This document shows positions 1 to 42,999 of a DNA stretch of 42,999 nucleotides, piece by piece (the first letter of the stretch is position 1; the number at the start of each line of letters is the position of its first letter). The stretch covers positions 1-42,999 of the forward strand of contig JAJQJM010000016.1 in the NCBI GenBank assembly GCA_021323475.1, in the 5' to 3' direction. Under the pieces are notes generated by a model. It searched no databases, was not told the origin of the DNA, and was given only the letters and a program-made list of their open reading frames with translations. A program made the position numbers and the translations under genes. This DNA comes from Vampirovibrio sp. (GTDB lineage: Bacteria > Cyanobacteriota > Vampirovibrionia > Vampirovibrionales > Vampirovibrionaceae).

Positions 1-646
1 GGCGTGGATGCACCGGCGGCGGGTTGATGAGATAGGCCAAGGCCCCGTTGCCTAACACGGAAACCGGCTTTTTGGACTCCAAATGGCGAATGGAAATTTC
101 ATCGCCTTCCACCCGGAAGCTTTTGGCGTTAGGCACCAGGCGCCGGCTCATGGTTGAAGGCAGCACGTCCTCAATCAGGTAGTCCGTCAGTAACACTTCG
201 GCGTCATGCAGTTCGGCGGGCTTCAGGAAACCCGTGCGCTTGGGCTTGACTAGCTTAAGCTTGATTTCCTTGAAAAAATTGTACTTGCCGACCGGGATGC
301 GCACGTGGTTCAGGTGAATTTTGGCGATTTCCGGCAGTTGCTCGGTCAGCAGCGGCAGGTAGCGAATCTGGACGGTAATGTTTTCAATGCTGCCCAGCGG
401 ATTTTTGCGCATATCCGTAATGGTGCTGGTGTTTAAATGCACCTGTATGCCGTGAAACAGGGTAGGTTCCAGCGTTAAATCCTTGATGGTGAAATTCACC
501 CCCGTGGATTTATGCAGACCGTCCTGTATGGCCAGCTTAATGGCGTTCTTATCGATGAGCCTGGGGACGCCTTCGTGGATGGCGATGCCCAGAACGCCCA
601 GCGATACCAATAAAACGGCTATTCGAGTCGTCGTTTTGCGTTTCAA
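1..646 (-). CDS. AsmA-like / translocation-assembly-type membrane-anchored protein, N-terminal part (3' end outside window)
   Basis: Continuous minus-strand frame read by hand: LKRKTTTRIAVLLVSLGVLGIAIHEGVPRLIDKNAIKLAIQDGLHKSTGVNFTIKDLTLEPTLFHGIQVHLNTSTITDMRKNPLGSIENITVQIRYLPLLTEQLPEIAKIHLNHVRIPVGKYNFFKEIKLKL...; one N-terminal TM helix followed by AsmA-like beta-rich sequence. TTG start assumed; frame is open to the window edge. Confidence 0.6.
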   Translation of the reverse strand, partial: MKRKTTTRIAVLLVSLGVLGIAIHEGVPRLIDKNAIKLAIQDGLHKSTGVNFTIKDLTLEPTLFHGIQVHLNTSTITDMRKNPLGSIENITVQIRYLPLLTEQLPEIAKIHLNHVRIPVGKYNFFKEIKLKLVKPKRTGFLKPAELHDAEVLLTDYLIEDVLPSTMSRRLVPNAKSFRVEGDEISIRHLESKKPVSVLGNGALAYLINPPPVHPR

Positions 647-740
647 TTGACGATCGTCCCCATCTGTCAGTGTAGGCCTCAGCCTTGCCCGCTACCGGGC
701 ATTGGTACCGAACGTCGGTCCGGCACCAACCCTTCAAGAA

Positions 741-956
741 CTACTCAGGTTTCTGCTCGGAAGTTGCCTGGACCTTCGGGTTGTCCGAGGGATTGCCGCT
801 GGCCGCTTCCTTGAACTGCTTCACTCCGTCGCCCAGGGATTTCATCACGCCGGGCAGTTTGCCGGGCCCGAACAGAATCAGGACCAACAGGATGATCGCT
901 GAAAGTTCTGCAATTCCCAGGTTGGGTATAAATAACAAGTCGGTTTGAAAGAGCAT
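741..956 (-). CDS. tatA: Sec-independent translocase subunit TatA/TatE family
   Basis: 71 aa: LGIAELSAIILLVLILFGPGKLPGVMKSLGDGVKQFKEA, the TatA TM-hinge (FGPGKLP) and amphipathic helix. Confidence 0.9.
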   Translation of the reverse strand: MLFQTDLLFIPNLGIAELSAIILLVLILFGPGKLPGVMKSLGDGVKQFKEAASGNPSDNPKVQATSEQKPE

Positions 957-1184
957 GGATTGTGCCTTTAAGCTTGGTTCGTATTTATATTAACGATTTA
1001 TTATATATACGATACATGCGGTGTTGGCGCGCCTGGGTGATGTAAATGGGTTTTCCACCGGCAGTCTCTGAGCCCAGGTGAGCCATCGGAGTGCATGCTC
1101 TGTCTGTCTTTGGCTTTCTGCTACGCTCATGACATAGTTGTCGGTTCCTTGCGTAGCATTTGCCTGTTTAAGAGCATTGCGTGT

Positions 1185-1739
1185 ATGCTATATTCTACAA
1201 AAAAATCGGTGAAAAAAGAAATGCCGCCTGAAAAACTACATGCTGAAAACCCCTCGGAAGAACCCCTGCAAACCCGCGCCGAGCTGTCCGATATCCTGAG
1301 GAAGAAGGGCTTCCGGTTGACTCCGCAACGGGAGAAGATTCTGGACATCTTTTTTGATTTGCCCAGTGGCGAGCATTTAAGCGCCGAGGAATTGCAAAAG
1401 GCGCTCCGCATGGAGAATTCCGATATCAGCCTGGCGACCTCTTATCGTACGCTTAAGCTGTTGGCTTCGCTGGGCGTATTGAGGGAACTGGATTTTGCGG
1501 AAGACCACAAGCATTACGAGCTGGCCCGTAACCCCAAATCGCCGCACCACCACATTATTTGCCTAGATTGCGGCAAAACGGAAGAATTCGAGAGCGAGGA
1601 GATCATCCGTCTTTCTGAAGAGCTGGCGAAAGAGCGGGGATTCCAGATTGTGGACGTGCAGCTAAAGCTGTTTGCCCTGTGCGAGCAACACTCCACCGAG
1701 GCGAAGGCATGTCCGGCCCCGGCGGTTGGGCGTCAGTAA
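1185..1739 (+). CDS. Fur family transcriptional regulator
   Basis: LRKKGFRLTPQREKILDIFFDLPSGEHLSAEELQKAL...SLATSYRTLKLLASLGVLRELDFAEDHKHYEL...HHHIICLDCGKTEEF; Fur winged helix and HHHxxCxxCG motif. The ORF extends to 1095, but ATG at 1185 or 1221 is more plausible. Confidence 0.88.
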   Translation: MLYSTKKSVKKEMPPEKLHAENPSEEPLQTRAELSDILRKKGFRLTPQREKILDIFFDLPSGEHLSAEELQKALRMENSDISLATSYRTLKLLASLGVLRELDFAEDHKHYELARNPKSPHHHIICLDCGKTEEFESEEIIRLSEELAKERGFQIVDVQLKLFALCEQHSTEAKACPAPAVGRQ

Positions 1740-2284
1740 ACTGCCACGTCCGTAATGGACTGGTAACTAATGTCGAACTGGGCCGGAAGTATTGAAATGG
1801 GGCCGGATAAGGTCGGGATGGTCACGCTGCCGAAAAACGGCGAGAACGTGACGGTGACATCCGCCTGATAGGCATGTTGATTGGGTACCTGGCTGACTTT
1901 GGCTGTTTTAACGGTTAACCCGGCTGCGGCCAGCTTGTTATCCAGTTGGGTTTGGCCGGTGCTGGCGTTATGATAGATAGAGGCCGTATAAGCGCCGTCT
2001 CTGGCGGCCATTTTTGCCCCTTCATACGCCATCCATGCCCTGCCCAGCTCAATAATAAAGAACAGCATGATCACCACGAAGGGCAGGGTTAAAACCAGCT
2101 CAACCAAGTTCTGTCCCCGGTGACAGGCTCGTTTACGGGGGCGGCTTACTGCTTGCCCAACGCTGTTTTGTGCAGATGCCCTGAATGCAATGCGGTTTCC
2201 AATCATTGCGATTTCATGCTCCGATATACTTTGCTTAAAGGTTTTATCGGCAGTTGGGCTAAAAAGTTTAAACTCGACCGGCAT
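1733..2284 (-). CDS. TadE-like pilus assembly protein
   Basis: RGQNLVELVLTLPFVVIMLFFIIELGRAWMAYEGAKMAARDGAY, matching the TadE/TadG-like N-terminal (G-x-N/A-x-VE) TM segment. The N-terminus of the ORF may be over-extended. Confidence 0.75.
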   Translation of the reverse strand: MPVEFKLFSPTADKTFKQSISEHEIAMIGNRIAFRASAQNSVGQAVSRPRKRACHRGQNLVELVLTLPFVVIMLFFIIELGRAWMAYEGAKMAARDGAYTASIYHNASTGQTQLDNKLAAAGLTVKTAKVSQVPNQHAYQADVTVTFSPFFGSVTIPTLSGPISILPAQFDISYQSITDVAVY

Positions 2285-2311
2285 CCCTGCAACATAAATT
2301 TACAGCAGGTT

Positions 2312-2335
2312 TAAAAGAGCCGGCTTGGTGGCTCT
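2312..2335 (-). terminator. Rho-independent terminator downstream of nadD
   Basis: Minus strand AGAGCC-accaagcc-GGCTCT followed by TTTT, just past the nadD stop. Confidence 0.55.
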
Positions 2336-2357
2336 GTGTAACATCGGCTGTGTGACG

Positions 2358-3014
2358 TCAAAATTCAGAATCGGAGTGAAGGTACAGTCGATTGTCCTGA
2401 ATGTACCGACGCACCGGCTCCGCCAGAAAATAACGGAGCCCTGCAATGGCGTCAGGCGTAGTGCGGAGATTTTCCCGAATCCAGCTTGAGGAAAGCGCCA
2501 GTTCGGGCATTTCAATGCGGCGGGTGTTTAACGGAACCGTTCGGCCGTTCAACTCGATGGATTCCACCCAGTCAATGCCGGGGCGCGGGGCTTGAAAGAA
2601 GCAAGCCAGCTCTATCAGCGCTTCCGGTTCGCGCCAGCTTGCCAGCCCCGCCAACGCATCAGAACCGATAATCATGGGCACCGGTGCCTGAATTTGACCC
2701 TGCTCAATCAGGCGTCTCAGGGTTTCCACGGTGTAACTGCGTTCATTTCGCTCAATTTCCACTTCCGAAACCTGAAAAGCCGGGTTGGCAGCCGTGGCGA
2801 GCTGAACCATCCGAAATCGGTGATCGGCGCTCAGCAAATCGTTCTCATGATGCCGATGCGGTGGATTTCCGGCTGGAATAAAGGTAACGGAGGTAATAGG
2901 CGTTTGAGAGCCCGCAAATTGCCGTAAAACAGCCTGGGCAATCATCAGGTGCCCGGTATGGATAGGGTTAAACGTCCCGAAATACAGGCAAGTGTTGGCC
3001 GGTAAATCAGGCAT
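2358..3014 (-). CDS. nadD: Nicotinate-nucleotide adenylyltransferase
   Basis: CLYFGTFNPIHTGHLMIAQAVLRQF (GTFxPxHxGH), later IIGSDALAGLASWREPEAL and SSSWIRENL. Confidence 0.92.
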   Translation of the reverse strand: MPDLPANTCLYFGTFNPIHTGHLMIAQAVLRQFAGSQTPITSVTFIPAGNPPHRHHENDLLSADHRFRMVQLATAANPAFQVSEVEIERNERSYTVETLRRLIEQGQIQAPVPMIIGSDALAGLASWREPEALIELACFFQAPRPGIDWVESIELNGRTVPLNTRRIEMPELALSSSWIRENLRTTPDAIAGLRYFLAEPVRRYIQDNRLYLHSDSEF

Positions 3015-3022
3015 CGCCCTGG

Positions 3023-3469
3023 TTAGTCCTGGTAGCTTTTATGATACTCGGCCAGTTCGTCATGCAGGTCTGCCAGACGACGGGCTTCGGCCTCGCGAAT
3101 GGCGCGCAGGTGGTCATCGTACTGCTTCAGGGTCACAAAGTCTTCAATCTGAAGGATGTAAGTGCGATGCGACTGGCTGAAAACGGTGCGGGCGCCCAGC
3201 AGGTGAATAATGGTGCCGACTTCCGTCGATGCAATCCGATCGTACAAATCCGGCACATCGGACATGCACAGAACCGATGTCTTACCGTCGGTTATGGTAA
3301 AGGACAGCACCTTTTTCCGGTAGCTCTGGATTTTATCCAGCACCACGGGCCATTCTTCAGGCAGTAACTGGCCTTGTTTTACCAGTGATAAGTCCGGAGC
3401 AGGTGATAATTGTTGGGTGAGTATGCGATATAGGGAAAGATCCATGGGAGGAGAATCAGTCTTATTCAA
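3023..3469 (-). CDS. Hypothetical protein, upstream of nadD in the same direction (possible OB-like small domain)
   Basis: 148 aa ORF, 8 bp from nadD; beta-rich middle (KVLSFTITDGKTSVLCMSDVPDLYDRIASTEVGTIIHLLGARTVFSQSHRTYILQIEDFVTL) and charged C-terminal helix. Confidence 0.65.
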   Translation of the reverse strand: MNKTDSPPMDLSLYRILTQQLSPAPDLSLVKQGQLLPEEWPVVLDKIQSYRKKVLSFTITDGKTSVLCMSDVPDLYDRIASTEVGTIIHLLGARTVFSQSHRTYILQIEDFVTLKQYDDHLRAIREAEARRLADLHDELAEYHKSYQD

Positions 3470-3546
3470 TTAGTAATTAAAGAATTTAGCCCATCCGACG
3501 ATATCTTACAAGTGGAAACCTAAGCTGAACGACAGGAATTCTGGCA

Positions 3547-3987
3547 ATGGGTTTTGAAGGCATCCCCCGACCCGCTCAGGTTAACCCCTATACGGATCCG
3601 TTGAATCCGTATGCCGCCGCCAATGCCGCGCGATCCGAGCAGGCGGGCAAGCCGTTGATCAAAAGCCTGACCAAGGAAGAACAGGTTAAAGCCTTGCAGC
3701 GGGATAACCGGGAGCAACCCCAGTCCGATGACGACGAGGAAGGCGAAGCCTTTACCGAGGAAGAGGCGGAGCAAATCCGGCTGTTTGCCAAAATGCGGGG
3801 GCTGATCAATATCTCCTTGCAAAGCGGGGTGCGGTACGAGTTTCATGTGAATCCGGAAACAGGCTTGGTGGACCTGATAGACATGGAAAGCGGCCAGGTG
3901 GTGCTGCAATTGCAGCCAGAAGAGTTGATGCAGCTATCCCAAAAAATTCAACGATATGCCGGTATGTTGACCGATCGCAGCGGTTAA
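3547..3987 (+). CDS. FlaG-like protein
   Basis: C-terminal YEFHVNPETGLVDLIDMESGQVVLQLQPEELMQLSQKI resembles the FlaG family core; acidic disordered N-terminus. Confidence 0.55.
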   Translation: MGFEGIPRPAQVNPYTDPLNPYAAANAARSEQAGKPLIKSLTKEEQVKALQRDNREQPQSDDDEEGEAFTEEEAEQIRLFAKMRGLINISLQSGVRYEFHVNPETGLVDLIDMESGQVVLQLQPEELMQLSQKIQRYAGMLTDRSG

Positions 3988-4057
3988 AACCGGATAATGA
4001 CAGGGTTGGTCAAAAAAGTGACCGCTTTTTTGAACCTGAACTTAAAAACACTTTATA

Positions 4058-4981
4058 ATGAATGAACTTATGACTGCCATTTTTGTTTTAACGGATGGAT
4101 TGGCCATAGCCCCCGATGTGCTGGAGAGTCACCTGGAGGCCGTGGTCGGTTCGCGTTCTCCGATTCGGCGGGTGGCACAGGTTGCGGATTTGCAGGAACA
4201 ATTGCCGCCGGATAAGAAAGCGGTAGTGTTTTTCTCCGCGCCGGCGGAAACGGCACTGGAACTGATTGAAAGCTGCCGGAGCATGAAGCCCGGTACGGCA
4301 TTTGTGCTGATTACGGAGCCGGAACAGCTGGTTGATAAGGCAGAAGCCGCGTTGGATTGCCATTTGTTGCGCCAGCCGTTTGATTCTGTTGAACTGTTAA
4401 GTCGTTTTAATGCGGCTAACCGGCAAAGTGAGCTGTTGTACACACTGGCTGACTGTTCCCAGACGGATGAGGTCACCAATCTTCACAACCGGCGCTATTA
4501 TATTCAGCGGCTCAGCAAGGAAATTTCGTTGTCCCGGCGACATTTATCCCCGTTATGCTGCGTGGTAATCGGGGTTAATCTCTACCAGATGTACCTGGAC
4601 AGTTATGGCTATGGCTTTATTAACGCATTGCTGCGGTTCCTGGCGGATAAAATTTCCGGCATCGTCCGGCATGAAGATATTGTCGCCAGAATCGGCGACG
4701 ATGAAATCGCGGTATTGCTGTCCCGCAGTACCGAGAAAGGCGCCAAAATCTTTACCACCCGGTTGGTGCATGATTTAAACGCCGCCATATTCAAATATGG
4801 CACTTACGAGGAAGAGGTTTCCGTCTGTGCCGGGGTGGCAGGGTATCCGCTGCCGGATTTTCCGGGGGCCGATGCCGATACGGTCATTCGTTACGCGCGT
4901 CATGCCTTGCATCAGGCTAAGACCTCGGCGGATGAAACCAAGAAGGTCCAGTTGTTCAGCGAAATTCGGCCCGCTTTGTAA
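4058..4981 (+). CDS. Degenerate GGDEF-domain protein with N-terminal pseudo-receiver-like domain
   Basis: TDEVTNLHNRRYYIQRLSKEISLSRRHLSPLCCVVIGVNLYQMYLDSYGYGFINALLRFLADKISGIVRHEDIVARIGDDEIAVLL, with GGDEF-domain architecture and GDDEI in place of GGDEF. Confidence 0.8.
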   Translation: MNELMTAIFVLTDGLAIAPDVLESHLEAVVGSRSPIRRVAQVADLQEQLPPDKKAVVFFSAPAETALELIESCRSMKPGTAFVLITEPEQLVDKAEAALDCHLLRQPFDSVELLSRFNAANRQSELLYTLADCSQTDEVTNLHNRRYYIQRLSKEISLSRRHLSPLCCVVIGVNLYQMYLDSYGYGFINALLRFLADKISGIVRHEDIVARIGDDEIAVLLSRSTEKGAKIFTTRLVHDLNAAIFKYGTYEEEVSVCAGVAGYPLPDFPGADADTVIRYARHALHQAKTSADETKKVQLFSEIRPAL

Positions 4982-5245
4982 ATTCGCGTGGCAATCGCTT
5001 CTGAAAGAGGGAACCCGAAAGGTCCAGCTTGCGTCTGAGGCCTTGAGGCATTGTTTTCCATGCCGGCATTGCCGGTTAAGGAACTTTACCTACGGTGGTA
5101 GCGTTTTTGACATGCTTGCTTGTCTCATCCTAAGATCACTCTTGCGGTGAAAGACGAGAGACAATCCCCGCCCCGCGCGTGAGCCGATCGGCGTTGCGCC
5201 TGCTGATTTTACTGTCCGAAGGACTGAAACGTGGATTCCCTGATG

Positions 5246-7096
5246 ATAAAACACTCAATCTTGAAGCCCTCCAAATGGAGCCGTATGCCTGTTTCCATAG
5301 CGTTTTGCGGATTGGCGATGCTGGCCCTGCAGGCGCAAGCGATGACGTTTAATTTCTCCTCAATCGGGTATCATTCCCAGGGCGCCAAGACGGCGGTGCT
5401 GAAGGACATTCCCGAAGGGCGGGAAGTCGAGGTGGTGCTCTATGATCCGGCCAAGCGGAACCCCAAATTGCCCGTTTTAATGGGCGCGGCGGTTTACAAG
5501 ATTGAAAGCATCAAGGTGTTTCAAGATAAGAACACACAAGGTCCGGCCACCAAGAACCTGTTGCTGGATTTCTCTAATTTCAAAACGCCAGGCACCTATG
5601 AGCTGCGGGTGGAGGGTACCGAAATCAAATCCGGGCCTTTGAAAGTTAGTGATTTCCTGTTTTGGGACACGTTAAAGCCCGTGGTTAAAAGTTTTTATTA
5701 CCAACGTTGCGGCCAGGAAGTGGGTGAGCGGGTGGTTAAGCTCTCTCATACCGCCTGCCACCTGAAGGACGCCAACTTTTTGACGCCTACGCATCGGGTG
5801 ATGGACGTAGATGATGACGGCGGGTTGGATGTTCTGGGCGGTTGGCACAATGGCGGGGATTATGCCAAGTATGTGACCTCCACCGCTTTATCGGCCTCCA
5901 GATTGATGGCCATGCATGAGTGGAATCCGAAGCCTTTCAAGTATTTCCGGCTAGAATACCCCCTATTTGAACCTGGCTATGGCGGTATGGACGATTTACA
6001 CCATGAAATCAAAGCCGGTCTGGATTGGATGATGTCTATGCAGCGCAATGACGGCGCCTTGTACCGTAAAGTGGCGGGCAAGCAATGGCCCGGCAAGGTG
6101 AAGCCGGAAGATGACGATCAGCCCCGCTATATTTACGGCGTCTCCACGCAGGATACCGCCAACGCGGCGGCAGCGTGGGCCATGGCGGCAAGAGACTTTA
6201 AAAAGGCGGACCTGGGCTACAGCGTAAAAAGTCTGCTAGCCGCCGAGAAGGCGTGGGGCTTTTTGGAGAGCCGCCCGGAGTTCATGGTGCAGCGTTCGGA
6301 TAGCGACTTCAGCGGTTCCGGTGAATTTCTTAACCCCGGCAGCCGCACGGATACCCCCTACCGCTTGTGGGCCGCAGCGGAGCTGTATATTGCCACCGGC
6401 AAGCTCAAGTATCATCAGTATTTTCTGCAGCATTTGAATGAAATTTCGCTGGAGCCTTTCTCTTGGGCTAACCCGTCCATTCAGGGCATTACCGATTACC
6501 TGCTGTACGCCAAGATTCAGGATGCCGGTACGGCAGAAACCCTGAAGCGGTCGGTGTTGCGGCTGGCGGATACCATTGCCGACAGCATGGAAGACGATAT
6601 GTATGCCACCGGCCTGCAAAAATTCGGGGCGTCCTCCAATCAGGAAGTGGCCGAGCGCGGTGCGGTGCTGATGGTTGCTTATCGGCTGAGCGGAAAGGAA
6701 CGTTACCGGAATGCGGCCAGCCGATCCCTGAGCTACTTTTTTGGGATGAATCCGCTGGGTATGACCTATGTAACCGGTTTTCCCGGCAAGTCCACTGCTC
6801 ATCCGTCTCATCGGTGGATGGAAGCCTCCGGTAAGCTGTTGCTGGGTTATCTGGTGGACGGCCCCAACCAGTTTGCCACGGACGGCAAGACCCCCAAGGA
6901 CCGAGGCGCGGCCAGTTACATCGACGATGCCGCCGCCAAGTCCGGCAATGAGCCGAAAATTCTGAATAATGCCAGTCTGGCTTACTTGTTGGCGCTGCTG
7001 AACGATAGTTATAACGCGGCTCCCAAGGAAGAAACGTCAGCGCCCAAGAGTCTGTTGGATTACCAGTTGGCACCGGAGCGTCCGAAGCGCAAGTAA
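5246..7096 (+). CDS. Glycoside hydrolase family 9 (cellulase-like) with N-terminal Ig-like cellulase domain and signal peptide
   Basis: Signal peptide SIAFCGLAMLALQAQA; CelD_N-like Ig domain; GGWHNGGDYAKYV; GLDWMMSMQRNDGALYRKV; NPLGMTYVTGFPGKSTAHPSHR; NEPKILNNASLAYLLALL. The track start is 5231 (GTG); ATG at about 5246 also possible. Confidence 0.85.
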   Translation: MKHSILKPSKWSRMPVSIAFCGLAMLALQAQAMTFNFSSIGYHSQGAKTAVLKDIPEGREVEVVLYDPAKRNPKLPVLMGAAVYKIESIKVFQDKNTQGPATKNLLLDFSNFKTPGTYELRVEGTEIKSGPLKVSDFLFWDTLKPVVKSFYYQRCGQEVGERVVKLSHTACHLKDANFLTPTHRVMDVDDDGGLDVLGGWHNGGDYAKYVTSTALSASRLMAMHEWNPKPFKYFRLEYPLFEPGYGGMDDLHHEIKAGLDWMMSMQRNDGALYRKVAGKQWPGKVKPEDDDQPRYIYGVSTQDTANAAAAWAMAARDFKKADLGYSVKSLLAAEKAWGFLESRPEFMVQRSDSDFSGSGEFLNPGSRTDTPYRLWAAAELYIATGKLKYHQYFLQHLNEISLEPFSWANPSIQGITDYLLYAKIQDAGTAETLKRSVLRLADTIADSMEDDMYATGLQKFGASSNQEVAERGAVLMVAYRLSGKERYRNAASRSLSYFFGMNPLGMTYVTGFPGKSTAHPSHRWMEASGKLLLGYLVDGPNQFATDGKTPKDRGAASYIDDAAAKSGNEPKILNNASLAYLLALLNDSYNAAPKEETSAPKSLLDYQLAPERPKRK

Positions 7097-7300
7097 GGCT
7101 GGTTTGGGGCGCTGCAAACTCCATACATCAATGGAGACGCTGCATTTACACTGCCTTTAACATTCAGAGTTTTTCCTTTACGGCATGGCAATGCCAATGG
7201 CACAATAGTGTCAGGACATTCCGGTAGAGAGTTGCCGTCCCCGCTGGCCCCATCAATCGCTTTACAATAGCTTACAGAATAGGTCGCAGAGCCCGAATTC

Positions 7301-10300
7301 ATGAGTACCATTCGTCCATTTGTTCCGCTTCACGTGCATACGCACTATAGTATGCTGGATGCAGCCACGCGGGTGCCGGATCTGGTCAAAATCGCTTCGG
7401 AAAACAATATGCCCGCCGTGGCGATTACCGATCACGGGGTGATGTATGGGGCGGTGGAACTGTATAATACCTGCAAGGGCACCAATGTAAAGCCCATTAT
7501 TGGGGCGGATTTATACGTGGTGGACGGCGATATTACCGACCGTAGCAGTCGTCAGCCCATGCACCAGTTGGTGTTGCTCTGCAAGAACGAGATTGGCTAT
7601 AAAAACCTGGTCAAAATCGTGTCCCGCTCTCATTTGGAAGGGTTTTACTACAAGCCTAGAATTAACTGGGACATCATCAAAAAACACAGTGAAGGCTTAA
7701 TTGCGCTGACTGGCGACTTATCCGGTCCGGTGGCCCGTCCGGTACTGCGTGGCAACCTGGAGGAGGCGCGGGATAGGGCCAAGTTCCTGAAAGAGGTGTT
7801 TGGGGACGATCTGTATATTGAAATTGTGGATCACGGCAAGGAACCGGAATACCGGTTTAGTGTGGAAGCGGTCAAAATCGCTCAGGAGCTGGACATTGAG
7901 CTGGTAATCACCAACGATAGCCATTTCTCCCGCCCCGGTGATGAGACCATGCATAACATCCTGCTGTGCATGCAGCAGGGTAAAACGCTGGCGGAAAGTG
8001 CCGGGCGCGATATTTACGGGCCGCAATACTACATCAAGAATGGCGATGAAATGGTCCGCCTCTTCCAGCATCTGGATCGGGCCGTGGTGGAGCGCGCACT
8101 GGATAACACGCTGGTCATTGCCGACAAAATTGATTTTAAAATGGCCCAAGGGCAGTCCATTTTGCCGGATTATCCGATTCCGGAAGGTACGACGCTGGAA
8201 AGCGAGCTGCGCCGTGAAGTTGAGGAGTGCGCCCGAGAGCGGTTTAACAACAATATTACGCCGGTGATTCAGGAGCGACTGGATTTTGAGCTGGGCATCA
8301 TCAACCAGATGGGCTTTCCGGCTTACTTCTTGATCACGGCGGATTTTATTCGCTACGCGCGGGAAAACGATATTCCCGTGGGGCCTGGCCGGGGTTCCGC
8401 TGCGGGCAGCCTGGTGGCGTTTGTGCTGGGGATTACGGATATCGACCCTATTGAGCACAATTTGCTGTTTGAGCGATTCCTGAATCCGGAACGGGTATCG
8501 ATGCCTGATATCGATATTGACTTCTGCATCGACCGCCGGGAGAAGGTGATTGAATATGTGCGCCAGAAATACGGCGCGGACAAGGTCTGCCAGATTATCA
8601 CCTACGGTACGTTGGCCGCGCGGGCCTCGCTGAAAGCCGTTGCGCGGGTGATGGAAATTCCTTTTGCGGAAAGCGACAAGCTGGCCAAGATGATTCCTTT
8701 TGGGCCTTCCATCAAACTGAAAGACGCGCTGGAAGACGGCATGGAGCTGAAAAAGCTCTATGATACCGATCCGAACGTGAAGCAACTGGTGGATTTGGCG
8801 CTCTCCATTGAGGGTACGGCAGTAAGCGTGGGCATGCACGCTGCCGGTGTGGTGATTTCCAAAGACCCGCTGGACACCATTGTGCCGGTGCAGTACACCA
8901 AGGACGGCCAGGAAAGCGGCATGATCGTCTCCCAGTACCCGATGGGCGACCTGGAAAAGCTGGGCCTGCTGAAGATGGACTTCCTGGGCCTGCGAAACTT
9001 GACCATTATTGATAACACCGTGCAGGTGGTGAAGCAGACCCGTGGTGAAACCGTGGATATGCGCCACCTGCCGCTGGATGACCAGGATGTGTATTCCATT
9101 CTGACCTCCGGGGAAACGGACGGCATCTTCCAGTTGGAATCCGGCGGGATGAAGGCATTGGTGAAGGACTTAAAGCCTTCCGTGTTTGAGGATATCGGCG
9201 CGCTGGTGGCTCTGTATCGCCCCGGTCCGCTGAACTCCGGCATGGTGAAGCAGTTTGTGGACCGTAAACACGGCCGCGCCAAGGTGGAATTCAAGCACCC
9301 CGCGCTGGAGCCCCTGCTGAAGGACACCTACGGCACCATCGTGTATCAGGAGCAGATCATGCAGATCGCCCAATCCCTGGCGGGCTACTCGCTGGGACAG
9401 GCGGATTTGCTGCGTCGCGCCATGGGTAAGAAAAAAGCCGAGATCATGGAAAAGGAACGCGAGGGCTTCCTGGCGGGTTGCGTGAAAAATTCCGTGGATG
9501 AGGCGCTGGCGAACGAACTGTTCGACACCATGAGCGAATTTGCGGCGTACTGCTTCAACCGGTCACACTCGGCGGCCTATGCGCTGGTGGCTTATCAAAC
9601 CGCGTACCTGAAAGCGCATTATCCGGTTGAATATCTCTCCGCGCTGCTTTCCAGTGTGCGGAACGATTTGGAAAAAATTCAATACTACATTTTGACCGCC
9701 CGTAAAATGGGCCTGAAAATTCTGCCGCCGGATATTAATAGCTCCGGTCTTGAATTTACCCCGGATGGGGAGAGCGCGATTCGCTTTGGCATGGGATCCA
9801 TTAAGAACGTGGGCGTGGGCGTGGTGGAAAATATTATCGCCGCCCGTACTGAGAAACCCTTTACCTCCGTGGAGGATTTTTGTGAGCGTGTCGATCCCAA
9901 AGTGTTAAACCGTAAGACGCTGGAAAGTTTAATCAACAGCGGCGCGTTCGATAGCCTGGGTGTATCCCGCAAACAGCTATTCAGCAACGTGGAAACGCTG
10001 GCGAACTTTGCGGCCAAATGCCAGGAGCGCAAACTGACCGGCCAGGTAAATTTATTTGCCGCGCTGGGCGGAGGTGAAACCACCGGCGGCAGCTTTGGCG
10101 GATTGATTTTAACCGGCGATCCGGCCGAGTACACCCCGGAAGAAATCCAGCAACTGGAAAAAGCCTTGCTGGGCTTCTACGTTAGCTCTCACCCGCTGGA
10201 TAGTTTGCTGGATAAATTGCCCATGATGACCAGCCACGGCATCAGCGAATTAAAAGACATGCCGGATGGCGTGGATGTAGTAGTGGGTGGCCTCATTTCC

Positions 10301-10747
10301 AGCCTGCAAAAGAAAATCACCAAAACCAACCGCCCCATCTGGATTGGCAAGCTGGAGGACTTTACCGGCGAGACGGAATTTGTCATGTTCAGCGACGCCA
10401 TTGAGAAGATGGGCGAACAGGTGACAGATGGCGGCAGGGTGCTTATTAATGGCCGTCTGCAATTCCGGGGGGATAACGGGGAAAATTACAGCATCGTGGT
10501 GAACGAGGTTCGCCCGGTGGATGATGTGGAGCCGTTCAACATCTTCTTTGAAGCGCCGCCCAAGTGGGAAATTCTGCAAACCATCAGCACCATTCTGGTG
10601 AAAAATCGCGGGTTTAACCCGGTGATTCTCAACTTCAAGGATGGCACCCGCATTAAAACCGGCACCAAATTCTGGCTCAACGGCAACCGCGAAATTGTCA
10701 AAGAAACCCTAGAAACTCACTTCGGCCAAATCCTAAAGGTTGGGTAA
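7301..10747 (+). CDS. dnaE: DNA polymerase III subunit alpha
   Basis: 1148 aa; PHP domain HVHTHYSMLDA...AITDHGVMYG; GPGRGSAAGSLVAFVLGITDIDPIEHNLLFERFLNPERVSMPDIDIDFC; C-terminal OB domain. Confidence 0.97.
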   Translation: MSTIRPFVPLHVHTHYSMLDAATRVPDLVKIASENNMPAVAITDHGVMYGAVELYNTCKGTNVKPIIGADLYVVDGDITDRSSRQPMHQLVLLCKNEIGYKNLVKIVSRSHLEGFYYKPRINWDIIKKHSEGLIALTGDLSGPVARPVLRGNLEEARDRAKFLKEVFGDDLYIEIVDHGKEPEYRFSVEAVKIAQELDIELVITNDSHFSRPGDETMHNILLCMQQGKTLAESAGRDIYGPQYYIKNGDEMVRLFQHLDRAVVERALDNTLVIADKIDFKMAQGQSILPDYPIPEGTTLESELRREVEECARERFNNNITPVIQERLDFELGIINQMGFPAYFLITADFIRYARENDIPVGPGRGSAAGSLVAFVLGITDIDPIEHNLLFERFLNPERVSMPDIDIDFCIDRREKVIEYVRQKYGADKVCQIITYGTLAARASLKAVARVMEIPFAESDKLAKMIPFGPSIKLKDALEDGMELKKLYDTDPNVKQLVDLALSIEGTAVSVGMHAAGVVISKDPLDTIVPVQYTKDGQESGMIVSQYPMGDLEKLGLLKMDFLGLRNLTIIDNTVQVVKQTRGETVDMRHLPLDDQDVYSILTSGETDGIFQLESGGMKALVKDLKPSVFEDIGALVALYRPGPLNSGMVKQFVDRKHGRAKVEFKHPALEPLLKDTYGTIVYQEQIMQIAQSLAGYSLGQADLLRRAMGKKKAEIMEKEREGFLAGCVKNSVDEALANELFDTMSEFAAYCFNRSHSAAYALVAYQTAYLKAHYPVEYLSALLSSVRNDLEKIQYYILTARKMGLKILPPDINSSGLEFTPDGESAIRFGMGSIKNVGVGVVENIIAARTEKPFTSVEDFCERVDPKVLNRKTLESLINSGAFDSLGVSRKQLFSNVETLANFAAKCQERKLTGQVNLFAALGGGETTGGSFGGLILTGDPAEYTPEEIQQLEKALLGFYVSSHPLDSLLDKLPMMTSHGISELKDMPDGVDVVVGGLISSLQKKITKTNRPIWIGKLEDFTGETEFVMFSDAIEKMGEQVTDGGRVLINGRLQFRGDNGENYSIVVNEVRPVDDVEPFNIFFEAPPKWEILQTISTILVKNRGFNPVILNFKDGTRIKTGTKFWLNGNREIVKETLETHFGQILKVG

Positions 10748-10767
10748 ATAATTAAAGCGAGTGAAAT

Positions 10768-11520
10768 ATGACAGATATTCAGAAGAAGTGTTTTGTAATT
10801 GCACCTATTGGCAGCAAAGGGAGTGAGATTAGAAGGCGCTCTGACAAAATTTTAAAGCATATTATTAATCCTGTAATTGAGGAGTTTGATTATAGTGCTA
10901 TTCGGGCAGACAGCATGGATGAGCCGGGAGTTATTACATCTCAAATTATTCAGCATATTCTAAATGATGAGTTGGTTATTGCTGATTTAACTGGACATAA
11001 CCCCAATGTGTTTTATGAATTAGCAATTCGACATTTAGTACGAAAACCTGTTATTCATTTAATACAAGCAGATGAGAAAATACCGTTTGATGTATCGATG
11101 AATCGTACCATTTTTCTGGATCACACAGATCTTGATAGTGTTGATGAGTGCAAGTCAGCCATTCGTAATCAGATTCAGGCATTAGAGGATAATTCTTTAA
11201 AATTCGATTCTCCTATTTCCCAAGCTATTGATTTGGATAGAATTTGGCAGAAAAGTAATTCAGAAACTGTTAATTTAGATGACCTTTTAGTGCTTTTTAA
11301 GGAATTGAAAAGTGATATTGACGAAATTAAACATCAGCAACGCAGAGAGAGTGATTTAAAGAGAAAGCAGAGACATCTTACTGAAAAAAGGTTTCTGGAA
11401 TTTCTGGCGGATTCAACCGTTCAAAAAAATGAAGATATTCCAAATTTAGGTAAAATTAATAACTCAGCGGTTCTTAATCCTACAATTTATAATGCAATAA
11501 GAAATTTGAATGATACTTAA
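10768..11520 (+). CDS. TIR-like / nucleoside 2-deoxyribosyltransferase-like fold protein
   Basis: CFVIAPIGSKGSEIRRRSDKILKHIINPVIEEFDYSAIRADSMDEPGVITSQIIQHILNDELVIADLTGHNPNVFYELAIRHLVRKPVIHLI; ADLT..NPNVFYELA is the NDT/TIR-like catalytic-loop signature; C-terminal coiled coil. Distinctly AT-rich. Confidence 0.7.
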   Translation: MTDIQKKCFVIAPIGSKGSEIRRRSDKILKHIINPVIEEFDYSAIRADSMDEPGVITSQIIQHILNDELVIADLTGHNPNVFYELAIRHLVRKPVIHLIQADEKIPFDVSMNRTIFLDHTDLDSVDECKSAIRNQIQALEDNSLKFDSPISQAIDLDRIWQKSNSETVNLDDLLVLFKELKSDIDEIKHQQRRESDLKRKQRHLTEKRFLEFLADSTVQKNEDIPNLGKINNSAVLNPTIYNAIRNLNDT

Positions 11521-11567
11521 AGTTGTGCAATAAAGTTTAGATTATTAATTTGTTGAAGGTAAGAGTC

Positions 11568-12312
11568 GTGACTCAAACGTGGAATGCGGCGGAGTATCAG
11601 GCGACGGGGAATTTTGTGCCTACGTTGGGGGAGCCGTTGGTGGACTTGCTCAACCCTCAGCCGGGGATGCGGATTTTGTGTGGGCTGCGGCAACGGCACA
11701 CTCACGTTAAAACTGATGGAGCGGGGCGCAACGGTCGTTGGCATTGATGCCAGCGCGGACATGGTGCAAGCGGCCTGCCGCAAGGGTGTCGATGCTCGGA
11801 CGATCAGCGCGTATGATTTAACCTTTGAAAACGAGTTTGACGCGGTATTTTCCAACGCGGCGCTGCACTGGATGACGGATCATCCGGCGAAGGTGCTGGA
11901 GAACATCGCGAACGCATTAAAGCCCGGTGGCCGGTTTGTGGCGGAAATGGGCGGAGAGGGGAATATCGCTCATATTCGGGAGGCCGAGCGGCAAGCGTTA
12001 AATCGGCGTAATCTTGATTTGGAAACGGTGGCACCCTTATTTTTCCCTTCGAAGGCGCAATATCAATCCATGCTGGAGGCCGCTGGCTTTACGATTGAGC
12101 AGATTGAATTATTCCCCCGAAAAACCCGCCTGCCGGATGGTTTGGCAAACTGGCTGCGGGTATTTTCCACGGCGGTGCTTTCCAGCTTGCCTGCGGATGA
12201 CGTGGAGCCTTTCATTCAGGAAGTGGAAACACTGGCCCGGCCGTATTTAACCGATGATGAGGGCTGGTTTGCGGATTATGTACGGCTGCGGTTTAGCGCC
12301 CATAAGGCATAG
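11568..12312 (+). pseudogene. Class I SAM-dependent methyltransferase (trans-aconitate methyltransferase-like), frameshifted
   Basis: Frame from GTG 11568: MTQTWNAAEYQATGNFVPTLGEPLVDLLNPQPGMRIL, then shifted frame: VGCGNGTLTLKLMERGATVVGIDASADMVQAACRKG...NAALHWMTDHPAKVLENIANALKPGGRFVAEMGG. Break at about 11676-11680. Confidence 0.75.
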
Positions 12313-12330
12313 TATGCGGTGGGCTTGCCG

Positions 12331-12362
12331 AAAATAAAAAGCCTCCTGTGCTTGCAGGAGGC
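12331..12362 (-). terminator. Stem-loop with U-tract on minus strand
   Basis: GCCTCCTG-tgcttg-CAGGAGGC perfect 8-bp stem; minus-strand 3' side is TTTTTATTTT. Confidence 0.6.
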
Positions 12363-12513
12363 GGGTTGAACTGTTGATTGAGTCGTTGAGGAAGACAGCC
12401 TTGTTTATATATTTAATATATCTTTTTGGGGCTGCCATTCCATCCACCCTGCAATCTAAACCCATGTGTTGATTTACCGGGAATGCCCGCATTAACGTGC
12501 AAGTACGACAAAC

Positions 12514-12546
12514 AAACCACAGAGCCTCAATGGTTCTGCGGTTTTA
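12514..12546 (-). terminator. Stem-loop downstream of the 12573-12902 gene
   Basis: AAACCaCAGAgCC-tcaat-GGtTCTGcGGTTT with T-rich tails on both sides. Confidence 0.5.
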
Positions 12547-12572
12547 TGGATTCGTTTCAAGTCTCTGCCTGG

Positions 12573-12902
12573 TTAGCCGAAGGTTTTGAAGGTCATGTCG
12601 ATGTTCTTGTCGATAACCTTCTGAACGGCATCAATCTCGGTCTGCACGGCCTGTTGCTGGGTATCCACCCGACGAAGCTGAAGTTCCAGGGACTTATCCA
12701 GACTCTGCAAGGCGTTAATCCGCAACTGCATCTGCACCGCTTCCGGGGAATCCGGCTCCAGATTGCTGACCACGCTGAACAGCTGATTCGTCACGTTGGC
12801 AAGCTGCATACGGGACTGGTTAATTTGCTGGCCGGTTAACTCCAAATCGTTCTTACGGGCGGTAAGCGCTAGAAACCTGGCCTGACTTGCTGCTAAACCC
12901 AC
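12573..12902 (-). CDS. Conserved hypothetical coiled-coil protein (MGLAASQARFLALTARKNDLE N-terminus)
   Basis: 109 aa alpha-helical ORF with a striking ordered N-terminus; followed by stem-loop terminators. Confidence 0.7.
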   Translation of the reverse strand: MGLAASQARFLALTARKNDLELTGQQINQSRMQLANVTNQLFSVVSNLEPDSPEAVQMQLRINALQSLDKSLELQLRRVDTQQQAVQTEIDAVQKVIDKNIDMTFKTFG

Positions 12903-13115
12903 GTGTCTCGTCCTTTACGGTTATCCTTTGTGTCGGCCTGTGCCGGGCTTAGTCTAGGTATCGGTTTGTGGCGAGCGGAACTTTAACTTTGTAACAATTT
13001 CTTAAAATGAAGGGGCTGGTATAGCGGGTGAGCCATTTGCTCCAAGCGTAAATATTTAGTATGATTGGGCCGTTTCCTCCCTCTCCCAACCCCGTTTCGC
13101 TTGTAGGATTCCCTC

Positions 13116-14699
13116 ATGAGTTTTGAGACCCAGGTAAAAACCCGTCGCACGTTTGCAATTATTTCCCACCCCGACGCCGGTAAGACCACACTGACTGAAA
13201 AGCTTCTGCTGTATGGCGGAGCGGTTAATTTGGCCGGTTCCGTGGCGGCTAAAAAACAGCAGCGCCAAGCCACATCGGACTGGATGGCCCTGGAGCGCCA
13301 GCGGGGGATTTCCATTACCTCCACCGTGTTGAACTTTGAGTACAACGGCTTTCATATTAATTTGCTGGATACGCCGGGTCACCAGGACTTCAGCGAGGAC
13401 ACCTACCGCACCTTGATGGCCGCAGACAGTGTCATCATGCTGCTGGACAACGCCAAGGGCGTTGAAACCCAGACCAAGAAGCTGTACCAGGTTTGCAAAC
13501 GCCGGGGCATCCCGGTGGTTACGTTCATCAACAAGCTGGATCGTCCGGGCCGGGAGCCGCTGGAATTGCTGGATGAAGTGGAGCAACTGTTCGGCATCCG
13601 CACCTGCGCCTTTAACTGGCCGGTGGGCATGGGGGATACCTTTAAGGGCGTCTATGATCGCCGGGAGAAAAAGCTGCATACCTTTGAACGGACGGATCAT
13701 GGTAAGTACAAAGCGCCGGTATCGGTTGCGGATGTGCATGATCCGGCGGTGAAATCCCAAATGCCGGAATATACTTACAATCAGTTGGTGGAAGAAATTG
13801 AGATTCTGGATATGGCAGGCGAAGAGTTCTCGCACGAGCTGTACCTCGAAGGCAAAATGACGCCGGTATTCTTCGGCAGCGCGGCCAATAACTTCGGGGT
13901 GGAGCTGTTTCTGGCTCAATTCCTGCAGTTGGCGCCGGAGCCCAGTCACCGCAAGGCGAATCATGGGGACGTCGACCCAGCCAGTCCCAATTTTTCCGGT
14001 TTTATCTTCAAAATTCAGGCCAACATGGACCCGCAACACCGGGATCGCATCGCGTTCATGCGGGTCTGCTCCGGGCAATTCAGCCGGGATATGCAGGTGA
14101 AACACCCTCGCAGCGGCAAGATGATTCGCTTGTCCCACTCCCACCGTCTGTTCGGACAGGACCGGGAAACCGTGAATGAAGCCTATGCCGGGGATATCGT
14201 GGGCTTAAGCAGCAACGATCAGTTTGCCATCGGCGATACGCTGTGCAATGGCCCCGCCTTCGAGTTTGAACCGATTCCCAGTTTTGCGCCGGAATGCTTT
14301 GCCATGCTGCGCAACCCGAACCCCTCCAAATACAAGCAGTTCCAGAAAGGCATCGACCAGCTTCGCCAAGAAGGCGCCATTCAGGTCATGTACTTTCAGG
14401 ATTCCGGGCAGCGCAATCCGATATTAGCGGCAGTCGGCCGCCTGCAGTTTGAGGTGGTGCAGTTCCGCCTGTTGAGCGAATACGGCGTGGACACCCAACT
14501 GGAAAACCTGGGTGAATACACGCATGCCCGCTGGCTGGTGGGGGATCAGGACGCGCTGGATAAAGTGGAATGGATTGTGAACGCCCGTAAGGCGGAAGAT
14601 GCGGATGGCCGTATCGTCGCCCTGATTAAAGGGGAGTGGGCCTTGAATTACATGATGGAAAAGAACCCCCATATCCGCTTCCAGGATACGCCCTATTAA
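13116..14699 (+). CDS. prfC: Peptide chain release factor 3
   Basis: RTFAIISHPDAGKTTLTEKLLLYGGAVNLAGSVAAKKQQRQATSDWMALERQRGISITSTVLNFEYNGFHINLLDTPGHQDFSEDTYRTL, RF3 GTPase signature. Confidence 0.97.
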   Translation: MSFETQVKTRRTFAIISHPDAGKTTLTEKLLLYGGAVNLAGSVAAKKQQRQATSDWMALERQRGISITSTVLNFEYNGFHINLLDTPGHQDFSEDTYRTLMAADSVIMLLDNAKGVETQTKKLYQVCKRRGIPVVTFINKLDRPGREPLELLDEVEQLFGIRTCAFNWPVGMGDTFKGVYDRREKKLHTFERTDHGKYKAPVSVADVHDPAVKSQMPEYTYNQLVEEIEILDMAGEEFSHELYLEGKMTPVFFGSAANNFGVELFLAQFLQLAPEPSHRKANHGDVDPASPNFSGFIFKIQANMDPQHRDRIAFMRVCSGQFSRDMQVKHPRSGKMIRLSHSHRLFGQDRETVNEAYAGDIVGLSSNDQFAIGDTLCNGPAFEFEPIPSFAPECFAMLRNPNPSKYKQFQKGIDQLRQEGAIQVMYFQDSGQRNPILAAVGRLQFEVVQFRLLSEYGVDTQLENLGEYTHARWLVGDQDALDKVEWIVNARKAEDADGRIVALIKGEWALNYMMEKNPHIRFQDTPY

Positions 14700-14720
14700 G
14701 CAAGTCCCAAGCGGGTTTAA

Positions 14721-14742
14721 GTCAATTTGTTAACAAATTGAC
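14721..14742. repeat. Perfect 22-bp inverted repeat
   Basis: GTCAATTTGTT|AACAAATTGAC, no loop and no mismatch; 21 bp after the prfC stop. Confidence 0.85.
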
Positions 14743-14873
14743 ACAAACTGTTCCAAGTCTGAAAATGATTGTTTTTATATAGTTGTAAGGACAACGGACA
14801 AATGGCTGGGTTAAAAAAACATAGGCTGGGTTAAGAATTCATTAATAGGCTTTAACTTCTTATATTGCGCTTC

Positions 14874-14930
14874 AACGCCGTCTCTTTGGAGTTACCTCCA
14901 ATTTCTTCAAGAGACTCGGCGTTTTTTTAT
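14874..14930 (+). terminator. Rho-independent terminator downstream of prfC
   Basis: AACGCCGtCTCTT...AAGAGaCtCGGCGTT followed by TTTTTTATTTT, with an inner GGAG/CTCC hairpin. Confidence 0.8.
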
Positions 14931-15052
14931 TTTGTCACATACTCGTTCAGCGTGGCGTTCCAACGAATGCTTTGAGTGATTGAGGTTTTGCCCCTATTCG
15001 TCAAAACCGATAGAATAGAAATATTGTTTTTTAGAGGCTGGGATTGGTATCG

Positions 15053-15769
15053 ATGAATGCAGATGTGAATACTGCCCCCAAACCGGGCATGAGTACCCAA
15101 AAAAAGTGGCTGATCGGATGTGGCGGTTGCTTGGGTGTTTTGGTGCTTTTGGCCATTGTGCTGGGCGTTTTGGGCTGGTTCTTCGGGAACTCCCTGAAGG
15201 ATATGAGCAATAAATCCGTCCAGGACATTTTTGGCCCGAACTACCAGCCGGAAGGGTATATGGCAATTGGAATGCCGGTGGGACAGGCCAATGTTAAAAA
15301 CATGGTCATGTTGCTGGATACGCAGCAAGGGAAAATGCTGATTGGCTTGGATATGGGCGTTAAACCCGGAGACATGCAGATTATTAAAAGCGGCAACGCT
15401 GCACAGATTCAGAAATACCTGGAGCAAACCAGCGCACAGATTAATGAAAGCAGCGCGGCCGGTGGGAACGCCAAGGTGCAGGACATTCGCTTTGATGCCA
15501 TTGAATCCGTGGCCTTGAAGCCTGGCGGTATCAAATTCCCGGTGGCGAATACTACGGTAAAGGCAGAGCGTAAAGGTCAAATCAGTTACAGTCCTGCCGT
15601 GGCCGCGCTGATCCCGGAAGCGGGTAATAAGCTGGTGGTGCTGGTTGCCGCGGATCCTAATAATTCCTCGTCCGATAGCCAGGCGGACTTCAGTGAAGAG
15701 CAAAAAACGCTGAGAGCAGAAGTCCTTCAAGTCATTCAAGACAGCGACCTGGACGATCGTTTACAGTAA
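15053..15769 (+). CDS. Hypothetical membrane-anchored protein
   Basis: MNADVNTAPKPGMSTQKKWLIGCGGCLGVLVLLAIVLGVLGWFFGNSLKDM...: single N-terminal TM helix and soluble domain. The track start is TTG 15044; ATG 15053 preferred. Confidence 0.7.
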   Translation: MNADVNTAPKPGMSTQKKWLIGCGGCLGVLVLLAIVLGVLGWFFGNSLKDMSNKSVQDIFGPNYQPEGYMAIGMPVGQANVKNMVMLLDTQQGKMLIGLDMGVKPGDMQIIKSGNAAQIQKYLEQTSAQINESSAAGGNAKVQDIRFDAIESVALKPGGIKFPVANTTVKAERKGQISYSPAVAALIPEAGNKLVVLVAADPNNSSSDSQADFSEEQKTLRAEVLQVIQDSDLDDRLQ

Positions 15770-15971
15770 GACTCAACCTAAAACAATATTAGACAACATC
15801 TGAACATAATGTTGTTCTGTTGCAGACTGGGTGTGGAGCTCTGACATGTCCCAGGGTTAAAATTTGCAATAGAGGCATACTCTCATACCTGGAAGATTAA
15901 GATTTGTGAACCTTTCCTGAGAGGGGCCGCAAACTCTTCGTATGTTCAGCTTTTAACACTGTGTCTTATAT

Positions 15972-16694
15972 ATGAATACAAATGAATTCAAAGAGAGTGT
16001 TATGGTTTCGAATGTTCATCATCAATTAATCCGCGCATTTAACCCGTTGAAAAAATCCGTGACTCAACAAGTTGAGCAAGGTATGGCAAAACACAATGAA
16101 ATTAGACGATTAGAGAAAAGATTAGAAAAAGATCCGAATAATCCTACTCTGCTAAGAGCCATTTATTACCGGAAATATGGTAGAGATTTTAATGAAGTAA
16201 TGCGTACGGATGTAGGCTCTACTAAAAGTTGGCAGCAGTTACAGCGGATGATCGAGCGTGAGGACCTGCATTACTTAGCTGGTGTTGAACGTGCGGAAAC
16301 TGAAGCTCGAATCAAAGCGCTTGAGCAAGAACTATCCGAATCAAAAACAGCTTTGCAGGAAGCTTTTCGTGAACCTTCAATGCAAAATAGACAGGCAAAA
16401 TCGCAAGCTCACCTTCAACTTAAAGAAAAATTAGAAAAAGCTAAAGAAGGAAGAGATGAGCAGGTTAAAAACCTAAGCAAAGAAGCCAAAGATAATTTGA
16501 TTACACGTGGGCAGAATTCTTACGATACTAGGAGCTATATACAGGAACGACAGGATCACAGAATACCGAAACAGTCCCGCATGATGACCGCCGAGGATTA
16601 CAGACCCATTATCCTGAAAGCGGATGGTTCTCCCCTGTCGTTGGAAGATGAACTGAACGTATACAAGAGTTTGGCAATCAGAAAAAAATGGTAG
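15972..16694 (+). CDS. Hypothetical AT-rich, charged coiled-coil protein
   Basis: 240 aa, Lys/Glu-rich: NEIRRLEKRLEKDPNNPTLLRAIYYRKYGRDFNEVMRTDVGSTKSWQQLQRM...; codon usage visibly more AT-rich than neighbours. Confidence 0.6.
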   Translation: MNTNEFKESVMVSNVHHQLIRAFNPLKKSVTQQVEQGMAKHNEIRRLEKRLEKDPNNPTLLRAIYYRKYGRDFNEVMRTDVGSTKSWQQLQRMIEREDLHYLAGVERAETEARIKALEQELSESKTALQEAFREPSMQNRQAKSQAHLQLKEKLEKAKEGRDEQVKNLSKEAKDNLITRGQNSYDTRSYIQERQDHRIPKQSRMMTAEDYRPIILKADGSPLSLEDELNVYKSLAIRKKW

Positions 16695-16771
16695 CTAGAC
16701 CTCAAGTGACGTGTAAGTGCTGCCATACACAGCCAGCGGTCAGGCCAAACTTCTGTTACAGGTTGGTATGA
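16688..16771 (+). CDS. Possible Cys-rich micro-ORF overlapping the upstream stop codon
   Basis: ATG overlaps TGG-TAG of the preceding ORF; translation MVARPQVTCKCCHTQPAVRPNFCYRLV*. Confidence 0.3.
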   Translation: MVARPQVTCKCCHTQPAVRPNFCYRLV

Positions 16772-16790
16772 AGAATACCAACCGCAGTGC

Positions 16791-19688
16791 TTACTCGAAA
16801 TAGCGTTTCAAGAATTGCCCGGTGTAGGATTCCTCACATCGGGCAATTTCATTGGGTGGACCTTCCGCCACCACGTAGCCGCCGCGCTCGCCGCCTTCCG
16901 GCCCCATATCAATAATATGATCGGCCACTTTGATAAAGTCCATATTGTGCTCAATCACCACCACGGTGTTGCCTTGGTCTACCAAGCGGTTCAGGATGTG
17001 CAGCAGGTTTTCCATATCGGCCCAATGGAGACCGGTGGACGGTTCATCCAGCAAATACAGCGTTCTGCCGGTGCTGCGACGACAGAATTCCGTGGCCAGC
17101 TTTACCCGTTGGGCTTCCCCGCCGGATAGTGTCGTGGCGGGCTGACCCAGCTTGATGTAATGCAGCCCCACATCGTTCAGTACGCCCAGCATTTTCTGGA
17201 TGCGCGGAATGGTGTGGAAAAACTCGTAGGCTTCGGCCACCGTCATATCCAGCACATCGGCAATGTTTTTGCCGTGGTAGGTTACTTCCAGCGTTTCCGG
17301 GTTATAGCGCTTGCCGTTGCACACGTCGCAGGTAATATGCACATCCGGCAGGAAGTTCATTTCCTTTACAATCACGCCGTCGCCTTTGCAGGCTTCACAA
17401 CGCCCACCGGCCACATTAAAGCTGAAGCGTCCCGGCTTGTAGCCGCGCAATTTGGATTCTTCGCTGCTGGTAAACACGTTGCGGATGGGATCGAAAATCC
17501 CGGTATAAGTAGCCGGGTTGCTGCGAGACGAGCGGCCAATCGGCGATTGATCGATGTCGATCATCTTGTCGATATGCTCCAGCCCGCTGATTTTTTTGTA
17601 GCCTTCCGGCTTTACCAGGTGCGGGTTAAAGTTGTATTCCACCGCCCGGTACAGCAAGTCGAACACCAGCGTGGACTTGCCGGAACCGCTCAGGCCGGTC
17701 ACGCAAATCAGCTTTTCCAACGGAAAGTGAATCGTAACGTTTTTCAGGTTGTGGTAAGTGGCGTTATGAACGGTCAGCTTATTGCCGTTGCCGTTGCGGA
17801 TCTGCTCCGGCACCTTGATTTCCCGACGGCCGGAAAGATATTGCCCGGTCAGGGACTGTTCATTGGCCTCAATGATTTTGGGTGCGCCTTGGGCCACGAT
17901 TCGGCCGCCATGCACACCGGCGTTGGGGCCAATGTCTACCACCCAGTCCGCCGCGCGGATGGTGTCTTCGTCATGCTCCACCACAATCAGGGAATTGCCC
18001 TGATCGCGCAGTTTTTGCAGGGTTTGAATCAGTTGATTGTTATTATGCTGGTGCAGACCAATGCTCGGTTCATCCAGAATATACAGAATGCCCGACATGG
18101 TGGCCCCCAACTGCGAGGCCAGCCGGATGCGCTGGGCCTCCCCGCCGGAGAGGGTGGCGGACGGGCGGGCCAGGGTTAAGTAATCCAACCCCACTTCCAA
18201 CAGGAAGCGCAGGCGTTGCTCCACTTCATATAAAGGTTGCCGGGCAATCGTAAGCTGGAACTCGGTCAGCGTTTCCGGCACCTGCTGAACAAAGTGCAAC
18301 GCATCCCGAATGGCCAACTCGCATAGTTCGTGAATGTTCTTGCCCTGTCCGTCATTGCCCAGCGTTACGGCCAGGCTGAACGGCTTCAACCGGGCGCCGT
18401 GGCAGGCTTCGCATTCGCGTTCCCGCATAAAGGTGCGGATGTAATACTTGGTGGTGTCGCTGCCGTGTTGCAGGCGGCGCTTCATGATGTTGATCACCCC
18501 ATCGAAGCCGCCCACAAAATCAAACCAGTCGGATTCATCCTCCTCGTCCTCACCGTTCAGGCCGTAGCCCTCATGCACAATGGCGTCGGTGGTGTTGATC
18601 TTCTTTTTATACTCGCCGTACAGCAGAAAGTTTTTCTCTTCCGGGCGCAAGTCCTCAAATGGCTCTTTCAAAGAAAAGCCGTGCTTTTTGGCCAATTTCT
18701 GAATGAAGTTGCCGTAATAGCGCCCGGTGAATTTCTCGAAAGGCACAATGGCCCCTTCCGCCAGCGTCTTGCCGGGGTCCGGCACCAGCAGGTCTTCGGC
18801 AATCTCGTGCTGAACGCCTAGGCCCTCGCATTGCGGGCAGGCGCCATAGGGCGAGTTAAAGCTGAACAACCGGGGAGACATCTCTTCCACCTGGGCGTCT
18901 TCCGTGCCGGAGGATAAATGCTGGGAAAACGCCATCTCCCTGGTTTTGTTGCCATCCCCGTCCATGAGTTGCACAAGGACGTAGCCGTCGGATTTTTTCA
19001 GGGCCGCCTGCAACGCTTCCATCACCCGCTGGCTGTGGGTATCATCGTGCTTCAGGATAATCCGGTCGATGATCAGCTCAATATCGTGTCGCTTGTTGCG
19101 CTCCAGTCGGTAATCTTCCGGCAGGTCTTCCAGCAGGTGCATGTCGCCATCTATGCGGACCCGCACGTAGCCCTCTTTGCGCCACTGGCGGAACTGGGCG
19201 TTGTATTCGCCCTTGCGGCCCCGCACTACCGGAGACAGAATCTGCAATTTGCTGCCTTCCACCAAATGCCACACCTGATTAAAAATGCTTTGCAAACTGT
19301 GGGTGGTCAGCGCCTCGCCGGTATCCGGGTTGTGGGGCACCCCGACTTTGGCGTAAATCAACCGCAGGTAGTCGTAAATTTCCGTTACGGTGCCTACGGT
19401 GGAACGCGGGCTTTTGGAGGTGGACTTCTGGTCGATGGCGATGGCGGGTGACAGGCCGTCGATGCTTTCCACGTCCGGCTTTTCAAACTGGCCGATAAAT
19501 TGCCGCGCATACGAACTCAGGCTTTCCACATAGCGGCGCTGGCCTTCGGAAAAAATGGTATCGAACGCCAACGAGGACTTGCCGGAGCCGGAAACGCCGG
19601 TAAACACCACCAGCTTGTTGCGCGGAATGGTCAGGCTGACCTCCGACAGGGTGTGTTCGTTGGCTCGGTGAATGCGGATTTCTTTCAT
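16791..19688 (-). CDS. uvrA: Excinuclease ABC subunit A
   Basis: 965 aa: KLVVFTGVSGSGKSSLAFDTIFSEGQRRYVESLSSYARQF; two ABC modules with Walker motifs; CPQCEGLG, CEACKGDG and CDVCNGKRY zinc motifs. Confidence 0.98.
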   Translation of the reverse strand: MKEIRIHRANEHTLSEVSLTIPRNKLVVFTGVSGSGKSSLAFDTIFSEGQRRYVESLSSYARQFIGQFEKPDVESIDGLSPAIAIDQKSTSKSPRSTVGTVTEIYDYLRLIYAKVGVPHNPDTGEALTTHSLQSIFNQVWHLVEGSKLQILSPVVRGRKGEYNAQFRQWRKEGYVRVRIDGDMHLLEDLPEDYRLERNKRHDIELIIDRIILKHDDTHSQRVMEALQAALKKSDGYVLVQLMDGDGNKTREMAFSQHLSSGTEDAQVEEMSPRLFSFNSPYGACPQCEGLGVQHEIAEDLLVPDPGKTLAEGAIVPFEKFTGRYYGNFIQKLAKKHGFSLKEPFEDLRPEEKNFLLYGEYKKKINTTDAIVHEGYGLNGEDEEDESDWFDFVGGFDGVINIMKRRLQHGSDTTKYYIRTFMRERECEACHGARLKPFSLAVTLGNDGQGKNIHELCELAIRDALHFVQQVPETLTEFQLTIARQPLYEVEQRLRFLLEVGLDYLTLARPSATLSGGEAQRIRLASQLGATMSGILYILDEPSIGLHQHNNNQLIQTLQKLRDQGNSLIVVEHDEDTIRAADWVVDIGPNAGVHGGRIVAQGAPKIIEANEQSLTGQYLSGRREIKVPEQIRNGNGNKLTVHNATYHNLKNVTIHFPLEKLICVTGLSGSGKSTLVFDLLYRAVEYNFNPHLVKPEGYKKISGLEHIDKMIDIDQSPIGRSSRSNPATYTGIFDPIRNVFTSSEESKLRGYKPGRFSFNVAGGRCEACKGDGVIVKEMNFLPDVHITCDVCNGKRYNPETLEVTYHGKNIADVLDMTVAEAYEFFHTIPRIQKMLGVLNDVGLHYIKLGQPATTLSGGEAQRVKLATEFCRRSTGRTLYLLDEPSTGLHWADMENLLHILNRLVDQGNTVVVIEHNMDFIKVADHIIDMGPEGGERGGYVVAEGPPNEIARCEESYTGQFLKRYFE

Positions 19689-19921
19689 CGGTTGATTATC
19701 CTGATCAATACCCCTGGATGCAAGGGACGCTGAATGGTCTGGTTTTGTTCACGTCGGGCTGGCGTAACGAAATACGAAGGTGGCGTTTGCTTAGGTGGGC
19801 AAGGACTTTGGCAAATCAGTCTCAAGTTTTCGCCAAAGCCTCCGATAGTGAAACGGGTGAGCATTTGTTGTGTACGGCCTTGAAAGCCAATTGCCGGAAG
19901 AAGTAACAGACGGAGACAGGG

Positions 19922-20788
19922 ATGACGTTTTTTCTGAACAATCCGCCATCACAGCCGGAGGCCGCCGAACCGGGCGAGGCTCAATCCCATTCTCCCAAAT
20001 CCAGCCCTCTTTTCAAACAGGATACCACGTTGCCGGACTCCCTGCCGGGACAGCATATTTCCTTAAGCGCCTATATTTCCAAGCATTTGCAAGCCAACGA
20101 GGCGGATGCGCCTGCATTGGAAGCCGCCCCGGCCCAGCCTGCCAAGCTCGGCTTCGGTGCGCCGGAGGTTAAAACGCCTTCGGCCAACGCGCTGGACGGG
20201 CAATACTTGAATAATCTGGATGTGGAATTGGCCGCCGGGCTGGAGCAATATCTTCCGTCTCCCCTGTTCCGCATGCGGGTCATGAAAAAGCGCCTGGATG
20301 GGGAAATTGCAGAGTTACGTTTACGGCTGAACAAGTATGAGCGCCTACCCAATCCCTCGCCGGATATGAAGGAACGGATGGATGCGGTGCGCTCGCGCCT
20401 GAAAACCTTGCTGGCCCATGAGCGGGAGGTCAGCCAACAACTGGCGTCGGCCATGGCGTTAGGGCCCTTGGTATACGGTTTGTCCCGTCGGACTCAGGGT
20501 ATGGGCGGTTTTTGGCAGACGGGTTTGCAATGGTGGAAGTCGCTGCTCATGCGTTTGGTGTATGGCAATGCGTACTTTGAAATTGAAGCCGCCGGAGACA
20601 ATCTGCGTAATTTACAAGAACTGTTTGCGGAGCGGTTGGGGGATAAAACGGTGTCTCCTGCTGAAATTAGCCAGATTTTGAATCGATACGAACAAACCGT
20701 TCGGCAAATGGAAACGAAAATGCAGCGGTTGAATACGCGTTCTTTCCCGTGGTCTTTGTGGCAAGAGGCTCGACGTCTGGTAAAATAA
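19922..20788 (+). CDS. Hypothetical protein, disordered N-terminus and helical C-terminus
   Basis: 288 aa ORF; SPLFRMRVMKKRLDGEIAELRLRLNKYERLPNPSPDMKERMDAVRSRLKTLLAHEREVSQQLASAMALGPLVYGLSRR; same strand as the TPR gene downstream. Confidence 0.65.
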   Translation: MTFFLNNPPSQPEAAEPGEAQSHSPKSSPLFKQDTTLPDSLPGQHISLSAYISKHLQANEADAPALEAAPAQPAKLGFGAPEVKTPSANALDGQYLNNLDVELAAGLEQYLPSPLFRMRVMKKRLDGEIAELRLRLNKYERLPNPSPDMKERMDAVRSRLKTLLAHEREVSQQLASAMALGPLVYGLSRRTQGMGGFWQTGLQWWKSLLMRLVYGNAYFEIEAAGDNLRNLQELFAERLGDKTVSPAEISQILNRYEQTVRQMETKMQRLNTRSFPWSLWQEARRLVK

Positions 20789-20843
20789 AGTTACATTTAG
20801 CAATTCTCTTGTTTGATAGAGAGCGGGAAGTTCTTCTGAGGCT

Positions 20844-22232
20844 ATGAGCAGATATAGTCGTCGACGTCGGCAACGCCAGATTTTTCTGGGAAATTTTTAC
20901 CTGAACCCTAGTGTTCAATACCTGACCACGATTATCAGCGCCATTGCCTTGGCGGGCTTTGTGTTTTCCGGCTTCCTGCTATTCCGGTTCACGGATGAAG
21001 AGGATTTGATCAACCGGGGCAAAATGCAGCTCATGGAAGGCAAGGTGGCTTGGGCGGCTAAAACCTTCCAAACGCTGGTGACCCACCATCGGGACAGCTA
21101 TGAAGGCCACTTGCTGCTGGGTCAGGCGTATCTGCAACTGGATGAGCGCCGCAAGGCCGAGCAGGAATTTGAAATCGCCGCCTCCTTAAAGAGCAAGCGG
21201 GGCGATAACGCGCCGGAAATTGCCATGAGCAAGGTGGCCATGGCGCAACAGGACTTTTCCCGTGCGGAAAAAACGTTGTACACTGCCTGGCGCCGTAACC
21301 GGCAGGATGAAAACGTGAAACAGGCTCTGTTTGAGCTGTATGACCATTGGGGTAACGTGCTGGCAGAAGCCGACCAGAAAGACTACGGCGCCATTGTACA
21401 GAAATATCGTACCGCTTTGCAGTATGCCAGCGATTATCAGGCTCAGCAAAGCGTTGAGGAAAAGCTGATTGACGCGATTCGGGCGTATACCGATAAGCTG
21501 ATCGTGATGAAAGACTATGAGAACGCCATCCATCAGTTGAAAACCTCGCTGCGCTTTAAATATCTGCCGGAAACACTGGTGCAAATCGCGGAAACCTACG
21601 GCCGCATGAACAAGCTGGATGAGTCCATTGATTGGTATCGCAAGGCCTTTGAGGTGAATCCCGATGTGGTGGGCCTGCGCCTGACCAACGTGCTGGTGCA
21701 GAAAGGTCAGCAATTGGTGGCCGCCAAGAAACCGGACGAGGCCAAGCCTTACTTCGAGGAGGCCGACAAGATTAGCCAGGAAGCCAAAGTGCCCTTGGAT
21801 AACCTGTACCCGGTCAGCGTGGCCAGCGTGAAGATTAACAACGATATGGATGACGCCACCGGCGAGTTTGAACCCACCGTAGACATCAAGCTTTCCAACG
21901 ATGCCAGCCGGGATTTGAGCTTCCTGGCGGTGCGGGCGGAATTTTTGTCCGGCAATGAAACCTTGGCCATGACCACGGAGCAGGTGGCGGCCCCGGATAA
22001 GCCGTTTCCAATGAAGGATCCTCGGACCTGGCGCTCGAAAAATACCTTGACCGTCAGTTTGAAGCCGGATGCCAAGTTGAACGTGCATGCCCTGCAAGGC
22101 GGCAAGATGACCGTTAAAATTTCCATCGCCTACCGTGACGGTAATGACGCCGTGTGGAAGCTGAAATCCATTCAGGAGGCTACCATTCAAGGCGGCGCTT
22201 CCCACCCGGTGACTGAGGCGAAGCCGGTATAA
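20844..22232 (+). CDS. Membrane-anchored TPR-repeat protein
   Basis: N-terminal TM helix (YLTTIISAIALAGFVFSGFLLF) and TPR-like repeats (AWAAKTFQTLVTHHRDSYEGHLLLGQAYLQLDERRKAEQEFEIAASLK; DESIDWYRKAFEVNPDVVGLR); beta-rich C-terminus. Confidence 0.8.
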   Translation: MSRYSRRRRQRQIFLGNFYLNPSVQYLTTIISAIALAGFVFSGFLLFRFTDEEDLINRGKMQLMEGKVAWAAKTFQTLVTHHRDSYEGHLLLGQAYLQLDERRKAEQEFEIAASLKSKRGDNAPEIAMSKVAMAQQDFSRAEKTLYTAWRRNRQDENVKQALFELYDHWGNVLAEADQKDYGAIVQKYRTALQYASDYQAQQSVEEKLIDAIRAYTDKLIVMKDYENAIHQLKTSLRFKYLPETLVQIAETYGRMNKLDESIDWYRKAFEVNPDVVGLRLTNVLVQKGQQLVAAKKPDEAKPYFEEADKISQEAKVPLDNLYPVSVASVKINNDMDDATGEFEPTVDIKLSNDASRDLSFLAVRAEFLSGNETLAMTTEQVAAPDKPFPMKDPRTWRSKNTLTVSLKPDAKLNVHALQGGKMTVKISIAYRDGNDAVWKLKSIQEATIQGGASHPVTEAKPV

Positions 22233-22311
22233 ATCAAGCTAGTGCGAAGCCGGTATAAATCAAACTATGCGCGAAGCCGGGCTAATCAAACGGATGAAAA
22301 GCCGGTTTAAC
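22218..22311. repeat. Short tandem array, 26-27 bp unit, three to four imperfect copies
   Basis: GCGAAGCCGGTATAAATCAAGCTAGT / GCGAAGCCGGTATAAATCAAACTATGC / GCGAAGCCGGGCTAATCAAACGGATG / AAAAGCCGGTTTAACC; unit 1 contains the stop codon of the TPR gene. Confidence 0.85.
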
Positions 22312-22370
22312 CTGCCGATTTTAGCTGCATCGAGAGTAAAGCGGCTTTGGTTAATGTGAAAGCAGGGGCA

Positions 22371-23873
22371 TTACCGGCTTTCTGTCGTTCTGAACGGAAA
22401 CTTGTTTCTCAGTGTCAGCCAAATCGGCAGTACGGTTAACGCCAGCGGGCTGATGACGGGCAGGTTTTGAAAGACCGTAAAGCCTGCCAGTTGAAACAGG
22501 CTGAAGGTGAGCCCGAATTGCCGCAGCCTGGATGCTTCCGGCAGCAGCAGCAGCAAGGGCAGGAACATAACCGGATACCAGGGATGAAATTTGGCGCTGA
22601 TGAAAGCGACCATTACGGTCAACACCAAGCCGGTGCGATATATCAATACCTCCGGCGTGAGGGACTGGCGGAGGCTTTGCAGGCATTGCCATCCGTAAAA
22701 TGTCACGAAGCCCGCCCAGAACAGCGGTTTGATAATGCTCAAGGTGACGTCCGTCCAGGCATCGGCATGGCCGCGAATCCACTTGGTAGGGTAATAAACG
22801 GACTGGGCAATCAGATCGATGATGGAATGCTGAGGTTTTCCGGCATTGTCCAGCATGGCACTCAAGGGCCAAGCCCGGTTGGGATCAATATAAGGGGCGG
22901 CCAGGGATGCTCCCAGGGCAACCGATAGAACGGTTCCTATCAATAAGGCTTTGTATTCCCGGTTTTTGAGCAGATAAATCATGAAAAAAGGGAGCGCCAG
23001 TAGGGAAGCATATTTGGTGAGGATGGATAAGGTCAGCAGGGGCAGGCAGGCCCACCGCCACCGGGATGAAAAGAGTGCCGCCACCGAGGCCAGCAGCAGG
23101 AAAACCAGCAAAATATCGTTGTGGCCGTTTCCCATGGTATGCAATAAAACCAACGGGTTTGCCCCAAATAGGTAAGCGGAAAGCCCGGGGCGCCTCAGCC
23201 CAAGCTGCCGGGAGATAATATAGATGAGCCACGTGGTGCCTGCCAGTAGCAAGAGGTTCAGCGTTTTAAAAAGCAGAAACGCTGTAAAAAACCGAGGCCC
23301 TGCCAGATGGGTCAGCCAATTGGCCAGATGGGCAAAGAAAAACCCATAGGGGCAAGGGTTATACACCCAATGCGGATGCAGCAACGGGTTCTGCTTCCAG
23401 CCGGAAATCTCGGCCACCGGCGTGAGGTACGGGTTGGTGTGATATATGCTTTGCTGAAAGCCTCGGTTCAGGTAACCGTACAGGTCGCTGCTATGGAAGG
23501 TCACCACCGCCAGCAGCAATCCCCCACAAATCAAGCTGAACACCAACACGGCTTGGAAAATTCGGTGCCCGTTTTGGGGATCTTGCGGCGGCAACGCGCT
23601 CAGAGCTTTGAAGCCTTGGTAAAACAACCAGGCCAGGCCCGTGATTGCCAATGCCTGCAAAATATCCAGCAGAACCCGGCTGAAGAGACTTGTGGCTCCT
23701 GGGAACTGCCAAAATCCCGCCTGCCAGGTGCCGCTAATCTGTTGAGAAATGGCTGTGTCATTTCCGCCCGAATACAGGAGCAGTAAGCCGGTTGGAATCA
23801 GAAAAAAGCCATACAGCAGTGCGCTTTTCCATAAAGTTTTGGTCAACAAGGGACGGTTAATTGGCCGTTCCAC
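22371..23873 (-). CDS. GT-C type polyprenol-phosphate-dependent glycosyltransferase (multi-TM)
   Basis: Many TM helices; SSDLYGYLNRGFQQSIYHTNPYLTP; WVYNPCPYGFFFAHLANWL; FGANPLVLLHTMGNGHNDILLVFLLLA. Start taken as the GTG overlapping the upstream TAG (gtatagtg); the tracked ORF extends upstream to 23984. Confidence 0.75.
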   Translation of the reverse strand: MERPINRPLLTKTLWKSALLYGFFLIPTGLLLLYSGGNDTAISQQISGTWQAGFWQFPGATSLFSRVLLDILQALAITGLAWLFYQGFKALSALPPQDPQNGHRIFQAVLVFSLICGGLLLAVVTFHSSDLYGYLNRGFQQSIYHTNPYLTPVAEISGWKQNPLLHPHWVYNPCPYGFFFAHLANWLTHLAGPRFFTAFLLFKTLNLLLLAGTTWLIYIISRQLGLRRPGLSAYLFGANPLVLLHTMGNGHNDILLVFLLLASVAALFSSRWRWACLPLLTLSILTKYASLLALPFFMIYLLKNREYKALLIGTVLSVALGASLAAPYIDPNRAWPLSAMLDNAGKPQHSIIDLIAQSVYYPTKWIRGHADAWTDVTLSIIKPLFWAGFVTFYGWQCLQSLRQSLTPEVLIYRTGLVLTVMVAFISAKFHPWYPVMFLPLLLLLPEASRLRQFGLTFSLFQLAGFTVFQNLPVISPLALTVLPIWLTLRNKFPFRTTESR

Positions 23874-25129
23874 TATACCCCGCCTTTCCAGCGCGTTTGC
23901 CCGGCAATCATCACCTGTACGGCTTGGGTTGTTTCGTGTAATAGCTGCGCTTCCGGTGATATTCCAATTGCCTCTGCCTGCCACAGCACCAAGTCCGCCT
24001 GTTTTCCCGGCTCCAGGGAACCAATCTGGCTATCCATGCCAAGTGTTTTAGCGCCTTCCAATGTCATTGCCTCTACAGCTTGGGCGGCGCTCCAGTGGTG
24101 TTGCCGCTTGGCGCAGCGAGCCTCGGCGCGTAAGTCCAGGTCGGGAGTGCTCAGGCGTCCATCCGTACCCAAACCCAGGGTAAGGCCGGATGCTTGGTAA
24201 TTCGGGGCGGTCAGGGTTTTGCCATGCAAGGCCAAATTACTGCGTGGGCAATGCGCAATCGTCACGCCATGCTGACGCAGGCATTCACGGTCATCCGCAG
24301 ACGTGTGAATGGCATGGGCCGCAATCAGCCGGTTGTTCAGCAAATTATGTCGGCCCAGGGCTTCAACCGGGGAAGTTGCCGGACTTTGGGGCGTAAATGA
24401 GCGCCCCAGAATGGTTTGATGCAAGTGCTGGATGCAAGAGGGCTGCCCTTTCAGGTAAAGCGCTTCGTCCTCAAACTCCGCCAGATGGGTGTGAACGGCG
24501 GAGGGCTGACAGGCATCCAGCAACGCTATCCATGCTGCGGGGGATACATTATACGGGGAATGAGGGGATAGCCCTGGCTTCAGCCGAGAATGATCCTCAT
24601 ACCCTTGGCAAAATGCCCGGTAAGCTGCTACCCATCCCGAAATATCCACTGTGGCGGCATCCGGGTGAAACACCTCCAGGGAGACAATACCCCGCAGGCC
24701 CATTTGATCGAATACTTGCAGGCTCTCCGGGCCGGATGCGATATCGTTGACACAGGTAGTGCCCGTTCGCAGCAGTTCTTCCGCGCCACTCTTGCAGCGC
24801 TGTGTCTTTTCTTCAGAGGAGGACTGCTCCCGAAGCAGGCGTACTACGTTCAGAAGCCAGTCAGTGAAGGGCTGCCCCGGTGCTTTGGCGAGGACTGCCG
24901 GAAAAGATTGCTCCAGGTGTAGATGGCAGTTGACCAGCCCCGGCGTTAAAAGAGTGCCGGCCTTGGGTGGTTCTGGACGACTGTATTCGGGTAAGTCCGC
25001 CATGCGGCCCACTTCGCAAATTCGGTCCCCCTGAATGCGGATATAGCCATTTTCAATAGGCGGCCGGGCAATGGGCAATACCCACTGGGCGCTGATGATA
25101 TAGGGACTGTCGGGGGCGGTTTCGATCAT
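23873..25129 (-). CDS. Amidohydrolase (MtaD/SsnA/aminofutalosine deaminase-like)
   Basis: LLTPGLVNCHLHLEQSFP; LKPGLSPHSPYNVSP; VHTHLAEFEDE; AAHAIHTSADDRECLRQHGVTIAHCPRSNLALHG; LGLGTDGRLSTPDLDLRAEAR; GAKTLGMDSQIGSLEPGKQADLVLW. Confidence 0.87.
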   Translation of the reverse strand: MIETAPDSPYIISAQWVLPIARPPIENGYIRIQGDRICEVGRMADLPEYSRPEPPKAGTLLTPGLVNCHLHLEQSFPAVLAKAPGQPFTDWLLNVVRLLREQSSSEEKTQRCKSGAEELLRTGTTCVNDIASGPESLQVFDQMGLRGIVSLEVFHPDAATVDISGWVAAYRAFCQGYEDHSRLKPGLSPHSPYNVSPAAWIALLDACQPSAVHTHLAEFEDEALYLKGQPSCIQHLHQTILGRSFTPQSPATSPVEALGRHNLLNNRLIAAHAIHTSADDRECLRQHGVTIAHCPRSNLALHGKTLTAPNYQASGLTLGLGTDGRLSTPDLDLRAEARCAKRQHHWSAAQAVEAMTLEGAKTLGMDSQIGSLEPGKQADLVLWQAEAIGISPEAQLLHETTQAVQVMIAGQTRWKGGV

Positions 25130-25286
25130 CTTGGTTCTTTCCCTGATAGCAGCATAGCTTACCGGCGCACGGCCCGCAAATAATAGAATATCCGGTTGGC
25201 CGCAGCCGGCCCTCTTTCCTTTGTCAGCGGTTGATATACAATAAAACTATTACCAAATCCCGTTTCAAGAAAGGCAAGTACCTGTG

Positions 25287-25430
25287 ATGAGCAGCGATAA
25301 ACCCAAAGGCAGTTTTTTCCAATCGAATCCGGAGCGGGTTATGATCGCCTTGTTTCCGTTAATCACCCTGGGGCTGTTCATTGTGGCGGCTGTGTTGTGG
25401 TGGTTGATTCAAAGCCAGTTCGTCCACTAA
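25287..25430 (+). CDS. Small single-TM membrane protein (about 47 aa), not in the ORF track
   Basis: MSSDKPKGSFFQSNPERVMIALFPLITLGLFIVAAVLWWLIQSQFVH*; AAAGG upstream of GTG/ATG. Confidence 0.6.
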   Translation: MSSDKPKGSFFQSNPERVMIALFPLITLGLFIVAAVLWWLIQSQFVH

Positions 25431-25525
25431 CCGGCTTATCTTGAGAGGGAAGGCGTCCGGGTGATGCCGAATGGGGAACTGAGCCTGGGCAACTAACCCT
25501 GGACGCGTAAACAGGATCCGATTTT

Positions 25526-26797
25526 TTGGCAAGACGAGCTTTTTTACCGCCTATCATCAATCCGTTGGTTGTCGGGTTTATTCGCGTCATTTTTCCCTTT
25601 GGAATGCGGACCCTGTTGGGCGGCTTATCCGTATACATTTCCGATGATGATTTGGCTAAATTGCGCGCTTATCAGGGAAAGCGCATGTTGTTGTTGCCCA
25701 ACCACCCCAACGGGGAAGAGCCTTTTGTGCTGTTTGAGATTTTCAAGCGCATGAATGAAGTCTTTAATGTGGTGGCTGCGAGGGAGGTGTTCGACTGGGA
25801 ACACGGGTTTCGAGGTTGGCTGTTGCGTCGGGTAGGCGCCTACTCGGTCATTCGTGGCACTGCCGACCGCGAGTCCTTCATGATGTCTAAAAAGATTTTG
25901 ATGGAAGGGCAAAACCGGTTGGTCATTTTTATTGAGGGCGAAATTTCCCGTGGCAATGAAACCTTGATTCCTTTTGAGCCGGGTGTGCTTCAGTTGGCGT
26001 TCTGGGCTCAGGAAGGCTTGGCCAAGGAAGCCGCCAAGGCAGCTCGCCAGCAGGGTGATCAGGATAAACCTGACTATCCGCCTGTGTATGTGGCGCCGTT
26101 GGCTATCAAATACTTCTATGCGCCGGGTTCCGAGACTGCGATTGAAACATCCCTGCAGGTTTTGGAGAAAGCGGTGGGCTTGCCTACAGAGCCGGGAGCC
26201 AGCCAATATGCGCGGATTCGGGCCATCGGTGAAAAAGTCTTGGCGGTGCAGGAAGCGCTGCATCAACTGGTGGCCCTGCCCGGTGTGTCCCTGACGGAGC
26301 GTGTGGAAGCCATTAAAAACCGTATGTTGAAGAAGATGGAACTCTTCCTGGGCCTGAAGCCCGATCCGCAGGCCAGTACCTTGAGCCGTCTGCGCGAAAT
26401 TCGGAATACCATGGATCACCTGATTCACACCTATGACGATCCGCAGGAGCTGACGGATTATGAAAAGCGGATGGTGGACCATTTCCGTAAGGCGTTAAGC
26501 GAGTTCTATCAGGATTTGGACCGGGTTGTTTATTTCCTGACCTATGATGAAGCGTATTTACAGGAAAGCCAGACGCCCGAGCGTTTCATTGACGTGATTC
26601 GCCGCCTGGAACGGGAAGTGTTCGGGGATGCCCGCCTGACATATCCGCGTGTTGCCGCGGTGAAGGTCGGCGAGGTCATCAATCTGAAAGAGCAGTTTCC
26701 ATCATACGAGTCGGATAAAAAAGGCTATGTAAAGCACATGGTTTCCGAACTGGAAGAGAACATGCGATTAATGCTGACGAGAATGCAGCGCCCTTAA
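25526..26797 (+). CDS. PlsC-like lysophospholipid acyltransferase family protein
   Basis: KRMLLLPNHPNGEEPFVLFEIFKRMNEVFNVVAAREVFDW...VGAYSVIRGTADRESFMMSKKILMEGQNRLVIFIEGEISRGNETLIPFEPGVLQLAFWA. The start is TTG, uncertain. Confidence 0.75.
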   Translation: MARRAFLPPIINPLVVGFIRVIFPFGMRTLLGGLSVYISDDDLAKLRAYQGKRMLLLPNHPNGEEPFVLFEIFKRMNEVFNVVAAREVFDWEHGFRGWLLRRVGAYSVIRGTADRESFMMSKKILMEGQNRLVIFIEGEISRGNETLIPFEPGVLQLAFWAQEGLAKEAAKAARQQGDQDKPDYPPVYVAPLAIKYFYAPGSETAIETSLQVLEKAVGLPTEPGASQYARIRAIGEKVLAVQEALHQLVALPGVSLTERVEAIKNRMLKKMELFLGLKPDPQASTLSRLREIRNTMDHLIHTYDDPQELTDYEKRMVDHFRKALSEFYQDLDRVVYFLTYDEAYLQESQTPERFIDVIRRLEREVFGDARLTYPRVAAVKVGEVINLKEQFPSYESDKKGYVKHMVSELEENMRLMLTRMQRP

Positions 26798-26836
26798 CGG
26801 CTGTATCGGCATCGCCCGTCTGTGCAGAAGAAACAA

Positions 26837-26867
26837 AAATGCCCCCGGTAATCCGGAAGCATTTTTT
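26837..26867. terminator. Stem-loop terminator between convergent genes
   Basis: AAAATGCccCCGG-taat-CCGGaaGCATTTTTT; lies between the acyltransferase (+) and rpsI (-) stops, functional in either direction. Confidence 0.8.
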
Positions 26868-26887
26868 GAGTCCTGCAAATCTGTAAA

Positions 26888-27295
26888 TTAACGCTTGGAG
26901 AACTGGAACCGTTTACGGGCCTTCTTGCGGCCGTATTTTTTCCGTTCTTTCACGCGGGAATCACGGGTCAGGAAGCCTTCTTTACGCATAGCGGCTTCAT
27001 AATCGGGATTGATTGCAGACAATGCGCGGGCAACACCCATCCGGATGGCGACGGATTGACCGACAATCCCACCACCGACAGCGTTAACCAGCACGTTGTA
27101 GCGATCTTCCACGCCGGCAGCGGTCAAAGGTTGCTTCACCGGAATGTGCAATGCTTTACGGTTGCCCAGGTATTGCTCCATGGACTTGCCGTTGATGATG
27201 ACTTGACCGTTACCCGGAACCAGGCGGACGCGTACTTTTGCTTCCTTGCGACGGCCGGTGCCGCGGGTGCCTACTTTAGGATATGTGGCGGCCAT
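26888..27295 (-). CDS. rpsI: 30S ribosomal protein S9
   Basis: GTGRRKEAKVRVRLVPGNGQVIINGKSMEQYL...SRVKERKKYGRKKARKRFQFSKR. Confidence 0.97.
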   Translation of the reverse strand: MAATYPKVGTRGTGRRKEAKVRVRLVPGNGQVIINGKSMEQYLGNRKALHIPVKQPLTAAGVEDRYNVLVNAVGGGIVGQSVAIRMGVARALSAINPDYEAAMRKEGFLTRDSRVKERKKYGRKKARKRFQFSKR

Positions 27296-27741
27296 TATTC
27301 AGCGCCCTCCGTTTCTAACACGTATGGTACAGGTTGCTGCGCGGCGTGAGGATGCTGAGCGCCGGCATAGACGTTCAATTTGCTCAGTTGCTGACGACCC
27401 AGCGTGTTGTGGGGCAGCATACCTTTAACGGCGATTTCAATAATCTTCTCTGGACGCTTTGCTTGCATATCGCGGAAGGCAACCGTTCTCAATCCACCCG
27501 GATAGGAAGTGTGACGGCGGTACAACTTGGCATTGTACTTGTTGCCGCTCACTTTGATTTTCTCGGCATTGATAACGATGATGAAATCGCCGGTATCAAT
27601 GTTGGGGGTGAATTGCGGTTTGTGTTTGCCACGCAGCAAGTTGGCAATCAGGGTAGCCAGACGACCCAAAGTTTGCCCTTCGGCGTCGATCAGCCACCAA
27701 GTGCGCTCAAGCTCAAGAGGCTTTGCGGAATAGGTTTTCAT
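27295..27741 (-). CDS. rplM: 50S ribosomal protein L13
   Basis: [71 protein letters not shown] at 27741 rather than the longer tracked ORF. Confidence 0.96.
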
Positions 27742-28627
27742 TTTGCAGGGACTCCATTGGTTTAAGGATATTTTTGAATTGTTGGACGTAAACGTCCTTT
27801 TCAAAGAAGTTGAACGGGGACTTGTACTGAACCGCCATCAGGGTTAAACCTTCTGGACGGGCTGTTGCGGCGGCTTTACTGCGATTACGCTCCGCCAAAA
27901 CTTGGAGGATGGTTTCCGGGGGCAAGGGATTATCCACATTGCCGATAGCCATTAACTGGCCAATCAGGTTCCTGACCATTTTATACAGAAAACGGTCGGC
28001 AGCAACGTCAAAAATAATGAAATCACCATCTCTGGCTACTTTTGCGTGAAAAATGTTACAAATATCATCAGTAACGTGGGTGTCGGTATCCTTAAAGCTC
28101 TTAAAATCGTGCGAGCCTAAAATAAGACGGGCGGCTTCCGCCATCCGTTCTGCACCCAATGCTTTCGGCACATGAATGGATGCACCTCTGTTCGCCCATA
28201 CGGAGCGCATCGGGGCATTATAAATAACGTATCGATACCATTTGGCTTCGGCCTCACGTCGGCTATTGAACTGTCGCCCGGTATCCAGATGCACTCCGCG
28301 AATCGAAACGCTATCCGGCAGAACGGCATTCAATGCCTTGCCAAGGTCGGCAATGTTAGCCAAGGATGTTTGCTCAACGTCAAAATGGGCAACCTGTCCT
28401 TGCGCGTTTACACCGGCATCGGTTCGCCCGGCAAAGCTAACCGCCGATGTCTCTAAATTAAGCTGCTTCAAGCCTTCCTGGATGGCACGCTGTACGGTAG
28501 CCTTGTCTGGCTGAAACTGGCTTCCATGAAAAAACAGACCACAATACTCAACCAGAAGAGCGACTCGGATGGTTGAATCTTTCTCTTCTGGTTGCAGTGA
28601 GCTTTTTAGTACCGTGGTGTCTGTCAT
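27713..28627 (-). CDS. truA: tRNA pseudouridine(38-40) synthase
   Basis: [33 protein letters not shown]...[19 protein letters not shown]. Confidence 0.95.
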
Positions 28628-28671
28628 TCCTGTTTCTTTTTCAGCTTGGTGAGGTGGCTGTATAGCAGGAG

Positions 28672-29085
28672 CTACTCAGCCAATTCGTAGGTCAATTGAA
28701 CCAATGCCATCGGGGCTGCATCGCCACGACGCGGCGGCATTTGGATCACACGGGTGTAACCACCGTTACGGCTGCCAAAGCGGGGGCCAACTTTGCTGAA
28801 AATCCGACGCAGAACCGTTTCAGGAATTTCACGGTTTTTCTCATCGGTGATGACTTCACCGGTGCGGCTGTGGAAAATCAGATTGCGAACCTGACGAATC
28901 GCATGGACATCGCCGCGCTTGGCCAGGGTTACAATACGGTCCGCTTCTTTTCTCAATGCCTTGGCACGTACCAGTGTGGTAGTAATTTCATCGTGCGTGA
29001 ACAAGCTGGTAGCCAGGCTACGGATCAATGCTTTACGCTGATCAGCGGGTTTACCCAGATGATCGACTTTACAGCGGTGTCTCAT
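28672..29085 (-). CDS. rplQ: 50S ribosomal protein L17
   Basis: MRHRCKVDHLGKPADQRKALIRSLATSLFTHDEITTTLVRAKALRKEADRIVTLAKRGD. Confidence 0.96.
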   Translation of the reverse strand: MRHRCKVDHLGKPADQRKALIRSLATSLFTHDEITTTLVRAKALRKEADRIVTLAKRGDVHAIRQVRNLIFHSRTGEVITDEKNREIPETVLRRIFSKVGPRFGSRNGGYTRVIQMPPRRGDAAPMALVQLTYELAE

Positions 29086-29120
29086 GGTTTATTCCTTTTG
29101 GTTGCGATTTTGCTTGATAC

Positions 29121-30098
29121 TTATTCCACATCGACCGGGAGGATGGTGCCTTCCGGATCGGGACGAAGGTTGAGCCCGAAAGCGTGTAGCCGCTCAATCA
29201 CTTCATCCGAAGACTTTTTGCCGAAGTTTTTAATGTTCAGCAGGTCGTTTTCAGACTTGGTCAGCAATTCGGCAATGCTATTGATATTGGCCCGCTTCAA
29301 GCAGTTGAAAGCACGCACCGAAAGCTCCAGATCCTCAATCGTGATATTGGGGGCTTGGATTTCTTCCTTCGGTTCGCTTTCCTGCTGTGTTTGAGTCACC
29401 AGCGTAGGAATGCCGCTCAAGGAGGCAATCGGTACCAGGTGCTCAATCAGCATATTGGCGGCTTGACTCAATGCCGTGCTAACGTCCAGGCTGCCATTGG
29501 ACCAGATTTCGAGGATCAGCTTGTCGTAATCGGTCCGTTGACCTACACGGGTATCTTCTACTGTGTAAGCAACACGGCGGATAGGCATAAACACTGCATC
29601 CAACGTTAAGGTGTCCACAGCCTTGTTGCTGGTGTTGTTATCAGCGGGCACATATCCTTTGCCAACTTCTGCAGTCATAACCGCATGGAGACTGGCGCCT
29701 TCGCTCAATGTGCAAATGTGCCAATCCGGATTAACGATTTTGACATCGGCCGGTACTTCCAAGTCACCTGCCAATACGGGGCCGGACTTGTCTGCATCTA
29801 ACCGGATATAAAGTGGCTCGTCGCTGTTACTTTTCAGTACAACGCCCTTGAGGTTCAACATCACATCCAACACATCTTCCACCACACCGGGGATGGTAGT
29901 GAACTCGTGTGTTACGCCTTCAATACGGACGGATGTAATGGCGCAGCCTTTCAGGCTGGAAAGCAATACGCGACGCAAAGAGTTACCCAAAGTGGTCCCG
30001 TAGCCTCTTTCCAGGGGCTCAATTACAAACTTGCCATAAATAGAACCGTCGGAATCAGTGGTGGTGTTGACGCATTTAATGTTCAGCTGCTGATCCAT
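29121..30098 (-). CDS. rpoA: DNA-directed RNA polymerase subunit alpha
   Basis: FVIEPLERGYGTTLGNSLRRVLLSSLKGCAITSVRIEGVTHEFTTIPGVVEDV; alpha-CTD ELSVRAFNCLKRANINSIAELLTKSENDLLNIKNFGKKSSDEV. Confidence 0.98.
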   Translation of the reverse strand: MDQQLNIKCVNTTTDSDGSIYGKFVIEPLERGYGTTLGNSLRRVLLSSLKGCAITSVRIEGVTHEFTTIPGVVEDVLDVMLNLKGVVLKSNSDEPLYIRLDADKSGPVLAGDLEVPADVKIVNPDWHICTLSEGASLHAVMTAEVGKGYVPADNNTSNKAVDTLTLDAVFMPIRRVAYTVEDTRVGQRTDYDKLILEIWSNGSLDVSTALSQAANMLIEHLVPIASLSGIPTLVTQTQQESEPKEEIQAPNITIEDLELSVRAFNCLKRANINSIAELLTKSENDLLNIKNFGKKSSDEVIERLHAFGLNLRPDPEGTILPVDVE

Positions 30099-30152
30099 GA
30101 ATTCTGTTGCTCCAAAATTAATGCTTTTAAAAAAAGAACAATGCGACTGGTC

Positions 30153-30761
30153 TTAACGGGAGTAGTATTCAATGATAAGCGCTTCGTTAATGGATTGATC
30201 CATATCTTCACGCTCAGGAATACTCTTGAATTTGATGACCATATTGTTCTCATCGACTTCCAACCAGTGCGGAACGGCTGGTGTATGATGCGGGTTGCTT
30301 TCTTGCAGTTGCTTCAAGAAAGCTCTGCTTTTTTCACGAACCGTAATAATGTCGCCCGCTTTTACCTGATAGGAGGCAATGTCGACTTTTTGGCCATTCA
30401 CCTGGACATGGCCATGTGCAATCAACTGACGACCCTGCGGTCTCGTGGTAGCCAAGCCGGAACGGTACACCACATTGTCCAGCCGGGACTCAAGCAGTTG
30501 TAGCAAGATTGTGCCGGTAACGCCCTGTTTACGAACAGCACGGTCGTATGTGCGACGAAACTGCTTTTCCAGCAAGCCATAGGTCCGTCTTACTTTCTGC
30601 TTTTCAGCCAACTGGAGGGCGTACTCGGAAAGCTTCTTGCGAGCGGCTCCATGTTGACCGGGAGGGTTGGTGTTCTTCATGCGGCCGGCTTTGGGACTGA
30701 TGTCCAAAATAGTACCGGCTCTGCGGCTTTGCTTGAATGTAGATTCGCGATAACGTGCCAA
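30153..30761 (-). CDS. rpsD: 30S ribosomal protein S4
   Basis: MARYRESTFKQSRRAGTILDISPKAGRMKNTNPPGQHGAARKKLSEYALQLAEKQKVRRTYGLLEKQFRRTY. Confidence 0.97.
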   Translation of the reverse strand: MARYRESTFKQSRRAGTILDISPKAGRMKNTNPPGQHGAARKKLSEYALQLAEKQKVRRTYGLLEKQFRRTYDRAVRKQGVTGTILLQLLESRLDNVVYRSGLATTRPQGRQLIAHGHVQVNGQKVDIASYQVKAGDIITVREKSRAFLKQLQESNPHHTPAVPHWLEVDENNMVIKFKSIPEREDMDQSINEALIIEYYSR

Positions 30762-30790
30762 AGCGACAACTCCTTATGGGTTTTTTCGGT

Positions 30791-31180
30791 TTAAACTCTA
30801 CGACGTTTGGGAGGACGGCACCCATTGTGAGGAATTGGGGTTACATCCTTAATCATGCTGATTTCCAGCCCGGCTACCTGAAGCGCACGAATGGCGGTTT
30901 CCCGGCCAGCGCCTGGGCCGCTTACAAATACTTCAGCGGAGCGCATACCGTGATCCATGGCCTTCTTTGCAACAGATTCTGCTGCGGATTGAGCAGCAAA
31001 CGGAGTGCCTTTACGGGCTCCTTTGAAGCCTTCGGAGCCTGCACTACCCCAGGCGATTACGTTTCCTTGAGGATCGGTGCAAGACACGATGGTGTTGTTA
31101 AATGTGGATTGAATATGAACAACACCCTGAAGAATATTTTTCTTCTCTTTGCGTTTTGTTTTGCCAGGTTTTTCAGCCAT
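30791..31180 (-). CDS. rpsK: 30S ribosomal protein S11
   Basis: [82 protein letters not shown]...[11 protein letters not shown]. Confidence 0.97.
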
Positions 31181-31299
31181 TTTGATTCTTTTATCTCCAT
31201 TAAAGCTTGTGAAATGGTAATTCGGGCCTTTGCGATAAAGACGGGTTAAACAGAAGCCGGACCATATTTACAGAGGAGGCCTAGGTATGGTGCAACGGA

Positions 31300-31668
31300 T
31301 TAAGCCTTTTTCTTCATCGGTGCCGAACGTTTGCCGCGACGGGTGCGTGCATTGGTTTTTGTACGCTGACCACGAACCGGCAGGCCGCGTTTGTGGCGCT
31401 GACCACGGTAGCAGTTGATTTCAATGAGGCGTTTAATGTTCAGGCTCTCGGAGCGACGCAGATCGCCCTCCACCTGGTAATTTTTCTCGATCTCATCACG
31501 GAGTGCGTTGATTTCCGATTCGCTCAGATCATCTGTACGCTTATCAGGATCGATTTTCGTCACCTCTAGAATTTTGCGGGCGGCGGAAAGACCGATACCG
31601 TAGATATACGGAAGGGCGAATAACAGCTTTTTGTTTCTGGGGAGGTCGACTCCAACGATTCTAGCCAT
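31300..31668 (-). CDS. rpsM: 30S ribosomal protein S13
   Basis: [40 protein letters not shown]...[27 protein letters not shown]. Confidence 0.97.
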
Positions 31669-31859
31669 TTGGACTCCTGTTTAACTGGTTTAACTCGCTT
31701 AAATAGGGGAATTTATTGAAAACTGGTAACTTGAAGTGAGTGCATACCTAGGAATGATAAAACTAATGTAAAAACAGACGAGGATCAAGAGGGCACACAA
31801 ATTTTAGACTGATGCATAAACTTTTGTAATGCGAAATCTGGCCTCCTGCCTGATTTTTA

Positions 31860-31868
31860 ATCATACCA
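31860..31868 (-). promoter_or_regulatory. Candidate extended -10 promoter inside the ribosomal operon, upstream of rpsM
   Basis: Minus strand TGG-TATGAT (TGn extended -10) in the spacer of about 260 bp between rpmJ and rpsM; no strong -35. Confidence 0.35.
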
Positions 31869-31930
31869 AAGCAAAACAGGCCACCTTTTCGGGCAGCCGG
31901 TTCGACCCAGCCTAAAGAAACGGTCAAGAA

Positions 31931-32044
31931 TTACCCTTGACGTTGTTTATGCTTAGGGTTAATGCAAATGATCGCAACACGCTTTTTACGGCGGATGACT
32001 TTGCAATGCTCACACATTTTTTTTACGGATGTACGGACTTTCAT
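31931..32044 (-). CDS. rpmJ: 50S ribosomal protein L36 (absent from the ORF track)
   Basis: Hand translation: [38 protein letters not shown]-x2-C...C-x4-H zinc ligands. Confidence 0.97.
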
Positions 32045-32076
32045 AGATGCCTAACCTTCGAATTGTTGAAAATTGA

Positions 32077-32292
32077 CTACTTTAGCCGGTAGGTAATCCG
32101 ACCACGGGTCAAGTCATAGGGGGAAAGCTCGATCTTGACCTTATCACCCGGAAGAATCCGGATAAAGTTTTTTCGAATCTTACCAGAAATATGTGCAAGG
32201 ATCACCAAACCGTTTTCCAACTCTACCCGAAACATAGCATTTGGGAGAGATTCGTGGACAGTGCCTTCCATTTCAATGACGTCTTTGGCCAT
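32077..32292 (-). CDS. infA: Translation initiation factor IF-1
   Basis: [71 protein letters not shown]. Confidence 0.97.
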
Positions 32293-32337
32293 AAATTTTA
32301 TTGCTGATTCCTACACAATGCGACTGGTGCTGAATTT

Positions 32338-33102
32338 CTACGGGAGCAGGGTGAGGATTTCAGGCTCCCCTTTGGTAACCACTACTGTATGCTCAAAATG
32401 CGCTGAGGGCAAGTGATCTTTTGTAATGACCGTCCATTCGTCTTCCGCCGTATAGACGTCATCGCCCCCCAGATTAAACATGGGCTCAATTGCCAGCACG
32501 TTGCCTTCCTCTAAGCGGGGGCCCCGCTCTCCTGTGCGGAAGTTATGAATGAAGGGCGCTTCATGAGGCTTGCGGCCAACACCGTGCCCGCCGTAATTGC
32601 GCACCATCCCATAGCCGTATTTCAGACATACATCTTCAATAGCGCCTGATATATCTTCAAGATAGTTGCCCGGCACCATTTGAGCAATCCCTGCCAAAAG
32701 CCCTTCTTCAGTGGCTTTTAACAATTGCTCCAGATCTTTTGAAATTGTACCAACCGCCCATGTGACGGCAGAATCAGACACCATTCCTTTATAGGTCGTG
32801 CCACAGTCAATGCTGACTACATCACCGTCCTGAAGAATTTTATTGGGGTTTGGTATGCCATGCACGACTTCATCATTGACGGAAATGCAAAGTGTGGCGG
32901 GAAAGCCATAAAGCCCTTTAAAGGTGGGAATTCCACCGGATTTCCGAATATGGGCTTCTGCTATATCATTCAATTCCTGAGTGCTAATGCCGGGGCGAAT
33001 TGCATCTCGAACCATGACATGCGTTTCAGCGTTAATTTTTGCAGCAGCACGAATCAAGCTGATTTCATGCCGGGATTTTCGATCAATGCGTTCTGATGAC
33101 AT
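32338..33102 (-). CDS. map: Methionine aminopeptidase type I
   Basis: DGDVVSIDCGTTYKGMVSDSAVTWAVG; VRNYGGHGVGRKPHEAPFIHNF; VLAIEPMFNLGGDDVYTAEDEWTVITKDHLPSAHFEHTVVVT. Confidence 0.96.
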   Translation of the reverse strand: MSSERIDRKSRHEISLIRAAAKINAETHVMVRDAIRPGISTQELNDIAEAHIRKSGGIPTFKGLYGFPATLCISVNDEVVHGIPNPNKILQDGDVVSIDCGTTYKGMVSDSAVTWAVGTISKDLEQLLKATEEGLLAGIAQMVPGNYLEDISGAIEDVCLKYGYGMVRNYGGHGVGRKPHEAPFIHNFRTGERGPRLEEGNVLAIEPMFNLGGDDVYTAEDEWTVITKDHLPSAHFEHTVVVTKGEPEILTLLP

Positions 33103-33110
33103 GGATTCTC

Positions 33111-33869
33111 CTACGAAGTCGGTGAAAGGCCTAATAAAGGCTGGATTTCCGCCTCGATGGCCTGTGTGACCAGGCTGGGGTCCTGCTCCCCATTGATTTC
33201 GACCAATTGCTGCGTTCCTTTAAAATACTCAATCAATGGATCGGTTTCTTTTTTGTATTCTTGAAGACGCTTTTCGACAGTTTCTGATTCATCATCAGGC
33301 CGAATAATCAATTCAGCTCCGTCGATATCGCAGAACCATATTTCACGGTTTTGCTCAAGTTTCTTCACTTTGGGAGCAAGCTTCGTGTCGTTGACATTAT
33401 AGACGTGTCTGGCATTTTTAGAGCAAAAACGCCTTCCTGTGGCACGTTGTTTCACAACATCCATCCCGACGTGCAGATATATCACTTTGGCTAGTTTGGC
33501 TTGCCACTCAGTACAGAGCTGGCTCAGTGCGTCAGCCTGTTCTTTATTCCGTGGGAATCCATCCAGGATAAACCCTCTTGAGGTTGGATGCTGGGAAGCC
33601 AAGTCTTCAAAGTTGGTCTTGAAAACTTTTACGACAGTCTCAATGGGTACCAATTTTCCATTGTTCATGTAAGATTCCAGCTCTGCTTTTAATACCGGAT
33701 CTTTGCCCTCTTTCATAATGGCCCGGAAGGATGCGCCCATGTCGAACGTTGGCAGATTGTAGCGCTGGGATAGAATTTGGGTTTGGGTTCCTTTTCCGCC
33801 GTTGGGTGGGGCAATAAAGGGAAAAAGAAGCTTTCCGGTCAATAAATTAGCAGAGGAACTGGTACTCAT
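33111..33869 (-). CDS. adk: Adenylate kinase family protein with divergent P-loop
   Basis: APPNGGKGTQTQILSQRYNLPTFDMGASFRAIM; SRGFILDGFPRNKEQADAL; ATGRRFCSKNARHVYN; position between secY and map. Confidence 0.85.
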   Translation of the reverse strand: MSTSSSANLLTGKLLFPFIAPPNGGKGTQTQILSQRYNLPTFDMGASFRAIMKEGKDPVLKAELESYMNNGKLVPIETVVKVFKTNFEDLASQHPTSRGFILDGFPRNKEQADALSQLCTEWQAKLAKVIYLHVGMDVVKQRATGRRFCSKNARHVYNVNDTKLAPKVKKLEQNREIWFCDIDGAELIIRPDDESETVEKRLQEYKKETDPLIEYFKGTQQLVEINGEQDPSLVTQAIEAEIQPLLGLSPTS

Positions 33870-33896
33870 AACCGCCTGAACTCTTTCGTTGATGTC

Positions 33897-35228
33897 TTAC
33901 TTCAAAAAACCTTGATATTGACGGGCCAGTAGATGGACTCGGATTTGATTCACCGTATCCAGCGCCACACCTACCATAATGATTAGAGATGTTGCCCCAA
34001 GGCCGGCCAACGTGGAAATCCCTGTAAGGCTGGTTGCGGAACTGGCGACCAGGGTAATGATAGCCAAACCAAAAGCACCGATGAACGTAGTTCTACTGAG
34101 AATTTCTTCCAGTTTCTCTGCTGTGGGACGACCGGGCTTGATGCCAGGAATGGCGCTGCCGTATTTTTTCAGGTTATCGGCAATGTCCTTGGGCTGCATA
34201 CTCGGCACAATGGAGGTATAGAAGAAGGTGAAGAAGACAATCATCAGGAACTCAACCACAATATAGGCGGGTTTTCCGGCAGAAAAGTAAACCTCGTAAT
34301 AGCGAACGATATCGCTAATAACGCCCGTGGTGTGCTGTTGCTTCAGAATCGCAAAAATAGTGCTGGGGAAGGCCAGAACTGCGAAGGCGAAAATGATGGG
34401 CATTACGCCAGCCGCATTGATTTTGAACGGGATATGGGTATTTTGACCGCCGTAAATGCGATTGCCCACCTGCCGCTTGGCGCTGACAATAAAGATTTTC
34501 CGGGTTGCTTCCTGCAGTACAATAATTGCGCCGATGGTAACCAGGTAAATCAATAGCAGCACAACTAACAAGAATGACTTTTGCGGATCTCCGGCGACCA
34601 AGGTTTCCGTTTGGCCCCAGTAGAAGGGAATTCTTGATAAAATTCCCGCGAAAATCAACAAAGAGCCACCGTTGCCGACACCGCGCTCTGTAATCATTTC
34701 AGCAATCCACAGTGCGAAAACCGCACCGGCTGTTAATGTGAGAACAGCCTGAACATGAAAGACCCAGGGCACAATGTTGGGGTCAATTGCGCCTACGCTG
34801 CCAATCAGTCGCATAATTAGACTGGCTTGGAAAATAGCCAGCACAACCGTCAGGTAACGCGTGTATTGAGAGATCTTCCGGCGACCGGCTTCCCCTTCTT
34901 CCTTTTGCATCTCCTCCAGCCGTGGGATAACCACAGTGAGTAATTGCATAATGATGGAAGCCGTAATGTAAGGGCCAATCCCAAGTGCGAGAATTGAAAC
35001 GCTGGTTAAGGCGCCTCCCGAGAACATATCCAGAAAGCCAAGCATTTGATTGCCGAGCAATGCGGTGATTTTTTCAGGATGTACGCCCCAGACCGGGATT
35101 TGAGCCCCAAGCCTGAAGACCGCGATCATGACGGCGGTGAAGATTAATTTACCTTTAAGGCCGGAAGCCTCCCACATCGCTTGGATGTCGTCGACTCCCG
35201 GAATAACGCCTGCTTTGGGTTTAGCCAC
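33897..35228 (-). CDS. secY: Preprotein translocase subunit SecY
   Basis: 443 aa with 10-TM pattern; GALTSVSILALGIGPYITASIIMQLL; GGQNTHIPFKINAAGVMPIIFA; KKYGSAIPGIKPGRPTAEKL. Confidence 0.98.
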   Translation of the reverse strand: MAKPKAGVIPGVDDIQAMWEASGLKGKLIFTAVMIAVFRLGAQIPVWGVHPEKITALLGNQMLGFLDMFSGGALTSVSILALGIGPYITASIIMQLLTVVIPRLEEMQKEEGEAGRRKISQYTRYLTVVLAIFQASLIMRLIGSVGAIDPNIVPWVFHVQAVLTLTAGAVFALWIAEMITERGVGNGGSLLIFAGILSRIPFYWGQTETLVAGDPQKSFLLVVLLLIYLVTIGAIIVLQEATRKIFIVSAKRQVGNRIYGGQNTHIPFKINAAGVMPIIFAFAVLAFPSTIFAILKQQHTTGVISDIVRYYEVYFSAGKPAYIVVEFLMIVFFTFFYTSIVPSMQPKDIADNLKKYGSAIPGIKPGRPTAEKLEEILSRTTFIGAFGLAIITLVASSATSLTGISTLAGLGATSLIIMVGVALDTVNQIRVHLLARQYQGFLK

Positions 35229-35272
35229 CCGAAGAAACCTCTTAGAAAAACTTTGAACTTTCTTATTGTACT

Positions 35273-35782
35273 CTACGCTTCCGCGCCGACAAGCGTAATG
35301 GTGCCGCCTGCCGCTTCGATTTTCTCTCTGGCGGAAGGAGTTACGTAGTGCGCTTCAACGGAGATCTTGCGCTTCAGCTCGCCTTTGCCCAGCAAACGGA
35401 CGCCGTCGTGCTTGAGTTTCATCAGGCCGCCGGTCAGCAGCAATTCATAAGTCAGTTCATTTTCTTCAGGCAACAGGATTTGCTCCAGATCGCCAATATT
35501 CAATTCCAGCCAGTTTCTGCGGTTGATAACCTGGAAACCGTTAATCTTCGGCATACGGCGGTAGCCGGGCATTTGGCCGCCCTCAAATCCGCGCTTGCGG
35601 GAACGACCGGAACGCTGACCTTCACCGTTATGACCCCGGTTACTAGTTTTACCGGCGCCGCTGGCGCGACCGCGGCCAACACGTAATTTGGCTTTAACGG
35701 AACCTTTGGCAGGGCGCAAATCGGTCAGACTCAATGGTGCTTGAGCTTCGGTTTCGGCAGCTTGTTGAGATTGTTTTGCCAT
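35273..35782 (-). CDS. rplO: 50S ribosomal protein L15
   Basis: [63 protein letters not shown]. Confidence 0.96.
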
Positions 35783-35784
35783 GA

Positions 35785-35997
35785 TTATGCGACCTCCACG
35801 GTGAGCAAATGGGAAATTTTGTTGATCATGCCACGAATAATCGGGGTGTCGTAGTGGACAACGCTGCGCTGAGATTTAGTCAGACCCAGAGCTTTAGCGA
35901 CACGACGATGTTTTTCGGGACGGCCCAGCAGGCTGCGCGTCAGGGTGATTTTAACCTGACGATCGCTTTTCTGTTGTTCGGATTGATTGGGGGACAT
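35785..35997 (-). CDS. rpmD: 50S ribosomal protein L30
   Basis: [54 protein letters not shown]. Confidence 0.94.
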
Positions 35998-36026
35998 TGG
36001 AATTTCTCCAGACTTTCAAATAGGGT

Positions 36027-36749
36027 CTACAGCAGGATTTCTTTAACGGATTTGCCGCGGTTGCGCGCAATATGCTCGAAGGTGCGCAATTCGGCCAAGC
36101 CCTTCAACGTAGCGCGAGCCACGTTCAAAGGAGAGTTGGAGCCGAGCGACTTGGACAGGATGTTTTCAATGCCTGCCAATTCCAGCAACGCACGAGCAGC
36201 GCCACCTGCGATTACGCCAGTACCTTCGGATGCGGGACGCAGAACAACGATGCTGCCGCCTGCTTTACACTGAACCGGGTGAGGAATGGTGGTTTTGTGC
36301 AAAGGCACAGTAATCAGACTTTTCTTGGCTGCGGCAACGCCTTTTTGAATAGCGCCGATAACTTCGCTGGATTTGCCGATACCGATGCCAACTTCGCCTT
36401 TGCCGTTGCCGACAACCACAACAGCCCGGAAGGAGAGTTTTTTACCGCCCTTTACAACCTTGGTAACACGACGGATTTGAATGACTTTTTCTTTCCATTC
36501 GTTGCGCTCAGCATCGTCGGCTTGAGCAGGCTGGTTTCCGCCGCTACGGCCAGGACCGCGATCGGAAGGGCCGCGACCGCCGCCTCTTCTTTGACCTCTG
36601 TCACCGGGATTACCACCGCGTGGTTGACGACCTTGGTTACCGGCATCCGACGTCGCTCCAACTTGGTTGCTGGCAGCTGGCGTTTCAGAAATAGGGCTCT
36701 CAGCCACTTTTTCTTCGTTCAAGTCCGGGTTGTTGTTTTCGTTGGACAT
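36027..36749 (-). CDS. rpsE: 30S ribosomal protein S5 with long low-complexity N-terminal extension
   Basis: [62 protein letters not shown]...; preceded by about 80 residues rich in N/G/R. Confidence 0.96.
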
Positions 36750-36919
36750 TGCGTTTCGTTTCCTTATTTATCAGGTTTTTTATGTCTTTTGTATGAAACT
36801 GGGGAACACAGGCTCTGTCGGGCTGGCTTCTGCGGTCAGACTGGCGTTGAGAGGTGCTTCTGGACACATGCTGACACTTGGGGTGAGGTAGAAGCCGCGC
36901 CTACATAGTAAGACTCGGT

Positions 36920-36948
36920 ACTGTAACAAAAGCATAGGGAGATGACAA
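36920..36948 (-). promoter_or_regulatory. Candidate sigma70-type promoter for the rpsE-led operon
   Basis: Minus strand TTGTCA-N17-TACAGT, about 170 bp upstream of the rpsE start. Confidence 0.4.
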
Positions 36949-37210
36949 GTTTTGGCCCAAAATTCAAAACTCTGTTTACAGTCCCCTATTTTTTACCACA
37001 AGGGATGAGGATGATCATCAAGAGACTTCAGTTTTTACATTGAGCGAACCGATAGGGTTTTCCTTCCATCTCGGGTAATATAGGCAAATATTCTTACTGC
37101 GATGCGGCAGTTGAGGTTGAGTTGCTGAAATCGGCTTCCTGTAAATACGAGTAGTGAAAACGGCTATGTTTGAGAAGAAACGCCCGGAAAACGTAGAAAG
37201 AGGACCATCA

Positions 37211-38161
37211 ATGAAGAGTCGGCTTATTATTGCGTTTGTATTTCTGATTTCTTGCTTCCTGCTGGTGTTTGGGCTGATGCGCCGAGAGCATATATCACCG
37301 GCCACGGCTGAATCACGAATTGATTCCCCCTTGCAAGCCATCAATAAGCTGAAATTGCCGCTCAAGAAAGATCGGGACTATCGATTTATTGCGTTTGGGG
37401 ACTGGGGCGCCGGAACGCCTTTTCAGAAGGATATTGCCGCTCAGGTGACCAAGCTTTATGACCGTGACCCGTATGATGCGGTGCTGATGCTGGGGGATAA
37501 CATTTATCCTACAGGCGATATCAAGAAGTTTGGCAAGGTCTATTTCACGGAAATGTATCCGGTTCTCATCCAAAACGGGGTGAATTTTATTGTGGCCTTG
37601 GGTAATCACGACCGACACGATTCCCATGAGTTAGACCAGTTGGCCTTTTTTCGGATGCCGGGCTTTTATTATCAGGTTAGCAAGCCTCATGTAGACTTTT
37701 TTGTGCTGGAAACCAATTTATTTGCCAAAGATCAAGTTCAGCAAAAATGGCTGGAGAAGGCGCTGAAAGACTCCAAAGCGGATTGGAAGATTGTAATGGG
37801 CCATCACCCCATCTATTCCTCCGGGGAACATGGGATGAATGCCGGCTTGAAAAAGACCTTGGAGCCGATCTTGGTTAAGTATAAGGCGGATATGTATCTG
37901 GCTGGCCATGATCACGAGTACGAGCGTTTCAAGCCCATCCAAGGCGTACAGCATATTGTTTCCGGCGGCGGTGGGGCCTATCTGCGGAATTTTAACAAGC
38001 CGCTGCCTGCGTCTATGGTTCGTTTGAAGGCACATCATTTCCTGAATTTCAATCTGACCGAAGCGGCCTTGAAAATGCAGGTCATCGATAAGACCGGCAA
38101 AACGATTGATCATGCCGTGTGGACCAAGGCCGGGCAGGCCCAAAAACTGGTAAAAGGTTAG
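37211..38161 (+). CDS. Metallophosphoesterase / purple acid phosphatase-like, copy 1
   Basis: IAFGDWGAGTPFQ; LMLGDNIYPTG; VALGNHDRH; VMGHHPIYSSG; LAGHDHEYERF; N-terminal TM/signal anchor. ORF extends to 37154; ATG 37211 likely. Confidence 0.88.
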   Translation: MKSRLIIAFVFLISCFLLVFGLMRREHISPATAESRIDSPLQAINKLKLPLKKDRDYRFIAFGDWGAGTPFQKDIAAQVTKLYDRDPYDAVLMLGDNIYPTGDIKKFGKVYFTEMYPVLIQNGVNFIVALGNHDRHDSHELDQLAFFRMPGFYYQVSKPHVDFFVLETNLFAKDQVQQKWLEKALKDSKADWKIVMGHHPIYSSGEHGMNAGLKKTLEPILVKYKADMYLAGHDHEYERFKPIQGVQHIVSGGGGAYLRNFNKPLPASMVRLKAHHFLNFNLTEAALKMQVIDKTGKTIDHAVWTKAGQAQKLVKG

Positions 38162-38206
38162 CGCAGGCTGATTCCTTGTGTTAGAGTTCCCACAATGGTT
38201 TGCTAA

Positions 38207-39151
38207 GTGGTTCATGGAATGTTAAAGCGCTTTTTTTCTAGCCTGAAAATCAGACTTGCGCTGCTGTTTACGCTGATGGCGGTGGCGGGCTGGTGGGTTT
38301 GGGCCTATTTATGGAATGATTTTGATTTTTCGCGCCCGGAAACGCCGATTCCCTGTCAATCGCTAACGCCGGGCAGCAAACCGATGCGCTTTATCGCCTT
38401 TGGTGATTATGGCCAGGGAACCCCGTTTCAGAACCAACTCGGGCAGGTGATGGCTTCTGTCTACCGGCAAACGCCTTACGATATCGCCTTGCTGCTGGGT
38501 GATAACATATACCCGGACGGTAACATTCAGAAACTGGCAAAAACTCATTTCGAAGATCCCTATAAGCCACTCATCGATAATCAGGTTCGTTTCCTGGCGG
38601 CTATCGGCGATCATGATGATCATCGGGGGCATTTGGAAGATGAAATGGCCTACTTTAAAATGCCCGGCAAGTTTTATCAGGTATCGTACGGGCCGGTGGA
38701 CTTTTTCGTGCTGAACACCACGTTTTTTGTGCGCAGCCCGGAGCAAAGAGCCTGGATTGAGAAAGCGCTGGCTGGCAGCAAGGCGCGCTGGAAAATTGTG
38801 ATCGGCCATCACCCTTTGTATTCATCGGGCCGTAATGGCAATACGGAAGGGCTGCGGGAAATTCTGGAGCCCATGCTTATTAAGTATCACGCCGACTTGT
38901 ACCTGGCGGGCCATGACCACGACTATGAGCGATTCAAGCCTGTTTCGGGCGTGAGTTATGTGATTTCCGGCGGCGGCGGCAGTTATTTGTATGATTTTCG
39001 CCAAGTGCAGCCGGGCTCGCTGGTGCGGCTTAAAACCCATCATTTCTTGCTGTTCGAAGTGACCGATCAGCAACTTTTAATGAAGGCCATCAACCGTTTC
39101 GGCGATGTGATTGACTGTACCCTTTGGGAAAAAACACATAAACGGCTTTAG
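38207..39151 (+). CDS. Metallophosphoesterase / purple acid phosphatase-like, copy 2 (tandem paralogue)
   Basis: IAFGDYGQGTPFQ; LLLGDNIYPDG; AAIGDHDDH; VIGHHPLYSSG; LAGHDHDYERF; N-terminal TM helix. Confidence 0.87.
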   Translation: MVHGMLKRFFSSLKIRLALLFTLMAVAGWWVWAYLWNDFDFSRPETPIPCQSLTPGSKPMRFIAFGDYGQGTPFQNQLGQVMASVYRQTPYDIALLLGDNIYPDGNIQKLAKTHFEDPYKPLIDNQVRFLAAIGDHDDHRGHLEDEMAYFKMPGKFYQVSYGPVDFFVLNTTFFVRSPEQRAWIEKALAGSKARWKIVIGHHPLYSSGRNGNTEGLREILEPMLIKYHADLYLAGHDHDYERFKPVSGVSYVISGGGGSYLYDFRQVQPGSLVRLKTHHFLLFEVTDQQLLMKAINRFGDVIDCTLWEKTHKRL

Positions 39152-39480
39152 GATTGCCCGCTGCTTTTTTCCGCGCGTTTTAGTGCTGGGTTTTTCATAA
39201 GCCAATGAATGCCAAACAGCAAGCCGGTAATAATGGCTCCAATGCCAGGGCCGGCCAAGGCTTGAGCGTTGCTTGCATCCAAAACCAGTGCGGCCACTAG
39301 CTGAAATGCGCTGAAGCCAAATAACAGCACCATTAACAGGCAAACAGCATAGCGGTATACCTCAAATACGACTGCCAAGCGTTCTTCCATGGTTCCTCCT
39401 GCCCGATACACGTAATCCGATAACAGCAAGCCGCCAATAAACAGGCTTACCAGTAACATTCCCCCAGAAAAGAATTCCAT
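39148..39480 (-). CDS. Hypothetical small membrane protein (three predicted TM segments)
   Basis: MEFFSGGMLLVSLFIGGLLLSDYVYRAGGTMEERLAVVFEVYRYAVCLLMVLLFGFSAFQLVAALVLDASNAQALAGPGIGAIITGLLFGIHWLMK. Confidence 0.65.
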   Translation of the reverse strand: MEFFSGGMLLVSLFIGGLLLSDYVYRAGGTMEERLAVVFEVYRYAVCLLMVLLFGFSAFQLVAALVLDASNAQALAGPGIGAIITGLLFGIHWLMKNPALKRAEKSSGQS

Positions 39481-39587
39481 CTTTAATATCCCGTACTCTT
39501 TTCTCCTGAGCCATTATTATAGAGGATTTACCGAAAGCCTGGAGACTCGGAAGCGTTTATGCCACAAATTATTGTGTATAATTTTGT

Positions 39588-39627
39588 AAAGTAACCTTCT
39601 TGTAGAGTAATCGTTTATAGAGTAACC
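39588..39627 (+). repeat. Three 9-bp direct repeats (A-A/G-AGTAAYC) upstream of an XRE regulator
   Basis: AAAGTAACC (39588), AGAGTAATC (39604), AGAGTAACC (39619); spacing 16 and 15 bp. Confidence 0.6.
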
Positions 39628-39721
39628 GGCCTGCAGGAAAGCAGGGTTTGTGGTTGATTAGAGGTTTATCTGCCTCTTTTTACCTGGGATTTGGATAAGG
39701 GAAGAGTTAAACGGACACACT

Positions 39722-39937
39722 ATGAAAGTTAAAATTAAAGATGTGGCCAAGGATAAGAAAGGGTGGAGCCTGTATAAGCTTGCCAAGGAACTGGGCCTAC
39801 CCCAGCAAACGGTATACTCCTGGGCCAGCGGGCGAACCCAGCCCAGCTACGACAACATGGATCGCCTGTGCGATATCCTGGATTGCGGAGTCGGTGAGCT
39901 GTTTGAAGCCGATCCGGTGCAGCAAAAGCTGTTCTAG
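39722..39937 (+). CDS. XRE/Cro-type helix-turn-helix regulator
   Basis: WSLYKLAKELGLPQQTVYSWASGRTQPSYDNMDRLCDILDCGVGELFE. Confidence 0.9.
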   Translation: MKVKIKDVAKDKKGWSLYKLAKELGLPQQTVYSWASGRTQPSYDNMDRLCDILDCGVGELFEADPVQQKLF

Positions 39938-39953
39938 CCTGTTTGTTTAAAGC

Positions 39954-41294
39954 CTAACCTTTTGCAACGACTGGCCTTTTTGCCAGAATTTTACCCAATA
40001 TCACCTCATCCACCAGCGGTTGTGGAGATACGGGCTCCGGAGAGAAGGAAAACGCCTTGCTGAGCACTTCCACCGCGTCCCGGTGATCGTTATCATCGGC
40101 GTACAACTCTACCAAGGTTTCGCCGGGTTTTACCGGGTCGCCTATGTGCTTGTGCAGCAATACGCCAACGCCCAGATTGATAGGGCAGTCTTTGGTAAGT
40201 CGGCCTGCGCCGACCATTTTGGCGGCTTTGGCTACTTCCAGGGCGTTAATATCGGCAACGTAAGCCTGTTCTTTGGCGGGAATCATCAAAACCCGGTCCG
40301 GCTGGGGCAGCAGGCTGGCATCTTTCAGGAAGTACGGGTCCCCGCCCTGTGCAATGACCAGCTCACGGAATTTTTCCAGCGCGGAGCCATCTTGAAGATG
40401 GGCTTTCAAGGCCCCTTCGGCTGTCTCCACGTCCGGTTGCGCACCAGCGCAAACCAAAGCGACAGCGCCCAGTTTCAGGGTCAGCGCTTCCAGGTCGGCA
40501 GGGCCTTCGCCTTTCAACAGTTTCACGATTTCCAGCACTTCCAGGCTGTTGCCAACGGCGCAGCCCAACGGCTGGTTCATGGCGGAAATCACCGTGGAAA
40601 TACTCTTGTTCAGTCGCTTGCCAACTTCTCGGCAGGTGCTGGCGAGTAATTTTGCGTCCTCCAGGGTCGCCATGAAGGCGCCTCGGCCGTATTTGATATC
40701 CAGCACAATCACATCCGCGCCCGCCGCCACCTTTTTGGAAATGACGGAGGCCGCAATTAATGGAATACTCTCCACCGTGGCGGTTACGTCCCGCAAGGCG
40801 TACATTTTGCCGTCCGCAGGTGCTAAATCCCCGCTTTGGGAAGAGATGGCCATGCCGATCTGCTTGATTTGCTTCACGAAATTCTGGGCAGACAAGGACA
40901 CATTGAAGCCGGGAATGGATTCCAGCTTGTCGATGGTGCCGCCGGTAATGCCCAACCCCCGCCCAGAGAGCTTGGCCACTTTAACGCCGGATGCAGCCAG
41001 CAGCGGAATCAGGGCCAGGGTGGTTTTATCGCCCACGCCACCGGTGCTGTGCTTGTCCACCACGATGCCATCCACATGCGACAGGTCCAACACCTTGCCG
41101 GAATTGACAAACGCCTGGGTCAGCCAGGTGGTTTCATCCAAATCCAACCCGCTAATGCAGGATGCCATCAGCCAGGCGGCAATCTGGTAGTCATGGGCCT
41201 TTCCGGCTTCCATCATACTGACCAGCGCGTTGATTTCTTTCTCGGTATGGGTCAAACCGCGCCGTTTTTTATCTATAATCTCTATGATATTCAT
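39954..41294 (-). CDS. pdp: Pyrimidine-nucleoside (thymidine) phosphorylase
   Basis: DKHSTGGVGDKTTLALIPLLAASGVKVAKLSGRGLGITGGTIDKLESIPGF; SQSGDLAPADGKMYALRDVTATVESIPLIAASVISKK. Confidence 0.94.
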   Translation of the reverse strand: MNIIEIIDKKRRGLTHTEKEINALVSMMEAGKAHDYQIAAWLMASCISGLDLDETTWLTQAFVNSGKVLDLSHVDGIVVDKHSTGGVGDKTTLALIPLLAASGVKVAKLSGRGLGITGGTIDKLESIPGFNVSLSAQNFVKQIKQIGMAISSQSGDLAPADGKMYALRDVTATVESIPLIAASVISKKVAAGADVIVLDIKYGRGAFMATLEDAKLLASTCREVGKRLNKSISTVISAMNQPLGCAVGNSLEVLEIVKLLKGEGPADLEALTLKLGAVALVCAGAQPDVETAEGALKAHLQDGSALEKFRELVIAQGGDPYFLKDASLLPQPDRVLMIPAKEQAYVADINALEVAKAAKMVGAGRLTKDCPINLGVGVLLHKHIGDPVKPGETLVELYADDNDHRDAVEVLSKAFSFSPEPVSPQPLVDEVILGKILAKRPVVAKG

Positions 41295-41370
41295 GCATCC
41301 GCCCTAGCTTTATCGATGAATATTCCAACTTACTGGAAATTATAGCCAAAAAACAAACAGGATTTTTGCA

Positions 41371-42231
41371 ATGTTTCTTCAAGAACAGCTTTCCGAAGCG
41401 TCTGCGTTTATCAAGAACAACACCCGTCATTCGGCCATCCAAGGCGTTGTCGTGTTGGGCTCCGGCTTGGGGGACTTTGCGGATACGCTGTCCAACGCGG
41501 ATGTTATTGAATATGCCCGTATTCCTCATTTTCCGGTGTCCACTGTGCAAGGGCATGCGGGTTGCCTGGTGATTGGAGAGATTGCGCCTGGCTTTCCGGC
41601 GGCCTGCATGAAAGGCCGTTTCCACTACTACGAAGGCTACGGTATAGATAAGGTGGTGTTTCCCCTGCGTGCCTTGCGGCAATTGGGGGCGGAATTTCTA
41701 CTGGTAACCAATGCCGCCGGTGGTATTCAGCCGGAGTTAACCCCTGGAACGTTAATGCTGATTGATGATCACTTGAACCTGATGGGGGATAATCCTTTAA
41801 AAGGAACGAATCCCGATTTTCTGGGGCCTCGCTTCCCGGATATGACGGAAGCGTATAGCAAGCCACTGAAAGCAATTGCGAGTCAGGTGGCGGAGTCTCA
41901 GGGCGCTGCTTTGAAGTCCGGCGTGTATGCCGGATTAAGCGGCCCGGTGTATGAGACACCCGCTGAAATCCGTATGCTTAGAACCCTGGGTGCGGATGCG
42001 GTTGGCATGTCCACCGTGCCGGAAGTGATTGCCGCCAACCATATGGGCATGAGCGTCCTGGGAATCTCGTGCATTACCAATCAGGCGGCCGGTTTGTCGC
42101 CCCACAAGCTGAGCCACCAGGAAGTGATGGAAACCGCTGAACACACCCGCCAGCGATTCGTCAATTTATTAACCGGTATTTTGAATCAAATCGCGGCTCA
42201 GCCGGCGTTGAGCGAGCAGGTGCGTTCCTGA
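41371..42231 (+). CDS. punA: Purine nucleoside phosphorylase (PunA/PNP family)
   Basis: GVVVLGSGLGDFAD; IPHFPVSTVQGHAG; GRFHYYEGYGIDKVVFPLRAL; LLVTNAAGGIQPELTPGTLMLIDDHLNLMGDNPL; AVGMSTVPEVIAANHMGMSVLGISCITNQAAG. Confidence 0.95.
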   Translation: MFLQEQLSEASAFIKNNTRHSAIQGVVVLGSGLGDFADTLSNADVIEYARIPHFPVSTVQGHAGCLVIGEIAPGFPAACMKGRFHYYEGYGIDKVVFPLRALRQLGAEFLLVTNAAGGIQPELTPGTLMLIDDHLNLMGDNPLKGTNPDFLGPRFPDMTEAYSKPLKAIASQVAESQGAALKSGVYAGLSGPVYETPAEIRMLRTLGADAVGMSTVPEVIAANHMGMSVLGISCITNQAAGLSPHKLSHQEVMETAEHTRQRFVNLLTGILNQIAAQPALSEQVRS

Positions 42232-42999
42232 TGAATCCGTTTACACTTGAAGACTTTCAGTCCCAGCTTTCCTTTACGTTGGATGATTTCCAGCAGGAGG
42301 CGATTCGCTCCATTTCCGAAGGGCATAGCGTGGTGGTTTGTGCCCCGACGGGCAGCGGAAAAACCATCATCGCGGAATACGCGGCCATGCGGGCCTTGGC
42401 GGAAGGTAAAAAATTGTTCTACACCACGCCGCTCAAGGCGCTGAGCAACCAGAAGTTTTTTGATCTGAAGAACCGCTTCGGTGAAGCCAACGTGGGCTTG
42501 CTGACCGGCGACATTTCCGTGAACCGGGATGCCCGCATTATCGTCATGACCACGGAAATTTTCCGCAACATGCTGTACGGCATCCAGGAAGACGTGGGTT
42601 TGCTGGGCTATTTGGGCTATGTAGTGCTGGATGAATGCCACTATATGAACGATGCTGAGCGCGGTACCGTGTGGGAAGAAAGCATTATTTATTGCCCGGA
42701 TAACATTCAACTGGTGGCGCTTTCCGCCACGGTTGCCAATGCGGCGGAGCTGACCGACTGGATTAACGAGATCCACCACGATACCCGCCTGATCTGGAGT
42801 GATTTTCGGCCGGTGCCGTTGCGGTTTTCATATTACGACCGCGACAAGCTGATGCCGCTGTTTGAAGCGCCCGGCAAAATGAACCGCAAGCTGAAGACTG
42901 ATATGAAGGGCCAGCGCTGTGCCAAGAAACAGCGCTTTTTCCGCCCGAACGACCTGATTGCGGTGATGGCGGAAAAAGACATGCTGCCGGCCATCTTCT
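42231..42999 (+). CDS. Ski2/Mtr4-like DExH-box helicase, N-terminal part (3' end outside window)
   Basis: ATG overlaps the punA stop (TGATG): FTLDDFQQEAIRSISEGHSVVVCAPTGSGKTIIAEYAAMRAL...KLFYTTPLKALSNQKF...VGLLTGDISVNRDARIIVMTTEIFRNML...VVLDECHYM...LVALSATVANAAEL. Confidence 0.92.
   Translation, partial: MNPFTLEDFQSQLSFTLDDFQQEAIRSISEGHSVVVCAPTGSGKTIIAEYAAMRALAEGKKLFYTTPLKALSNQKFFDLKNRFGEANVGLLTGDISVNRDARIIVMTTEIFRNMLYGIQEDVGLLGYLGYVVLDECHYMNDAERGTVWEESIIYCPDNIQLVALSATVANAAELTDWINEIHHDTRLIWSDFRPVPLRFSYYDRDKLMPLFEAPGKMNRKLKTDMKGQRCAKKQRFFRPNDLIAVMAEKDMLPAIF

Follow-up and report, generated by a model that had tools for sequence, protein, structure and literature searches.

The window, that is, the whole 42,999-nucleotide stretch of Vampirovibrio sp. 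DNA that was analyzed, carries directly behind dnaE an intact open reading frame (ORF) of 250 amino acids (aa) with an ATG start (10768-11520, + strand). The placement after dnaE given by an earlier sequence-only reading of this DNA is confirmed by the ORF check on the window, with 20 intergenic bases separating the dnaE stop codon (ending at 10747) from the ATG. The product of this gene is denoted P0001 below, and the gene and its surroundings comprise the following features:

7301..10747, + strand: dnaE, the left flank, a host gene used for synteny (sequence and genome comparison)
10748..11567, no strand: AT-rich stretch from the dnaE stop to the next gene, with the P0001 gene as its sole gene (60-base GC profile, gene GC and comparison with four congeners)
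10768..11520, + strand: gene of the NDT/TIR-like protein P0001 (intact 250-aa ORF, PHROG 3634 match at E 8e-56, hundreds of homologues)
11568..12312, + strand: class I SAM methyltransferase gene, the right flank, with native GC and a frame broken near 11680 (comparison with relatives)

With hundreds of homologues and a match to PHROG 3634, this reading frame did not arise by chance. The gene, which is single-copy within its 3.34 Mb draft genome, has the lowest GC content (0.336) and the lowest GC3 (0.256) of the 28 window genes as well as the lowest, i.e., most deviant, codon score, and the sliding-window GC over it is 0.33-0.35 compared to about 0.50-0.57 for most of the region. The AT-richness against GC-richer neighbors noted in the sequence-only reading is thus borne out by the GC and codon profiles alike. 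The neighboring genes are dnaE, the methyltransferase gene and prfC (dnaE and prfC being named from sequence); no CD-NTase cyclase gene is adjacent, and no mobility gene adjoins the locus, which is chromosomal. The search for insertion-end repeats around the gene gave none that were convincing, and the Rfam search at the locus found no RNA. On the strand of the gene, the promoter search yielded no candidates, with a single promoter-like site on the opposite strand, which is fewer than expected by chance. Given this lack of a same-strand promoter in the search and the location directly behind dnaE, the placement suggests that the P0001 gene might be transcribed together with dnaE.

Two other features of the window deserve mention. 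The methyltransferase gene has two bases fewer near 11680 than its intact relative in one of the compared genomes (G014, locus L035), which reflects either decay or an assembly error. A second AT-rich ORF, of 240 aa, is present at 15972-16694 (GC 0.40, GC3 0.36); it has no significant Pfam family, and its codon usage is the second most unusual among the 28 scored genes.

A mobile family with patchy distribution

Whereas dnaE was found in all 13 compared genomes, the P0001 gene is missing after dnaE in all four congeners, where the dnaE stop is conserved, the sequences diverge immediately 3' of it and other genes are found in this position. No close homologue of P0001 was detected in these four genomes, and among 240 genomes of the class only 16 have matches with E<=1e-10, mostly to longer or partial relatives. 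Given the absence of P0001 after dnaE in the congeners, the lack of close homologues there and the small number of matches in the class, the alternative that the gene is a conserved, syntenic neighbor of dnaE with native codon usage is excluded, in agreement with the earlier suggestion that the gene was inserted after dnaE. Weak matches in four relatives (G001, G004, G007 and G011) were considered as possible orthologues and rejected, being larger, different NDT-like proteins encoded elsewhere in the genome. In the congener G001, a tyrosine recombinase is encoded 3' of dnaE (L030, 4980-6400), next to a stretch that resembles a tRNA read as peptide; with this recombinase beside a tRNA-like stretch, the region behind dnaE appears to take insertions elsewhere too.

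The match of P0001 to PHROG 3634 is nearly full-length (protein positions 5-223 against profile positions 3-222 of 237), and PHROG 10872 is matched as well (E 6e-41); neither of the two has an assigned function. The phage members of PHROG 3634 are mostly 33-46% identical to P0001 and come from temperate phages of Staphylococcus and Streptococcus, whereas the copy in the window is chromosomal. The scan of P0001 against Pfam and NCBIfam matched no family; specifically, neither a TIR model nor a DUF4062 model was matched in Pfam at E<=1, and there was no match to PF05014 (NDT), the latter being matched by 2 of 12 tested family members (best E 5.5e-5). Scanning the genome and viral contigs with P0001 alone returned no relatives, and phmmer with the single sequence against the PDB gave chance matches only. 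The alignment-based profile scan, in contrast, identified relatives, mostly single genes, in GTDB genomes (at least 584, archaea included) and in IMG/VR viral contigs (338), and the family profile reaches DNPH1 in the PDB by sequence (E 0.008). The literature search for exactly this family found nothing. P0001 adds one more protein to a large family that is as yet unstudied and falls in a known superfamily of immune enzymes.

The low GC content of the P0001 gene is typical of the family: of 80 genomic loci, 73 have a family gene whose GC content is below that of its surroundings (median difference -0.081, Wilcoxon p 8e-14), as do 62 of 65 viral loci (median -0.057, Wilcoxon 1e-11). The maximum-likelihood tree includes well-supported clades that mix phyla, such as Stahlbacteria with Acidobacteria and Verrucomicrobia, or Sneathiellales with Chlorobiales, with the caveat that transfer is not proven merely by there being more than one change per phylum; P0001 groups weakly with a Thermomicrobiales sequence, apart from the Melainabacteria relative. 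Given the combination of phylum mixing, AT bias and patchy distribution, horizontal spread is the simple reading of the family's history, and the P0001 gene was probably acquired in this way.

Fold and active site

The AlphaFold2 model of P0001, built from 91 family sequences, has a mean pLDDT of 88.5, with values of 97-98 across most of residues 11-100. The Foldseek search with this model yields a nucleoside 2-deoxyribosyltransferase (NDT) of Chroococcidiopsis as the best match (5e-6), followed by DNPH1 and the CMP glycosidases MilB and BcmB; the SPARTA TIR (3.6e-4), SfSTING and the SARM1 TIR (9e-4) appear further down. Hence the top-scoring matches are nucleoside/nucleotide enzymes rather than TIR NADases; the TM-scores by target are about 0.5-0.76 for single-domain matches. 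As modeled, the N-terminal domain of P0001 belongs to the NDT/DNPH1/TIR fold group, so the structural assignment made in the sequence-only reading stands; the motifs quoted there (CFVIAPIG, ADSMDEPGVITSQIIQHI and VIADLTGHNPNVFYELAIRH) are all present in P0001, and the predicted C-terminal coiled coil corresponds to a single helix in the model. The domains and key positions, all within the P0001 gene, are:

10768..11190, + strand: N-terminal catalytic domain of the NDT/DNPH1/TIR fold, residues 1-141 (AlphaFold2 pLDDT 87-98; Foldseek)
11275..11421, + strand: long C-terminal helix, residues 170-218, a probable coiled coil for oligomerization or sensing (AlphaFold2 secondary structure)
10792..10794, + strand: codon of F9, Phe at the catalytic Tyr position of NDT/DNPH1 (F9 aligned by hhalign to Y5 of the NDT/DNPH1 alignment; Phe in 91/91)
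10831..10833, + strand: codon of R22, a nearly invariant Arg after strand 1 and a candidate phosphate contact (Arg in 88/91)
10945..10947, + strand: codon of I60, hydrophobic at the position of the DNPH1 general-acid Asp (hhalign; I 47, V 42, A 1, M 1; acid in 0/91)
11017..11019, + strand: codon of E84, the invariant predicted catalytic Glu in NPNVFYE (91/91; aligned with the Glu of NDT/DNPH1)
11083..11091, + strand: P106-F107-D108 motif, which may complete the active site of the partner subunit, by analogy with the DNPH1 dimer (91/91)

The invariant residues of the 91 family sequences are F9, N78, N80, Y83, E84, P106, F107 and D108, and position 19 is Ser or Thr in 90 of the 91. The catalytic triad of DNPH1 consists of Y24, D80 and E104, with E104 as the nucleophile and D80 probably protonating the leaving base (PMC10483697, PMC12751057). 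In the hhalign comparison of the family with the NDT/DNPH1 set (probability 94.9, E 4.5e-8), F9 is aligned with the Tyr, I60 with the Asp and E84 with the Glu. Accordingly, the P0001 family has the fold and the catalytic Glu of DNPH1 and of the nucleoside 2-deoxyribosyltransferases (PF05014), but Phe and mostly Ile or Val replace the Tyr and the Asp of their triad. Given that both residues are missing in all 91 members, the label of deoxyribosyltransferase, which the sequence-only reading had attached to the protein, is not supported. A true nucleoside 2-deoxyribosyltransferase acting in salvage would be compatible with the common fold and Glu and with the high profile-profile probability, but so complete a loss of the Tyr and Asp, the lack of a PF05014 match and the AT-rich, mobile distribution leave this reading with almost no probability. 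Compared to canonical TIR NADases, P0001 has a TIR-type fold by Foldseek and the invariant E84, but no TIR match in Pfam.

The two replaced positions carry a prediction on the class of substrate. Where NDT and DNPH1 have the Tyr, a Phe or an Ala is usual among NADase TIRs, and the Tyr at that position accompanies specificity for 2'-deoxy substrates (PMC11204291). Because the family has Phe where the deoxy-specific Tyr stands in NDT/DNPH1, a ribose substrate is predicted. The nicotinamide of NAD(P)+ is a leaving group that does not need a protonating acid, and the loss of the acid Asp fits a leaving group of this kind. From these two residue positions of the profile alignment, we predict cleavage of a ribose N-glycosidic bond, with NAD(P)+ as the most likely substrate. 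The combination of Phe for Tyr and a hydrophobic residue for Asp would provide a sharp and testable criterion by which immune enzymes that cut ribose substrates could be told from true deoxyribosyltransferases of the same fold.

Genomic context in phages and plasmids

Members of the family occur in temperate phages and on plasmids. The family gene is antisense to the early operon in two of these phages, SAP-26 of Staphylococcus and SM1 of Streptococcus, and in Javan527 it is co-oriented with the repressor and integrase genes. Across 45 non-redundant viral contigs, in which genes were called by a simple longest-ORF script, the fraction of near neighbors on the same strand as the family gene is 0.49, compared to 0.68 for other genes of the same contigs (p 0.003). 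Prophages of S. aureus bear immunity genes in overlapping antisense arrangements, e.g., Tha (PMC11087260). Tha acts against phages as one prophage gene under the control of overlapping antisense transcription; the family resembles it in genomic logic only, Tha being a HEPN protein. The plasmid copies stand alone, often close to recombinases and IS elements.

In the genomes, no recurrent partner gene was identified, with no Pfam family found in more than 2 of the 137 flanking proteins; the lack of an adjacent sensor partner remarked on earlier for P0001 thus extends to the absence of a conserved partner in the flanks of the family genes. PADLOC families are about as common beside the family genes (142) as among control genes 5-6 positions away (131), i.e., there is no enrichment, with the proviso that near and control genes may share the same islands; a single SIR2/ThsA-like neighbor is among these matches. 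Given that PADLOC matches nearby are no commoner than those farther out, a defense-island location of the family, which the sequence-only reading had proposed to check, is not shown.

Two alternative roles bear on these observations. The family could be toxin-like or serve in the maintenance of lysogeny, its NADase-type chemistry being used to stabilize the element or to control the growth of the host rather than against phages; this would fit its stand-alone occurrence on plasmids and prophages with integrases and recombinases close by and the unenriched defense genes in the vicinity, but no antitoxin-like partner is conserved beside the family genes, and P0001 itself is encoded on the chromosome beside dnaE with no adjoining mobility gene, so we consider this role quite unlikely. 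Alternatively, P0001 could be a signal maker comparable to ThsB of Thoeris, supplying a separate effector with an isomer of cyclic ADP-ribose. P0001 and the ThsB-type TIRs have the fold group in common, and the Glu is invariant, but an effector-like neighbor does not recur among the flanking proteins and the lone SIR2/ThsA-like neighbor is likewise non-recurrent, which makes such a function improbable, and more so than a toxin-like one.

Relation to immune proteins and proposed role

TIR, DrHyd and SLOG domains have been placed in one group, which immune systems employ both as NADase effectors and for making signals, and a distinct TIR version has been described in small Firmicutes phages (Aravind and colleagues, PMC9503650); the latter is possibly the family of P0001. 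One link is to the NDT-like domain of the TPR-S/MAP3K TRAFs-binding proteins, with an hhalign probability of 99.7 (E 4.6e-26, 153 columns). The catalytic domains of these proteins (PF20308, PF13281) and of the family are homologous and have the NPNVYYELGIRH and PFD motifs in common; in P0001, however, the coiled coil of the long helix 170-218 replaces TPR-S, and the Pfam scan is negative. A second link is to the TIR effectors of CBASS and Pycsar. The PADLOC CBASS TIR effector profile PDLC00733 is matched by 12 of 12 tested family members, P0001 among its matches with E 1.2e-10, and one planctomycetal protein joins the family domain to the CAP12-PCTIR_TIR domain (PF10137). P0001 differs from these effectors in that it has neither a cyclase nor a ligand-binding domain and in that its match is partial, covering only positions 260-376 of 388, the C-terminal third of the profile. 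The search of 244 genomes from the phylum for a full-length effector of the PDLC00733 type gave no match, but neither did its controls, so that this negative carries no information.

These fusions weigh on a further alternative, namely, that P0001 is a ribonucleoside monophosphate N-glycosidase of the MilB/BcmB type, acting on CMP or a modified nucleotide in nucleotide turnover or in counter-defense on mobile elements. In its favor, Foldseek matches both of these CMP glycosidases, the closest viral model (34% identity) bears the name CMP/hydroxymethyl CMP hydrolase, and a 5'-phosphate could be bound by the conserved S/T19, R22, N78 and N80. However, the viral name is an automatic annotation, the family has no acid where DNPH1 has its base-protonating residue, and the fusions to TPR-S and to the CAP12/Pycsar TIR point to immunity; we regard this alternative as rather unlikely.

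We prefer, with moderate confidence, to see in P0001 an immune effector of the NADase type that is directed against phages, acts as a single gene and was acquired horizontally; its substrate, oligomeric trigger and outcome are those that we infer. The N-terminal NDT/TIR-type domain would cut a ribonucleotide N-glycosidic bond, most likely that of NAD(P)+, through catalysis by Glu84. The long C-terminal helix would keep P0001 in a dimeric or oligomeric form and link its activation to an infection cue. A phage cue would release or assemble the active sites, and active P0001 would deplete NAD(P)+, so that the infected cell stops and phage growth is aborted. The single-gene defense or abortive-infection role put forward in the sequence-only reading is therefore plausible, as a role that we infer. 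More tentatively, the whole family might be a widespread and as yet unnamed one-gene defense system that cleaves NAD(P)+ and is found on chromosomes, on plasmids and in temperate phages, a stand-alone form of the NDT-like domain of TPR-S/TRAFs-binding proteins in which the variable C-terminus would serve as the phage sensor. If this is correct, the hundreds of family members known from bacteria, archaea and temperate phages would represent single-gene NADase defense, and the recurrent catalytic domain of the TPR-S and TRAFs-binding proteins would gain a simple stand-alone relative. The family, which now lacks an assigned function in the libraries used, would then be easy to test and to add to defense-finding tools.

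A precedent is provided by DUF4062, a different family of the same group, which is a NADase with tested anti-phage activity (preprint, PMC13174449). DUF4062/Swarozyc and the P0001 family are alike in the TIR/NDT-group domain, the single conserved Glu, the auxiliary C-terminal region and the patchy horizontal spread. This likeness is an analogy in the mode of action: P0001 has no DUF4062 match, and the auxiliary domain of Swarozyc is a portal-binding one.

Several other domain architectures were observed among the relatives. The planctomycetal fusion protein (L082, 8001-9080) consists of a family-type NDT-like N-terminal domain and the CAP12/Pycsar TIR (PF10137, E 3.6e-38), and five loci of the same class as P0001 (L243-L247) encode proteins of 450-470 aa in which the family catalytic domain is combined with TPR-S and the MAP3K TRAFs-binding model. 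Three family members (L107, 5538-6434; L132; L135) have an N-terminal extension before the catalytic domain, which in L107 is helical and possibly DNA-binding. Congener and family genomes also have low-GC genes for a different NDT-like architecture, in which the N-terminus is rich in Cys and resembles a zinc ribbon (L037, 6826-7800; L038, 6523-7623; L039, 8473-9525).
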